Assembly: GCA_017745195.1 (NCBI GenBank) | Contig: JAGHZW010000235.1 | Span: 16,611-80,610 of the forward strand | Origin: Pseudoxanthomonas sp. | GTDB lineage: Bacteria > Pseudomonadota > Gammaproteobacteria > Xanthomonadales > Xanthomonadaceae | Length of the DNA stretch: 64,000 nucleotides | Direction of reading: 5' to 3' | Notes under the pieces: generated by a model | The model's database searches: none | What the model saw: only the letters and a program-made list of their open reading frames with translations | What the model was told of the DNA's origin: nothing | Program-made: the position numbers and the translations under genes | Shown here: one piece after another, positions 1 through 64,000 of the stretch | Layout: every line of letters begins with the position of its first letter | Position numbering within the stretch: the first letter of the stretch is position 1

Positions 1-458
1 GCTACAACATGCTCAAGCTGACCCTGCTGCTGGTCAGCCACGACCGCGACTTCCTCGACAACGTAGTCACCTCCACGCTGGTAATGGAAGGCGACGGCCG
101 CGTCGGCGAATACGTCGGTGGCTATACCGACTGGCTGCGCCAGCGGCCCACGCCGGTCGCGGCTGCCGCGGCCAAGCCGAAGGCGAAGGAAGCGCAGGCC
201 GAAGCGGCGCCGGTGGTCGCCGCTCCAGCCGCAGCGGCCAGGCGCAAGCTCAGCTACAAGGACGCGCGCGAGCTGGAGCAGCTGCCGGCGCGGATCGAAT
301 CGCTGGAAGGCGAACTGGCGTCGCTGGCCGCGGCGATGTCCGATGCCGGCTTCTACCAGCACGATCCGGGTGCGGTCGCCGCGCATACCCGGCGCATGGC
401 CGAGGCGCAGGACGAGCTCGACACCGCCTACGCCCGCTGGAGCGAACTGGACGGCTGA
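1..458 (+). CDS. ABC-F family ATPase, C-terminal part (gene starts before the window)
   Basis: LLVSHDRDFLDNVVTSTLVMEGDGRVGEYVGGYTDW is typical of the second ABC domain of Uup-like ABC-F proteins, followed by a charged coiled-coil C-terminus. Confidence 0.85.
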   Translation, partial: YNMLKLTLLLVSHDRDFLDNVVTSTLVMEGDGRVGEYVGGYTDWLRQRPTPVAAAAAKPKAKEAQAEAAPVVAAPAAAARRKLSYKDARELEQLPARIESLEGELASLAAAMSDAGFYQHDPGAVAAHTRRMAEAQDELDTAYARWSELDG

Positions 459-485
459 GCCAGCGCCACGCAGGCGTTGTCGTGG

Positions 486-923
486 TCAGTGGCCGCGGAG
501 CGCCGTCGGTGCCGGATCCAGTGCCATGAACACCCAGAACGGCACGTCGGCCTCGGCCCACCAGTGCGAGGCTTCCTGCAGCAGGTCGAGCAGGGTCTGC
601 AAGTGCCCGGGTTGCGCGGTGCGCAGCGGCGCGGCGGCCTCGAAGAGCAGCACGTAGCCGGGTGCCGGCAGCCACTCCAGGTCGCGCAGCGCGTCCATCA
701 GCGCGTCCCAGTTGCCGCCGCGGCCGGCGGGCAGGTCCAGCACGGTGGCGATGCGCAGCAACAGGGTCTGCTTGTCGCGGCAGCCGTCGAGGTCGATCCG
801 GCGCACGAGCAGGCCCGAATCGCGGGCGGCCGCAGCCAGCGCCGGCAGGTCGGCGGCGTCGACTTCGTACACGCCGGCCTGCGAGGCATCGTCCAGGCCG
901 ATGTCGAATCCGGAATCGGTCAT
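486..923 (-). CDS. Barstar family protein (ribonuclease inhibitor)
   Basis: Barstar-like sequence (DLDGCRDKQTLLLRIATVLDLP..GGNWDALMDALRDLEWLPAPGYVLLFE); start overlaps the stop of the upstream barnase gene. Confidence 0.88.
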   Translation of the reverse strand: MTDSGFDIGLDDASQAGVYEVDAADLPALAAAARDSGLLVRRIDLDGCRDKQTLLLRIATVLDLPAGRGGNWDALMDALRDLEWLPAPGYVLLFEAAAPLRTAQPGHLQTLLDLLQEASHWWAEADVPFWVFMALDPAPTALRGH

Positions 924-1357
924 GGCGTGGACTCCGCGGCGGGTGGTTCGAAACGGCGGAAGCTGTCGTAGTGGTCGCCGGTGTAGTACCACTCGCGCGG
1001 CGGATCGCCACCGGTGACGATGCGGCGCGCGCCACGATGCGACAGCCCGGGCGTCGGCACGGTGAACTCGCGGTAGTAGCCGCGTTCGCGCGCCGGCAGC
1101 CGCTGTTCGCGGTTGCCGAACACGCTGCCGTCCTGGCGGTTGGGGAAGGACTCGCCGCGCTGGATCCTGCGGATCACCGGCCCGGCTTCCGCGGGCAGGA
1201 AAGCGGGCAGGGTGGCGGCATGCGCGGCGGCCGCCGGCGGGACCGGGCCCGCGTGCACGTCCGCCTGGCGCATGCCGGCTTCCGGTCGCAGCAGCCAGGC
1301 GAGGGCGGCAATGGCGACGACGGCGAGCAGCAGGCGAAACGGTCGGAATGCGCGCAT
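920..1357 (-). CDS. Barnase-like ribonuclease (N1/T1 family) with N-terminal signal/anchor
   Basis: YREFTVPTPG..RGARRIVTGGD..WYYTGDHYDSFRRF retains Glu/Arg/His expected for barnase; hydrophobic N-terminus MRAFRPFRLLLAVVAIAALAWLL; alternative upstream start at 1402. Confidence 0.87.
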   Translation of the reverse strand: MRAFRPFRLLLAVVAIAALAWLLRPEAGMRQADVHAGPVPPAAAAHAATLPAFLPAEAGPVIRRIQRGESFPNRQDGSVFGNREQRLPARERGYYREFTVPTPGLSHRGARRIVTGGDPPREWYYTGDHYDSFRRFEPPAAESTP

Positions 1358-1597
1358 GCGACGGATTCGTGGCGAGTGGACCGCAGTATGCGTCGGCGGC
1401 ATGTCCGCAGCTTGAACACGGTGCGGTCGCGCGCTTCACGCCGCTGGAACCCGTTACGGCCCATGCTTCGCGGCCTGCGCCGGCGCGGCGGCGGGATGCA
1501 GCATCCTCCGCCGTATCTTGGTTGGGCGCGCAAGCCTGACTAGACTGTTCCCCGCCGCGCCCGGGACTGTCCGGGCTCGAAATCCAAGGAGACCACC

Positions 1598-2209
1598 GTG
1601 GCCTATACCCTCCCCGAGTTGCCGTATGCCTACGATGCGCTGGAACCGCACATCGATACGGAGACGATGAAGATCCACCACACCAAGCACCACCAGACCT
1701 ACATCAATAACGTCAACGCCGCGCTGGAAGGCACCGAGTATGCCGACCTGCCGGTCGAGGAACTGGTGGCCAAGCTGAAGACGCTGCCGGACAACCTGCA
1801 GGGCCCGGTGCGCAACAACGGCGGCGGCCACGCCAACCACACCCTGTTCTGGACGGTGATGTCGCCCAGCGGCGGCGGCGAGCCCAAGGGCGACGTGGCC
1901 AAGGCGATCGACAAGGACCTCGGCGGCTTCGAGAAGTTCAAGGAAGCTTTCACCAAGGCCGCGCTGACCCGCTTCGGCAGCGGCTGGGCCTGGCTGAGCG
2001 TGACCCCCGACAAGAAGGTCGTGGTCGAGAGCAGCGCCAACCAGGACACCCCGCTCAGCGAGGGCAACACGCCGATCCTGGGCCTGGACGTGTGGGAACA
2101 CGCCTATTACCTGAAGTACCAGAACCGCCGCCCGGAATACATCGGCGCGTTCTACAACGTGGTCAACTGGGACGAAGTCGAGCGTCGCTACCAGGCGGCC
2201 GTGAAGTAA
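1598..2209 (+). CDS. sodA: Superoxide dismutase (Fe/Mn family)
   Basis: [50 protein letters not shown] start. Confidence 0.93.
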
Positions 2210-2232
2210 GTCGCCACGCACGTGTGCACAGG

Positions 2233-2265
2233 GCGCCCCGGTTCTGCCGGGGCGCTTTTTTTTTT
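2233..2265 (+). terminator. Rho-independent terminator after sod
   Basis: gcgccccgg-ttctg-ccggggcgc hairpin followed by a 10-T tract. Confidence 0.9.
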
Positions 2266-2310
2266 CGCCCGCGTCGTCGCCCCGAACCGGCCGGGCGCGC
2301 CGCGGGCATG

Positions 2311-2340
2311 AAAAAAGCCCCGGCTTGCGGCCGGGGCTTT
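2311..2340 (-). terminator. Rho-independent terminator for the RND efflux operon
   Basis: gccccggc-ttgcg-gccggggc hairpin; on the minus strand it is followed by TTTTTT. Confidence 0.85.
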
Positions 2341-2362
2341 CGGTGTCGCGGGACAGGCGCGT

Positions 2363-5300
2363 CTATCGCATCGCCTGGCCGGCCTCGCGTTCCTGCTTCT
2401 CGCGCCATTCCTTCGACGGCTCGTCCAGCCGGTCGCCGAGCATGCGCCGGACCACGATGAAGAACACCGGGATCAACAGCAGGCCGAGGAAGGTGGCGAA
2501 CATCATGCCACCGATCACGCCAGTGCCGATCGCGTGGCGGGCATTGGCGCCGGCGCCGGTGGACAGGGCCATCGGCACCACGCCCATGATGAACGCGAAG
2601 GACGTCATCAGGATCGGGCGGAAGCGCAGGCGTGCGGCCTCGATGGTCGCGTCGCGCAGGGTCTTGCCGGCCAGGCGCTGCTCCACGGCGAACTCGATGA
2701 TCAGGATCGCGTTCTTGGCCGCAAGACCAATGATCGTGATCAGGCCGATCTTGAAGAAGATGTCGTTCGGCAGGCCACGCATCAGGCTCAGCAGCACCGC
2801 GCCGAGCATGCCCAGCGGCACCACCAGCAGCACCGCCACCGGGATCGACCAGCTCTCATAGAGCGCCGCCAGGCAGAGGAACACGACCACGATCGACAGC
2901 ACCAGCAACAGCGTGGCGGCATTGCCGGCCAGGATCTCCTGGTAGGACATGCCGGACCAGTCGTAGCCGAAGCCGGGCGGCAGGTCGTTGCTGACGATGC
3001 CTTCCATGATCTGCATCGCCTCGCCCGAGCTGTGGCCCGGGGCAGGGGAGCCCACGATATTCACCGCGGCGTAGCCCTGGTAGCGGTTCAGCGACGGCGG
3101 GCTGGTGATCCAGTTCGCATCGACCACCGTACTCAGCGGCACCATGCTGCTGGTGAGCGGGCTCGGCGTGTAGAAGCTGGCCAGCGATTCGGCGCCGGTG
3201 CGGAACGGAGCATCGGCGCGCAGGTTCACGCGCTTGATGCGGCCCTCGTAGAAGAAGTCGTTGGCATACACCGGCGCGAGCATCAGGCTGATCGCGTTGT
3301 AGATGTCGCCGACTTCCAGGCCCATCGACTGGGCCTGCACGCGGTCCACCTGCAGCTGCAGCTGCGGGGCGTCCTCGAGGCCGTTCGGACGCACGCCGAC
3401 CAGTGCCGGGTTCTGCGCGGCCTGGCCCAGCAGGATGTTGCGCGCCTGGGTCAGCGCCGCCTGGCCCTGGCCGGTGCGGTCCTGCAGCCACATGTCGAAG
3501 CCGCCGAACTGGCCCAGGCCCTGCACCGTCGGCAGGTTGACCACGAAGATGGTGGCCTCCTTGATCCCGTACAGCGCGCCGTTGGCCTGCTGGATGAACT
3601 CCGGTGCGGTCAGCTTGCGGTCTTCCCACGGCTTGAGCCGGATGAAGGCCATGCCGACGTTCTCGCCCTGGCCGACGAAGCTGAAGCCGGCCACCTGCAG
3701 CATGCTCTGGTAGCCGTCGATGCCCTGCAGCCGCCCGCGCATCTGCTCGAACACGCCCTGCGTGCGCTGCAGGGTCGCACCCGGCGGCAGCTGCACGATC
3801 GCCAGCGCGTAGCCCTGGTCTTCCTCCGGCAGGAAGCTGCCCGGCATGCGGGTGAACAGGAAGCCGCACAGCAGCGCCAGCACCGCGAACAGGATCATCC
3901 AGCGCGGCGCGTGCTTGACCGCACTGCCGATGTGGCCCACGTAGGTGTGGCTGACCTTGTCGTAGTACTTGTTGAACAGGCGGAACACCACGTTGGAGTT
4001 GGCGTGGTGGCTGGGCTTGAGGAAAGTCGCGCACAGCGCCGGGGTGAAGCCCAGCGCAAGGAACGCCGAGAACGCCATGGCAATGGCAATGGTCAGCGCG
4101 AACTGCTTGTAGATCTCGCCGGCCGCGCCGCCCTGCAGCGCGCTGGGGATGAACACCGCGGCCAGGACCACGGTGATCGCGACCACCGCGCTGGTGATCT
4201 GGCCCATCGCCTTGACCGTGGCCTCGCGCGGGGGCAGGCCTTCCTCGGTCATGATGCGCTCGACGTTCTCGATCACCACGATCGCGTCGTCCACGACAAT
4301 GCCGATCGACAGCACCATCGCGAACAACGTCAGCTGGTTGATCGTGAAGCCGATGATCGACATGCCCAGGAACGTGCCGAGCAGGGCGACCGGGATGACC
4401 AGGGTCGGGATGATGGTGGCGCGGATGTTCTGCAGGAAGATCAGCATCACCAGGAACACCAGCACCACCGCCTCGATGAGGGTCTTGACGACTTCCTCGA
4501 TCGAGATCTTGACGAAGGTGGTGCTGTCGTACGGGGCGACCCAGGTCACGCCTTCGGGGAAGGTGGACTGCAGTTCGTCCATCTTCGCGCGCACCGCGTC
4601 GGCCACGTTCAGGGCGTTGGCGCCCGGCAGCAGCTGCACCGCGAACGCACCGATCGGCTTGCCGTCCAGCTTGGTGTCGAAGCCGTAGGAGCCGGGGCCG
4701 AAGTTGACCCGGGCCACGTCGCGCAGGCGCACGGTCGAACCGTCGCTGTTGGCGCGCAGGATGATGTCCTCGAACTGCGCGGGCGTGCTGAAGCGGCCCT
4801 CGGCCGAGACCGTGGCGGTGAACGCCTGGCCATCGGGCGCCGGGTCGGAGCCGACCGAGCCGGCGGCGAACTGCACGTTCTGCGCGCGGATCGCACCCAG
4901 CACCTGGGTGGCCGACAGGCCGAAGCCCTGCAGCTTCTCCGGGTCCAGCCAGATGTTCATCGCGTACTCGGAGCCGAACTGCTGCACGCTGCCGACGCCG
5001 GGGATGCGCGAGATCTGGTCGATCACGCGCGAACCGTTGATGTCGTTAAGCGCGTTGCGGTCCACCGCCGGGTTGTCGGAGACCAGGCCGATCGCCATCA
5101 GGAAGCCGGCGTTGGCCTTGGCCACCACCACGCCCTGCTGGGTCACTTCGGTCGGCAGGCGCGGGGTCGCCAGCGCGACCTTGTTCTGCACCTGGACCTG
5201 GGCGATGTCCGGATTGGTGCCGGTCTCGAAGGTCAGGGTGATGCTGGCGCGGCCGGTGGCGCTGGACGAGGAGCTGAAGTACAGCAGGTGGTCGATGCCG

Positions 5301-5509
5301 GTGAGCTGCTGCTCGATGACCTGGGTGACCGCCCGTTCGACCGTGGACGCGCTGGCGCCGGGATAGCTGGCACCGACGGTGACCTGGGGCGGGGCGATGT
5401 TGGGATAGGACTCCACGCCGAGGCCGAGGATCGCGATCACGCCCGAAAGCGAGATCAGGATCGCCACGACCCAGGCGAAGACCGGGTGGTTGATGAAGAA
5501 CTTGGGCAT
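2363..5509 (-). CDS. RND multidrug efflux permease (AcrB/MexB, HAE1 family)
   Basis: 1048 aa; MPKFFINHPVFAWVVAILISLSGVIAI, GIVVDDAIVVIENVERIM, typical HAE1-RND architecture. Confidence 0.95.
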   Translation of the reverse strand: MPKFFINHPVFAWVVAILISLSGVIAILGLGVESYPNIAPPQVTVGASYPGASASTVERAVTQVIEQQLTGIDHLLYFSSSSSATGRASITLTFETGTNPDIAQVQVQNKVALATPRLPTEVTQQGVVVAKANAGFLMAIGLVSDNPAVDRNALNDINGSRVIDQISRIPGVGSVQQFGSEYAMNIWLDPEKLQGFGLSATQVLGAIRAQNVQFAAGSVGSDPAPDGQAFTATVSAEGRFSTPAQFEDIILRANSDGSTVRLRDVARVNFGPGSYGFDTKLDGKPIGAFAVQLLPGANALNVADAVRAKMDELQSTFPEGVTWVAPYDSTTFVKISIEEVVKTLIEAVVLVFLVMLIFLQNIRATIIPTLVIPVALLGTFLGMSIIGFTINQLTLFAMVLSIGIVVDDAIVVIENVERIMTEEGLPPREATVKAMGQITSAVVAITVVLAAVFIPSALQGGAAGEIYKQFALTIAIAMAFSAFLALGFTPALCATFLKPSHHANSNVVFRLFNKYYDKVSHTYVGHIGSAVKHAPRWMILFAVLALLCGFLFTRMPGSFLPEEDQGYALAIVQLPPGATLQRTQGVFEQMRGRLQGIDGYQSMLQVAGFSFVGQGENVGMAFIRLKPWEDRKLTAPEFIQQANGALYGIKEATIFVVNLPTVQGLGQFGGFDMWLQDRTGQGQAALTQARNILLGQAAQNPALVGVRPNGLEDAPQLQLQVDRVQAQSMGLEVGDIYNAISLMLAPVYANDFFYEGRIKRVNLRADAPFRTGAESLASFYTPSPLTSSMVPLSTVVDANWITSPPSLNRYQGYAAVNIVGSPAPGHSSGEAMQIMEGIVSNDLPPGFGYDWSGMSYQEILAGNAATLLLVLSIVVVFLCLAALYESWSIPVAVLLVVPLGMLGAVLLSLMRGLPNDIFFKIGLITIIGLAAKNAILIIEFAVEQRLAGKTLRDATIEAARLRFRPILMTSFAFIMGVVPMALSTGAGANARHAIGTGVIGGMMFATFLGLLLIPVFFIVVRRMLGDRLDEPSKEWREKQEREAGQAMR

Positions 5510-5521
5510 TGGCGGAAGTCC

Positions 5522-6751
5522 TTACTCGGCCGGCTTGTCGCCGGCGGGCGCCTTGGCTGGCGTGCCGTCCTTGGTCGGCGTACCGCCCTTGGCCGGAGCG
5601 GCGGTGCCGGGGGCACCGGCGGGAGCGCCCGGCTGCCACGGCGTCGCGGTCACCGGCGCACCCTCGCGGGCCTTCTGCACGCCCGAGACGATCACCTTGT
5701 CACCGGCCTTCAGGCCGGCGGTGACGATCCACTGGCCGTCGTGGGCCGCGCTGGTGGTCAGGTCGCGGCGCTCGACATTGCCGTCGGCGCCGATCACGCG
5801 GGCGAACGCGCCGTTGGCATCGCGCAGCACCGCTTCCTGCGGCACCAGGAACACCTCGTGCAGCTCGCCCATGTTGACCTTCAGGGTGACGAAGCTGCCG
5901 GGGAACAGCGTGTTGCCGGGATTCGGAACCTGCGCGCGCAGCGACACCGCGCCGGTTTCCGGGTCGACCGTGGTGTCGGAAAAGTCGACCACGCCGGGCT
6001 GCTCGTGGACGCGGTCGCCGGGCAGCACGACCTGCACGGTCGCCTTGCCGGTGGCGGCGAGGGACACGTTGGAGGCGGCACGCAGCCGGGCCAGCTCGGT
6101 CGAGCTGATCGAGAAGTTGGCGAACAGCGGATCGAGCTGGTCGACCGTGGTCAGCAGGGTGGCATCGCCCTGGCCGACCAGGGCGCCCTCGGTGACCCGC
6201 TGCTTGCCGGCGCGACCGGCGATGGGCGAGGTGACCTTGGCGTAGCCCAGGTTGATCCGGGCGGTGCTGACGTTGGCGCGCGCCGCTTCCACCGCGGCAC
6301 CGGCGCTGCGCTCGGCGGCGATGGCATTGTCCAGGTCGTTCTGCGAAACGAACTTCTGCGGCACCAGCCGGCGCGCGCGCTCGGCCAGGGCGCGGGCATT
6401 GGCGTAGGTCGCCTCGGCCTGGGCCAGCTGGCCCTGGGCCACGCCCAGCGAAGCCTGCAGCGGGGCCGGGTCGATCTCGAACAGCAGCTGGCCTTCGCGC
6501 ACATCGCTGCCTTCCTCGTACACCCGCCGCAGCAGCACTCCCGGCACGCGCGCGCGCACGTCGGCGCTGCGGTACGGGGACAGGCGGCCGACCAGGTCGC
6601 GGGTCAGCGGCACGGTCTGCGACTTGACTTCGACCACGCCCACTTCGGGCGGCGGCGGGGCAGCGGCCTGTTCCTTGCCGCCGCATGCGGCCAGCGCAAG
6701 CAGGCCGGAGGCCAGGAGGATTGATCGATGGAGGCGCATCGGGAGGCGCAT
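5522..6751 (-). CDS. RND efflux periplasmic adaptor subunit (lipoprotein)
   Basis: Lipobox LLALAACGG; AcrA-like VEVKSQTVPLTRDLVGRLSPYRSADVRARVPGVLLRRVYEEGSDVREGQLLFEIDP. Confidence 0.94.
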   Translation of the reverse strand: MRLPMRLHRSILLASGLLALAACGGKEQAAAPPPPEVGVVEVKSQTVPLTRDLVGRLSPYRSADVRARVPGVLLRRVYEEGSDVREGQLLFEIDPAPLQASLGVAQGQLAQAEATYANARALAERARRLVPQKFVSQNDLDNAIAAERSAGAAVEAARANVSTARINLGYAKVTSPIAGRAGKQRVTEGALVGQGDATLLTTVDQLDPLFANFSISSTELARLRAASNVSLAATGKATVQVVLPGDRVHEQPGVVDFSDTTVDPETGAVSLRAQVPNPGNTLFPGSFVTLKVNMGELHEVFLVPQEAVLRDANGAFARVIGADGNVERRDLTTSAAHDGQWIVTAGLKAGDKVIVSGVQKAREGAPVTATPWQPGAPAGAPGTAAPAKGGTPTKDGTPAKAPAGDKPAE

Positions 6752-6767
6752 CTGAAACTCCGGGGGG

Positions 6768-7394
6768 TCAGGAACGGAAAGAGGGGGGGGCGAAGGCACG
6801 CAGGAAGCTGTCGACCGCAAATTCCGCCCAATGTGACTGCTGGCCGGTTGTGTCGCGGTGAGGAACCAGGAACCGCTGCCGGTCGAAATCCAGGCCGGTG
6901 ATCATGCCAAGCAGCAGCTCGGCTGCGCAGTGCGGATCGTCATGTCTTAGCAGGCCCCGGCGCATGGCCTGTTGCAGCCAGGCGGCCAGGCGGCCCTGCA
7001 GGCCCTCGATCCAGATCGCGTACAGCGCCCGGACCTCGTCGGGGAACTGGGTCGCCTGGCCGGTGAGCAGGCGGGCAGTACCGATCGTGCCGGGTGCGGA
7101 CAGCGCGGCCAGGTGGTCGCGGGCGAAGGCCACCAGTGTCGCGCGCAGGGTCGCCGCGTCCGGGGTGCCGGCGAGCATGGTGGCGTTGCGGCTGTCGTCG
7201 CTGAGCACCTGCAGCAGCAGCGCCTGCTTGGAGCCGTAGCGTGCGTACAGCGTCTGCTTGGAGCAGCCGGCGCGCGCGGCGACCGCGTCCATGCTGATCT
7301 GCACGCCCTGCTCGCGGACCAGTTCGCGCACAGCGGCGTGCACCCGCTGGTGGCGGGCGTCCTCGGGCGGGCGCTGGCTGGAGGCGGGCTGCAT
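6768..7394 (-). CDS. TetR/AcrR family transcriptional regulator
   Basis: N-terminal HTH QISMDAVAARAGCSKQTLYARYGSKQALL; immediately upstream of, and same strand as, the adaptor gene. Confidence 0.92.
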   Translation of the reverse strand: MQPASSQRPPEDARHQRVHAAVRELVREQGVQISMDAVAARAGCSKQTLYARYGSKQALLLQVLSDDSRNATMLAGTPDAATLRATLVAFARDHLAALSAPGTIGTARLLTGQATQFPDEVRALYAIWIEGLQGRLAAWLQQAMRRGLLRHDDPHCAAELLLGMITGLDFDRQRFLVPHRDTTGQQSHWAEFAVDSFLRAFAPPSFRS

Positions 7395-7398
7395 CGGG

Positions 7399-7418
7399 AC
7401 TGGACTATACCGTCCAGT
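7399..7418. promoter_or_regulatory. Putative TetR operator overlapping the tetR-RND promoter
   Basis: Perfect inverted repeat ACTGGAC-N6-GTCCAGT directly upstream of the tetR ATG; minus strand reads ttcaaa-N16-tatagt across it. Confidence 0.6.
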
Positions 7419-7520
7419 TCACTTATTTGAAAGCGGGCTTTTCTTCCGTCCTGCAGCAAGGCTCCCGCAACATGCGTGGCTACAATGCGCGCACACACTT
7501 TGCTGCGGAGTTCCAGTCCC

Positions 7521-10500
7521 ATGAAATCCACTTCTTCCGGTGGCAAACGCATGACGAAGCCAGCCAGGGCCACGCCGGCGAAAGCGGCGGCGTCCGCGGC
7601 GTCGGGGCGCTTCTCGCTGGAGCCGGTGTATGCGGCCGCGCGCCGCCTTGCGCCGGCCGCGCGCCAGGCCGAGCTGCAGGAATTCCTCGGCGAGTTCTAC
7701 CGCCGGCTGGAAGAAGACGAGTATCCGCAGCACACGCCGCAGACCTGGGCCGCGATGGGCATCGACATCCTCGGCTTCGCGCGAAAGCGCAAGCCCGGCA
7801 CGGCCAGCGTGCGCGTGTTCAACCCGACCGCCGCGGCCAACGGCTGGGATTCGCCGTACACGATCCTGCAGATCGTCAACGACGACATGCCGTTCCTGGT
7901 CGACTCGGTCAGCATGGCGCTGGCCGACATGGGCGTGGGCGTGCACGTGCTGGGCCATCCGCTGGTGCGCATCGCCCGCGACGGCAACGGCAAGCTGCTC
8001 TCGGTCGGCGACGGCCGTCCCGAATCGATGATGCTGCTGGAGATCGACCGCCAGCCGCCGTCCGCGATGCGCGAGATCGAGCAGCGCGTGGCCGCGGTGC
8101 TGGCCGAGGTCCGCGGCGTGGTCGCCGACTGGGGGCTGATGCGCGAGCGCATGCAGGTGCTGGCCGACGACCTGGCCACGCGGCGCATGCCGGTGGACGA
8201 TACCGGCCGGCGCGAGGCGCAGGAGTTCCTGCGCTGGACCGCGGCCGACCACTTCATCCTGTACGGCTACCGCGAATACAAGGTGGTGAAGCAGGGCGGC
8301 GAATCGGTGCTGGCCCCGGTCGAGGGCTCGGGCCTGGGCCTGATGCGCGGCAAGGACAACGCGCCGCCGCGGCCGGTGAAGTCGCTGGCCGCGCACGGGC
8401 TGAACCAGTCCGGCACCCCCGAGGCGCTGATCCTGACCAAGACCAACGCCCGCTCGCGGATCCACCGCAAGGGCTACATGGACTACATCGGCGTGCTGGA
8501 GTTCGATGCCAACGGCACGATCACCGGCGAGCAGCGCTTCCTCGGCCTGTACACCTCCAGCGCCTACAACCGCCGGCCGTGGGAGATCCCGCTGGTGCGC
8601 GAGCGCTACGAGCACGTCATGCGCCGCAGCGGCCTGTCGCCGAGCAGCCACAGCGGCAAGGCGCTGCGCCACATCCTGGAGACGCTGCCGCGCGAGGAGC
8701 TGTTCCAGTCCAGCGAGGAAGAGTTGTACCGCACCGCGACCGGCGTGCTTGGCCTGCAGGAGCGGGTCCGCAGCCGGCTGTTCCTGCGCCGCGACCGCTA
8801 CGGCCGCTTCTTCTCGGCGCTGGTCTACATCCCGCGCGAGCGCTTCAACACCGACGTGCGCCTGCGCATCGAGGCGCTGCTGAAGGACGCGCTGCACGGC
8901 GAGCAGGTCGATTCGAGCGTGGTGCTGGGCGAGTCTCCGCTGGCCCAGCTGCACCTGATCGTGCGCCCGCGCGCGGGCACAGTGGCCGACCTGGACACCG
9001 GCGAGCTCGAGCGCCGCCTGGCCCACCTGCTGCGCAACTGGCAGGACGACCTGCGCGAACTGCTGATCGCCCGTCATGGCGAGGCCGAGGGCCTGCGCCT
9101 GGCCAACGTCTACGGCCGCGCCCTGCCGGCGGGCTACATCGAGGACATCTCGCCGGAGCTGGCCGCCAACGACGTCGAGCAGCTGGCCGCGCTGACCGGC
9201 CCGGACGACCTGCGGCTGAGCCTGCACGCGGTCAGCCGCGAGGGCACTTCCGGCCTGCGCCTGAAGCTGTACCGCCAGCACGACGACATCCCGCTGTCGG
9301 ACGTGCTGCCGCTGATGGAGAACATGGGCCTGAAGGTCATCTCCGAGCACCCGTACCGGCTGCAGGCCAGCCTGGACAACGGCGGCAGCCAGCCGATCTA
9401 CATCCAGGACTTCGAGGTCGAGCGCGCCGCCGCCGGCGGCGACATCGGCGCGCTGGCGCCGGCGTTCGAGCAGGCCTTCGCTGCGATCTGGTCGGGCCGC
9501 GCCGAGAACGACGGGCTCAACCGCCTGGTCCTGTCCGCCGGACTGGAATGGCGCCAGGTCGCGCTGCTGCGCGGCTACTGGAAGTACCTGCTGCAGACCG
9601 GCGTGCCGTTCTCGCAGAACTACGTCGAGGAGACGCTGGGCCGCTATCCGTTGCTGGCGCGGCTGCTGGTCGAACTGTTCGAGGCCCGTTTCCACCCGTC
9701 CACCGGCCATGAAACAGCCGCGCAGATCCTGGCCGGGCAGCAGCGCCTGGTCGACCACCTGCGCGTGCTGGCCGGCGGCGACGAGTCGGTGATCCGTTCG
9801 CTGCAGGAGGTGGTCGATGCGCGCAGCGCCGATCGCGCCACCCAGGAGAGCGTCACCCGCGGCGCGCTGCTGAAACTGCTCGACCGCGTCTCCAGCCTGG
9901 ACGACGATCGCATCCTGCGCGGTTTCATCGGCGCGATCGACGCGACCCTGCGTACCGGGTATTTCCAGATGGCCGCCGACGGCCAGCCCGGCCACTGCAT
10001 CAGCTTCAAGTTCGATTCGGCGCTGGTGCCGGACCTGCCCAAGCCGCGTCCGTACCGCGAGATCTTCGTCTACGGCCCGCGCGTGGAAGGCGTGCACCTG
10101 CGCTTCGGCCCGGTCGCCCGCGGCGGCCTGCGCTGGTCGGACCGGCGCGAGGACTTCCGCACCGAGGTGCTGGGCCTGGTCAAGGCGCAGATGGTGAAGA
10201 ACACCGTGATCGTGCCGGTCGGCGCCAAGGGCGGCTTCTTCGTCAAGCAGCCGCCGGTGTCCGGCGACCGCGACGCGGTGCTGGCCGAGGGCGTGGCCTG
10301 CTACAAGCTGTTCATCCAGGGCCTGCTCGACATCACCGACAACATCGTCGACGGCAGGATCGTGCCGCCGCGCGACGTGGTCCGCCACGACCAGGATGAT
10401 CCGTACCTGGTGGTCGCCGCCGACAAGGGCACCGCGACCTTCTCCGACATCGCCAACGGCCTGGCCATCGCCCATGGCTTCTGGCTGGGCGACGCGTTCG

Positions 10501-12515
10501 CCTCGGGCGGGTCGGTCGGCTACGACCACAAGGGCATGGGCATTACCGCCCGCGGCGCGTGGGAGTCGGTCAAGCGCCATTTCCGCGCACTGGGCCGCGA
10601 CTGCCAGAGCGAGGACTTCAGCTGCGTCGGCATCGGCGACATGTCCGGTGACGTGTTCGGCAACGGCATGCTGCTGTCGAAGCACATCCGCCTGGTCGCC
10701 GCGTTCGACCACCGCCACATCTTTCTGGATCCGGAACCCGACGCGGCGACGTCGTTCGCCGAGCGCGAGCGCCTGTTCCGCCTGCCACGATCGAGCTGGG
10801 CCGATTACGACGGCAAGCTCATCAGCAAGGGCGGCGGCATCCATCCGCGCAGCGCCAAGTCGATCGAGATCACCCCGCAGGTCCGCACCGTGCTCGGCCT
10901 GGACGAAGGGGTCAAGGCGCTGTCGCCGAACGAGCTGATGTCGGCGATCCTGCGCGCGCCGGTGGACCTGCTCTGGAACGGCGGCATCGGCACCTACGTC
11001 AAGGCCTCCACCGAGCAGAACGCCGACGTCGGCGACCGCGCCAACAACGCGCTGCGGGTCAACGGCGGCCAGCTGCGCTGCCGGATCGTGGGCGAGGGCG
11101 GCAACCTGGGCATGACCCAGCTCGGCCGGATCGAGGCGGCGCAGGGCGGTGTGCTGCTCAACACCGACTTCATCGACAACTCCGCCGGCGTGGACACCTC
11201 CGACCACGAGGTGAACATCAAGATCCTGCTCAACGACGTGGTCCGCTCGAAGAAGCTGACCATGCCCGCGCGCAACAAGCTGCTGGCGTCGATGACCGAC
11301 GAGGTCGCGCGGCTGGTGCTGCTGGACAACACCCGCCAGAACCAGGCGATCAGCCTGATGGAACGGATGAGCGTCAAGCGGCTCGGTTCCAAGCAGCACT
11401 TCATCCGCACTTTGGAGCAGCAGGGCCTGCTCGACCGCCAGATCGAGTTCCTGCCGTCCGACGCGGAGCTGTCGGCACGCAAGGCGCGCGGGCAGGGCAT
11501 GACCCGGCCGGAACTGGCGGTGCTGCTGTCGTACTCCAAGCTGGTCGCGTTCCAGCAGCTGCTCGACTCGGACATCCCCGAGGATCCGTACCTGTCCAAG
11601 GAGCTGCAGCGCTACTTCCCGGTGCCGCTGCAGAAGAAGTACGCCGACGAGATGGAGCGGCACCGCCTGAAGCGTGAAATCATCGCCACCGCGGTGACCA
11701 ACGCCACCATCAACCGGATGGGCGCGACCTTCCTACTGCGCATGCAGGAGGACACCGGACGCAGCCCGGCCGAGGTGGCCAAGGCCTATACGATCAGCCG
11801 CGAGACGCTGGACGCGCGGATGCTGTGGACGCAGATCGACGCGCTCGACGGCAAGCTGCCCGAGGCCGCGCAGGTCGACGCCCTGCAGGTGATCTGGAAC
11901 CTGCAGCGCTCGTTCGTGCGCTGGCTGCTCAACCGGCCCGGCCCGATGCCCAGCATTACAGAGGCGGTGGACCGCTATCGCGATCCGTTCAACGACATCC
12001 GCGAGGCCTCCGGCGTGCTGCCCGATTCGCAGCGTCCGGCCTACGAGGCCTCGCTGCGCGAGTGGCGCGACAAGGGCATGCCGCCGAAGCTGGCCCAGCA
12101 GCTGGCCGAGCTGCCGTACCTGGAACCGGCGTTCGACATCATCGAGCTGGCCCGCTCGCGCAAGCTCAAGCCGGTGGACGTCTCGCGCGTGCACTTCCGC
12201 CTCGGCGACGCCTTGCGACTGCCGTGGCTGTTCGAGCAGATCGACGCGCTGGCGGTCGACGGCCGCTGGCACGCCGTCGCCCGCGGGGTGATGCGCGACG
12301 AACTGGCCGCGCACCACCGCGTGCTGGCCGGCCAGGCCATGTCGCAGCCCGGCGGCGATGCGGATGCGAAGGTACGGCACTGGCTGGCGCGCGACGATGC
12401 GGCCCTGCGCTTCACCCTGGGCATGCTCAACGAGCTGTCGGCGCAGAAGACGCTCGACTATCCGACCCTGTCGGTGGCGGTGCAGAAGCTCGGGCAGCTG
12501 GCCGCGCGCGGCTGA
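7521..12515 (+). CDS. NAD-specific glutamate dehydrogenase (large, ~180 kDa type)
   Basis: ~1664 aa; [44 protein letters not shown] and [17 protein letters not shown] are characteristic of bacterial NAD-GDH. Confidence 0.95.
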
Positions 12516-12523
12516 CGTGGATC

Positions 12524-12552
12524 GCGGATGCCGGCACCGTGCCGGCATCCGC
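12524..12552. terminator. Strong intergenic hairpin after the NAD-GDH gene
   Basis: Perfect 13-bp stem GCGGATGCCGGCA-CCG-TGCCGGCATCCGC; no T tract follows. Confidence 0.5.
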
Positions 12553-12693
12553 GCCGTCCGCCGGATGCTTGCATCCGCCAGCGCCCGTCTGGCCGGTGGG
12601 GTACACCTGCGCATCGCATGCACGGCGCCGCGTACCGGTATCGGCCGGGTATCCTCTTGGCAGGGACGCACGCCGTCCATCCTGGAGAATCCG

Positions 12694-13464
12694 ATGAGCA
12701 CCGCCCCCCGCATCGCCTTCCTCGCCAGCACCTCGGCCAATGCGCAGCAGGCGCTGGAGGCGATGGTCACCCGCCACGGTCAGCATCCGCTGGAGGAGGC
12801 GGACGTGATCTGCGCGCTCGGCGGCGACGGCTTCATGCTGCAGACGCTGCATCGCCACGGTGGCACCGGCAAACCGGTCTACGGCATGAAACTGGGCACG
12901 GTCGGGTTCCTGATGAACCACTTCCATGATGAGGACCTGCTCGAGCGGATCGCCATGGCCGAGCCGGCCAAGCTGCGCCCGCTGGAGATGGTGGCGCAGA
13001 CCGAGTCGGGCACCAGCACCGGCTCGCTGGCCTACAACGAGGTCTCGCTGCTGCGGCAGACCCGCCAGGCCGCACACATCCGCATCGGCCTGAACGGGCA
13101 GACCCGGCTGGACGAACTGATATGCGATGGCGTGATGGTAGCTACTCCCGCAGGGAGTACCGCCTACAACTTCTCGGCGCACGGCCCGATCCTGCCGCTG
13201 GGTTCGCACACCATCGCGTTGACGCCGATCGCCGCGTTCCGGCCGCGGCGCTGGCGCGGCGCGATCCTGAAGGCCAACACCGAGATCCGCTTCGAGGTGC
13301 TGGATCCGTACAAGCGCCCGGTCAGCGTGACCGCCGATTCGCATGAAACGCGCGACGTGGTGGAGGTGGTGATCCGCGAATCGGTGGACCGCACCGTGAC
13401 GCTGTTGTTCGATCCGGAACACAACCTCGAGGAACGTATCCTCAGCGAACAATTCGTGGTATGA
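12694..13464 (+). CDS. nadK: NAD kinase
   Basis: [65 protein letters not shown]. Confidence 0.93.
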
Positions 13465-13568
13465 ACTGAATCGCTGGTGCTCGACACCGGCCCGCCGGGT
13501 TGAGGGGAGTGGTTTCCCGGCGTGACAACCAAGGAATCATCGAGCTTCAACGGAAGGGGAGGGGTCCC

Positions 13569-14045
13569 GTGAAGTTGTGGTATTTGATGCTGCTCTGCGC
13601 CATGCCGGTGCAGGCGGCTGCTGCTGGATGCATGTTCACAAGCAACGTGAAGCCGTTCGAGGCCGATACTTCGGCGCTGGTCGACAACACGGAAATTCCC
13701 GCACCCGAGATCGAAGGCTCCAGCGTGACCCGGGGCATCGGCGGCGGCGCGACCTGCGATGCACTGGGCTTCATGTCGATCAAGTTGAGGTGGCCGCGCG
13801 GCAGCGACTACGACCTCGAAGACATCGGCTTCGAATACCGGGTGGTCAATGGCGACGCGCCGGCCGGGCTGATCCCGGCCACGGTGGTGGCATCGCCGAT
13901 TTCCGGGCGCAAGGCCGAGCACCAGTTCACCTGGCAGGACGTGCCCACCACGGAACAGAGGCCACTGCACCTGGAGCTGGAGGTACGGGCGGTGACCCGC
14001 GACCACCAGCGCGGCGCGCCGGTGCGGGTGACGATCGGGTCGTAG
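13569..14045 (+). CDS. Hypothetical secreted protein
   Basis: GTG start then signal peptide (KLWYLMLLCAMPVQAAAAG); no family recognised. Confidence 0.6.
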   Translation: MKLWYLMLLCAMPVQAAAAGCMFTSNVKPFEADTSALVDNTEIPAPEIEGSSVTRGIGGGATCDALGFMSIKLRWPRGSDYDLEDIGFEYRVVNGDAPAGLIPATVVASPISGRKAEHQFTWQDVPTTEQRPLHLELEVRAVTRDHQRGAPVRVTIGS

Positions 14046-14091
14046 GAAGCTGGCGCCGCACGGCGCCGGCCACATGGTCGATAATGCGACC

Positions 14092-15009
14092 ATGGCCCGA
14101 CCCGACGACAACAGCCCCCGCCTGCTCACCGTCGCGGTGACATCGCGGGCGCTGTTCGACCTGGAGGAGAGCCACGCGCTGTACGAGCGCGAGGGCGTGG
14201 ATGCCTACGCCGGCTACCAGCGCCGGCTCGAGGACCAGATCCTCGAGCCGGGCGTGGCTTTCCCGGTCGTGCGCAAGCTGCTGGCGTTGAACCGGCGCCT
14301 GCCTGCCGGCGCGCCGCAGGTAGAGGTGATCCTGCTGTCGCGCAACTCGGCCGATACCGGGCTGCGCATCTTCAACTCGATCCAGCACCACGGCCTGGGC
14401 ATCGTCCGCGCGGTGTTCACCGCCGGCGAGCCGACCTGGCCGTACGTGGCGCCGTTCGGCACCGACCTGTTCCTGTCGGCCAATCCGGAATCGGTGCGGC
14501 GCTCGCTGCAGCACGGCGTGGCCGCCGCGACCATCCTGCCGGCGCGCGCCGCCGATGCCGCACGCGATCAGCTGCGCATCGCCTTCGACGGCGACGCGGT
14601 GATCTTCGGCGACGAGAGCGAACGCATCTCGCGCGAGCAGGGCGTGGAGGCGTTCGGCCTGCACGAGCGCCAGCGCGCGCACGTGCCGCTGTCCGGCGGG
14701 CCGTTCCGCAGCTTCCTGTCGGCGCTGCATGAACTGCAGGCCGCCTTCCCGGTGGGCGAGGATGCACCGATCCGCACCGCGCTGGTCACCGCGCGCTCGG
14801 CGCCGGCGCACGAGCGGGTGATCCGCACCCTGCGTGAATGGGGCGTGCGCCTGGACGAGGCGCTGTTCCTGGGCGGACGCGCCAAGGGGCCGTTCCTGGC
14901 GGCGTTCGGCGCGGATATCTTCTTCGACGACTCGGCGCAGAACATCGACAGCGCCCGCCAGCACGTCGCCGCCGGGCACGTGCCGCACGGCGTGGCCAAC
15001 CCGGACTGA
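14092..15009 (+). CDS. 5'-nucleotidase (cytosolic 5'-nucleotidase-like family)
   Basis: RLLTVAVTSRALFDLEESHALYEREGVDAYAGYQ, VEVILLSRNSADTGLRIFNSIQHHGLGIVRAVFTAGEPTWPYV, FDGDAVIFGDESE. Confidence 0.85.
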   Translation: MARPDDNSPRLLTVAVTSRALFDLEESHALYEREGVDAYAGYQRRLEDQILEPGVAFPVVRKLLALNRRLPAGAPQVEVILLSRNSADTGLRIFNSIQHHGLGIVRAVFTAGEPTWPYVAPFGTDLFLSANPESVRRSLQHGVAAATILPARAADAARDQLRIAFDGDAVIFGDESERISREQGVEAFGLHERQRAHVPLSGGPFRSFLSALHELQAAFPVGEDAPIRTALVTARSAPAHERVIRTLREWGVRLDEALFLGGRAKGPFLAAFGADIFFDDSAQNIDSARQHVAAGHVPHGVANPD

Positions 15010-15335
15010 AGGCGCGGCCTCCGGCGCGGGCACCTCGCCGACGACCCGGCGCAGAACATCGACAGCGCCTGCCAGCACGTCGCCGCCGGCACGTGCCGCA
15101 CGGCGTCGCCAACCCGGACTGAAGGCGCGGCCTCCAGCGCGGGCACCTCGCCGACGACTCGGCGCAGAACATCGACAGCGCCCGCCAGCACGTCGCCGCC
15201 GGGCACGTGCCGCACGGCGTGGCCAATCCGGACTGAAAGGCGCGGCCTCCGGCGCGGGCACCTCGCCGACGACCCGGCGCGGAACATCGACAGCGCCCGC
15301 CAGCACGTCGCCGCCGGCATGTTCCGCACGGCAGC
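14926..15335 (+). repeat. Tandem array of four ~114-bp imperfect repeats derived from the 3' end of the 5'-nucleotidase gene
   Basis: Anchor aacatcgacagcgcc (variants) recurs at 14941, 15055, 15168 and 15283; copies 1-3 carry the gactgaa stop-codon region; copy 4 is truncated. Confidence 0.92.
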
Positions 15336-15360
15336 GCCGATCCAGCGGACAGGCGTCGGA

Positions 15361-16440
15361 TCAGCCGGTCGCGGCGAGCGGGCGTGCCCCGGCCAGTTCC
15401 AGCAGGCGGCCGGCGATGCGGTCCAGCGGCAGCACTTCCTGTACCGCGCCGAGTTTCACCGCCGCCCCGGGCATGCCCCAGACCACGCTGGTCGCCTCGT
15501 CCTGGACCAGGGTTGCCGCGCCGGCGTCGCGCAGCTCCAGCAGGCCGCGCGCGCCGTCATCGCCCATGCCGGTGAGGATCGCGCCCACCGCGTTGCCGCC
15601 CGCGCTCTGCGCGACCGAGCGGAACATCACGTCGACCGCCGGCCGGTGGCGGTTCACCGGCGGCCCGGCATCGACCCGGCAACGCCAGCGGGCACCGTCA
15701 CGGATCACCCGCAGGTGGCGGTCGCCGGGCGGCAGGTAGGCATGGCCGGGCAGGATCGCCTCGCCGTCGCCGGCCTCGCGCACCAGCATCGGCGAATGCC
15801 GGTCCAGGCGGTCGACGAACGCGCGGCTGAAGCCGCCCGGGATGTGCTGGGTGATGACGATCGCCGGTGCGTCCGCTGGCATCTGCTCCAGCACCAGGCG
15901 CAGTGCCTCGGTGCCGCCGGCCGACGCGCCGATCGCGATCAGGCGGTCGGTGGTGCGGAAGCGCGCGGCGGTGGCCGCGGCCGGGCGCGGCGGTGGCGCC
16001 GTCCCCAGTTTCAGGGCGGGGCGTGCCAGCGGCTGCACCCGCGCGCGCGCGGCGGCCTTGACCTTGGCGATCAGCTCGGCGGCGTACTCGCCCAGGCCGC
16101 GGGCCACGTCGAGTCTTGGTTTGGTGACGAAGTCGACCGCGCCCAGGGCCAGCGCCTGCAGGGTGATCTCGGCGCCGCGCTCGGTCAGCGATGACACCAT
16201 CAGCACCGGCATCGGCCGCAGCCGCATGATGTTCTCGAGGAACGCCAGCCCGTCCATGCGCGGCATCTCCACGTCCAGGGTCAGCACGTCGGGATTGAGG
16301 CGCTTGATCTTCTCGCGCGCCAGCAGCGGGTCCGACGCGGTGCCGACCACCTCGATGCCCGGATCGCTGCCGAGCAGCTCGGTGAGCACCTGCCGTACCA
16401 CCGCCGAATCGTCGACGACCAGGACTTTGACCCTGTCCAT
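15361..16440 (-). CDS. cheB: Chemotaxis protein-glutamate methylesterase CheB
   Basis: Receiver domain [16 protein letters not shown] plus [38 protein letters not shown]. Confidence 0.95.
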
Positions 16441-17036
16441 CAGAACAGCTCCACGCCACCGCTGACCGGAGTCCGCGACAGGCGCTGGCGCACTGCCGAC
16501 TCGGCGGCGGCGACCTCGGCGTCGTGCGCGTGCGGCAGGCGGTTGACCATGACCTTGCCGGTCTGCGGGAAGAAGAACACCTTGCGCGGATGGATCCCGC
16601 GCAGGTCCTCGGCGACCACCGGGATGCGCTCGGCGGCCAGGTAGGCCAGCACGAAATCGGCGTTGCGGGTGCCGACCGGGTTGCTGGTGAAGCCCTTGAG
16701 CACGTTGGCGCCGCCGAACACCTTGGCCTCCAAGCGCTTGCGGCTCGCGCCGCGCTTGAGCAGCTCGTTGATCAGCACTTCCATCGCGTAGCTCCCGTAG
16801 CGCGCCGGCGCGCCATCGCCGGTGTTGCCCTCGGGCAGCAGGAAGTGGTTCATCCCGCCCAGCTGCAGCATCGGGTCGCGGATGCAGGCGGCCACGCAGG
16901 AGCCGAGCACGGTCACCAGCGCGGTGCCGTCGTCCACCACCAGGTACTGGGTCGGCAGCAGCTTGGCCGCCGGCACCTTGAACTGCGGGTCGCGGTAGCG
17001 CAGGACCGCATCCGCCTGCAGCGCCGCGCCGCTCAT
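16440..17036 (-). CDS. cheD: Chemoreceptor glutamine deamidase CheD
   Basis: [54 protein letters not shown]. Confidence 0.94.
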
Positions 17037-17899
17037 GCGCGCGCCGCCGGGTTGCGCCGGTACAGGGTGCGGCCGCAGGGCTGGATCAGGTCGGCGGCGT
17101 GCAGGTAGTTCTCCGAATGGCCGGTGTAGAGCAGGCTGCCGGCGTCCATCTGGGTGACCAGCCGCGACAGGATCCCGCGCTGTGTCGGCTTGTCGAAATA
17201 GATCATCACGTTGCGGCAGAACACCGCGGTGAACGGGCCACCGACGTCGTAGCGCGGCGCGAGCAGGTTCAGCGGGCGGAATTCGACCAGGGCCTGCAGC
17301 GCGGGATTGACCCGGCAGCGGCCCTCGTTCGGGCCAGTGCCGCGCTGGAAGTAGCGGCGGCGGGTCTCCAGGTCCAGTTCGGCGATGCGGTCGATGCCGT
17401 AGACACCATTGCGTGCGGTCGCCAGCACCTGGGTATCGATGTCGGTGGCCAGGATCCGCACCGGCGGGGTCAGGGTGCCGAATGCCTCGCAGGCGGTGAT
17501 CGCCATCGAGTAGGGTTCCTCGCCGGTGGACGCAGCGCAGGACCAGAGCCGGATCGGGCCGGCGGCCGTGGCGCTCTCGCGCAGCTGCGCGTGCAGCCGG
17601 TCGAAGTGGTGCGGCTCGCGGAAGAACGCGGTGAGGTTGGTGGTCAGCGCGTTGGTGAACGCCTGCCATTCCGCGTCGTCCGGATCGGCGTCGAGCTGGT
17701 CCAGGTAGGTGCCGAAGTCGGCCAGGCCGAGCGCGCGCAGGCGCCGCGAGAGACGGCCGTAGACCATGTCGCGCTTGGCCGGTGCCAGGGCGATGCCGGC
17801 GCGGGCGTGGATCATCTGGCAGACCCGGCGGAAATCGCGGTCCGAGAACGGGAACTCGCGATGGTCCGTGGGCGGGTGCGGAAGGTGGGTAGCGCTCAT
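17033..17899 (-). CDS. cheR: Chemotaxis protein methyltransferase CheR
   Basis: [53 protein letters not shown]. Confidence 0.95.
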
Positions 17900-18141
17900 C
17901 TCGGTTCCGGAAGCGGGGGGGCGCGGCCGTGCAGGCCGGACTGCTTGACCATCTCGACCACGTCCGCCGGCGGGATCTTCTCGGTGAGGATTTTCCGCAG
18001 CGCCTGGTAGCCGCCGGTCTTGAGGTAGTTCTCGTACGACCACGGCTTGTCGAAGTGCAGCGTCGTGTAGACCGCCTGGTGTTCCTTCGGGGCCGGGCCG
18101 ACCGGGCCGTAGCCCTCGGAAATCTTGGTGTGGTGTGCCAT
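17896..18141 (-). pseudogene. nuoF: 5'-truncated remnant of NADH-quinone oxidoreductase subunit F (N-terminal ~76 aa only)
   Basis: [64 protein letters not shown] then diverges to APPLPEPR-stop where NuoF should read RGGAGFPTG. Confidence 0.85.
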
Positions 18142-18152
18142 CTGCGGTGGCC

Positions 18153-18680
18153 TCACTTCAGTCCGTCGAGCAGCTCGTCCACCTTCGCGGTGGTGAGCTT
18201 CTCGTGGTAATGGCCGTTGACCACGACCACGGGGGCGCCGCAGCACGCGGCCACGCATTCTTCCTCGCGCTTGAGGTAGACACGGCCGTCGGCGGTCGAC
18301 TCGCCCAGCTTGCAGCCGAGCTTCTGCTCCGCGTGCGCGACCAGCTGCTCGGCGCCGTTGAGCCAGCAGCTGATGTTGGTGCAGAACGCGACGTTGTTGC
18401 GACCAACCTTCTGCGTCTCGAACATCGAGTAGAAGGTGGCGACCTCATAGGCCCACACCGGCGGCAGGTCCAGGTACTTGGCGACCGCGGCGATCAGCTC
18501 GTCGGTCAGCCAGCCATGGTTCTGTTCCTGGGCCGCATGCAGGCCCTGCAGCACCGCCGACCGCTTGCGGTCCGGCGGGAACTTGGTCAGCCAGTGGTCG
18601 ATGTGCGCGCGCGTGTCGTCGCTGAGGACGACCATCGGGTCGACGTTGCGCGCGTTCTCGAAATTACCGGTGGCCTTCAT
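18153..18680 (-). CDS. nuoE: NADH-quinone oxidoreductase subunit E
   Basis: AAVAKYLDLPPVWAYEVATFYSMFE, CTNISCWLNGAEQL, CVAACCGAPVVVVNGHYHE. Confidence 0.93.
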   Translation of the reverse strand: MKATGNFENARNVDPMVVLSDDTRAHIDHWLTKFPPDRKRSAVLQGLHAAQEQNHGWLTDELIAAVAKYLDLPPVWAYEVATFYSMFETQKVGRNNVAFCTNISCWLNGAEQLVAHAEQKLGCKLGESTADGRVYLKREEECVAACCGAPVVVVNGHYHEKLTTAKVDELLDGLK

Positions 18681-18763
18681 CGATCCACCTCACCAAACAC
18701 AAGGTCATAAGTATTGGACACGGCGGCGGCGATGCCGGCCATCCGCTTCATGGCTGCGTTCAT
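18677..18763 (-). CDS. Putative 28-aa small ORF between nuoD and nuo[29 protein letters not shown]
   Basis: ATG overlaps the nuoD TGA (ATGA) and its TGA overlaps the nuoE ATG (ATGA); last 11 aa identical to the NuoD C-terminus with six synonymous differences. Confidence 0.5.
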
Positions 18764-20070
18764 CGGTCGACCTCGCCGAAAACCAGGTCATAAGTACCGA
18801 TCATGGCGACGACGTCGGCCAGCATGTGGCCGCGCACGATCTCGTCCATCGAGGACAGGTGCGCGAAACCAGGCGCGCGCAGGTGCACGCGGAACGGCTT
18901 GTTGGCGCCGTCGGAAACCAGGTAGCAGCCGAACTCGCCCTTGGGCGCCTCGACCGCGGCGTAGGTTTCGCCGGCCGGCACGCAGTAGCCTTCGGAGAAC
19001 AGCTTGAAGTGGTGGATCAGGGCTTCCATGTCGTCCTTCATCTCCTCGCGCTTGGGAGGGGCGACCTTGAAGTTCCTGACCATGACCGGGCCGGGGTTGG
19101 CCTTCAGCCACTTGATGCACTGGGCGATGATCCGGTTGGACTGGCGCAGTTCGGCGACGCGGACCAGGTAGCGGTCGTAACAGTCGCCTTCCTTGCCTAC
19201 CGGAATGTCGAAATCCACCGCGTCGTACTTCGCGTAGGGCTGCTTCTTGCGCAGGTCCCACTCGATGCCCGAACCGCGCAGCATCACGCCGGTCATCGCC
19301 CAGGCCTTGGCCTGTTCCGGCGAGATCACGCCGATGCCGACGGTGCGCTGCTTCCAGATGCGGTTGTCGGTCAGCAGGGTTTCGTATTCGTCGACGCGCT
19401 TGGGGAACTCGCGGGTGAAGTTCTCCAGGTAGTCGAGCATCGAGCCCTCTCGGGCCTCGTTGAAGCGCTTGAGCTTGGCGCCCTTGTGCCAGGGCGATTC
19501 CTTGTACTTGGGCATCTGCCCCGGCAGGTCGCGGTACACGCCGCCCGGGCGGTAGTAGGTCGCGTGCATGCGCGCACCACTGACCGCCTCGTACACGTCC
19601 ATCAGCTCTTCGCGTTCGCGGAACGCGTACAGGAACACCGCCATGGCGCCCAGGTCGAGCGCGTTGGAGCCCAGCCACATCAGGTGGTTCAGGATCCGGG
19701 TGACCTCGTCGAACATGGTGCGGATGTACTGCGCACGCTCCGGCGCCTCGATCCCCAGCAGGGTCTCGATCGCGCGCACGTAGGCGTGCTCGTTGCACAT
19801 CATCGAGCAGTAATCCAGGCGATCCATGTAGCCGATCGACTGGTTGAACGGCTTGGACTCGGCCAGCTTCTCGGTGCCGCGGTGGAGCAGGCCCACGTGC
19901 GGATCGGCGCGGACGATGGTCTCGCCGTCCATCTCCAGGATCAGGCGCAGCACGCCATGCGCGGCCGGGTGCTGCGGGCCGAAGTTCATGGTGTAGTTGC
20001 GGATCTCCTGCTTCGGCTCGGCGGAATTGCCGGGCGCGGCAGCAGGATGGAAGCTCGTTTCGGTACTCAT
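18760..20070 (-). CDS. nuoD: NADH-quinone oxidoreductase subunit D
   Basis: [48 protein letters not shown]. Confidence 0.96.
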
Positions 20071-20078
20071 CTGGGCGC

Positions 20079-20831
20079 TCACTTGGCCGCTCCCCGCTGC
20101 GCGGCTTCGCCGGCCGCGGTCTCGTAGCGGGCGTCGTCGCGGATCACCCGCGGCACGCCGACGCGCGGCTCGACCGAGGTGACCGGCTCGTAGACCACGC
20201 GCTTGCGCTCTTCGTCGTAACGCACCTCGACATTCCCGATCAGCGGGAAATCCTTGCGGAACGGATGGCCGACGAAACCGTAGTCGGTCAGGATCCGGCG
20301 CAGGTCCGGATGGCCTTCGAAGACGATGCCGTACAGGTCGAAGGCCTCGCGCTCGAACCAGTTGGCGCCCGGCCACAGGCCGGTCACCGACGGCACTACC
20401 GGCAGCGCGTCGTCGGGCGCGAAGCAACGTACGCGCAGGCGCTGGTTGTTCGCGTAGGAAATCAGGTGCAGCACGGCGGCGAAGCGGCGCTTCGGCACCT
20501 CGATCGGGACGACGCGGTCGTCACCCTGCTGGCTGGGCTGCTCGCCCCAGGCGAAGCGGCCGGTGCCCTTGCCTTCCACGCCACGGCTGAAGCCGCCGGA
20601 CGACACGCCTTCGGTGTCCCACTCGTCGCTGCCGTAGCCCAGGTAGTCGATGCCGCTGACCGCGGTCAGCTGCTCGAAACCGAACTCGTCGCGCAACGCC
20701 TGGCAGGTGGCCAGCCAGTCCTGGCCGGCGGCTTCGAGGGTGGTCTCGCCACGGGGTTCGGCCACGGTCACCACCGCGGCCGGGAAGCGGTCGCGCAGGC
20801 GTTGGGCGAAGGAGGCAGCTGGCTCGGCCAT
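20079..20831 (-). CDS. nuoC: NADH-quinone oxidoreductase subunit C
   Basis: [44 protein letters not shown]. Confidence 0.95.
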
Positions 20832-20863
20832 GGGGCTTGGCGTATTCCGGAGGGGACGTGGGT

Positions 20864-21436
20864 TCAGCGGTCGATCGTGTTCTTTCTGGCCACGGTCTGC
20901 GTGCGCCAGATCTTCTTCTGCAGCTGCAGGATCCCGTAGACCAGCGCCTCGGCCGTCGGCGGGCAGCCCGGCACGTAGACGTCGACCGGGACGACGCGGT
21001 CGCAGCCGCGCACCACCGAGTACGAGTAATGGTAGTAGCCGCCGCCGTTGGCGCAGCTGCCCATCGAGATGACCCACTTCGGGTCGGGCATCTGGTCGTA
21101 GACCTTGCGCAGCGCCGGGGCCATCTTGTTGACCAGGGTGCCGGCCACGATCATCACGTCGGACTGGCGCGGCGATGGGCGGAACACCACGCCATAGCGG
21201 TCAAGGTCCAGGCGCGCGGCGCCTGCGTGCATCATCTCGACCGCGCAGCAGGCCAGGCCGAAGGTCATCGGCCACATCGAGCCGGTGCGGGCCCAGTTGA
21301 CCAGCGCATCGACGCTGGTGGTGACGTAACCCTTCTCGAGCAGCGGGTTGTCGCCTTCGGGGCGCAGGATGTCGTCGACCCGCCCTTCCGGGATCGGGTT
21401 GGTCATCAGGCGATCGAGGGTTTGGATCACTCCCAT
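20864..21436 (-). CDS. nuoB: NADH-quinone oxidoreductase subunit B
   Basis: [89 protein letters not shown]. Confidence 0.96.
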
Positions 21437-21783
21437 TCGAGCGCTCCCTTCTTCCAGACGTAGACAAAGCCGAGGAACAGCATCCCGACGAACAGGCCCA
21501 TGGTGACCAGCGCACGCGGTCCCAGCTCCTGGAACACGAGGGTCCACGGCACGATGAAGATGATTTCCAGGTCGAAGACGATGAACTGGATCGCGATGAG
21601 GTAGTAGCGCACGTCGAACTTCATGCGCGCGTCCTCGAATGCCTCGAAGCCGCACTCGTAGGGCGACAGCTTCTGCAGGTCCGGACGGCGCGGTCCGAGC
21701 ACGTGGCCGACGATGATCAGCGCGACGCCGATACCGGTGGCCACGATCAGGAACAACAGGGTCGGCAGGTATTGGGCCAGCAC
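21427..21783 (-). CDS. nuoA: NADH-quinone oxidoreductase subunit A
   Basis: [41 protein letters not shown]. Confidence 0.95.
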
Positions 21784-22010
21784 GTGCGGTTCTCTCTTGC
21801 CTCTGCCCGGCGACCGGGCTTGGGTCTGTTTCCGCGAAGGCCGCGGAGCGCCTGTTGCGTCGTCGCCACCGCACCTTCCCTGGAAGGTCCCGGTGATGCC
21901 GCGGACGGGCGATATGCCGGGTGTCCGCTGCGATTGTGCACAGCCGCAGAATTGTAGCGGCAGCCCGGCTCGGTAGTAAACGCTTGCACCGTGCCGCGAT
22001 GCGACAAATC

Positions 22011-22038
22011 AAAAGAAAAAAGCCCGCATCACGCGGGC
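22011..22038 (-). terminator. Terminator between tRNA-Leu and nuoA
   Basis: gcccgc-atcac-gcgggc hairpin, T-rich on the minus strand (complement of aaaagaaaaaa). Confidence 0.75.
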
Positions 22039-22081
22039 CTTGTCCTTACCGCCATCCGACGCGGGTCGCGCCGGCCTTACA

Positions 22082-22166
22082 TGGTGCCCAAGAGGGGACT
22101 CGAACCCCTACGACTTTCGTCGCTACCACCTCAAGGTAGTGCGTCTACCAATTCCGCCACCTGGGC
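22082..22166 (-). tRNA. tRNA-Leu (GAG)
   Basis: GCCCAGGTGGCGGAATTGGTAGACGCACTACCTTGAGGTGGTAGCG...GTTCGAGTCCCCTCTTGGGCACCA; acceptor, anticodon (GAG) and T arms fold; CCA encoded. Confidence 0.96.
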
Positions 22167-22207
22167 TAAAACCTGCGCCGTCCGTGCGGCGGCGCGCATT
22201 GTACGCT

Positions 22208-22672
22208 TTACTGCGCCGGCGGAGCAGCCTCTTTCGACGGCTGCTGCGTCGGCTGCGGCGCGGGAACCGCGTCGGTCGCGGCCGGAGCCGGGGCGCTCGT
22301 TTCCGGCACGGCGGCCGGCACCTCGGTTGCCGCCGGGGCGGACGGCGCGACCGGCATCTCGCCAGGCGCCGGCGCACCCTGTGCCGGCGCTGCCGGCTCG
22401 CCCATCAGACCCAGGTTCTGCTGGGCTGCCGGGCGGGCGCTGTGGCTGGCGTACCAGGCCATGAACAGGCTGATGCCGAAGAACACCACGGCCAGCCACT
22501 TGGTGCTCTTGGACAGGAAGTTGGACGCACCGCGGGCGCCGAACACGGTGCCCGAGGCCCCGGCCCCGAAGCCCGAACCGGCGGCCGCACCGGCGCCGCG
22601 CTGCAGCAGGATCAGCGCGATCATCGCGATCGCCACCAGCACGTACACCACGTTGAGGATCAGCATCAGCAT
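22208..22672 (-). CDS. secG: Preprotein translocase subunit SecG
   Basis: MLMLILNVVYVLVAIAMIALILLQRGAGAAAGSGFGAGASGTVFGARGASNFLSKSTKW. Confidence 0.94.
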   Translation of the reverse strand: MLMLILNVVYVLVAIAMIALILLQRGAGAAAGSGFGAGASGTVFGARGASNFLSKSTKWLAVVFFGISLFMAWYASHSARPAAQQNLGLMGEPAAPAQGAPAPGEMPVAPSAPAATEVPAAVPETSAPAPAATDAVPAPQPTQQPSKEAAPPAQ

Positions 22673-22709
22673 TGTCGTGTTGCCTTGTCTTTTTCTCGGC
22701 TCTTGCCTT

Positions 22710-23474
22710 TTACGCCCGGGCGGCCGACGGAGCCGCGCGGGCAATGGCCAGGAAATCCGCGGCCACCAGCGAGGCGCCACCGATCAGCCCGCCATCCACG
22801 TCCGGCTGCGCAAACAGGGCGCCGGCGTTGTCGGGCTTCACGCTGCCGCCGTAGATGATCGGCAGGGAATCGGCAATTCTAGCATCGTGCCCGGCGATCT
22901 GGCGACGGATGAACGCATGCATCGCCTGGGCCTGCTCCGGGGTCGCGGTCCGGCCGGTGCCGATCGCCCAGACCGGCTCGTAGGCCACCACCGCGTCGGC
23001 GAAGCCCTCGACCCCGACCAGGTCCAGGACCGGTTGCAGCTGGCCAGCGATCACCTCCTCGGCCTGGCCGGCATCGCGCTGCTCCAGCCGCTCGCCCATG
23101 CACAGGACCGGGCGCAGGCCGGCATTGAGCGCGGCGCGGAACTTGTGCGCGACCAGCTCGCTGCTTTCGTTGTGGTAACGGCGCCGCTCCGAATGGCCGC
23201 ACAGGCCGTACCGGGCTCCGACATCGACCAGCATCGATGCCGAGACCTCGCCGGTATAAGCGCCCTGCTCGTTGCTGCTCACGTCCTGGGCGCCGAACAC
23301 CAGCGGCGTGCCTTCGAAGTCCTCGATCAGGTCGCCCAGGTACGGCAGCGGCGGCATGACCAGCAGCTCGACCCCCGGCACCGGTGCTTCAGCGGCGATC
23401 TGCGCCACCAGCGAGGTGGCGAAGGCGCGACTGCCATGGAGTTTCCAGTTCCCCGCCACGATCCTGCGACGCAT
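22710..23474 (-). CDS. tpiA: Triosephosphate isomerase
   Basis: RRRIVAGNWKLHGSR, CGHSERRRYHNES, AYEPVWAIGTGRTATPEQAQ, YGGSVKPDNAG. Confidence 0.96.
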   Translation of the reverse strand: MRRRIVAGNWKLHGSRAFATSLVAQIAAEAPVPGVELLVMPPLPYLGDLIEDFEGTPLVFGAQDVSSNEQGAYTGEVSASMLVDVGARYGLCGHSERRRYHNESSELVAHKFRAALNAGLRPVLCMGERLEQRDAGQAEEVIAGQLQPVLDLVGVEGFADAVVAYEPVWAIGTGRTATPEQAQAMHAFIRRQIAGHDARIADSLPIIYGGSVKPDNAGALFAQPDVDGGLIGGASLVAADFLAIARAAPSAARA

Positions 23475-23595
23475 CCCTTGCCTCCCGGCAACCGTGTTGG
23501 ACGACAGGATACCCTCCGGTACGGCCGCTCCGCTCGCTGACAACGCAGGACAAGCGCCGGGCCATTCCGGTCCGGCGCACGTTCCGCGCTATCCG

Positions 23596-24549
23596 TTACT
23601 TCAACTTGATCTCGCGCAGCCGCTCCTCGAGGAAGCCGTGGGCGGTGATCGGCTCCGGATAACGGCTGGGATTGTCCGCGGTGATGCACGAGGGCAGCAC
23701 GTCGATCAGGAAGTCCGGATTCGGGTGCAGGAAGAACGGCACCGAATAGCGTGGCTTGCGCGCGTCGGCACCCGGCGGGTTGACCACGCGGTGGATCGTC
23801 GACGGATACACGTGGTTGGTCAGGCGCTGCAGCATGTCGCCGATGTTGACCACGATGGTGTCCTCGTCCGAGGTGAACGGCACCCACTCGCCATCGTGCG
23901 ACTGCACTTCCAGGCCCGCCGCGCTGGCGCCGACCAGCAGGGTGATGAAGTTGATGTCGCCATGCGCGCCGGCACGCACGTTGGGGATGTCGTCGGCGGT
24001 GATCGGCGGGTAGTGGATCGGGCGCAGGATCGAGTTGCCCCAGTTGGTCTTGTCGGCGAAGAAGTGCTCCGGCAGGTCGATGTGCAGCGCCAGCGCCGAC
24101 AACACGCGCGAGCCCAGCGCATCCAGGGCTTCGTACAGCGCATAACCGTACTGCCTGAACTCCGGGACTTCCTCCGGCCACAGGTTTGGCGGCATCACCT
24201 CGCGATACTTCGAGTCGTCGGGAATCTCGCGACCGATGTGCCAGAACTCCTTCAGGTCGAAGTACTTGCTGCCCTTGGCCGTTTCCACGCCGAACGGGGT
24301 GTAGCCACGCGCGCCGCCGCCGCCGGGCACGTGGTACTTCTTCTTCACGTCCTCCGGCAGCGCGAAGAACTCCTTGAACGCCGCGTAGGCGTTGTCGATC
24401 AGTTCCTGCGCGATGCCGTGGTTGCGGATGCCGGCGAAGCCCCACTCGCGGTAGGCCGCGCCGAGCTCGGCGACGAACGCCTCGCGGTCGGCGCTGCTGG
24501 AAGGCGCGGTGAAGCGGGTGATGTCGAGGGTGGGAATGCGTGCTGCCAT
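23596..24549 (-). CDS. 2-oxoglutarate/Fe(II)-dependent oxygenase, isopenicillin N synthase-like
   Basis: IPTLDITRFT, WGFAGIRNHGIAQELID, AHGDINFITLLVG, STIHRVVNPPG.RKPRYSVPFFLHPNPD. Confidence 0.9.
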   Translation of the reverse strand: MAARIPTLDITRFTAPSSSADREAFVAELGAAYREWGFAGIRNHGIAQELIDNAYAAFKEFFALPEDVKKKYHVPGGGGARGYTPFGVETAKGSKYFDLKEFWHIGREIPDDSKYREVMPPNLWPEEVPEFRQYGYALYEALDALGSRVLSALALHIDLPEHFFADKTNWGNSILRPIHYPPITADDIPNVRAGAHGDINFITLLVGASAAGLEVQSHDGEWVPFTSDEDTIVVNIGDMLQRLTNHVYPSTIHRVVNPPGADARKPRYSVPFFLHPNPDFLIDVLPSCITADNPSRYPEPITAHGFLEERLREIKLK

Positions 24550-24617
24550 GTTGCGTACTCCGGAATAACGGCGGCGGCGATTCGGCCACGCCGCGCTTCA
24601 GTGGTTCTTGATCGTGA

Positions 24618-25976
24618 TCAGGCCGCGGCGGCCTGGCGCACGGCGTCGGCCAGGCGGTCCAGGGTGTCCTGCATCAGCGCGGCATCGTCGGCCTCGACGG
24701 TGACCCGCACGACCGGCTCGGTACCGGAGGGACGGAGAAACGCCCGCCCCCTGCCCTGCACCGCCGCCTGCGCACCCTGCAGGGCGCCGCGCACGCCATC
24801 GGCCTCGACAATGGCCTTGGCCGAGACCCCGGCCAGGCGTACGTTGACCGTCTTCTGCGGCATCGCCGACAGGCCTTCCAGCGCCTGGCGCAGGCTGCGT
24901 CCGGACCGGCGCAGCACGTCCAGCACCTGCAGCGCGCTGACGATGGCATCGCCGGTGGTGGCCCGGTCCAGGCACAGCAGGTGGCCTGAGGCCTCGCCGC
25001 CGAGCACGCCGCCGCCCTCCACCAGCGCCTGGTGGACGTAGCGGTCGCCGACCTTGGCCCGCTGGAAGGGGATCCCGGCCTCGGCCAGCGCCTTTTCCAG
25101 GCCGTAGTTGGTCATCAATGTGCCGACCACCGGGCCGCGCAGCCGCCCGCTGGCCTGCCAGGCGCGCGCCAGCACGTACAGCAGGCCATCGCCGTCGACC
25201 GGGTTGCCCTGGTCGTCGGCCATCAGCACCCGGTCGCCGTCGCCGTCGAAGGCGATGCCTAGGTCCGAACCGGTCTCGCGCACTTTCGCGGCGAGGTTGT
25301 CGATGTGCATCGAACCGACGCCGGCGTTGATGTTCAACCCGTCCGGCGTGGCGCCGATGGCGACCACCTCGGCGCCCAGCTCGCGGAACAACAGCGGGGC
25401 GATGTGGTAGGTCGCGCCATGCGCGCAGTCGAGCACGACCTTGAGCCCGCGCAGGTCGAAACCGCGCGGCACCGACGACTTGCAGAACTCGATGTAGCGG
25501 CCGACCGCGTCGCGCGCACGCACGGCCTTGCCCAGGCTCTCCGACTCGACGGTGGCGAAGTCGCCATCCAGCGCGGCCTCGATCGCCAGTTCGGTGGCGT
25601 CGTCGAGCTTCTCGCCCTCGGCGGAGAAGAATTTGATGCCGTTGTCGTAGTGCGGGTTGTGCGAGGCACTGATGACGATGCCGGCATCCGCGCCGAGGGT
25701 GCGGGTCAGGAACGCCACCGCCGGGGTCGGCATCGGCCCGAGCAGCTGCACGTCCACGCCGGCGGCGACCAGCCCGGCTTCCAGCGCCGCCTCGAACATG
25801 TAGCCAGAGATGCGGGTGTCCTTGCCGATCACCACCGAGCGCCGGCCCGGCCGGCCGGCAGCCAGCACGCGTCCCAGCGCATTGCCCAGACGCAGGACGA
25901 AATCGGCGGAGATGGCCCCTTGGCCGACCCGGCCGCGGATGCCGTCGGTGCCGAAATAGCGGCGGGCGCTGCTCAT
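24618..25976 (-). CDS. glmM: Phosphoglucosamine mutase
   Basis: [60 protein letters not shown]. Confidence 0.95.
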
Positions 25977-26866
25977 GCCGCGTCCAGGGTGTCGTTGTCT
26001 TCGGGCTGCGGCTGGCGGGTCATCATCGCCAGCAGGTCGGCCAGGCGATCGCGCAGTTCGCGGCGGTCGCAGATCTGGTCGATGGCGCCATGATCGAGGA
26101 GGAACTCCGAACGCTGGAAGCCTTCGGGCAGCTTCTCGCGCACGGTCTGCTCGATCACGCGCGGGCCGGCAAATCCGATGAGCGCCTCGGGCTCGGCGAT
26201 GTTGAGGTCGCCCAGCATCGCGAACGAGGCGGACACGCCGCCGGTGGTCGGATGGGTCAGCACCGAGATGTACGGCAGCCCGGCCGCGCGCAGCCGGCCC
26301 AGCGCCGCCGAGGTCTTGGCCATCTGCATCAGTGAGAACAGGCTTTCCTGCATGCGCGCGCCGCCGCTGGCGGAGAAGTTGACGAACGGCGCACCGATCT
26401 CCAGCGCCTTCTCCGCGGCCAGGGTGAACTTCTCGCCCACCACCGAGCCCATCGAGCCGCCCATGTAGGCGAAGTCGAACGAGCTGGCCACCAGCGGCCG
26501 GCCCTTGAGCAGGCCCTGCATCGCCACCAGCGCGTCGTACTCGCCGGTGGACTTCTGGGTGGACTTGATCCGCTCGGCGTAGCGCTTGGAATCCTTGAAC
26601 TTGAGCACGTCGGTCGGCGCCAGGGTGGCGGCGATCTCGGTGGTGCTGCCCGGGTCGAACAGCGAGGCCAGCCGGGCGCGGGCCCGGATCGGCATGTGGA
26701 AGTCGCACTTCGGGCAGACCTCCAGGTTCTCCTCCAGCTCCGGCCGGTACAGGACCGCGCCGCAGCGGTCGCACTTCTCCCACAGGCCCTCGGGCACGCT
26801 GCGTTTGCGGTTGGCGGCGCTGTCGGTGCGGATGCCGGAGGGCATCAGTTTGCTGAGCCAGCTCAT
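25973..26866 (-). CDS. accD: Acetyl-CoA carboxylase carboxyltransferase subunit beta
   Basis: Zinc ribbon [71 protein letters not shown]. Confidence 0.96.
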
Positions 26867-27011
26867 TCGAAGGGGTGTGTTCCGTTCAGGGGGCCGTCGC
26901 CGGCCGGATAAAGGGCGACAGTCTAGCTCAGGCATACCGGCGTGGCGCCGGAGCCACGGAGCCGTACCGGGTCGTATGGTAGGCTCGCCGCCCCGCTTCC
27001 GCCCGGCCCAA

Positions 27012-27491
27012 ATGAAAGCGTCCACCCTCCGCCACGGCATGAACCTGTGGCCTCCGTTCCTGTTCACCGGCATCCACGTGACCGAGATCTCCCCCGACTG
27101 GCGCCATGCCCGGGTCGAGCTGCGGATGCGGCCCTGGAACCGCAACTACGTCCGGACCCACTTCGGCGGCAGCCTGTTCGCGATGGCCGATCCGTTCTGG
27201 ATGCTGCTGCTGATGCAGCGGCTGGGGCGCGACTATTTCGTCTGGGACCAGTCGGGCGCGATCGACTTCGTCAGGCCGGGGCGCGGGACGGTGGCCACCT
27301 CGTTCAGCGTCGACGACGACACCCTGGCCGGAATCCGTGCCGCCACCGCCACCGGCGGCAAGTACCTGCACTGGTTCGAGAACGAAGTGCTGGACGCGAA
27401 CGGCGAAGTGGTTGCCCGGATCCGCAAGCAGGTCTACGTGCGCCGCAAGCCGGACCGCCGTCCGGCTCAGGGTGACGCGACCGGCGCCTGA
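27012..27491 (+). CDS. DUF4442 (hotdog thioesterase-like) protein
   Basis: [62 protein letters not shown]. Confidence 0.8.
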
Positions 27492-28843
27492 AGCCGGCTG
27501 GCTGGCAACGGCACCGCCCAGGTGCCGTCATGGCCTTGGGGATCCGGCAACGGTTTCTCGTACAGCGCGGTACCGAGCGTGCCGGCAGCCAGGTCCAGCC
27601 GGAACGGCCGTGACCGGCTGCGCATCGGCGCCGGCACCCGGACCAGGACGGCCTCGTCGATCGGTCCGTCCTGCCCGCGCAGCCAGAGCAGCGCGGCCAT
27701 GGTGCGCAGGCGCGCGTCGGCATCCTGCAGGCGCAGGCCGTAGTCGCCATAGGCCGGCTGGGCGATGTCGGCGAGGATGCAGCCGACCGCATTGGACACG
27801 CAGCGCAGCGACCAGCGCGAAGGCGGTGGCGTCGGGTCGCGCAGCGGCTGGTCCTGCGCTAGCAGGACGCGTGCCTGCGCCCCGCAGTACCAGGCGAAGG
27901 TCGGCGCCGTCCGGGCGACGGTGCGCTCGGGATCGAACAGCAGCGACGCCTCCCACTTCGGCAGGTCGCGGCCGTTCAGCTCGGCGGCAATGTCGGCGGC
28001 GACCTGGCTGCGCATCCCGCCGGTGACGAAGCGGCCTTCGGCCAGCATCGTCCGGCACGCTGCTTGCTCCAGCGCGAGCGGCCGGGCGAACGCGGACTCG
28101 CACGACGCCGGCAGCGCACGCGTGCGTGGCAGTTCGGCCAGCATCTCCGCCAGCAGGGTCGCGTTGCCCTGGACCAGGGCCGCACCGATCATGCTGCCGA
28201 TCAGGCTGTCGCCGGCCTCGACCATCCGCCGGCCCTGCTGCAGTCCGGAGCAGGCGCCCGCCAGTCCGGCATCCACGTCGCCCGATGCGAACTGCCAGGC
28301 CGCGCGCGTGACCAGCCGGGTCAGCGACTGGTAGGCCGGCAACGGCGTGTCGAACCGCGCCGGGAACGGATTGCGGAAATGGTCCCAGGCCGCCAGCGCA
28401 CCGGCGCGGCCGAGCAGCGCGGCATTGCGCTCCAGCAGCCCGGCATAGGACCCGGACGCGGCGCGCACGCGCTCCAGGCAACCGGCTTCCCGCAACGGGC
28501 ACCAGGCCGGATCGCCGGCGCGCGCCACCGCAAGGTCGGGCCACTGCTCCAGCGTGGCGTGCCATTGCCGCATCGCTCCGTCAGGGGCTGGCGGCAACGC
28601 GGCGAAACGCCGTACGTCCTCGGCCAGCACCGCGGCCTGCTCCGCCTCGGGTACGTCGCGCGCCACCGCGTAGAGCGCGGCGAAGCCATCGCGCCCCTCG
28701 AACACGGGCGGCGCATCGATCAAGCCCAGCGCCTGGCGTTCGGTACCGGAGGCCCCCATCGCCCGCGACAGCAGGTACACCGCGACCACGAACAGCGCCA
28801 GGACGGCCGCCCCGCCGGCCAGCCACTTCAGGATCCGTACCAT
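27467..28843 (-). CDS. Hypothetical membrane-anchored protein
   Basis: 458-aa ORF, one N-terminal TM (ILKWLAGGAAVLALFVVAVYLL); converges with and overlaps the DUF4442 gene by 25 bp. Confidence 0.7.
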   Translation of the reverse strand: MVRILKWLAGGAAVLALFVVAVYLLSRAMGASGTERQALGLIDAPPVFEGRDGFAALYAVARDVPEAEQAAVLAEDVRRFAALPPAPDGAMRQWHATLEQWPDLAVARAGDPAWCPLREAGCLERVRAASGSYAGLLERNAALLGRAGALAAWDHFRNPFPARFDTPLPAYQSLTRLVTRAAWQFASGDVDAGLAGACSGLQQGRRMVEAGDSLIGSMIGAALVQGNATLLAEMLAELPRTRALPASCESAFARPLALEQAACRTMLAEGRFVTGGMRSQVAADIAAELNGRDLPKWEASLLFDPERTVARTAPTFAWYCGAQARVLLAQDQPLRDPTPPPSRWSLRCVSNAVGCILADIAQPAYGDYGLRLQDADARLRTMAALLWLRGQDGPIDEAVLVRVPAPMRSRSRPFRLDLAAGTLGTALYEKPLPDPQGHDGTWAVPLPASRLQAPVASP

Positions 28844-28911
28844 GCATTTCCTCCAGAGGCATTCCCCATGCCGGGCAGCAGCATAACGGCCGTCGGCGCT
28901 ACAATTCCGCC

Positions 28912-29589
28912 ATGCCCCCCGACTCCCCCGCGCCGCAGCGCGCTTCGCTGCAACGCCTGTTCTTCACTGGCCTGTTGACCCTGCTGCCGATCTGGCTGAC
29001 CTGGGTCGTGATCAAGTTCGTGTTCGTGCTCCTGTCGGGCATCAGCAGCCCGTGGGTGGCGCCGCTGTCCGGGCGGATCGCCGATTCCTTCCCGTTTTAC
29101 CTGGGCTGGTTCAGCGCGTTGTGGGTGCAGAACACCATCGCCATGCTGGCCACGCTGCTGGTGATCCTGGGGGTGGGCGTGATGGCGCGGCGGGTGATCG
29201 GCCAGCGCCTGCTGGGCTGGTTCGAGGCGCTGATCGCCAAGGTGCCGCTGGCCAACGTGATCTACACCGGTTCGCGCAAGCTGCTCGACATCCTGCAGAC
29301 CAAGCCGGGCAGCACCCAGCGCGTGGTCCTGATCGACTTCCCGCACCGCGACATGAAGTCGATCGGCCTGGTCACCCGCGTGCTGAAGGAAGAAGGCAGC
29401 GGCCGCGAACTGGCCGCGGTGTACGTGCCGACCACGCCCAACCCCACTTCCGGCTACCTGGAAGTGGTACCGGTGGAAATGCTGACCCCGACCGACTGGA
29501 CCGTCGACCAGGCCATGGGCTTCATCATTTCCGGCGGCGCGGTGGCGCCGGAGACCATGCCGTTCACCCGCGCGGGCGACCGCAAGTGA
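28912..29589 (+). CDS. DUF502 family membrane protein
   Basis: FFTGLLTLLPIWLTWVVIKFVF, IPLANVIYTGSRKLLDIL-like, VVLIDFPHRDMKSIGLVT, YVPTTPNPTSGYLEVVP. Confidence 0.88.
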   Translation: MPPDSPAPQRASLQRLFFTGLLTLLPIWLTWVVIKFVFVLLSGISSPWVAPLSGRIADSFPFYLGWFSALWVQNTIAMLATLLVILGVGVMARRVIGQRLLGWFEALIAKVPLANVIYTGSRKLLDILQTKPGSTQRVVLIDFPHRDMKSIGLVTRVLKEEGSGRELAAVYVPTTPNPTSGYLEVVPVEMLTPTDWTVDQAMGFIISGGAVAPETMPFTRAGDRK

Positions 29590-30365
29590 CCACGCCGGCC
29601 GCGCGCCTGCTCGAGGACCGCGCGGTCCGGCTGTTCATCGGGCTCACCGCGTTCTTCTGCGTCAACGCGGCGCTGGCCGAATTCATCGGGGTCAAGATCT
29701 TCGCCCTGGAAGACACCCTCGGCGTGGCACCGTTCGAGTGGGACCTGTTCGGCCAGACCGGTTCGCTGAATTTCACCGCCGGCACGCTGCTGTGGCCGGT
29801 GGTGTTCATCATGACCGACACGATCAACGAGTTCTTCGGTCGCCGCGGCGTGCGCTTCATTTCCTGGCTGGCGATCGGGCTGATCCTGTACGGCTTCGTG
29901 TTCGCCTTCACCGCGATCGAACTGGCCCCGGCCTCGTGGTGGCGCGACGCGGCGAAGCCGCAGGGCGTGCCCGACTACCAGCTGGCCTTCGCCGCCGTGT
30001 TCGGCCAGGGCCTGTGGACCATCGGCGGATCGATGGCCGCGTTCCTGCTCGGGCAGATGATCGACGTGGCGGTGTTCCACCGCATCCGCCAGGCCACCGG
30101 CGAACGCTGGGTATGGCTGCGCGCGACCGGCTCGACCGCGGTGTCGCAGCTGGTCGACAGCTTTGTGGTGATCTGGATCGCGTTCGTGCTCGGTCCGCAG
30201 AAGTGGCCGACCTCGCTGTTCCTGGCGGTGAGCACGCTCAACTACGCGTGGAAGATGCTGGCGGCGATCGCGCTGATCCCGCTGCTGTACGTGATGCGCC
30301 GCGCGATCACCGGGTACCTGGGCACCGAACGCGCCCGCGAACTGCGCGAACAGGCCGCAAGCTGA
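29586..30365 (+). CDS. VUT family / queuosine-precursor transporter-like protein
   Basis: FIMTDTINEFFGRRGVRFISWLAIG; multiple TMs; GTG start overlapping the DUF502 stop. Confidence 0.83.
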   Translation: MTTPAARLLEDRAVRLFIGLTAFFCVNAALAEFIGVKIFALEDTLGVAPFEWDLFGQTGSLNFTAGTLLWPVVFIMTDTINEFFGRRGVRFISWLAIGLILYGFVFAFTAIELAPASWWRDAAKPQGVPDYQLAFAAVFGQGLWTIGGSMAAFLLGQMIDVAVFHRIRQATGERWVWLRATGSTAVSQLVDSFVVIWIAFVLGPQKWPTSLFLAVSTLNYAWKMLAAIALIPLLYVMRRAITGYLGTERARELREQAAS

Positions 30366-30443
30366 CGCTGCGATGACCGGCCGGCTGGCCTGCACCGGCC
30401 GGATGCGGCACTCTCCGGGGCTTCACGCTTTCCCGGAGTCCCC

Positions 30444-32351
30444 ATGTCCCTGCCAAGGTCGCGCTGGCTGGCCCTGCCAATCGCCATTGCCCTCGTGTTC
30501 GCGCCGCCGCACGCCGACGCTGCGAAAAAGAAGGCCAAGCATCCGGCCGCCGCCACGCAGGCCAAGGCCAAAGGCAAGGCACCGGCCAAGGCGCAAGCCA
30601 AGGCTAAGCCGGCGAAGAAGGCCGAGACCCATGCGGAGCAGCTGCAGCGGCTCTACGCCGAGTACTGGGAGGCGTCGCTCAGGCTCAATCCGTTGCAGGC
30701 CACCTTCCAAGGCGATCCGCGCTGGAACGACCAGCTGCCGAATTACCTGTCGGCCGACTTCCGCAAGCGCAGCCACGACTTCACCTCCGAATGGCTGGGC
30801 AAGGTCGAAGCGGTTGGCGAGGCGGGACTGCAGGGCCAGGACCTGCTCAGCTACCGGATCTTCGTGCGCAACGCCCGTGACGCACTGGAAGGCGAGCGCT
30901 TCCCCGGCTGGATGCAGCCGGTCAACCAGTTCAACAACCCGGCCACGCTGGTGGCCATGCTCGGTTCGGGCAGCAGCGCGCAGCCGTTCCGCACGGTCAA
31001 GGACTACGACAACTGGCTGGCCCGCGCGGGCCAGGTGCCGGCGCTGTTCGAGCAGATCATCGCCAACATGGAGCAGGGCATGGCCGCCGGCGTGGTCCAG
31101 CCGCGCGCGCTGATGGAGAAGGTGCTGCCGCAGCTCGATGCGCTGATCAAGCCGACCGCCGAGGAGACCCTGTTCTGGAACCCGATCCGGAACATGCCGG
31201 CCGAGTTCACCGATGCGGACCGCGAACGCCTGAGTGCCGACTACCGGCGGCTGATCGAAAACAAGTTGATGCCGTCCTACCGGCGCCTGCGCGGCTTCAT
31301 CGCCACGCGTTACCTGCCGGCCACGCGCACCACCGACGGCCTGGCCGCGCTGCCCGACGGCGCCGCCTGGTACGCGTACAACGCGCGGCAGAGCACCACC
31401 ACCGGGCTGACACCCGAGCAGATCCACCAGATCGGGCTGGACGAGGTGGCGCGGATCCACGAGGAGATCCGCGGCGTGATGAAGCAGGTGAAGTTCCGCG
31501 GCAACATGCAGAAGTTCTTCCGCTTCATGCAGCAGGACAAGCGCTTCCAGTTCGCCGACGAGGACGCGCTGCTCGCCTATTACCGCGGCCTGGAGTCGAA
31601 GGTGATGGCCGGCGTGCCCGCGCAGTTCTCGCTGCTGCCCAAGGCCGGGTTCGAGATCCGCCCGGTCGAGCCGTATCGCGCGCAATCGGCCGCCGGCGGT
31701 TCGTACATGCGTCCGAGCGAGGATGGAAGCCGCCCCGGCGTGTTCTACGTCAACACCTACGACCTGCCCTCGCGCAAGACCTGGGATGCGGAGGACCTGT
31801 TCCTGCACGAGGCCATCCCCGGCCACCACTTCCAGCTGGCCCTGCAGCAGGAGCTTTCCGGCCTGCCGGCGTTCCGCCGCTTCGGCGGCGAGACCGCGTT
31901 CACCGAAGGCTGGGGCCTGTACGCGGAATCGCTGGGGCGCGACATCGGCGTCTACGAGGATCCCTACTCCTACTTCGGCTACCTGCAGAACGAACTCTGG
32001 CGCGCGATCCGCCTGGTCGTGGACACCGGCCTGCACAGCAAGGGCTGGACCCGTCAGCAGGTGATCGACTACATGCTGGAAAACTCGGCGACCAGCCTGT
32101 CGGAGGCGACTTCCGAAACCGAGCGCTACATGGCCATCCCCGGCCAGGCGCTGGCCTACAAGATGGGCGAACTGAAGATCATGGAGCTGCGGCGCAAGGC
32201 ACAGGCCGCGCTGGGCCCGCGCTTCGACGTGCGCGCCTTCCATGCCGAGGTGCTCAAGGACGGCTCGGTGCCGCTGGACGTGCTCGAGGACAAGATCGAG
32301 GCCTGGATCGCGGGCCAGCAGGGAGCGGCACCGCAGGCCGCGGCGGGTTAA
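30444..32351 (+). CDS. DUF885 domain-containing protein (putative zinc peptidase)
   Basis: Signal peptide; LFLHEAIPGHHFQLALQQEL, FTEGWGLYAESLG, typical DUF885 motifs. Confidence 0.92.
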   Translation: MSLPRSRWLALPIAIALVFAPPHADAAKKKAKHPAAATQAKAKGKAPAKAQAKAKPAKKAETHAEQLQRLYAEYWEASLRLNPLQATFQGDPRWNDQLPNYLSADFRKRSHDFTSEWLGKVEAVGEAGLQGQDLLSYRIFVRNARDALEGERFPGWMQPVNQFNNPATLVAMLGSGSSAQPFRTVKDYDNWLARAGQVPALFEQIIANMEQGMAAGVVQPRALMEKVLPQLDALIKPTAEETLFWNPIRNMPAEFTDADRERLSADYRRLIENKLMPSYRRLRGFIATRYLPATRTTDGLAALPDGAAWYAYNARQSTTTGLTPEQIHQIGLDEVARIHEEIRGVMKQVKFRGNMQKFFRFMQQDKRFQFADEDALLAYYRGLESKVMAGVPAQFSLLPKAGFEIRPVEPYRAQSAAGGSYMRPSEDGSRPGVFYVNTYDLPSRKTWDAEDLFLHEAIPGHHFQLALQQELSGLPAFRRFGGETAFTEGWGLYAESLGRDIGVYEDPYSYFGYLQNELWRAIRLVVDTGLHSKGWTRQQVIDYMLENSATSLSEATSETERYMAIPGQALAYKMGELKIMELRRKAQAALGPRFDVRAFHAEVLKDGSVPLDVLEDKIEAWIAGQQGAAPQAAAG

Positions 32352-32388
32352 CCTCCGGGCATCGCACTGCGTCTGGGGAGACGTTCCG

Positions 32389-33459
32389 ATGCCATCGCTG
32401 CTGCTGCCGCTGTTCGCCCTGGCCATGCTCTCGGGCGCGCCGGCCACCGCCCACGGCGCGGACCGCACGGCCACCGCGGTCGATGCGCTGATGCGTGACT
32501 ACGAGGGCGACGTGCCCGGCGCCTCGGTCCTGGTGCTCAAGGACGGCGAGCCGCTGCTGCGCCGCGGCTACGGCCTGGCCGACCTCGACTCCGGAGCTGC
32601 GGCAACCCCGGCCATGAACTACCGGCTGGCTTCGGTGACCAAGCAGTTCACCGCCGCCTCGATCCTCCTGCTGGCCGAGGACGGCAAGCTTTCCCTGGAC
32701 GACCCGGTCAAGCGCTGGCTGCCTTCGCTGCCCGCGGCCGCCGACACGGTGACCCTGCGCCAGCTGCTCAGTCACACCTCGGGCCTGGTCGACTACGAGG
32801 AGCACATCCCCGAAGGCTTCGCCGGGCAGCTGCACGATGCCGACGTGCTGCGCATCCTCGAGGGCCAGGACCACACCTACTTCACGCCCGGCAGCGACTA
32901 CCGCTACAGCAACAGCGGCTACGCGCTGCTGGCGCTGGTGGCAGGTCGCGCCTCCGGCAAGGATTTCGCCAGCTTCCTGCACGAACGCATCTTCCAGCCG
33001 CTGCACATGGACGCCACCGTCGCCCACCAGGACGGCGTGGACACGGTCGCGCGGCGCGCCTACGGGTACAGCCTCGTCGACGGAGGCTGGCAGCGGACCG
33101 ACCAGAGCCAGACCAGCGCGGTGCTCGGCGACGGCGGCATCTATTCGTCGATCGACGACCTGGCCCGCTGGGATGCAGCCCTGTACGACGACCGCCTGTT
33201 CCCGGCACGGGTGCGGACGCTGATGTTCTCCCCGGCCACGACTACCGGCGAACCCGACGTGCCGCACTATGGCTTCGGCTGGCGGCTCAACGGCGACAGC
33301 GTCTGGCACAGCGGCGAGAGCATCGGCTTCCGCAACGTGATCGTGCGCTGGCCGGCCGAGCACCTGACCGTGGTCGTGCTGACCAACCGCAACGACCCCG
33401 AACCCTACCGGCTGGCGCTGGCGATCGCCCGGCTGTACCGCGCACCAGCAGCGCCCTGA
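32389..33459 (+). CDS. Serine hydrolase (beta-lactamase/class C-like)
   Basis: SVTKQFTAASILLL (SxxK), YRYSNSGYALL (YxN), HSGES. Confidence 0.92.
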   Translation: MPSLLLPLFALAMLSGAPATAHGADRTATAVDALMRDYEGDVPGASVLVLKDGEPLLRRGYGLADLDSGAAATPAMNYRLASVTKQFTAASILLLAEDGKLSLDDPVKRWLPSLPAAADTVTLRQLLSHTSGLVDYEEHIPEGFAGQLHDADVLRILEGQDHTYFTPGSDYRYSNSGYALLALVAGRASGKDFASFLHERIFQPLHMDATVAHQDGVDTVARRAYGYSLVDGGWQRTDQSQTSAVLGDGGIYSSIDDLARWDAALYDDRLFPARVRTLMFSPATTTGEPDVPHYGFGWRLNGDSVWHSGESIGFRNVIVRWPAEHLTVVVLTNRNDPEPYRLALAIARLYRAPAAP

Positions 33460-33564
33460 CCCGGCAGCGGGTCGTTCGCCTACCCCGCCCACGACTTCCA
33501 GCCGATAGCCGGTCCGGACCGGCCTCGGTCAGGATCGGCACGACATCAACGGAGGATGTACCGC

Positions 33565-34482
33565 ATGCTCGAGATCCGCTCGCTGTCCAAGACCTACGCC
33601 AACGGCGTGCAGGCCCTCAAGGACGTCACCCTGGACATTCCGCGCGGCATGTTCGGCCTGCTCGGGCCCAACGGCGCCGGCAAGTCGACCCTGATGCGGA
33701 CCATCGCCACCCTGCAGGACGCCGACAGCGGCAGCATCTCGCTCGACGGGCTGGACGTGCTGAAGGACAAGACCGAGGCGCGACGCCGGCTCGGCTACCT
33801 GCCGCAGGAATTCGGCGTGTACCCGAAGGTCCCGGCCGAGGCCATGCTCGACCACTTCGCCGTGCTCAAGGGCGTGACCGCGCGCCGTGAGCGCAAGGAA
33901 CTTGTCGAAGCGCTGCTGCAGCAGGTCAATCTGTGGAACGTGCGCAAGCGCAAGCTCGGCACCTTCTCCGGCGGCATGCGCCAGCGCTTCGGCATCGCCC
34001 AGGCGCTGATCGGCCAGCCGTCGCTGATCATCGTCGACGAGCCCACCGCGGGCCTGGACCCTGAGGAGCGCAACCGCTTCCTCAACCTGCTGGCCGAGAT
34101 CGGCGAGAACACGGTGGTGATCCTCTCGACCCACATCGTCGAGGACGTCACCGACCTGTGCCCGCGCATGGCGATCATCGCGTCCGGCCAGGTGCGCCAG
34201 GCCGGCGAACCGCGCGAGGCGATCCGCGCGCTGGAGGGGCGGATCTGGCGCAAGCGCGTGGACAAGGCCGAGCTGGGCGAGGTGATCCAGCAGCACGCGG
34301 TGCTGTCCTCGCGGCTGGTCGGCGGACAGCCGGTGGTGCACGTGCTGGCCGACGCCAATCCGGGCGAAGGCTTCGCCGCGGTTCCGGCCAACCTGGAGGA
34401 CGTGTACTTCGGCGAGCTGCGCAAGGCCGCGCTGGCCACGGCTGCGCCGTCGCAAGCCCAGGCCCAGGCAGAGGTGGCCTGA
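33565..34482 (+). CDS. ABC transporter ATP-binding protein
   Basis: Walker A GPNGAGKST, signature SGGMRQRFGIAQAL, Walker B LIIVDEP. Confidence 0.94.
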   Translation: MLEIRSLSKTYANGVQALKDVTLDIPRGMFGLLGPNGAGKSTLMRTIATLQDADSGSISLDGLDVLKDKTEARRRLGYLPQEFGVYPKVPAEAMLDHFAVLKGVTARRERKELVEALLQQVNLWNVRKRKLGTFSGGMRQRFGIAQALIGQPSLIIVDEPTAGLDPEERNRFLNLLAEIGENTVVILSTHIVEDVTDLCPRMAIIASGQVRQAGEPREAIRALEGRIWRKRVDKAELGEVIQQHAVLSSRLVGGQPVVHVLADANPGEGFAAVPANLEDVYFGELRKAALATAAPSQAQAQAEVA

Positions 34483-34485
34483 CCG

Positions 34486-37400
34486 ATGCTGCGCCATCTC
34501 CTTTCCTTCGAGCGCCGGCTGCTGCTGCGCAACGGCGTGTTCTGGATCGTCATGCTGGTATTCGCCCTGCTCGGCTTCGGCAGCATGGCCTCGGACAACG
34601 TCAGCTTCGGCGGCGGCGTCGGCAACATCCTGCGCAACGCGCCAGCGGTGGTGATCAGCCTGCTCGGCAGCTTCAGCGTGCTGGCGGTGCTGCTGACCAC
34701 GATCTTCGTCGCCGGCATTGCCTTGCGCGATTTCGAGCAGCGCACCGCCGAGCTGTTCTTCGCCACGCCGATGCGCAAGCGCGACTACCTACTCGGCCGC
34801 TTCGGCGGCGGCCTGCTCGCCAGCCTGGCGATCCTGGTCGCGGCCGCGTTCGGCCTGTGGCTGGGCAGCCTGATGCCATGGCTGGACCAGGCCCGGCTCG
34901 GGCCGACGCCGTGGACCGCGTACGCCTGGGCGTTCGGCGTGCTGGTGATCCCGAACCTGCTGTTCCTGTCGGCGTTGCTGTTCCTGCTGGCGACGCTGAC
35001 CCGCTCGATGCTCTACACGTACATCGGCGTGATCGCGTTCTTCGTGCTGTGGACGGTGTCCGGCAACCTGACCCAGGACCTGGATACGCGCTGGATCGGC
35101 GCCCTGCTCGATCCCTCCGGCACCACCGCGGTGGGCGAGCACATCCGCTACTGGTCCAGCGCGCAGTACAACGGCCAGTTGCCGGCACTGACCGGGTTGC
35201 TGCTCGGCAACCGCGCCCTGTGGCTGGGCGTGGCCGCCGTGCTGCTCGGGGCCGCGTTCCGGCTGTTCCGCGCCGACCGTGAAGGCCTGGTGCTGCGCCG
35301 GCGCAAGGCCACCGCGTCCGCGCCGGCCGCCGCGCAACCCGGCGTCGCCGCCGCGGCGGTGCCGCTCGCCCTGCCGCAGGTCACCCTGCGCGAGGGCGCC
35401 GCCGCCCGCTGGGCCCAGTACCGCCAGCTGGCCGCGTTCGACCTGCGCGGCGCGCTGACCGGTGCGCCGTTCCTGGTGATGCTGGTACTCGGCCTGCTGA
35501 TGATCTTCAGCGTGCTCAAGTTCGGCTCGAGCATGTATGGCACCGAGCTATACCCGGTGACACGCCGGATGCTGTCGACGATCGAGGGCGGCATGAGCCT
35601 GTTCCTGATCATCATCGTCACCTTCTATGCCGGCGAACTGGTCTGGCGCGAGCGCAGCCTGCGCGTGGCCGAGGCCACCGATGCGTACGCCCTGCCCGAC
35701 TGGATCCCGCTGGCCTCGAAGATGACCGCGCTGACCGGGCTGGCCGTCGCGTTCCTGCTCGCCGGCACGCTGTTCACCGCCGGCTGGCAGCTGGCCCACG
35801 GCTACACCGCGCTCGAGCCGCTGCTGTACCTGAAGGGGCTGGCGCTGACTGCGATCCCGTTCGTGCTGATCGCGGCGCTGGCGGTGTTCCTGCAGGCGGT
35901 CAGCGGCAACAAGTTCATCGGCTACCTGCTGATGATCGTGTATCTGGTCACGCGTGCCGCCATGGGCATGCTCGATCTGGACCACCTGCTGTACCGCTAC
36001 GGCTCGACCACGCCCGATCCGTATTCGGACATGAACGGCTATGGCCACTTCATCGGCCCGCACCTGCTGCTGCGCGGCTACTGGGCTGCGTTCGCCGCAG
36101 CGCTGCTGGTGGCGGCACTGCTGTTCTGGCCACGCGGCACCTCGCTGGGTCTGCGCGACCGGTTGCGCCAGGCACGGGCGCGCCTGCGCGGCCCGGCGCT
36201 GGCGACGCTCATCGCCTCGCTGCTGGTGTTCGCCGGGCTCGGCGGCTGGATCTTCTACAACACCAACGTGCTCAACGACTACGTGCCTGGCGACCTGGCC
36301 AGGGAGCGTACGGCGCAGTACGAGAAGGACTACCGCCAGTACAAGGACCTGCCGCAGCCGCGGATCGCCGCGATCCGCGCCGACGTGGACATCTTCCCGG
36401 AGCAGCGCCGTGTCGACATCCGCGGCGTCTACCGGTTGGAGAACCGCACTGGCGCGCCGATCGCCGACCTGCACCTGAACACCAACCCCAAGGTCGAGAT
36501 CCGCAGGCTCGAGTTCGGGCCGCACACGGTGGTGAAGAAGGACGACATCAACGGCTACGCGATCTACCGCCTGGCCACGCCGCTCGCGCCGGGAGAATCG
36601 CTGGACTTCCGGTTCGAACTGTCCAGCGCTCCCCACGGCTTCCCGCTGGATGGTGGTGGCACGTCAGTGGTCTACAACGGCACGTTCTTCAACAACTATG
36701 CCGCCCTGCCGCAGTTCGGCTACAACGAGCGCGCCCAGCTGCAGGACCGCAACGACCGGCGCAAGCAGGGCCTGCCGCAGCTGCCGCGGATGAACCCGAT
36801 CGGCGACGTGGCCGCGCGCGGCTCCAACTACCTGACCACCACCGGCGACTGGGTCGATTTCGAGACCACCGTATCGACCAGCGGCGGCCAGATCGCGCTG
36901 GCCCCGGGTTACCTGCAGCGCGAGTGGACCGAGGGCGGCCGCCACTACTACCACTACAAGTCCGAAGCGCAGCTGCTGCCGTTCTTCTCCTGGCTGTCGG
37001 CGGACTGGAAGGTGGCGCGCGACCGCTGGAACGACGTGGCCATCGAGGTCTACCACCATCCGACCCATGCCTGGAACGTGCCGCGGATGATCGATTCGGC
37101 GAAGAAGTCGCTGGACTACTACAGCCGCAACTTCGCGCCGTACCAGTTCCGCCAGTTCCGGATCCTGGAGTTCCCCGGCTACCAGTCGTTCGCCCAGGCC
37201 TTCGCTGGCACCATCCCGTACTCGGAGTCGATCGGCTTCATCGCCGACCTGCGCGACAAGGAGGACATCGACTACGTCTTCTACGTCACCGCGCACGAGG
37301 CCGCCCACCAGTGGTGGGCGCACCAGGTCATCGGCGCCAACGTGCAGGGCGCGACGATGCTGTCCGAATCGCTGGCCCAGTATTCGGCGCTGATGGTGAT

Positions 37401-38085
37401 GGAGAAGGAGTACGGGCCGCGGCAGATGCGCCGCTTCCTGCGCTACGAGCTGGACAGCTACCTGCGCAGCCGCGCGGCCGAACGGGTCGAGGAACTGCCG
37501 CTGGCCCTCAACGAGAACCAGCAGTACATCCACTACAACAAGGGCTCGGTGGTGTTCTACGCGCTGCGCGACGCGATCGGCGAGCAGCAGCTCAACGCGG
37601 TGCTGGCCGAGTTCGCAAAGCAGTGGGGCTTCAAGGGTCCGCCCTACCCGACCACCCGCGACTTCCTCGACCTGCTCTACGCGCGCACCGCGCCCGAACA
37701 CCATCCGTTCATCCGCGACCTGTTCGAGCGGATCGTGTTCTGGGACCACCGCGTCACCGGCGCCGACGTGCGCAAGCGCGAGGACGGCAAGTACGTGGTC
37801 ACGCTGAAGGTGCACGCGGAGAAGCTGTCCACCGACGGCAAGGGCAAAGAAACCCGGGAGCCGGTCGACGCGCTGGTCGACATCGGCGTGTTTGCGCGCC
37901 CGCCGGGCGGCACGGAAAGCGACGAGAAGGTCCTGTACCTGAAGAAGCACCGGATCACCGCCGCCGAGACCACGCTGGAACTGGTGGTGGACGAACTGCC
38001 GTACGAAGCCGGCATCGATCCGTACAACAAGCTGATCGACCGCAACTCCGGCGACAACCGCAAGAAGGCCACGCTGCAGCAGTGA
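34486..38085 (+). CDS. ABC transporter permease fused to M1-family aminopeptidase domain
   Basis: N-terminal ABC-2-like TMs; C-terminal VTAHEAAHQWWAHQVIG..SESLAQYSALMVMEKEYG (HExxH-E). Confidence 0.93.
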   Translation: MLRHLLSFERRLLLRNGVFWIVMLVFALLGFGSMASDNVSFGGGVGNILRNAPAVVISLLGSFSVLAVLLTTIFVAGIALRDFEQRTAELFFATPMRKRDYLLGRFGGGLLASLAILVAAAFGLWLGSLMPWLDQARLGPTPWTAYAWAFGVLVIPNLLFLSALLFLLATLTRSMLYTYIGVIAFFVLWTVSGNLTQDLDTRWIGALLDPSGTTAVGEHIRYWSSAQYNGQLPALTGLLLGNRALWLGVAAVLLGAAFRLFRADREGLVLRRRKATASAPAAAQPGVAAAAVPLALPQVTLREGAAARWAQYRQLAAFDLRGALTGAPFLVMLVLGLLMIFSVLKFGSSMYGTELYPVTRRMLSTIEGGMSLFLIIIVTFYAGELVWRERSLRVAEATDAYALPDWIPLASKMTALTGLAVAFLLAGTLFTAGWQLAHGYTALEPLLYLKGLALTAIPFVLIAALAVFLQAVSGNKFIGYLLMIVYLVTRAAMGMLDLDHLLYRYGSTTPDPYSDMNGYGHFIGPHLLLRGYWAAFAAALLVAALLFWPRGTSLGLRDRLRQARARLRGPALATLIASLLVFAGLGGWIFYNTNVLNDYVPGDLARERTAQYEKDYRQYKDLPQPRIAAIRADVDIFPEQRRVDIRGVYRLENRTGAPIADLHLNTNPKVEIRRLEFGPHTVVKKDDINGYAIYRLATPLAPGESLDFRFELSSAPHGFPLDGGGTSVVYNGTFFNNYAALPQFGYNERAQLQDRNDRRKQGLPQLPRMNPIGDVAARGSNYLTTTGDWVDFETTVSTSGGQIALAPGYLQREWTEGGRHYYHYKSEAQLLPFFSWLSADWKVARDRWNDVAIEVYHHPTHAWNVPRMIDSAKKSLDYYSRNFAPYQFRQFRILEFPGYQSFAQAFAGTIPYSESIGFIADLRDKEDIDYVFYVTAHEAAHQWWAHQVIGANVQGATMLSESLAQYSALMVMEKEYGPRQMRRFLRYELDSYLRSRAAERVEELPLALNENQQYIHYNKGSVVFYALRDAIGEQQLNAVLAEFAKQWGFKGPPYPTTRDFLDLLYARTAPEHHPFIRDLFERIVFWDHRVTGADVRKREDGKYVVTLKVHAEKLSTDGKGKETREPVDALVDIGVFARPPGGTESDEKVLYLKKHRITAAETTLELVVDELPYEAGIDPYNKLIDRNSGDNRKKATLQQ

Positions 38086-38098
38086 TCCATCCGCCCGC

Positions 38099-38118
38099 GT
38101 CCCGCCTTCTGGCGGGAC
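38099..38118. terminator. Stem-loop after the permease-peptidase gene
   Basis: gtcccgcc-ttct-ggcgggac, perfect 8-bp stem. Confidence 0.4.
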
Positions 38119-38144
38119 CACGGCTCTTCAAGGCGGCGGTGACG

Positions 38145-38480
38145 TGGCGGCGGCACTCCGGTGCGATGCGTACTGCCGCTCGTGTCCCCCGGCATCGGCC
38201 TTGCGGCCGCTGCCTCCTCCTTTACCTCCCGTCAGCACGCCCCGCACCGGAGCGCTTCACGATGGCTGGCGCTTCATGAAGCGAAGCTCCCAGCGTTTTT
38301 CGGCCGTCCCATTCAGCCGCACGCCGGCGGCTCGACAACGAAAGCAGGCACCTGCTGAAGGAAGCGCCGGCGACGCCTGGGAGGTCCGTCGCGATGCCTC
38401 CTGGCGGAAGGTAAAGGAGGAGGCTGCAGCTGCAAGCCGATGCCGGGGGACATGGACGCCAGAGGCATCGCAACGGACCG
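38145..38480. repeat. ~330-bp nested imperfect palindrome / long inverted repeat between convergent genes
   Basis: Arms ~38157-38232 and ~38403-38479 share inverted cores gtcccccggcatcgg and gcctcctcctttacc (15 nt each); additional palindrome CGCTTCATGAAGCG at 38270-38283. Confidence 0.85.
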
Positions 38481-38505
38481 CCGAGCCACCTTTTCGTCCG
38501 CTGTC

Positions 38506-40107
38506 TCAGCGCAGATCCCCGATCACCACCTGCGCCGCGTTGTGCCCCGGCGCGCCGGTCACGCCACCACCCGGATGCGCGCCAGAGCCGCACAGGTACA
38601 GCCCCGGGATCGCGCCGCGGTAGTCGGCCTGGCCCAGCATCGGCCGCGCCGAGAACAGCTGGTTCAGGCTCAGCGCACCGTGGAAGATGTCGCCGCCGAC
38701 CAGCCCGAACACCCGCTCCAGGTCCAGCGGACTGAGCACCTGCCGGCCCAGCACCGAAGCGGCGAAGCCCGGCGCGTAGCGGTCCACGGTCGCGACCATC
38801 AGGTCAGCGACCTCCTCGCGATGGTTGTCCCAGCTGCGGCCACCAGGCAGTTCGGGCGCGACGTGCTGGCAGAACAGACTGGCCACGTGCATGCCGGGCG
38901 GCGCCAGCGAATCGTCGAGCGTGGACGGAATCAGCATTTCCACGATCGGCTCGCGTGACCAGCCGTGCTCGCGTGCGTCGCGCCAGGCACGATCCATGTA
39001 GTCCAGCGAAGGCGCCAGGATGATCCCGGCGGTGAGGTGGTCGCCCTCGCCCGGCAGTACACTGAAATCCGGCAGCCGCGACAGCGCCACGTTCATGCGG
39101 AACGTGCCCGAGCCGCAGCGCCAGTTGCGCATCCGCTCGGCGGTCGCCACCGGCACCGCCGTCGCCGGCAGCAGTTGCTGGTAGAGCAGCTTCGGATTGA
39201 CGTTGGCGACCACCGCGCGTGCGCGCAGCGTTTCCCCGGCCCCGGTGACCACGCCGACCGCGCGACCACGCTCGACCAGCACCTCGCGCACGCCGGCATC
39301 GGTGCGGATCTCCGCGCCCGCCGCGGTCGCCGCGGCGGCCATCGCCCGGGTGATCGCGCCCATGCCGCCGATCGCATGGCCCCACGCGCCCTTGACGCCG
39401 TTCACCTCGCCGAACACGTGGTGCAGCAGCACGTAGGCCGAACCCGGCGCGTACGGACTGGCGTAGTTGCCGACCACGCCATCGAAACCGAACAGCGCCT
39501 TGATCGGATCGCTCTCGAACCAGCGGTCCAGGTATTCGGCCGCGGAGATCGAGAACAGGTCCAGCAGTTCCTGGCGCAGCGTCTCGTCCAGCGCATGCAG
39601 GCGCCGGCCCAGCCGCGCGCCGCGCAGCAATTCCGGCAGCGCCTTCCACCAGCCGCCGTCGGTGATGTTCGGCGGCGCCTGCAGGGCCAGCGCGCGCAAC
39701 ACATCGGCGATCGCGTCCAGCCGCGCTTCGTACGCGGGCAGCGTTCCGGCGTCGCGGCGCGAGAACTTCGCCACTTCCTCCGCGGTGCGGCCGGCACCCG
39801 TCAGCAGGTAGCCGCCATCGGGCAAGGGCAGGAAGTTGTTGCGCCGGCGCTGGACGATGCGCAGGCCGTGGCCGTGCAGGTCCAGGTCGGCGATCACCTT
39901 CGGCTGCAGCAGCGACACCGTGTACGAGGCCACCGAGTTGCGGAAACCCGGATGGAATTCCTCGGTCACCGCCGCACCGCCGACTACCCCACGGCGCTCG
40001 AGCACGGTGACCTTCAATCCGGCCCGGGCCAAGTAGGCGGCGCAGACCAGGCCGTTGTGGCCGCCGCCGATGAGCAGGACATCACGGTTTCTTGCGGGGT
40101 TTTCCAT
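38506..40107 (-). CDS. FAD-dependent oxidoreductase, phytoene desaturase/PYROXD2-like
   Basis: DVLLIGGGHNGLVCAAYLARAGLKVTVLERRGVVGGAAVTEEFHPGF; C-terminal GLYLCGSGAHPGGGVTGAPGHNAA. Confidence 0.93.
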   Translation of the reverse strand: MENPARNRDVLLIGGGHNGLVCAAYLARAGLKVTVLERRGVVGGAAVTEEFHPGFRNSVASYTVSLLQPKVIADLDLHGHGLRIVQRRRNNFLPLPDGGYLLTGAGRTAEEVAKFSRRDAGTLPAYEARLDAIADVLRALALQAPPNITDGGWWKALPELLRGARLGRRLHALDETLRQELLDLFSISAAEYLDRWFESDPIKALFGFDGVVGNYASPYAPGSAYVLLHHVFGEVNGVKGAWGHAIGGMGAITRAMAAAATAAGAEIRTDAGVREVLVERGRAVGVVTGAGETLRARAVVANVNPKLLYQQLLPATAVPVATAERMRNWRCGSGTFRMNVALSRLPDFSVLPGEGDHLTAGIILAPSLDYMDRAWRDAREHGWSREPIVEMLIPSTLDDSLAPPGMHVASLFCQHVAPELPGGRSWDNHREEVADLMVATVDRYAPGFAASVLGRQVLSPLDLERVFGLVGGDIFHGALSLNQLFSARPMLGQADYRGAIPGLYLCGSGAHPGGGVTGAPGHNAAQVVIGDLR

Positions 40108-40267
40108 CCGCACAGGTATACCACTGGCCCTATACTGCGCGCGCAGGGGGCCCGCGGTCGGGGATCGGCGGCATGGTCGCAACGCCACAATTCCAGGCAT
40201 CCGTCCTGGCAGCAGCCATGCCGTGCATGCGTCCGGCATGCGCGCCGCTTCTTCCGTTCCGGTGAAC

Positions 40268-41737
40268 ATGCGTTCGGCCTCCCTGGGGATGCGGCGCGGC
40301 GCGCTGGTGCTTGCCGCCGGCGTACTGGCCGCACTGCTGGGCGCACTCGGCCTCGCCGCCGTGCTGGACGATGCGGTTTACCGCGCGCTGGCCGCGCCGC
40401 GGCAGCCGCTGTCCGCACCGCCCGCGGTGGTGCTGGGGATCGATACCCGCGAACCGTGGCCGTGGTCGAACGTCCGCATCGCCGAGCTGGTCGAACGCCT
40501 GCGCAACGCCGGCGTGCGCGGGGTCGCGCTGGACCTGCCATTGCAGGCCAACCCCGGGGATCCCGCGGGCGATGCGCAGCTGGCCCGCGTCCTGCGCGAC
40601 AACCGCGTGGTACTGGGCGTGACCCTGGCGCCTCAGCCCGGTCGTCCGCCGCGCGCGCAGCTGCCGCCGATCGACTTCGCCGATGCGGCGCGGCTGGGCC
40701 ACGTGCTGCTGCCGCGCGATCGCGATGGCCGCATCCGCCAGCACCTGCCGCACCAGCTCGGCGACGACGGCGTGCGCTGGCCTTCGCTGCCGCTGGCGCT
40801 GGTCAAGCCCGGCAATGGCGGCGGCGCCCGCGACTGGAATGCCCGCGATCGCTGGCGAATCAACTACGCCGGCGACGTAGCCACGCCGCACACCCTGCGC
40901 GCGTCCGGATTCATGGCCGGGCACATCGACGTGTCCCAGCTGCAGGGCCGCTGGGTGCTGGTCGGCGTCACCGATCCGTCGCAGCAGGTGCGCGTGCCGG
41001 GGCCGCATGGCAGCCCGGCGTTGTATCCGGTCGAGCACGAAGCGCGGGCCCTGGTGGCCGTGCTCCAGGGCGACACGACGCGACCGCTGCCGCTCGCCGC
41101 CCAGGCGCTGCTGGCCCTGCTGCTGGCGGGCGGTGCGCTGGCGGCCGGCCTGGTCCGCGGCGGGCGCGACTGGCGGATGCCGCTGGCGTTGTGCGCCGGC
41201 CTGGTTGCCGCGCTGGCGCTGTCGGCCTGGCTGCTGACCCGGCAACTGTGGTTCGCGCCCGGCGGCGTGGTCGCGGTGCTGGTGATCGCGCTGCTGGCAT
41301 GGGCCACGCACGTTCTGCGCCGGGAAGTGCGCGCACGCCGACGGCTGCCCGGGCTGGCCTCGCCGGCGCGGCTGGCGACCGCCCTGGATGCCGTCCGTAC
41401 CGCCGGAACGCCGCACGTGGTGTTGCGGGTCGACACCACCGGACCCGACGCCGGGCATGACCGGGGCGATACCTGCCTGCTTGCCGGGCTGCTGCGCGAA
41501 CGCGCGCGCAGGCCCGGCGACCTGGCCGTCCACCTCGGCGCCGGACGCTTCGCCATGCTCCTGCCCGGCACGCCACCGGCGGCGGCCAACCGGCTGCTCG
41601 AAGAGATCCGCGAACAGGCCGTCGCCCGCGGCATCCCACCACCGGGCGCGCGCATGCATGCCTGCGAAGGCGATGCCTGCACCTGCGCCGGCGCGCTCGA
41701 CGCCACCACGGACGACATCGCGCAACCATCACCCTGA
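40268..41737 (+). CDS. CHASE2-domain membrane protein with degenerate GGDEF-like C-terminus
   Basis: CHASE2-like VVLGIDTREPWPWSNVRIAELVERLRNAGVRGVALDLPL, three TMs, then LGAGRFAMLLPGTPPAAANRLLEEIREQ. Confidence 0.75.
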   Translation: MRSASLGMRRGALVLAAGVLAALLGALGLAAVLDDAVYRALAAPRQPLSAPPAVVLGIDTREPWPWSNVRIAELVERLRNAGVRGVALDLPLQANPGDPAGDAQLARVLRDNRVVLGVTLAPQPGRPPRAQLPPIDFADAARLGHVLLPRDRDGRIRQHLPHQLGDDGVRWPSLPLALVKPGNGGGARDWNARDRWRINYAGDVATPHTLRASGFMAGHIDVSQLQGRWVLVGVTDPSQQVRVPGPHGSPALYPVEHEARALVAVLQGDTTRPLPLAAQALLALLLAGGALAAGLVRGGRDWRMPLALCAGLVAALALSAWLLTRQLWFAPGGVVAVLVIALLAWATHVLRREVRARRRLPGLASPARLATALDAVRTAGTPHVVLRVDTTGPDAGHDRGDTCLLAGLLRERARRPGDLAVHLGAGRFAMLLPGTPPAAANRLLEEIREQAVARGIPPPGARMHACEGDACTCAGALDATTDDIAQPSP

Positions 41738-41746
41738 GGCGACGCC

Positions 41747-43138
41747 TCACACGGCGCAGCGCATCCCCGGCCGCGCCAGCGTGACCCGCGCGCCCGAGCG
41801 CTGCGCGATCTCCCCGGCCAGCGCCTCGCGGGCGCGATCCTCGCCGTGGACCAGCACCAGCGGCGGCGCATCGCGGAAATGGCCGTACCACTCGATCAGT
41901 CCCTGCTGGTCGGTATGCGCCGACAACCCGCCGACGGTATGGATCTGCGCGTTCACCCGATGGTCCTGTCCATGGATCCGCACCCACGGCGCGCGTTCGA
42001 CCAGGCGCCTGCCCAGCGTGCCCTCGGCCTGGTAGCCGACGAACACCACGTGCGTGTCGCGCCTGCCCAGCCGGTGGCGCAGGTGGTGCAGGATGCGGCC
42101 GCCGTTGGCCATGCCCGAGCCGGCGATGACGATCGCGCCGTTCTCGATCGCGTTGATCCCCATCGACTCCTGCGTGCTCGCGGTGACATGCAGGTTCGGC
42201 AAGCGGAACGGCGAGGGGCGCTGCGCCCACACCGCCCGCGCCTGCTCGTCGAACAGCTCGTGGTGGCGGTCGTAGATGCCGACCACGCGCCCGGCCATCG
42301 GGCTGTCGAGGAAGATGCGCCAGCGTCCCAGATTCCATTCGTCCCAGTGGCGGGCGAACCAGTACAGCAGTTCCTGGCTGCGGCCGACCGCGAAGGCCGG
42401 AATCAGCACATTGCCGCGCTCGCGCCAGGCGTGCTCGAAGACGTCGCCCAGTTCGGCCACGGTGGCCAGGCGGTCGCGGTGGTTGCGGTCGCCGTAGGTC
42501 GATTCCATCAGCACCAGGTCGGCGTCCTCGATCACCGCCGGATCGCGCAGGATCGGCGTGCCCTTCGGCCCCAGGTCACCGGAGAAGACCAGCTTGCGGG
42601 TGGCCCCGCCCTCGCTGCCCCACAGCTCGACGATGCTCGAGCCGAGGATGTGGCCGGCATCGCGCAATGTGATTTCCACCCCGGGCAGGATCGTGGTGCG
42701 CACGTCGTAGTCCAGCGGGCGCAGCAGCGGCAGGACCCGCGCCACGTCCTCGCGGGTGAACAGCGGCGCCTGCGGCGGCTGCTCGGGGTCGCGGTGGCGG
42801 TTGGCGCGCTCGGCCTCGGACTCGGCCAGCGAGGCCGCGTCCTCCAGCATCACCGGCAGCAGGTCGGCGGTGGCCCGCTGCAGCCAGATCGGGCCGCTGA
42901 AGCCGCGCGCCACCAGCAATGGCACCCGGCCGACGTGGTCGATGTGGGCGTGGCTGAGCACCAGCGCGTCCAGTGCCGCCGGCTCGAACGGGAACGGGTC
43001 GGTGTTGCGCGCCTCCAGCTCGCGCCGGCCCTGCAGCATCCCGCAGTCCAGCAGGACCCTGCGTCCGGCCGCCTCGACCAGGTGCATCGACCCGGTGACC
43101 TCGCCCGCGGCGCCGTGGAATTCGACCTGCATCGGCAT
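41747..43138 (-). CDS. MBL-fold (beta-CASP) RNA-processing exonuclease/metallohydrolase
   Basis: VEFHGAAGEVTGSMHLVE, LSHAHIDHVGRVPLLV, VFSGDLGPKGTPILRDP, HTVGGLSAHTDQQGLIEW. Confidence 0.93.
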   Translation of the reverse strand: MPMQVEFHGAAGEVTGSMHLVEAAGRRVLLDCGMLQGRRELEARNTDPFPFEPAALDALVLSHAHIDHVGRVPLLVARGFSGPIWLQRATADLLPVMLEDAASLAESEAERANRHRDPEQPPQAPLFTREDVARVLPLLRPLDYDVRTTILPGVEITLRDAGHILGSSIVELWGSEGGATRKLVFSGDLGPKGTPILRDPAVIEDADLVLMESTYGDRNHRDRLATVAELGDVFEHAWRERGNVLIPAFAVGRSQELLYWFARHWDEWNLGRWRIFLDSPMAGRVVGIYDRHHELFDEQARAVWAQRPSPFRLPNLHVTASTQESMGINAIENGAIVIAGSGMANGGRILHHLRHRLGRRDTHVVFVGYQAEGTLGRRLVERAPWVRIHGQDHRVNAQIHTVGGLSAHTDQQGLIEWYGHFRDAPPLVLVHGEDRAREALAGEIAQRSGARVTLARPGMRCAV

Positions 43139-43274
43139 CCCCCTGATCGGTTCAGGGACCATTGTGCGCCATGACCTCCGGCATTCCCCCTGTTCAGGCA
43201 GCCACCTTAGAGTGGCCCTACTGCCCCGTCCGGGGCCCAGATCATGCCCGTCCCCGGGCCGGAGACCGTCCCAA

Positions 43275-45374
43275 GTGAATATCCGCACGTCCCAGACCCT
43301 GCTGCTGCCGCTGGCCATTGCCGTGGCGCTGGCCGCCTGCTCCAAGAAGGAAGAGGCCGCCCCGGCCGCCACGGCCTCGAATGCTCCGGCCGCGACCGAG
43401 CTCAAGCTCGACGAGAGCACGCTGCCGGCCTACAACGCCTTCCACGTCTCCGACCTGGACACCACGCTCGACGCGTGCAGCGACTTCGGCGGCTACGTCA
43501 ACGGCAAGTGGCTGGCGGCCAACGAGATCCCCGGCGACCGCACCAGCTGGGGCGCCTTCACCATCCTGGACGAGCGCTCGGTCGCCGTGCAGCACCAGCT
43601 GGCCGAACAGGTCGCCGCGCTGCAGAACCCGACCGGCATCGAGAAGATCGTCGGCGACTTCTGGGCCACCGGCATGGACGAGGCCAAGGTCAACGCCCAG
43701 GGCCTGGAGCCGCTGAAGGCCGACCTGGCCACGATCGACGCGCTCACCGACGCTGCCTCGATCGCCCAGTACCTGCGCGACAGCGCCGCCAAGGGCGACA
43801 ACGTCCTGTTCGGCTTCGGCGCCGAAGCCGACTTCAAGAATTCGGCGGTGAACATGGCCTACGCCAGCCAGGGCGGCCTGGGCCTGCCGGACAACACCTA
43901 CTACTTCGACGCCGACAAGGCCGACAAGCTGCAGGCCTACCAGGCCCACGTGGCCAAGGTGCTGGAGCTGTCGGGCGTCGCCGCCGACGAGGCCGCCAGG
44001 CAGGCCGCCGAGGTGGTCAAGTTCGAGACCCGCCTGGCCAAGGCCTCCAAGTCCCGCGTCGAGCTGTCGCGCGACGTCTCGCTGTACTACAACCCGGTCA
44101 CCCTGGCCGAAGCTGACAAGCTGACCCCGAACTTCAGCTGGACCGAGTTCTTCAAGTCGCAGGGCGTGGCCGCGCCGGAGAAGTTCTCGCTGGCGATCCC
44201 GACCTTCCACGAGGAAGTGAGCAAGGCCTTGGCCGACACCGATCCGTCGGTGTGGAAGGCCTACCTGCGCTTCCATTCGGTCGATTCGGCCTCGCCGTAC
44301 CTGGCCGATGCCTTCGTCCAGGAAAACTACGATTTCTACGGCAAGACCCTCAACGGCCAGAAGGAAATGAAGCCGCGCTGGAAGCGCGTGCTCGGCAGCA
44401 TCGAGGACGGCGCCGGCGACGCGTTCGGCCAGCTGTACGTCAAGGTCGCGTTCTCGCCCGAGTCCAAGGCCAAGATGGAAGGCCTGGTGAAGAACCTGGC
44501 GGCCTCGCTGAAGGACCGCATCGAGCACCTGGACTGGATGAGCGCCGAGACCAAGGCCAAGGCGATCGCCAAGTGGGAAACCTTCACCCCGAAGATCGGC
44601 TACCCGGACAAGTGGCGTGACTGGACCGGCCTGGACACCGGCCGCGACAGCTACCTGGCCAACGTGCGCGCGGCCAACGAGTTCAACTACAAGTGGAACC
44701 TGGCCAAGATCGGGCAGCCGGTGGACAAGACCGAATGGGGCATGACCCCGCAGACGGTCAACGCCTACTACAACCCCCTGCAGAACGAGATCGTGTTCCC
44801 GGCCGCGATCCTGCAGCCGCCGTTCTTCGACCCCAACGCCGACGACGCGCTCAACTACGGCGGCATCGGCGCGGTGATCGGCCATGAAATGACCCACGGC
44901 TACGACGACCAGGGCAGCCGCTTCGGGCCGACCGGCAACTTCGAGAACTGGTGGACCGAGGCCGATGCCAAGGGCTTCGAAGGCCGCACCGGCAAGCTGG
45001 TGCACCAGTTCGACCAGTACAAGGTCGGCGACCAGCACGTGAACGGCAAGCTCACCCTGGGCGAGAACATCGCCGACCTGGGCGGCCTGGCCACCGCCTA
45101 CGACGCGCTGCAGAAGGCCACCGCCGGCCAGGCCGACCCGATGGTCGACGGCCTGTCGCGCGACCAGCGCTTCTTCGCCAACTGGGCCACGGTGTGGCGC
45201 ACCAAGTACACCCCGGAGAACGCCAAGGTCCGCCTGGCCACCGACCCGCACGCCCCGGCGCAGTTCCGCGCCGTCGGCGCGCCGTCGAACCTGCCGGCCT
45301 TCGCTGCGGCCTACAAGTGCGAAGCGGGCAAGCCGATGGCTACCCGCGGCGACAGCCAGGTCCTGATCTGGTAA
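43275..45374 (+). CDS. M13 family metallopeptidase (lipoprotein), copy 1
   Basis: GTG start; lipobox VALAACSKKE; NAYYNPLQNEIVFPAAILQPPFFD; VIGHEMTHGYDDQGSRFGPTGN; GENIADLGG. Confidence 0.95.
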   Translation: MNIRTSQTLLLPLAIAVALAACSKKEEAAPAATASNAPAATELKLDESTLPAYNAFHVSDLDTTLDACSDFGGYVNGKWLAANEIPGDRTSWGAFTILDERSVAVQHQLAEQVAALQNPTGIEKIVGDFWATGMDEAKVNAQGLEPLKADLATIDALTDAASIAQYLRDSAAKGDNVLFGFGAEADFKNSAVNMAYASQGGLGLPDNTYYFDADKADKLQAYQAHVAKVLELSGVAADEAARQAAEVVKFETRLAKASKSRVELSRDVSLYYNPVTLAEADKLTPNFSWTEFFKSQGVAAPEKFSLAIPTFHEEVSKALADTDPSVWKAYLRFHSVDSASPYLADAFVQENYDFYGKTLNGQKEMKPRWKRVLGSIEDGAGDAFGQLYVKVAFSPESKAKMEGLVKNLAASLKDRIEHLDWMSAETKAKAIAKWETFTPKIGYPDKWRDWTGLDTGRDSYLANVRAANEFNYKWNLAKIGQPVDKTEWGMTPQTVNAYYNPLQNEIVFPAAILQPPFFDPNADDALNYGGIGAVIGHEMTHGYDDQGSRFGPTGNFENWWTEADAKGFEGRTGKLVHQFDQYKVGDQHVNGKLTLGENIADLGGLATAYDALQKATAGQADPMVDGLSRDQRFFANWATVWRTKYTPENAKVRLATDPHAPAQFRAVGAPSNLPAFAAAYKCEAGKPMATRGDSQVLIW

Positions 45375-45400
45375 TCGTCCAGGGACAGTGACGCAACACC

Positions 45401-45430
45401 ACGAGGCCCGGCATGTCCGGGCCTCGTGCT
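45401..45430 (+). terminator. Terminator hairpin after M13 copy 1
   Basis: acgaggcccg-gcatgtc-cgggcctcgt, 10-bp stem; near-identical to the hairpin after copy 2. Confidence 0.7.
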
Positions 45431-45575
45431 TTGCGGAGGAAGGCGGCGTGGAAGGCCCGGAAGACGTCGCGGAAAGACCGGCGTCCTCCCCGCAGAAACA
45501 GTACTCTCCCCCCTTGTTTTCCACCGCCCCGTCCGGGGCACCGATCATCCCCGACCAGAGCCGGAGACCCACCCA

Positions 45576-47678
45576 GTGACCATCCGCACGTCCCAGACCC
45601 TGCTGCTGCCGCTGGCCATGGCCGTGGCATTGGCCGCCTGCTCCAAGAAGGAGGAAGCCGCGCCGGCAGCGACGACCGCCGCCACGGCCCCGGCCGCGAC
45701 CGGGTTCACGCTCGACGAAAGTACGCTGCCGGCCTACAACACCTTCAAGGTGTCCGACCTGGATTCCAGCGTTGACGCGTGCAGCGACTTCGGCGGCTAC
45801 GTCAACGGCAAGTGGCTGGCGGCCAACGAGATCCCCGGCGACCGCACCAGCTGGGGGGTGGACTCCATCCTGGTCGAGCGCTCGATCGCCGTGCAGCACC
45901 AGCTGGCCGAACAGATCGCCGCGCTGCAGAACCCGACCGGCATCGAGAAGATCGTCGGCGACTTCTGGGCCACCGGCATGGACGAGGCCAGGATCAACGC
46001 CCAGGGCCTGGAGCCGCTGAAGGCCGACCTGGCCGCGATCGACGCGCTCACCGACGCCACCTCGATCGCCCGCTACCTGCGCGACAGCGCCGCAAGGGGC
46101 GACAACGTCCTGTTCGACTTCAGCCCCCAGGCCGACTTCAAGGACTCGTCGATGAACATCGCCTACGCCGCCCAGGGCGGCCTGGGCCTGCCGGACAAGA
46201 CCTACTACTTCGATGCCGACAAGGCCGACAAGCTGCAGGCCTACCAGGCGCACGTGGCCAAGGTGCTGGAGCTGTCGGGCGTGGCTGCTGCCGACGCGGC
46301 CAAGCAGGCCGCCGAGGTGGTCAAGTTCGAAACCCGCCTGGCCAAGGCTTCCAGGTCCAGCGTGGAACTCTCGCGCGACGTGGAGCTGTACTACAACCCG
46401 GTCACCCTGGCCGAAGCCGACAGGCTGACCCCGAACTTCAGCTGGACCGAGTTCTTCAAGTCGCAGGGCGTGACCGCACCGGAGAAGTTCTCGCTGGCCA
46501 TGCCGGCCTTCCACCAGGAAGTGAGCAAGGCCCTGGCTGACACCGATCCGTCGGTGTGGAGAGCCTACCTGCGCTTCCACACCGTCGATGAAGCATCGCC
46601 GTACCTGGCCGACAACTTCGTCCAGGAGAGCTACGCGTTCTACAGCAAGACGCTCAATGGCCAGAAGGAAATGAAGCCGCGCTGGAAGCGCGTGCTCGGC
46701 AGCATCGAGAACGGCGCCGGCGAAGCGTTCGGCCAGCTGTACGTCAAGGTCGCCTTCCCCACCGAGTCCAAAGCCAAGATGGAAGGGCTGGTGAAGAACC
46801 TGGCCGCCGCACTCAAGGAGCGCATCGAACACCTGGACTGGATGAGCGCCGAGACCAAGGCCAAGGCGATCGCCAAGTGGGAAACCTTCACCCCGAAGAT
46901 CGGCTATCCGGACAAGTGGCGCGACTGGAGCGGGCTGCAGACCGGCCGTGACAGCTACCTGGCCAACGTGCGCGCGGCCAACGCGTTCAACTACAAGTGG
47001 AACCTGGCCAAGATCGGGCAGCCGGTGGACAAGACCGAATGGGGCATGACCCCGCAGACGGTCAACGCCTACTACAACCCGCTGCAGAACGAGATCGTGT
47101 TCCCGGCCGCGATCCTGCAGCCGCCGTTCTTCGATCCCGACGCCGACGACGCGCTCAACTACGGTGCGATCGGCGGAGTGATCGGCCACGAGATGACCCA
47201 CGGCTACGACGACCAGGGCAGCCGCTTCGGACCGACCGGCAACTTCGAGAACTGGTGGACCGAGGCCGATGCCAAGGGCTTCGCCGAACGCACGCGCAAG
47301 CTGGTGCACCAGTTCGACCAGTACAAGGTCGGCGACCAGCACGTGAACGGCACGCTGACCCTGGGCGAGAACATCGCCGACCTGGGCGGCCTGGCCACCG
47401 CCTACGACGCGCTGCAGAAGGCCACCGCCGGCCAGCCCGATCCGATGATCGATGGCCTGTCGCGCGACCAGCGCTTCTTCGCCAGCTATGCCACCTCGTG
47501 GCGCAGCAAGACCACGCCGGAGACCGCCAAGGTCCGCCTGGCCACCGACCCGCACGCGCCAGACCAGTTCCGCGTCGTCGGCCCACCGACCAACCTGCCG
47601 GCCTTCGCTGCGGCCTACAAGTGCGAAGCGGGCAAGCCGATGGCCGCCCGCGGCGATGCCCAGGTCCTGATCTGGTAA
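45576..47678 (+). CDS. M13 family metallopeptidase (lipoprotein), copy 2
   Basis: Near-identical paralog of copy 1; HEMTH and GENIADLGG retained. Confidence 0.95.
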   Translation: MTIRTSQTLLLPLAMAVALAACSKKEEAAPAATTAATAPAATGFTLDESTLPAYNTFKVSDLDSSVDACSDFGGYVNGKWLAANEIPGDRTSWGVDSILVERSIAVQHQLAEQIAALQNPTGIEKIVGDFWATGMDEARINAQGLEPLKADLAAIDALTDATSIARYLRDSAARGDNVLFDFSPQADFKDSSMNIAYAAQGGLGLPDKTYYFDADKADKLQAYQAHVAKVLELSGVAAADAAKQAAEVVKFETRLAKASRSSVELSRDVELYYNPVTLAEADRLTPNFSWTEFFKSQGVTAPEKFSLAMPAFHQEVSKALADTDPSVWRAYLRFHTVDEASPYLADNFVQESYAFYSKTLNGQKEMKPRWKRVLGSIENGAGEAFGQLYVKVAFPTESKAKMEGLVKNLAAALKERIEHLDWMSAETKAKAIAKWETFTPKIGYPDKWRDWSGLQTGRDSYLANVRAANAFNYKWNLAKIGQPVDKTEWGMTPQTVNAYYNPLQNEIVFPAAILQPPFFDPDADDALNYGAIGGVIGHEMTHGYDDQGSRFGPTGNFENWWTEADAKGFAERTRKLVHQFDQYKVGDQHVNGTLTLGENIADLGGLATAYDALQKATAGQPDPMIDGLSRDQRFFASYATSWRSKTTPETAKVRLATDPHAPDQFRVVGPPTNLPAFAAAYKCEAGKPMAARGDAQVLIW

Positions 47679-47704
47679 CCCCGAATCGCTCCTCCTGTAT
47701 CCGA

Positions 47705-47735
47705 CGAGGCCCGGCATGTCCGGGCCTCGCCTTTT
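47705..47735 (+). terminator. Terminator hairpin after M13 copy 2
   Basis: cgaggcccg-gcatgtc-cgggcctcg followed by cctttt. Confidence 0.72.
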
Positions 47736-47882
47736 CCGGTGGCCGGCCGCCGCGGGCGCCCCCCGCCGGCCTGAACCGACCGACCAGTTCACGTTTCCGG
47801 CACGACGGGCACGCACCGGGGAAAGCAGCGGCGGACGCCTTGCTACACTGCGGCGACCCCAAATCCCGAGGCCTACGCCGCG

Positions 47883-49892
47883 ATGATGCCCACGCCCCGT
47901 CCGCTCGTTCTCGCCCTTGGCCTGGGCGTGCTCGCCCTGGTCTCCACCGCCGACGCCGCTGCCCAGAAAAAGAAGAAGGGCGGCACGCCGGCGGTCAGTG
48001 CGCAGTGCACCGATTTCTACTCGCAGGCCAACGCCGGCTGGCTCAAGGCCAACCCGCTGCCTGCCGACGCCGGCGCGATCAGCGCGCTGGGCCAGCTGTC
48101 CGAGCAGGCCCTGCAGCAGCAGCGCGACCTGCTCGACGCGGCGATGAAGGCGCCGCACAACGACGTGCAGACCCGCCTGGGCGACTTCTGGGCCAGTGGC
48201 CTGGACGAGGCCGCGGTCGAAGCCGACGGCTCGCGCCCGATCGCACCGCTGCTCACCCGCATCGGCGCGATCAAGAAGTCCAAGGACGTGCCAGCGGCGA
48301 TCGCCGCGCTGCACCAGGTCGGCATCCCGGTGGCGTTCAACTTCGCCCCGGACGTGGACCTGAAGGCGCTGGACCGCCACATCGGCTACTTCATGCAGGG
48401 CGGCATGGGCCTGCCCGACCCGGCCTTCTACACCCGCAACGACGCCGATGCGCAGGCCGTGCTCGGCCGCTACCGCGACTACGTCAAGCAGATCCTGGCC
48501 CTGACCGGCACGCCGAAGGAGCGCCTGGACACCGACGCCAAGGCGGTGATCGACATCGAGACGGCGATCGCGCGCAAGTCGCAGTCGGTGGCCGACCTCA
48601 GCAATCCCTTCAGCAACTACGCGCCGATGTCGGTCGCCGACGCGACCAAGCGCTTCCGCAACCTGCAGCTGGGCCAGTTCCTGGAAGCGCAGGGCGTGAA
48701 GGACGACCTGGTGTCGATGGCCGACCCGAAACTGTTCGCCGAACTGGACGCGATGATCGGCCGGGTCAAGCCCGAGCAGTGGCAGGCCTACCTGCGCTGG
48801 CGCGTCGGTGACGCGATGGCGCCGTACCTGGCGCGCAGCTTCCGCGACGCCAGCCACGGCTTCCGCGGCCAGGTGCTGGCCGGCGAGTCCGTGCAGGCGC
48901 CGCGCTGGCGGCAGTTGCTGGACGCGATCAACACCGCCGCCGGCCCGATGCTCGGCCACGAATACGCCGACCGCTACCTGACCTCGGAAGAGCGCCGCAG
49001 CGCCGCTGCGATCGCCGACGAGGTGCGCGACGCGCTGGCCGCCTCGCTCGAGCGCAATACCTGGCTCAGCGCCCAGGCCAAGGCCGAGGCCGGGGCCAAG
49101 CTGCATGCGCTGAAGATCGAAGTCGGCACCCCGCGCCGCGATCTCGACTATTCGGTGCAGCCGATGGGCCGCGGCAGCTTCGGCGGCAACATGCTGATCG
49201 CCTCCACCTGGCGCCATCGCGAGGAGATGAAGCGGATCGGCAAGGGCAACGCGGACCGCCGCTGGGACGTGCTGCCGCAGGAACCGGCGCTGGCCTACGA
49301 CATCGCCCAGAACCGGCTGATCGTCACCGCCGCGGTGCTGCAGGCGCCGGTGTTCGATGCAGGCAATGCCGCGGTCGCCTATGGCGGTTACGGCGCCCTG
49401 GTCGGCACCCAGCTCAGCCGCGCGATCGACGCCAAGGGCGCGCAGGTCAATGCCAGGGGCGAACTCGGCAACTGGTGGACGCCTGCCGACAACAACGCCT
49501 GGACCACGCTCGGCGACCGCGTCGCCGCGCAGTATTCGGCGCTGCCCTATCCGGGCGTGAAGGGTGGCAAGGTCAACGGCGCGCTGGTGCGCGACGTCGC
49601 GCTCTCCGACCAGGCCGGCCTGGAACTGGCGGCTGACGCCTATGCCAAGGCCAACGCCGGCGCCAAGCCGGCCGACCAGCAGGCGTTCTTCAGCGCATGG
49701 TCGAAGCTGTGGGCGCAGCAGGTGTCGGAGAACGTCGCCGCCGAACGCATGGCCGCCGAGATCCGTGCCCCCGGCCCGCTGCGCAGCAATGTGCCGCTGT
49801 CCAACCTGCCGGCGTTCGGCGCGGCCTTCAGCTGCAAGGCCGGCCAGCCGATGCAGCGGGTCGAGACCGAGCAGGTGCGGATCTGGCGCTGA
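47883..49892 (+). CDS. M13-family-like protein lacking the HExxH motif (putative pseudoenzyme), copy 3
   Basis: M13 fold similarity along its length, C-terminal SCKAGQPMQRVETEQVRIW; the zinc motif region reads YGALVGTQLSRAIDAKG. Confidence 0.88.
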   Translation: MMPTPRPLVLALGLGVLALVSTADAAAQKKKKGGTPAVSAQCTDFYSQANAGWLKANPLPADAGAISALGQLSEQALQQQRDLLDAAMKAPHNDVQTRLGDFWASGLDEAAVEADGSRPIAPLLTRIGAIKKSKDVPAAIAALHQVGIPVAFNFAPDVDLKALDRHIGYFMQGGMGLPDPAFYTRNDADAQAVLGRYRDYVKQILALTGTPKERLDTDAKAVIDIETAIARKSQSVADLSNPFSNYAPMSVADATKRFRNLQLGQFLEAQGVKDDLVSMADPKLFAELDAMIGRVKPEQWQAYLRWRVGDAMAPYLARSFRDASHGFRGQVLAGESVQAPRWRQLLDAINTAAGPMLGHEYADRYLTSEERRSAAAIADEVRDALAASLERNTWLSAQAKAEAGAKLHALKIEVGTPRRDLDYSVQPMGRGSFGGNMLIASTWRHREEMKRIGKGNADRRWDVLPQEPALAYDIAQNRLIVTAAVLQAPVFDAGNAAVAYGGYGALVGTQLSRAIDAKGAQVNARGELGNWWTPADNNAWTTLGDRVAAQYSALPYPGVKGGKVNGALVRDVALSDQAGLELAADAYAKANAGAKPADQQAFFSAWSKLWAQQVSENVAAERMAAEIRAPGPLRSNVPLSNLPAFGAAFSCKAGQPMQRVETEQVRIWR

Positions 49893-49918
49893 GTCCTCGG
49901 ACCACGGCGATCCAACGG

Positions 49919-49948
49919 AAAAAGGCGCGGAATCCCGCGCCTTTTTCT
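49919..49948. terminator. Bidirectional terminator between copy 3 and rhomboid gene
   Basis: aaaaaggcgcgg-aatc-ccgcgcctttttc. Confidence 0.88.
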
Positions 49949-49985
49949 TTGCCCCGGCGAAGCCGCCGGGCGATCGGACCAGTGG

Positions 49986-50687
49986 TTACTTGACCCGGCG
50001 CAGGTGCGAGGGACCGCCCGGCGGCCGACGCCGGCCGAACGGCGGCTGCCCGCGCCAGTAGCGGATCACCAGCCAGCCGAACAGCATGCCGCCGAGGTGG
50101 GCGAAGTGGGCCACGCCCGGCTGCCAGCCGGTGAAGCCCAGCAGCAGGGTGACCGCGCCGAACACGACCACGAAGGTGCGCGCCTTCATCGGGATCGGCG
50201 GGAACAGCAGCATCACCCGCTGGTTCGGGAACAGCATGCCGTAGGCCAGCAGCAGGCCGAACACGCCGCCGGACGCGCCCAGGGTCGGGTACGCGCTGCC
50301 GCCCTGCCCGACCACCCACCAGCCGACCAGCAGCTGGCACAGGCCGGCGCCGGCCACGCAGATCAGGTAGTAGGCCAGGAAGCGCCGCGGGCCCCAGGTC
50401 AGCTCCAGCGGCGCGCCGAACATGTACACGGCCAGCATGTTGAACAGCAGGTGGCTGAAACTGCCGTGCAGGAAGCCATAGGTGAGCAGCTGCCAGGGCT
50501 GGAAGTTCTGCCCGGGCGAGAACGGGTCGAACCCGCCCAGCGGCCACAGCATGAAGGGATCGAAGGTGCGCTGGCCCAGCAGCAGCTGCAGCAGGAACAG
50601 CACGCCGTTGGCGACCAGCAGGGCCTGGGTGACGGGGGGCAGTCGCGAGAACATGCGCGGCAGCTCGTTGGAAGTGGCGCCCATCAT
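49986..50687 (-). CDS. Rhomboid family intramembrane serine protease
   Basis: GxSG as LGASGGVFGLLLAYG; FAHLGGMLFGWL; alternative starts at 50684/50654. Confidence 0.92.
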   Translation of the reverse strand: MMGATSNELPRMFSRLPPVTQALLVANGVLFLLQLLLGQRTFDPFMLWPLGGFDPFSPGQNFQPWQLLTYGFLHGSFSHLLFNMLAVYMFGAPLELTWGPRRFLAYYLICVAGAGLCQLLVGWWVVGQGGSAYPTLGASGGVFGLLLAYGMLFPNQRVMLLFPPIPMKARTFVVVFGAVTLLLGFTGWQPGVAHFAHLGGMLFGWLVIRYWRGQPPFGRRRPPGGPSHLRRVK

Positions 50688-50731
50688 AGCGGGCACCGCC
50701 CCCCCGGGTTCGTGCCGGTCCGCGCGCACGG

Positions 50732-51085
50732 CTACGCGCCGCTATCCGGGCCCCACACCGCTTCGTCCAGGTCGCGCGGCCCGCGCTGCCGCTTCACTCG
50801 CCCGCCTTCCACGCGCACGCCCTCGGCGCGCAGGCGCTGGCACTGCTCGCGATAGCCGGCCGAACCCTCGGGGAAGGCGATGCGCCCGTCCGCGCGCAGC
50901 ACGCGGTGCCAGGGCAGTTCCGGATCCCCGTTCCCGGCCAGCACGCGCGCCGCCAGCCGTGCCCGTCCCGGCAGCCCGGCCCGGTGCGCCACCTCGCCGT
51001 AGCCGGCGACCTGGCCGGGCGGGATCGCCCGGACCGCGGCGAGGATGCGGCGGGTGGATTCGTCGCTGGAAGACGTGGCAGCCAT
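50732..51085 (-). CDS. MGMT-like / alkyltransferase-like (ATL) DNA-binding protein
   Basis: IPPGQVAGYGEVAHRAG..PWHRVLRADGRIAFPEGS; PWHRV replaces the PCHRV active site. Confidence 0.9.
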   Translation of the reverse strand: MAATSSSDESTRRILAAVRAIPPGQVAGYGEVAHRAGLPGRARLAARVLAGNGDPELPWHRVLRADGRIAFPEGSAGYREQCQRLRAEGVRVEGGRVKRQRGPRDLDEAVWGPDSGA

Positions 51086-51124
51086 CTGCCGCTAGCATAC
51101 CCGCGGGGGATCCCGAGGACGGCC

Positions 51125-51535
51125 ATGCGCAACTTCGAACAGATCCGCAGCCACCTGCTGACCGCAGGCTTCCGCCTGACCATGCAGGATCCGTACGTCG
51201 CCTGCGTGGAACTGTCGCTGGAAGGCGGCAGCCGCCACCAGTCGATCTTCGTGTCCGAGCTCGATGGCGACGACGAGCGCCCGCTGCTGCGGGTCAGCAC
51301 GGTGATCGCGCCGACCACCGGCATCGATGCGCGCCGCGCACTGGTGTTCAACTGGCAGAGCAGCGTCGGCTACCTGGCCATCGGCGAACTCGATGGCGTG
51401 CCGTACCTGCAGCTGTGCGAGAACCGGCCGTACGAAGGACTGACCCCGGCGGAAGTCGAGCGGCTGGTGCTGGAAGTCGGTGGCCTGGGCGACCGCATGG
51501 AGCGGGCGCTGTCGGCCGAGGGCGACCTGCTGTAG
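51125..51535 (+). CDS. Hypothetical protein
   Basis: 136-aa ORF divergent from the ATL gene; no family recognised with certainty. Confidence 0.7.
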   Translation: MRNFEQIRSHLLTAGFRLTMQDPYVACVELSLEGGSRHQSIFVSELDGDDERPLLRVSTVIAPTTGIDARRALVFNWQSSVGYLAIGELDGVPYLQLCENRPYEGLTPAEVERLVLEVGGLGDRMERALSAEGDLL

Positions 51536-51577
51536 CCACATGTCGCCGGGCGGGAGCACCCACCCGGCGGACCGCAC

Positions 51578-52699
51578 TCAGGCCCAGCCCGCCGCCTCGA
51601 CCGCCTTGAAGATCAGGTAGGCCACGCTGGCCGCGGCGGGGATCGTCAGGATCCAGGCCCACACGATCCGCTCGACCACGCCGAGCTTGAGCGCGCGCGG
51701 GTTCTTGGCGAAGCCCACGCCCATGATCGCCGTGGAGATGCTGTGCGTGGTCGACACCGGCATGCCGAAGTGCGCCGCCACGGTCAGCACCGTGGCCGAG
51801 CTGGTCTCGGCGGCGAAACCGTGGATCGGGTGCAGCTTGACCATCTTGTGGCCGAGCGTCTTGATGATCCGCCAGCCGCCGGAAGCCGTGCCCGCCGCCA
51901 TCACCACCGCGCAGGTCAGCACGATCCACATCGCGATCTGCGGGCCGTCGCCCGTGCCCGGATGCAGGAACGACAGCCAGCCCGGCAGGTTGTCCAGCTG
52001 CCCGCTCGACTCGGCGCCGATCAGGGTCAGGGCGATGATGCCCATGGTCTTCTGCGCGTCGTTGTGGCCGTGCGCGTAACCCATGTACGCGGCCGACAGG
52101 ATCTGCGCCTTGCCGAAGAACGCGTTGACCCAGCGCGGCCGCGCCAGCCGCCCCAGCACCCCGCCGGCGCGGGCCATGCCGGCGATGATCGCCCACAGCA
52201 GCAGCATCATCGCCACGCCGAGGACGAAACCGGCCAGCGGCGAGGTGACCATCGGCAGGAACACCTTCCACAGCAGGCCCTTGTTCTTGACCCAGTTGCC
52301 GACCGGCTCGGACCAGACCAGCGCGTTCCAGTCGTTGTGCGCGGCGGCCAGCGCGGCGCCGCACAGGCCGCCGATCAGCGCGTGCGAGGACGAGGACGGC
52401 AGGCCGAACCACCAGGTCAGCAGGTTCCAGGCGATACCGCCGAGCAGCGCGCACAGGATCACCTGCGAGGAGGCCTCGACCACGTCGGTGTTGACGATGC
52501 CAGTCGCAATCGTCGCCGCCACCGCGGTGCCGGTCAGCGCGCCGACCAGGTTCATGCCCGCCGCCAGCGACACCGCCGCGCCCGGCGACAGCACCTTGGT
52601 CGCCACCACCGTGGCGATCGAGTTGGCGGTGTCGTGGAAGCCGTTGATGAACTCGAACACCAGCGCCACGAACACCACCACCAGAACCAGCGTCAGCAT
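51578..52699 (-). CDS. Inorganic phosphate transporter (PiT family)
   Basis: EFINGFHDTANSIATVVATKVLSP, YAHGHNDAQKTMGII, SSATVLTVAAHFGMPVSTTHSIS. Confidence 0.95.
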   Translation of the reverse strand: MLTLVLVVVFVALVFEFINGFHDTANSIATVVATKVLSPGAAVSLAAGMNLVGALTGTAVAATIATGIVNTDVVEASSQVILCALLGGIAWNLLTWWFGLPSSSSHALIGGLCGAALAAAHNDWNALVWSEPVGNWVKNKGLLWKVFLPMVTSPLAGFVLGVAMMLLLWAIIAGMARAGGVLGRLARPRWVNAFFGKAQILSAAYMGYAHGHNDAQKTMGIIALTLIGAESSGQLDNLPGWLSFLHPGTGDGPQIAMWIVLTCAVVMAAGTASGGWRIIKTLGHKMVKLHPIHGFAAETSSATVLTVAAHFGMPVSTTHSISTAIMGVGFAKNPRALKLGVVERIVWAWILTIPAAASVAYLIFKAVEAAGWA

Positions 52700-52751
52700 G
52701 GCGCGCCCTCGCTCGGTCGACTACTCCATGCCGCCACCTCGCCCGCGCACA

Positions 52752-52842
52752 GCCCCCTTGAGTCAAGGGGGCGACCTCGCTGCAGGGCAGCGAGGTGGGG
52801 GATGTGGAAGCACGCACGGGGGACATCGGCGCAGCCGATGTC
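52752..52842. repeat. Cluster of three perfect stem-loops in the DUF47-PiT intergenic region
   Basis: 52752-52772 GCCCCCTTGAGTCAAGGGGGC; 52774-52796 ACCTCGCTGC-AGG-GCAGCGAGGT; 52822-52842 GACATCGGC-GCA-GCCGATGTC. Confidence 0.85.
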
Positions 52843-52886
52843 TGGCCCACCGAAGCCGGTCCCATACGAAAGCCGCGCGACGCCCA

Positions 52887-53513
52887 TCACGAATTCTTCA
52901 GCACGATCTGGTAGGCGGTCACGCCGGCCTCGCGGCAGCGATCGATGGCCTTCTCCAGGATCTCGAAGAACTCCTTGAGCAGGAACATCTGCAGGTGGTC
53001 CAGGCGGCCGGAATAGATGTCGCGGTACAGCTCGAGCATCAGCCGGTCGGCCTCGTTCTCGATCGCGCGCAGCTTCTCGTTGAGCGCGGTCATCTTGTCC
53101 AGGTTCATGTGCCGCAGCTCATGGACCATCTCCACCACCACGCCGGCGGCCTGTTCCAGCATCGCCGCGCGCGGGGCGAAGTCGATGTGGGCCAGGTGCT
53201 GGGTCGCCAGCGCGTAGCGGTCGGCGAACTTCTCGATCTGCTTGGGGATCTTGTACAGCGCCGAACCCAGCGCCTCGATGTCCTCGCGCTCGATCGGGGT
53301 GATGAAGCTGTCCACCAGCGCCTTGCCGATCTTTTCCGAAGCGGTGCGCTCGCGCTGGCGGGCCAGCTTGAACGCGTCCAGCGCGGGCTGCCGGTCGGAG
53401 GCCTTCATCATCTGGTACAGCGCCTTGGCGCTTTCGTGGGCGGCTTCGGCCGCCTCGTCCAGGAGCACGAAGAACTGCTTGCCGGAGCCGAAGATCGTCT
53501 GCAGGGAGAACAT
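52887..53513 (-). CDS. DUF47 / PhoU-like phosphate transport regulator
   Basis: FFVLLDEAAEAAHESAKALYQMM..REDIEALGSALYKIPKQIEKFADRY; upstream of PiT. Confidence 0.93.
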   Translation of the reverse strand: MFSLQTIFGSGKQFFVLLDEAAEAAHESAKALYQMMKASDRQPALDAFKLARQRERTASEKIGKALVDSFITPIEREDIEALGSALYKIPKQIEKFADRYALATQHLAHIDFAPRAAMLEQAAGVVVEMVHELRHMNLDKMTALNEKLRAIENEADRLMLELYRDIYSGRLDHLQMFLLKEFFEILEKAIDRCREAGVTAYQIVLKNS

Positions 53514-53745
53514 GCGTAGGGGTCCGCCGCCTCGGGAGGGGCGGCCAAATGCCGCGGAATTATGACAGCCCGGGCGGTACCGGGGTACCCGGCACGCGCA
53601 TGAAAGCGCCTGCACCGGCTCTGCTAAGATGCGCCCGTGCCGCCGGCACATCCTATGGACGACGACCTTACCTCCCCGCCCAGCCGCCCCCGCCCTGCGC
53701 GCACCGGCCCCCTGATTCCGTCGCCACGCCGCGGGGTACCGCCGC

Positions 53746-55092
53746 ATGGTTGAGCTGCTGATCGTCCTGGCCCTGGTCCTGCTCAACGGCTTCTTCGCGA
53801 TGTCGGAGATGTCGGTGATGACCTCGCGCAGGAGCCGGCTCAAGCAGCTGGCCCAGTCGAGCAAGCGCGCGGCCAAGGCCCTGGCCCTGTCCGAGAAGCC
53901 CGAAGCGTTCCTGTCGACGGTGCAGATCGGCATCACCCTGATCGGCATCCTGACCGGCCTGTTCGGCGGCGAGGCGATCGGCCTGGCCATCGCCAGCCGG
54001 CTGCAGGACCTGTTCCCCTCGCTGTCGGCGACGTTCACCTTCGCCGGCGAACCGCAGCCGTGGTCGGCCCTGATCGGCAAGACCCTGGCCGTCGCCCTGA
54101 TCACCTTCCTGACCCTGATCTTCGGCGAGCTGGTGCCCAAGCGCCTGGCGATCACCGCGCCGGAGGACATCGCCGGCTATGTCGCCCTGCCGATGGGCTG
54201 GCTGGCCAGGATCGCCTTCCCGTTCGTGTGGCTGCTGTCGCACAGCACCCGCCTGGTGCTGCGCCTGCTCGGCCTGGGCAAGGACGAGGCCAGCACGATC
54301 AGCGAGGAGGAGATCCGCATGCTGGTGGCCGAGAGCCACGAGCAGGGCGTGATCGACGCGCACGAGCGCGACATGGTCAACCGCGTGATCCGCCTGGGCG
54401 ACCGTACCGCCGCCAGCCTGATGACCCCGCGCAACCGCATCGCCTGGCTCGATACCCGCGCCGCGCTCGAGGAGAACCTCGAGACGATGCGCGAGTACCA
54501 GTTCTCGCGCTACCCGGTCTATCGTGGCAACGACCAGGACGTGGCCGGCGTCCTCGAGGTCAAGTCGCTGCTGCACGCACCCGACGCGCTGCAGGACACC
54601 GGCCTGTTCCGGACGCTGCGCACGCCGCTGTTCGTGTCCGAATCAACCCACGCGATGAAGCTGCTGGAGATCTTCCGCGAGGAGCAGCATTCGCTGGCGC
54701 TGGTCGTGGACGAGTACGGCGAGATCCAGGGCCTGGTGACGGTCAGCGACCTGATGGGTGCGATCGTCGGCCGCCTGCAGGCGGTGGAAAACACCGACGA
54801 GGACGCGCTGGTGGTGACGCGCGAGGACGGTTCGCTGCTGGTCGGCGGCACCCTGCCGACCGACGACCTGCGCGAACTCATGGATGGCGCCGCGCTGCCG
54901 GACGCCGAGGAAGGCGACTACCACACGCTCGCCGGCATGTGCATCGCGCACTTCGGCCGCATCCCCAACGTCGGCGAGTATTTCGACTGGGCCGGGTGGC
55001 GGATCGAGATCGTCGACCTGGACGGCGCACGCATCGACAAGCTGCTGCTGCGCCGGTTGCCGCAGCATGACGGCAATGAACTCGCCATCTAG
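53746..55092 (+). CDS. Hemolysin-family/CorC-like protein (DUF21-CBS-CorC/HlyC)
   Basis: LNGFFAMSEMSVMTSRRSRLKQLA, LIFGELVPKRLAI, VDEYGEIQGLVTVSDLMGAIVG, FGRIPNVGEYFDWAGWRIEIVDLDGARIDKLLLRR. Confidence 0.94.
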   Translation: MVELLIVLALVLLNGFFAMSEMSVMTSRRSRLKQLAQSSKRAAKALALSEKPEAFLSTVQIGITLIGILTGLFGGEAIGLAIASRLQDLFPSLSATFTFAGEPQPWSALIGKTLAVALITFLTLIFGELVPKRLAITAPEDIAGYVALPMGWLARIAFPFVWLLSHSTRLVLRLLGLGKDEASTISEEEIRMLVAESHEQGVIDAHERDMVNRVIRLGDRTAASLMTPRNRIAWLDTRAALEENLETMREYQFSRYPVYRGNDQDVAGVLEVKSLLHAPDALQDTGLFRTLRTPLFVSESTHAMKLLEIFREEQHSLALVVDEYGEIQGLVTVSDLMGAIVGRLQAVENTDEDALVVTREDGSLLVGGTLPTDDLRELMDGAALPDAEEGDYHTLAGMCIAHFGRIPNVGEYFDWAGWRIEIVDLDGARIDKLLLRRLPQHDGNELAI

Positions 55093-55756
55093 CAGAGGGC
55101 CCTCGGAAAGCCCGCCGCCCGGCGACGGGTCGGCCGGGAACGATCCGCCAGCGGGCAATGGCATCGCCCGCCTGCTGCAGTCCTTCACCCACGGCGACCA
55201 GGACCAGGTGCTGACCCTGGACGGCCTGCTGAACGGCCTGGGCCGCAGTGCCTTCGGCATGTTCCTGTTCGTTTCGGTGCTGCCGGGCTTCATTCCCGTG
55301 CCCGGCGCGGCCGGCGCGATCAGCGGCCCGCTGCTGGTGCTGATCGGCCTGCAGATGATGGTCGGCCTGCGCCACCCCTGGCTGCCGGGCTTCATCGGGC
55401 GACGCGGCCCGCGCCGCAGCACGATGGCGCGGTTCTGCACGCGGATCTCGTCCTGGATGGAGCGGCTGGAACACCTGGTGCGGCCGCGCATGCAGGTGCT
55501 GACCGGCAACCGCGCCGCCAGCGCGTTCACCGGCCTGCTGCTGATCGCGCTGGGGGTGCTGCTGGCACTGCCGCTGCCGATGACCAACTACGTCTTCGCC
55601 GGGCTGGCGCTGCTGTTCGCGCTGGCGCTGATGGAGCGCGATGGCGCCCTGCTGCTGGTCCTGTGGGTGGTCTGCAGCGCCGGACTGCTTTCGATGGCGC
55701 TGCTGTCGGAACGGCTGGTCGTCGTCATCGGCCACTGGCTCGACCGGCTGTTCTAG
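55067..55756 (+). CDS. ExoD family exopolysaccharide-synthesis membrane protein
   Basis: GRSAFGMFLFVSVLPGFIPVPGAAGAISGPLLVLIGLQMMVGLRHPWLP; overlaps upstream gene end; alternative start 55076. Confidence 0.85.
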   Translation: MTAMNSPSSRGPSESPPPGDGSAGNDPPAGNGIARLLQSFTHGDQDQVLTLDGLLNGLGRSAFGMFLFVSVLPGFIPVPGAAGAISGPLLVLIGLQMMVGLRHPWLPGFIGRRGPRRSTMARFCTRISSWMERLEHLVRPRMQVLTGNRAASAFTGLLLIALGVLLALPLPMTNYVFAGLALLFALALMERDGALLLVLWVVCSAGLLSMALLSERLVVVIGHWLDRLF

Positions 55757-55815
55757 CCCGGCTGTTCTAGCCTGGCCGTTCCAGCCTGGCTGCTCCAGCG
55801 CGACGGCTCCAGTGC
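55746..55815 (+). repeat. 14-bp tandem repeat x5 across the exoD-like stop codon
   Basis: ggctgttctagccc|ggctgttctagcct|ggccgttccagcct|ggctgctccagcgc|gacggctccagtgc. Confidence 0.85.
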
Positions 55816-55847
55816 GGCCGGCCAGCCGGCCCGCCCTGCCCGGCCGG

Positions 55848-57977
55848 TCAGCGTCCGCGGCGCGCCAGCAGGTGCGCGAACTCGGTGGCGCTGATCGGAT
55901 GGCTGAGCCAGTAGCCCTGGACGAGGTCGCAGCCGCGCTCGGCCAGCAGGTTGTACTGCACTTCCTTCTCCACGCCCTCGGCCACGACCGTGATGCCCAG
56001 CGAATGGGCCATGGCGATGATCGCCGTGGTCAGGGCCAGGTCGTCCGGATCGCGCTGCAGGTCGGCGACGAAGCTGCGGTCGATCTTGACCCCGTCCACC
56101 GGCACCCGGCGCAGGTGGCTCAGGCCGGAGAAGCCGGTACCGAAGTCGTCCAGCCACACCTTGACCCCGGTGCTGTGCAGGCGCGCGAGCATCGCCGCGG
56201 CCTGCAGCTCGTCGCTGATCACCGCTGTCTCGGTCAGCTCCAGGTGCAGGCTCGATGCCGGCAGGCCGGTCTCGCGCAGGCATTCGGCGACGATGTCCGG
56301 CAGGTCGCCCTTGCGCAGCTGGCGCGGCGACACGTTGACCGAGACGAACAGACGCTCGCCACCTTCGGCCATGCTCGACCAGCGCACGGCCTCGTCGCAC
56401 GCCGCGCGCAGCACGCGCGGGCCGATGCCCTCGATCAGGCCGCTCTGCTCGGCCACGTCGATGAACACCGACGGCGCGATCATGCCCAGCATCGGGTGCT
56501 GCCAGCGCAGCAGTGCCTCGGCGCCGACCACGCGGCCGTCGCTGGTCCTGCACACCGGCTGGTAGACCACGCTCAGCTCGCCGCGCTCCCAGGCGCCGCG
56601 CAGCTCCTGCTCCATGTGCACGCGGCGCTCGACCGCATGGTCCATCGCCCGGCTGTAGAAGCGGTAGCCGTTCTTGCCGGCGAGCTTGGCCTGGTACATG
56701 GCGATGTCGCCGTTCTTCATCAGCGCGCTGGCGCTGGAAGCGTCCTCGGGGAACAGGGTGATGCCGATGGAGGTGCCGAGGAACACCTGGCGGTCGTGGA
56801 TGTCCAGCGGCCGGCGCAGTTCGGCCACCAGCACCTCGGCCAGTCGGGTCGCGGCGGCACGCACGTCGCCTTCCTGGATCAGGATCACGAACTCGTCGCC
56901 GCCGAAGCGCGCCAGCAGCGCGTCGTCGCCGCCGTACTTGCCGACGGCCTCGCGGATCCGCATCGAGAACTGCAGCAGCGCCTCGTCGCCGGCCTCGTGG
57001 CCGAGCGTGTCGTTGACCCGCTTGAAGTCGTCGATGTCGGCGAACAGCAACGCCAGCTGGCGGCCGGCGCCGCGCAGCAGCATCAACCGGTGGTCCAGGC
57101 TCTCGCGGAACGCCAGCCGGTTGGTCAGCCCGGTGAGCGCGTCGGTGTAGGCCATGCGCCGCACCTCGCGGTCGTGGCGGGCCACCGCCTCGCTCATCCG
57201 GCCGAAGGTGCGGACCAGCTCGCCCATCTCGTCGGTGCGCGTGCTGTCCAGGCGCTCGACCGTGTAGTCGCCTTCCTCAATCCGCCGCGCAGCCGCGGCC
57301 AGCCAGCGGATCGGCCGCACCAGCGTGCGTTGCACGTACCAGGCGGCGAGGATCGAGACCAGCGCGAGCAGGCCCAGCGGCAGCGCCAGCCAGTAGAGGT
57401 GGCGCCGCGCCAGGTCGTCCATCAGCGCGCGCAGTTCGGCCAGGTTCTTCTGCTCGTAGCCGTTGGCCACTTCCAGGTTCAGCCCGACCCTCACCCCGCC
57501 GATCCGCTCGCTGCCGACCATCACCGGCGCCGACGCATCGAGCACCGTGGGCGAGGCCTGCAGGGACAGCCCGTCGGCGGCGATGGCCTGCGCGGCCAGC
57601 GGATCGTCCATCACCTTGCCGTAGTCGGCGATCTCCACCGAGCCGTCGTGGACCAGGCGCCCGTCGAGGTCGTAGACCTGGATGTACTGGACCAGCTTGC
57701 CGCGGGCGTTGTCGCGCAGCACCGTGCCGATTTCGTCCAGGTCGCGGTAGTACATCGGGTTGGCGAGGTTTTCGGCCAGCTGCCGCGCCAGCGACGCGGC
57801 CTGCTCGCGCAGGTAGCCGTCGACCAGGCGATGCACCGCCTCGCCGCTCAACGCCTCGGTCTCCTCGCGGATCTGATGCTGGCGCTGCGTCAGCAGGCCC
57901 AGCACCAGCGCGACCACGCCGAGCATCAGCGTGATCGCCACCAGGAACCGCGCCTGCAGGCCGAACCTGAACTTCAT
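55848..57977 (-). CDS. GGDEF-EAL c-di-GMP enzyme with HAMP and periplasmic sensor region
   Basis: LARFGGDEFVILIQEG, VVGAEALLRWQHP, WLDDFGTGFSGLSHLRRVPVDGVKIDRSFV. Confidence 0.95.
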   Translation of the reverse strand: MKFRFGLQARFLVAITLMLGVVALVLGLLTQRQHQIREETEALSGEAVHRLVDGYLREQAASLARQLAENLANPMYYRDLDEIGTVLRDNARGKLVQYIQVYDLDGRLVHDGSVEIADYGKVMDDPLAAQAIAADGLSLQASPTVLDASAPVMVGSERIGGVRVGLNLEVANGYEQKNLAELRALMDDLARRHLYWLALPLGLLALVSILAAWYVQRTLVRPIRWLAAAARRIEEGDYTVERLDSTRTDEMGELVRTFGRMSEAVARHDREVRRMAYTDALTGLTNRLAFRESLDHRLMLLRGAGRQLALLFADIDDFKRVNDTLGHEAGDEALLQFSMRIREAVGKYGGDDALLARFGGDEFVILIQEGDVRAAATRLAEVLVAELRRPLDIHDRQVFLGTSIGITLFPEDASSASALMKNGDIAMYQAKLAGKNGYRFYSRAMDHAVERRVHMEQELRGAWERGELSVVYQPVCRTSDGRVVGAEALLRWQHPMLGMIAPSVFIDVAEQSGLIEGIGPRVLRAACDEAVRWSSMAEGGERLFVSVNVSPRQLRKGDLPDIVAECLRETGLPASSLHLELTETAVISDELQAAAMLARLHSTGVKVWLDDFGTGFSGLSHLRRVPVDGVKIDRSFVADLQRDPDDLALTTAIIAMAHSLGITVVAEGVEKEVQYNLLAERGCDLVQGYWLSHPISATEFAHLLARRGR

Positions 57978-58927
57978 TCGACCTCCGAACGCACGCGCTG
58001 CACGCCCTTGCGCAAGGCATCCAGTGCCTGCTCCGACGCGGGGTCCAGGGCCATGAAGCGCGAGGTGTTGAAGAACAGCTTCAGGGCGTCGCGCGCGGCC
58101 GGGTCATCGGCCGCCTGCAGCAGCACCTCGCGCAGCCGCGCCTCGACCTTCGGATCGATGCCTGCGCGGACCAGTTCCAGCGCGCGCGGATAGGGGGCGC
58201 TTTCGTGGATGACGCGGAAGTCGGCGCGGAAGGCTTCCGGCACACGCTTCGGATCCTGCCAGTCGATGCTGCTGATGGCGCCCGCGTCGACCATGCCCTT
58301 GTGCACCCAGGAGGCGATGTTCAGTTCCGAGCGCGCGAACACGTAGCCGACCCGGTCCGGCGATGGCCTGTCCGACGGCGCCAGCAGTATCTCCGGCGCC
58401 AGGCCCGCGTCGAGCAGCTCGGTCATCGGCACCATGTAGGCGCTCGTCGAGGCGGTGCTCTGCAGGGCCAGGGTACGGCCGCGCAGGTCCTGCAGCCCCT
58501 GGATGCGGTTGTCGTGGCGCGCGAAGAACACGGTGTGGTAGCTGCTGACCCCGTTGCGCTCGGTCAGCAGCAGCGGCCGCGCGGCGGCGCGCTGTTGCAG
58601 CTGCACGGCGGTACTGGCGGTCTCGGTCACCCAGTCGACGCGGTTGCGCCGCAGATAGCTGGCCATCTGCTGCGCATCGCGGGCCATGAGGATGCGGCCC
58701 TCGGTGATGCCGACGTCGCGCATCCGCGGCACGACGTAGTCGAGCAATGGCTTGAGCTGCGCGTAATGGGCGTTGGGATCGTCGCTGATGCGGCCGAGGA
58801 CCAGCACGTGGGCGTCCTCGGAGGCGTAGGCCGGCACTCCCACCACGACCAGGACGGCAACCCAGCACGCCGCCTGGATCCATCTACGCACTCTGGACAA
58901 CGCACGTCCCCCCGCTCGTTTGTCCAA
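57974..58927 (-). CDS. PhnD-like phosphate/phosphonate-type substrate-binding protein
   Basis: HVLVLGRISDDPNAHYAQLKPLLDYV..DWVTETASTAVQLQQRA..SYHTVFFARHDNRIQGLQDLRGRTLALQSTASTSAYMVP; signal/anchor; ATGA overlap with the GGDEF-EAL gene. Confidence 0.86.
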   Translation of the reverse strand: MDKRAGGRALSRVRRWIQAACWVAVLVVVGVPAYASEDAHVLVLGRISDDPNAHYAQLKPLLDYVVPRMRDVGITEGRILMARDAQQMASYLRRNRVDWVTETASTAVQLQQRAAARPLLLTERNGVSSYHTVFFARHDNRIQGLQDLRGRTLALQSTASTSAYMVPMTELLDAGLAPEILLAPSDRPSPDRVGYVFARSELNIASWVHKGMVDAGAISSIDWQDPKRVPEAFRADFRVIHESAPYPRALELVRAGIDPKVEARLREVLLQAADDPAARDALKLFFNTSRFMALDPASEQALDALRKGVQRVRSEVE

Positions 58928-58944
58928 GCCTAGCGAAAACCGGC

Positions 58945-59736
58945 TCAGGGCGACAGACGCCCGGACTCGTCCGCCAGCCGCGCCATCCGCTGCGCGTCGG
59001 CCAGCACCCCGCGCAGCAGGCGGACCTCGTTCACGGTCAGGTCGGTGCGCAGGAACAGCCGGCGCAGCTTGCGCATGGCCGAGTCCGGGGTGCGGCCCTT
59101 GTGGAAGTCGATCGCATCCAGCGTCTCGGCCAACTGCGAGAAGAAACCCTCGACCTGTTCATGCGTGGCCGGCAGGTCGTCCGACCGCGGCACCACTGCA
59201 TCCGCAGGCGCGGCGGCGAGCAGGGCGCGGCGCACCTCGTAGGCCAGCACCTGCACCGCGGCGGCGAGATTGAGCGAGCTGAACGCCGGATCCGACGGGA
59301 TGTGCACCGAGGCGTGGCACAGCTGCAGTTCCTCGTTGGTCAGGCCGGTGCGTTCGCGCCCGAACACGAGCGCCACCGGCCCTTCGGCGGCGAAGCGCAG
59401 CAGCCGCGCTGCGCCCGCGTCCGGATCGAGCTGTTCCAGCTGCACCCGCCGGCTGCGCGCGGTGCAGCCCAGCACCAGCCGGCAGTCGGCGACCGCCTCG
59501 GCCAGGGTCGCGTGGACCGGCGCGGCTTCGAGCAGGTCCTCGGCACCGGCCGAGCGCCGGTAGGCGTCGTCGTCGAGCGGCTTTTCCGGCGCGACCAGGA
59601 CCAGCCGGGACAGGCCCATGGTCTTCGTCGCGCGGGCGGCCGCGCCGATGTTGCCCGGATGCTGGGTACCGACCAGGACAATGCGGATCTGGCCGGCCAG
59701 GCCGGCGGCGTTGGATTCGTTCAGGGGAGCTGGCAT
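58945..59736 (-). CDS. trmJ: tRNA (cytidine/uridine-2'-O-)-methyltransferase TrmJ
   Basis: IRIVLVGTQHPGNIGAAARATKTMGLSRLVLVAP, ALVFGRERTGLTNEELQLCHASVHIPSDPAFSSLNLAAAVQVLAYE. Confidence 0.95.
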   Translation of the reverse strand: MPAPLNESNAAGLAGQIRIVLVGTQHPGNIGAAARATKTMGLSRLVLVAPEKPLDDDAYRRSAGAEDLLEAAPVHATLAEAVADCRLVLGCTARSRRVQLEQLDPDAGAARLLRFAAEGPVALVFGRERTGLTNEELQLCHASVHIPSDPAFSSLNLAAAVQVLAYEVRRALLAAAPADAVVPRSDDLPATHEQVEGFFSQLAETLDAIDFHKGRTPDSAMRKLRRLFLRTDLTVNEVRLLRGVLADAQRMARLADESGRLSP

Positions 59737-59828
59737 GGCGCAGATGGTAAACTGCGCGACCGGCCATGCGGGCCGGACCGCTCTTTCCCTTCGCCCGTTC
59801 CGTCCCTGCCCTTCCGGGAGCCTTCGCC

Positions 59829-60653
59829 GTGCAATCCCCCGCCGTCAACGTCATGGTCAAGGCCGCCCGCCTCGGTGGCAACGTGTTGTTGCGCAACATC
59901 AACCGCCTCGATTCGCTCAACGTGGTCCAGAAGCAGCGCATGGACTACGCCAGCGAAGTCGATGCCGACGCCGAGAAGGCGATCGTCAAGGAACTGCGCC
60001 GGGCCTATCCGGACTACGGCGTGCTGGGCGAGGAAAGCGGCCACCAGGCCGGTCGCAACGGCCGCCTGCAGTGGGTGATCGATCCGCTCGACGGCACCAG
60101 CAACTACCTGCGCGGCTTCCCGCACTACTGCGTCTCGATCGCCCTGGTCGACAACGGCGAGCCGATCGACGCGGTGATCTTCGACCCGCTGCGCAATGAA
60201 CTGTTCACCGCCAGCCGCGGCGCCGGCGCTGTGCTCAACGACAAGAAGATCCGCGTGGCCGACCGCAAGGACCTGGCCGGCACCGTAGTCGGCACCGGCT
60301 TCCCGCCGCGCGAGCGCGCCCGCGCCAGCGCCCAGCTCAAGTGCGTGGACTCGCTGCTGGTCCAGGCCGAGGACGTGCGCCGCACCGGTTCGGCCGCACT
60401 GGACCTGGCCTACGTGGCCTGCGGCCGCCTGGACGCCTATTTCGAGGCCGGGGTGAAGGCCTGGGACATCGCTGCCGGCGTGCTGCTGGTGCGCGAGGCC
60501 GGTGGCCGGGTCTGCGATTTCCGCGGCGCCAACAGCGCACGCATGGACGAACGCGGCCCCGACGCCCGGCAGATCATCGCCGCCAACGTGAAGGTCGCCG
60601 ACGAACTGCAGAAGCTGGTGGTCAACACCGGCTATGCCGCCGCGTTCAACTGA
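59829..60653 (+). CDS. suhB: Inositol monophosphatase family protein SuhB
   Basis: [74 protein letters not shown] start. Confidence 0.94.
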
Positions 60654-60688
60654 CCCGGCGCCGCGGCCACGGGCCGCCTCGCCGCTGC

Positions 60689-60723
60689 AAAAAAAAAGCC
60701 GCCCGAAGGGCGGCTTTTTTTTT
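60689..60723. terminator. Bidirectional Rho-independent terminator between suhB and secF
   Basis: aaaaaaaaagccgccc-gaa-gggcggcttttttttt. Confidence 0.93.
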
Positions 60724-60751
60724 GTCCGGGCCTGCGGGGCCTGGCGGACGC

Positions 60752-61726
60752 TTACGGCCGCCGTGCCAGCGCCGCGTCGTCCTTGGCCTTGGGCAGCAGG
60801 TCCTGCTTGGAGACCTTCAGCGGGCCGACCGACAGCATCGGCACCGCGACCACGATCGAGGACACCACCACGATCGCCGCGCCGACCATGTGGGTCAGGG
60901 CCAGGCCTTCCATCGAACTGCCACCGTAGCGGAACAGCGCCCAGGCCGACAGGAAGAACATCACCGCGGTGATCACGGTGCGCGACAGGGTCTGGTTGAT
61001 CGAGCGGTTGAGCACCTCGATCGAATCCACGCGCAGGCTGCGGAAGTTCTCGCGGACGCGGTCGAAGACCACGATGATGTCGTTGATCGCGAAGCCCATC
61101 ACCGACAGCAGGCCGGCCAGCACGGTCAGGTCGAACTCGCGGCCGGTGCCGTACATGTACGCGGCGGTCAGGATCAGGTCGAAGAACGCGGTCAGGCTGG
61201 CGGCGACCGCGAACTTCCACTCGAAGCGGAACGCGATGTAGATCAGGAAGCCGACCAGCATGAAGATGGTCGCCATGATGCCGTCCTTGACCAGGTCGGC
61301 GCCGACCTGCGGGCCGACGAACTCGGTGCGCAGCACCGTGGCCGGGTTCTCCGCAGTCGACAGCGCCTGCACGACCTGGCTGGCCACGGTCTTCTCGCCA
61401 TCGGCATTGCTCTTCTCGCCATGCGGCTGCAGGCGGATCATCACCTCGTTGCCGCCCTCGAAGCCCTGCACCTGGGCGTTGTCGAAGCCGGCGGCGGCGA
61501 GCTTCTCGCGCACCTGGTCCAGGCTGGCCGGCTTCTCGAAGCGGGTTTCCACCACGGTGCCGCCGGTGAACTCCAGCGCGTAGGCTTCCTTGTGGAAGCC
61601 CTTGGTGCCAATGATCGCCAGCGCGGCGGCGACCAGCACCAGCGTCACCCCCAGCGTGACTTTCCGCCAGCGCATGAAGTCGATGTTGGTGTCGTTCGGG
61701 ATGAGGTGCAGCGGGAAAATTTTCAT
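60752..61726 (-). CDS. secF: Protein translocase subunit SecF
   Basis: LEFTGGTVVETRFEKPAS, AGLLSVMGFAINDIIVVFDRVREN. Confidence 0.95.
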   Translation of the reverse strand: MKIFPLHLIPNDTNIDFMRWRKVTLGVTLVLVAAALAIIGTKGFHKEAYALEFTGGTVVETRFEKPASLDQVREKLAAAGFDNAQVQGFEGGNEVMIRLQPHGEKSNADGEKTVASQVVQALSTAENPATVLRTEFVGPQVGADLVKDGIMATIFMLVGFLIYIAFRFEWKFAVAASLTAFFDLILTAAYMYGTGREFDLTVLAGLLSVMGFAINDIIVVFDRVRENFRSLRVDSIEVLNRSINQTLSRTVITAVMFFLSAWALFRYGGSSMEGLALTHMVGAAIVVVSSIVVAVPMLSVGPLKVSKQDLLPKAKDDAALARRP

Positions 61727-61744
61727 TGTGTCGTTCTCACCCGG

Positions 61745-63586
61745 TCAGATGGCTACGGACTTGAGCTTCTTGCGGGAGCCGTAGATCAGCTGCGCCAGGG
61801 CACGGGATACGGTGATCGCGGTGAACATCGAGGCGAAGATGCCGATGATCATGGTCAGGGCGAAGCCCTTCAGCGGACCGGTGCCGAACGCATACAGGGC
61901 CACGCCGACGATCAGGCCTGTCAGGTTCGCGTCGAGGATGGTGCCGCCCGCCTTCTCGTAGCCGGCCGCGATCGCCGACTTCGGCGGCACGCCATGGCGC
62001 AGCTCCTCGCGGATGCGCTCGTTGATCAGCACGTTGGCGTCCACCGACAGGCCGACCGACAGCGCCAGGCCGGCGAAGCCCGGCAGGGTCATGGTCGCGC
62101 CGAAGATCGACATCACCGAGACCACGATCAGCAGGTTGAACAGCAGCGCCACGCCGGTGATCAGGCCGAACATGCGGTAGTACACCGCGAAGAACGCCAG
62201 GGTGAACAGGAACGCGTACAGCACCGCGGTGATGCCGCGCTCCACGTTCTCCTTGCCCAGGCTGGGGCCGACGATGCGCTCTTCGACGAAGTCCATCGGC
62301 GCGGCCAGCGAACCGGCGCGCAGCAGCTTGGCCAGGTCCTCGGCTTCGGCCTTGGCCAGGCCGGTGGTCTGGAACTGCTTGCCGAACACGCCCTGGATGG
62401 TGGCCGCGGAGATCACTTCCTCGCGGACGCGGAAGCTGCGCACTTCCTCGCCGTTGACCACGGTCACCTGCGGGATGCGCTCGGTGAACACCACCGCCAT
62501 CTGCTTGCCGACGTTGGCGCTGGTGAACTCGAACATGCGGTCGCCGCCGACGTTGTTCAGGGTCACGCTGACCGCCGGCTGGCCGTTCTGGTCGACCGTG
62601 GCCGAGGCCGAAGCCATCTGGTCGCCGGTGACGATCACCCGCTTGCTCAGCAGGATCGGCTCGCCGGTGCGGCGGTGGAACACCTTGGCTTCCGGCGGCA
62701 CGCGGCCGGTGGCCAGCGCATCGGCGGCATTGCCCTCGATCACGGCGCGGTATTCCAGGGTCGCGGTGGCGCCGATCATGCGCTTGGCCGCCGCGGTGTC
62801 CTGCACGCCCGGCAGCTGGACCACGATGCGGTCGTTGCCCTGGCGCTGGATGACCGGCTCGGCCACGCCCAGCTCGTTGACGCGGTTGCGCAGGGTCTCG
62901 ATGTTCTGCTCGATGGCGCGGCCGGCGATCTGGGTCAGCTCGCTGTCGGGGATGAGCACGGTGAGGCGGTTGCCCGATTCGTCCACGGTCAGCGCCGGCA
63001 TCACCTTGGCCAGCTGCAGGCGGGCCGCGTCGGGATCGGCATCGGAGGCCAAGGTGACGACGATGCTGTGGTCGGGACGGCGATCGACCGCGGTGTAGCG
63101 GATGCGGGCGTCGCGCAGGGTCACGCGGATGTCTTCCACGTATGCGTCGACCCGCTTCTCGAGCGCGGCCTTCTGGTCGACCTGCAGCACGAAGTGCACG
63201 CCGCCCTGCAGGTCCAGGCCCAGCACCATCGGCTGCGCGCCGATGCGCTGCAGCCAGGCCGGCACGTTGGAGGCCAGGTTGAGGGCGACCGTGTAGTCCT
63301 CGCCGAGGCTGTCGCGCAGGGCGTTGGCGGCCAGGGTCTGGGTCTCGGCGTCGGCCACGCGCACCAGCAGGCTGTCCTTCTCGATCGCCACCGACGTGTA
63401 CTTCACCCCGGACTCGCCGAGCTTGCCGCTCACCCGGGTCTTGAGCGCGTCATCCAGCACCGCGCCGCGGTTGCCGGTGATCTGCACGGCGTAATCGCTC
63501 TGGAACACATTGGGCAGCGCGTACAGCACGCTGAGCACCAGCACGGCCAGGATGAGGAAGTACTTCCAGCGGGGAAATTCGAGCAT
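61745..63586 (-). CDS. secD: Protein translocase subunit SecD
   Basis: MVLGLDLQGGVHFVLQVD, LPGFAGLALSVGLSVDANVLINERIREEL. Confidence 0.96.
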   Translation of the reverse strand: MLEFPRWKYFLILAVLVLSVLYALPNVFQSDYAVQITGNRGAVLDDALKTRVSGKLGESGVKYTSVAIEKDSLLVRVADAETQTLAANALRDSLGEDYTVALNLASNVPAWLQRIGAQPMVLGLDLQGGVHFVLQVDQKAALEKRVDAYVEDIRVTLRDARIRYTAVDRRPDHSIVVTLASDADPDAARLQLAKVMPALTVDESGNRLTVLIPDSELTQIAGRAIEQNIETLRNRVNELGVAEPVIQRQGNDRIVVQLPGVQDTAAAKRMIGATATLEYRAVIEGNAADALATGRVPPEAKVFHRRTGEPILLSKRVIVTGDQMASASATVDQNGQPAVSVTLNNVGGDRMFEFTSANVGKQMAVVFTERIPQVTVVNGEEVRSFRVREEVISAATIQGVFGKQFQTTGLAKAEAEDLAKLLRAGSLAAPMDFVEERIVGPSLGKENVERGITAVLYAFLFTLAFFAVYYRMFGLITGVALLFNLLIVVSVMSIFGATMTLPGFAGLALSVGLSVDANVLINERIREELRHGVPPKSAIAAGYEKAGGTILDANLTGLIVGVALYAFGTGPLKGFALTMIIGIFASMFTAITVSRALAQLIYGSRKKLKSVAI

Positions 63587-63644
63587 TGCGGGACCCCGCG
63601 CGGTCCCGTCCCGCGGGACCACGCTCAACGGTGGGACGGGAGGA

Positions 63645-63986
63645 TCAGGCGGACTTCAGGGTGCCCTTGGGCAGGACGTTGCCGATGGCGCTCTTCTGCA
63701 CGCGGATGCGCACGTTGTCGGCGACCTCGACGGTGACGAAGTTGTCGCCGATGTCGGTGACCACGCCGGCCACGCCGCCGGTGGTGATGACCTCGTCGCC
63801 GCGCGAGAGCTTGCCGAGCATGGCCTGGTGTTCCTTCTGCCGCTTCATCTGCGGGCGGATCATCAGGAAGTACATGATCGCGATCAGGATGACCGGGAAC
63901 AGCAGCATGCCGAAGCCGCCGCCCTGGGGCTGGCCGCCGGCGGACTGGGCGTAGGCGGTCGGGATCAGGAAGTCGAGGAGGCTCAT
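63645..63986 (-). CDS. yajC: Preprotein translocase subunit YajC
   Basis: YFLMIRPQMKRQKEHQAMLGKLSRGDEVITTGGVAGVVTDIGDNFVTVEVADNVRIRVQKSAI. Confidence 0.95.
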   Translation of the reverse strand: MSLLDFLIPTAYAQSAGGQPQGGGFGMLLFPVILIAIMYFLMIRPQMKRQKEHQAMLGKLSRGDEVITTGGVAGVVTDIGDNFVTVEVADNVRIRVQKSAIGNVLPKGTLKSA

Positions 63987-64000
63987 CGGGGTCGTCCGGG

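Follow-up and report, generated by a model that had tools for sequence, protein, structure and literature searches.

What is the long palindrome that separates two convergent genes in a species of Pseudoxanthomonas, and is it a single object? An earlier note on a 64,000-nucleotide stretch of this genome (the window, by which we mean the whole stretch) had described a nested, imperfect palindrome of ~330 bp at positions 38145-38480, and had suggested that it might be a MITE/REP-like element, an unusual bidirectional terminator or a structured ncRNA. The sequence and its long inverted arms were found as described: a repeat search returned arms at 38200-38251/38385-38436 (79%) and 38173-38199/38436-38462 (85%), and the predicted RNA fold of 38120-38500 (-230.6 kcal/mol, z = -9.1) was equalled in stability by none of 100 shuffled sequences, which sets it apart from chance. 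Both halves are also palindromic in themselves (38153-38178/38230-38255 and 38377-38400/38462-38485), and taken alone they are predicted to fold stably, with values of -58.5 kcal/mol (z -5.6) for the left unit and -56.2 kcal/mol (z -5.3) for the right. The palindrome is thus two inverted units of ~103 nt and a spacer, so that 'nested palindrome' is right for the arms but not for a single object. In the window copy the arms are predicted to pair with each other in preference to forming two local hairpins; they are alike enough for the long hairpin to be preferred, and it is this hairpin that was first noticed as a palindrome. The features of the locus are as follows.

34486-38085, plus strand: M1-type peptidase fused to an ABC-2 permease domain, convergent; its stop codon and the left unit are 64 nt apart.
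38150-38253, minus strand (sense): left unit, ~104 nt, consisting of outer stem, internal loop and inner hairpin; covariance-model match of 96.1 bits, E 3e-19.
38182-38190, minus strand: left unit, loop strand 2, GGGGGACAC; near-invariant columns.
38213-38223, minus strand: left unit, loop strand 1, AAAGGAGGAGG; near-invariant columns.
38254-38382, no strand: 129-nt spacer between the 5' ends of both units; at its centre lies a smaller inverted repeat, 38265-38282/38354-38371.
38383-38484, plus strand (sense): right unit, ~102 nt; covariance-model match of 88.2 bits, E 2e-17.
38413-38423, plus strand: right unit, loop strand 1, AAAGGAGGAGG; near-invariant columns in 59 and 124 units.
38445-38453, plus strand: right unit, loop strand 2, GGGGGACAT; near-invariant columns.
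38506-40113, minus strand: FAD/amine oxidoreductase, convergent; stop codon ~21 nt past the right unit; start codon uncertain, the longest ORF reaching 40269.

The flanking genes therefore converge on the element, as the earlier note had it. No promoters were found in the window spacer, and a plasmid search matched only the adjoining oxidoreductase.

The element is neither single-copy nor restricted to one strain. BLAST with the palindrome region gave 18 matches spread over 9 contigs of the own genome, and 15 of the 17 Pseudoxanthomonas genomes contained matches; this answers the check for dispersed copies that the earlier note had proposed. From the loci that were fetched, a profile search recovered 72 units, 59 of which were used for a covariance model (R1); this model made 16 matches in the own genome and found the unit in 8 of the 54 sampled genera of the Lysobacteraceae (Xanthomonadaceae). 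When a second model (R2) was searched across the order, the unit was confined to this family among the matches listed; outside the order, R2 matched three single units in G543, a more distant, class-level gammaproteobacterial relative. Copies counted with a strict DNA pattern numbered 69, 30 and 28 in the genomes G080, G146 and G180 respectively, and a reversed control pattern gave none. The window feature is one copy of a family dispersed in the Lysobacteraceae.

The consensus unit has an outer stem of ~23 pairs, a two-strand internal loop and an inner hairpin (GGCnnCGGCC/GGCCGnnGCC). The internal loop is purine-rich and near-invariant (strands AAGUAAAGGAGGA and GGGGGACAU), and the stems vary freely yet stay paired. 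In the 59 Pseudoxanthomonas units 97.0% of the cells were paired, as against 30-49% in a control with a slid partner, and changes on both sides were seen in 27 of 32 pairs. The 124 units from other genera, in which the outer-stem sequence differs from that of Pseudoxanthomonas, gave 96.4% and 29 of 32 pairs. Covariation of the kind by which a structured RNA element is recognized was thus present above the controls. In addition, the stems contained 129 G-U but only 13 A-C pairs (~10:1) in an alignment made from sequence only, and 233 compared with 27 in one built with a structure model; in the former the excess was present in both the outer and the inner helix (100:9 and 29:4 respectively). As the two should be equally frequent in a double-stranded palindrome or in a cruciform, this asymmetry indicates that the strand bearing the purine-rich loop folds alone. 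The simplest reading is that this strand acts as RNA, and folding of one strand as single-stranded DNA would fit the sequences too. With very strong covariation and this strand asymmetry together, the structured-RNA part of the ncRNA suggestion appears well founded. The loop contains AAGGAGG, which we take to be the classical Shine-Dalgarno core, and we regard this as a lead only.

The arrangement of the units is nearly uniform: the usual form is a head-to-head pair of two different units, situated shortly past the stop codons of genes. All 75 plain pairs in the first set of loci were (-)(+), with their 5' ends facing inward, and none was (+)(-); a second set, picked to include single units, added 12 and 1 respectively, for a total of 87 versus 1. 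Spacers ranged from 23 to 295 nt across the family, the two members of a pair belong to different types within a given species, and a local RNA fold was predicted in 52 of 59 pairs outside Pseudoxanthomonas. At L350:1397-2105 and L079:2339-3311 three or four units stand together in local arrays, e.g. (-)(-)(-)(+) and (-)(+)(+)(+), which suggests that these arose through tandem duplication of units.

With respect to genes, as called by a simple codon-usage script, the element loci comprised 55 convergent, 48 tandem and 8 divergent junctions, as compared with 37, 286 and 72 among element-free neighbouring junctions, i.e. convergent junctions hold half of the element loci versus 9% in the control, and no unit overlapped a called gene. 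Of the 22 single units that have <80 nt free on their 5' side, 21 share the strand of the upstream gene (9 to 0 in tandem contexts); with a 3'-side limit of 100 nt, the tandem contexts gave 8 sense and 7 antisense units. Taking all single units in tandem contexts, 19 were sense and 11 antisense, so the bias is limited to those near the upstream gene; part of it may be due to the space behind genes being shorter than that before them.

Is the unit maintained in place? In one genus (g4), three species have most element loci in common, and at these orthologous loci the loop had diverged by 0, 1.1 and 1.5%, compared with 6-10% for the flanking DNA (mostly coding), 6-14% for the stem and 21-35% for the spacer. 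Pairwise alignments of the orthologous units contained 58 pair-keeping double changes versus ~5 expected, and 36 pair-breaking changes versus ~186 expected. The three-species comparisons are non-independent and loci were picked by a detectable unit in at least one species, but dependence and locus choice are not likely to produce differences of this size. As the loop hardly diverges at sites where coding DNA and spacer do, these data clearly point to selection in place: both the fold and the short internal motif are maintained by selection, and the stable fold and conservation that the earlier note had asked about were both found. Gene conversion is an unlikely source of the loop conservation, because the stems differ among the copies of one genome and orthologous units are far more alike. 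Arms that had seemed to be replaced or swapped at some orthologous loci proved to be an artefact, as the model alignment was out of register by one base.

The window copy itself is retained at the same gene junction in another genome, G011, where the left unit is 88% and the right unit 83% identical (the right ortholog lying in L044). The nearest named relatives of the flanking gene are in P. daejeonensis, P. koreensis and P. kaohsiungensis. At this junction P. daejeonensis has the copy with a decayed left unit, and in P. koreensis the intergenic region is short and lacks the element. The P. koreensis junction (L085, ~8610-8720) carries a different inverted repeat, GAAAGGGGACGGAGGCAATTAAGC...GCTTAATTGCCTCCGTCCCCTTTC, and that of P. 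kaohsiungensis (L135, ~8650-9150) carries other large palindromes with cores GGCACATGGATGTGCC and GGACAGGACGTCC, which are probably a different dispersed family. This gene junction seems to attract palindromes.

For the family as a whole, we put at about an even chance the reading that it is a mobile-derived, structured 3'-end RNA element of REP/BIME-like layout that was later kept for function. The unit would be transcribed within the 3' untranslated part of transcripts and would work there as an RNA hairpin, the stem blocking 3' exonucleases or helping transcription to end, and the invariant loop serving as a recognition site for a protein or other putative partner. A pair would supply one sense-orientation unit to each of two converging transcripts. 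The element would probably have spread as a non-autonomous mobile element and then have been retained for its 3'-end function. Several observations speak against this reading: single units in tandem contexts occur in both orientations, a converging transcript reaches the nearer unit of a pair in antisense first, the window arms are predicted to pair with each other in preference to local folding, and the G-U/A-C asymmetry is also compatible with a single DNA strand that folds. More tentatively, and as something that we would call possible rather than probable, the family may be a bacterial 3'-UTR RNA element of a new class, which transposition has spread, with a loop that is read by a dedicated RNA-binding partner, forming a 3'-end mark shared by many unrelated Lysobacteraceae genes and having outlying copies in a more distant family.

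Evidence of movement bears on the first alternative. The G080 pair forms part of a ~420-bp repeat that is bounded by ~21-bp terminal inverted repeats (GGTTCTTCGCCCAATCGAGGG) and flanked by A/T-rich DNA. This repeat is present in roughly 40 or more copies, some internally deleted, and at its left end many copies are 90-98% identical over 82 bp. This ~420-bp element spread recently in one genus. Remnants of G080-type ends were found in g4, and around the window copy terminal inverted repeats were not recognized. Element positions are unshared between genera, save for one junction, and this, taken with the G080 repeats and their terminal inverted repeats, indicates that the family has been mobile, at differing times in different lineages. 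Dispersal of this kind, together with head-to-head pairs as in REPINs, would suit a purely selfish non-autonomous mobile element (MITE/REPIN-like), whose hairpins are the substrate of a trans-acting transposase and whose copies have no host function. We consider this unlikely, as transposition cannot explain a loop that at fixed orthologous sites is far better conserved than coding DNA. In addition, the search for target-site duplications recommended by the earlier note revealed none that was clear (flank similarity was barely above shuffled, and some ends were misplaced by the script), and no autonomous parent or transposase for the G080 repeat was seen among the best 40 candidates per genome.

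Linkage to RAYT transposases was considered and rejected. The 45 Y1_Tnp loci, usually covering ~1.5 kb on each side, had no unit beside them and matched it only weakly (17.9-33.4 bits): the matches in L232 and L171 proved to be other REPs, and those in L186 and L175 scored 19.0 and 17.9 bits. Moreover, Y1_Tnp was absent from the copy-rich genomes G180 and G195 despite their 28 and 20 element copies. RAYT transposases are, as far as tested, excluded as movers. In this bacterial family the RAYTs are flanked by a REP of their own (GTAGGAGCGGCTTCAGCCGCGA or variants of it), which is unrelated to the unit; it lies at L232:1301-1365 and 1904-1968 and at L171:1043-2182, there in ~121-bp tandem blocks. 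RAYT-type REPs (TAGGAGCCGGTCTTGCCGGCGAC) are also inserted in the spacer between two units at L055 and L056. From the MITE/REP-like suggestion, the dispersed copies and the inverted extragenic pairs can be kept, but the RAYT-linked REP cannot, and MITE-type terminal inverted repeats are clear only in one other genus and come with no clear target-site duplication.

It is distinctly unlikely, in our judgement, that the pair is a bidirectional terminator for convergent genes, in which the antisense reading of the nearer unit gives a GC-rich hairpin and, behind it, the C/U-rich CCUCCUCCUUUA, a motif that would be conserved as a weak U-tract. In the (-)(+) layout a converging transcript does reach the nearer unit in antisense first, so both genes are given the orientation required; many pairs start a few to 50 nt from stop codons, and several such junctions contain no other terminator. 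However, the G-U/A-C asymmetry in both helices favours folding of the opposite (sense) strand, close single units are sense and not antisense to the upstream gene, and the long outer stem and conserved loop strand GGGGGACAU are left unexplained. The C/U-rich motif has only 6 to 8 U in 13. A terminator scan of the window region found two weak sites only, both in the spacer, with no intrinsic terminator at the window units. Termination, which the earlier note had raised, is a possible role, yet no strong U-tract follows the unit.

That the element is a site on DNA, where a protein of the nucleoid, of replication or of recombination binds a cruciform or a single-stranded hairpin, is in our view very unlikely: the palindromes, the convergent location and the conserved loop are all compatible with a hairpin-binding protein, but in a two-strand cruciform G-T and A-C should be equally frequent, where ~10:1 was observed, and no enzyme candidate was found. 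A protein-coding explanation was dropped, as the ORFs of 159 and 123 aa that cross the palindrome region matched no Pfam family, in agreement with the earlier note's failure to see a confident coding frame, and the unit is variable in length.

Most bacterial dispersed palindromes are regarded as parasites or as passive mRNA stabilizers. For the structured 3'-end RNA element proposed here, fixed orthologous loci allow both compensatory change and the conservation of the loop to be traced, and host use of a repeat thereby becomes testable. The element can be detected with the covariance models R1 and R2, and its near-invariant loop leads one to expect a specific partner.

Among known repeats, ERIC, Correia/NEMIS and similar MITE-like elements are intergenic, ~100-400 bp long, contain inverted repeats and are likely to be transcribed. 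The present unit differs from these in its two local hairpins and conserved loop, and in having terminal inverted repeats in one genus only, and to our knowledge it has no sequence relation to them. REP/BIME/REPIN elements, which are moved by RAYT (Y1_Tnp) transposases (PMC2817692, PMC3116915, PMC3686654), are a further parallel, as the unit is also dispersed, extragenic and palindromic, and often lies in inverted pairs behind genes. However, those elements are 20-40 nt long with a 5' GTAG tetranucleotide, whereas our unit is ~100 nt, lacks GTAG, has an invariant two-sided internal loop and shows no RAYT linkage; the 13 Stenotrophomonas REPs of PMC3686654 bear no resemblance to it. The GTAG/CGTC-tagged superfamilies likewise consist of intergenic palindromes that are often oppositely oriented and lie between unidirectional and convergent genes (PMC3733652), but the foot of the unit has no such tag, and the main text of that paper does not mention Pseudoxanthomonas, Lysobacter or Xanthomonas. 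In its covarying stems and conserved loop sequence the unit is like the structured RNA families of Rfam, none of which matched it, the best matches being at chance level and far below thresholds. A literature search, with subscription papers outside its reach, found no earlier description of the element. The family thus appears to be undescribed so far, combining a REP/BIME-like layout with a unit size, an internal loop, an RNA-type covariation and an absence of RAYTs that, judged from the sequences, distinguish it from those systems.
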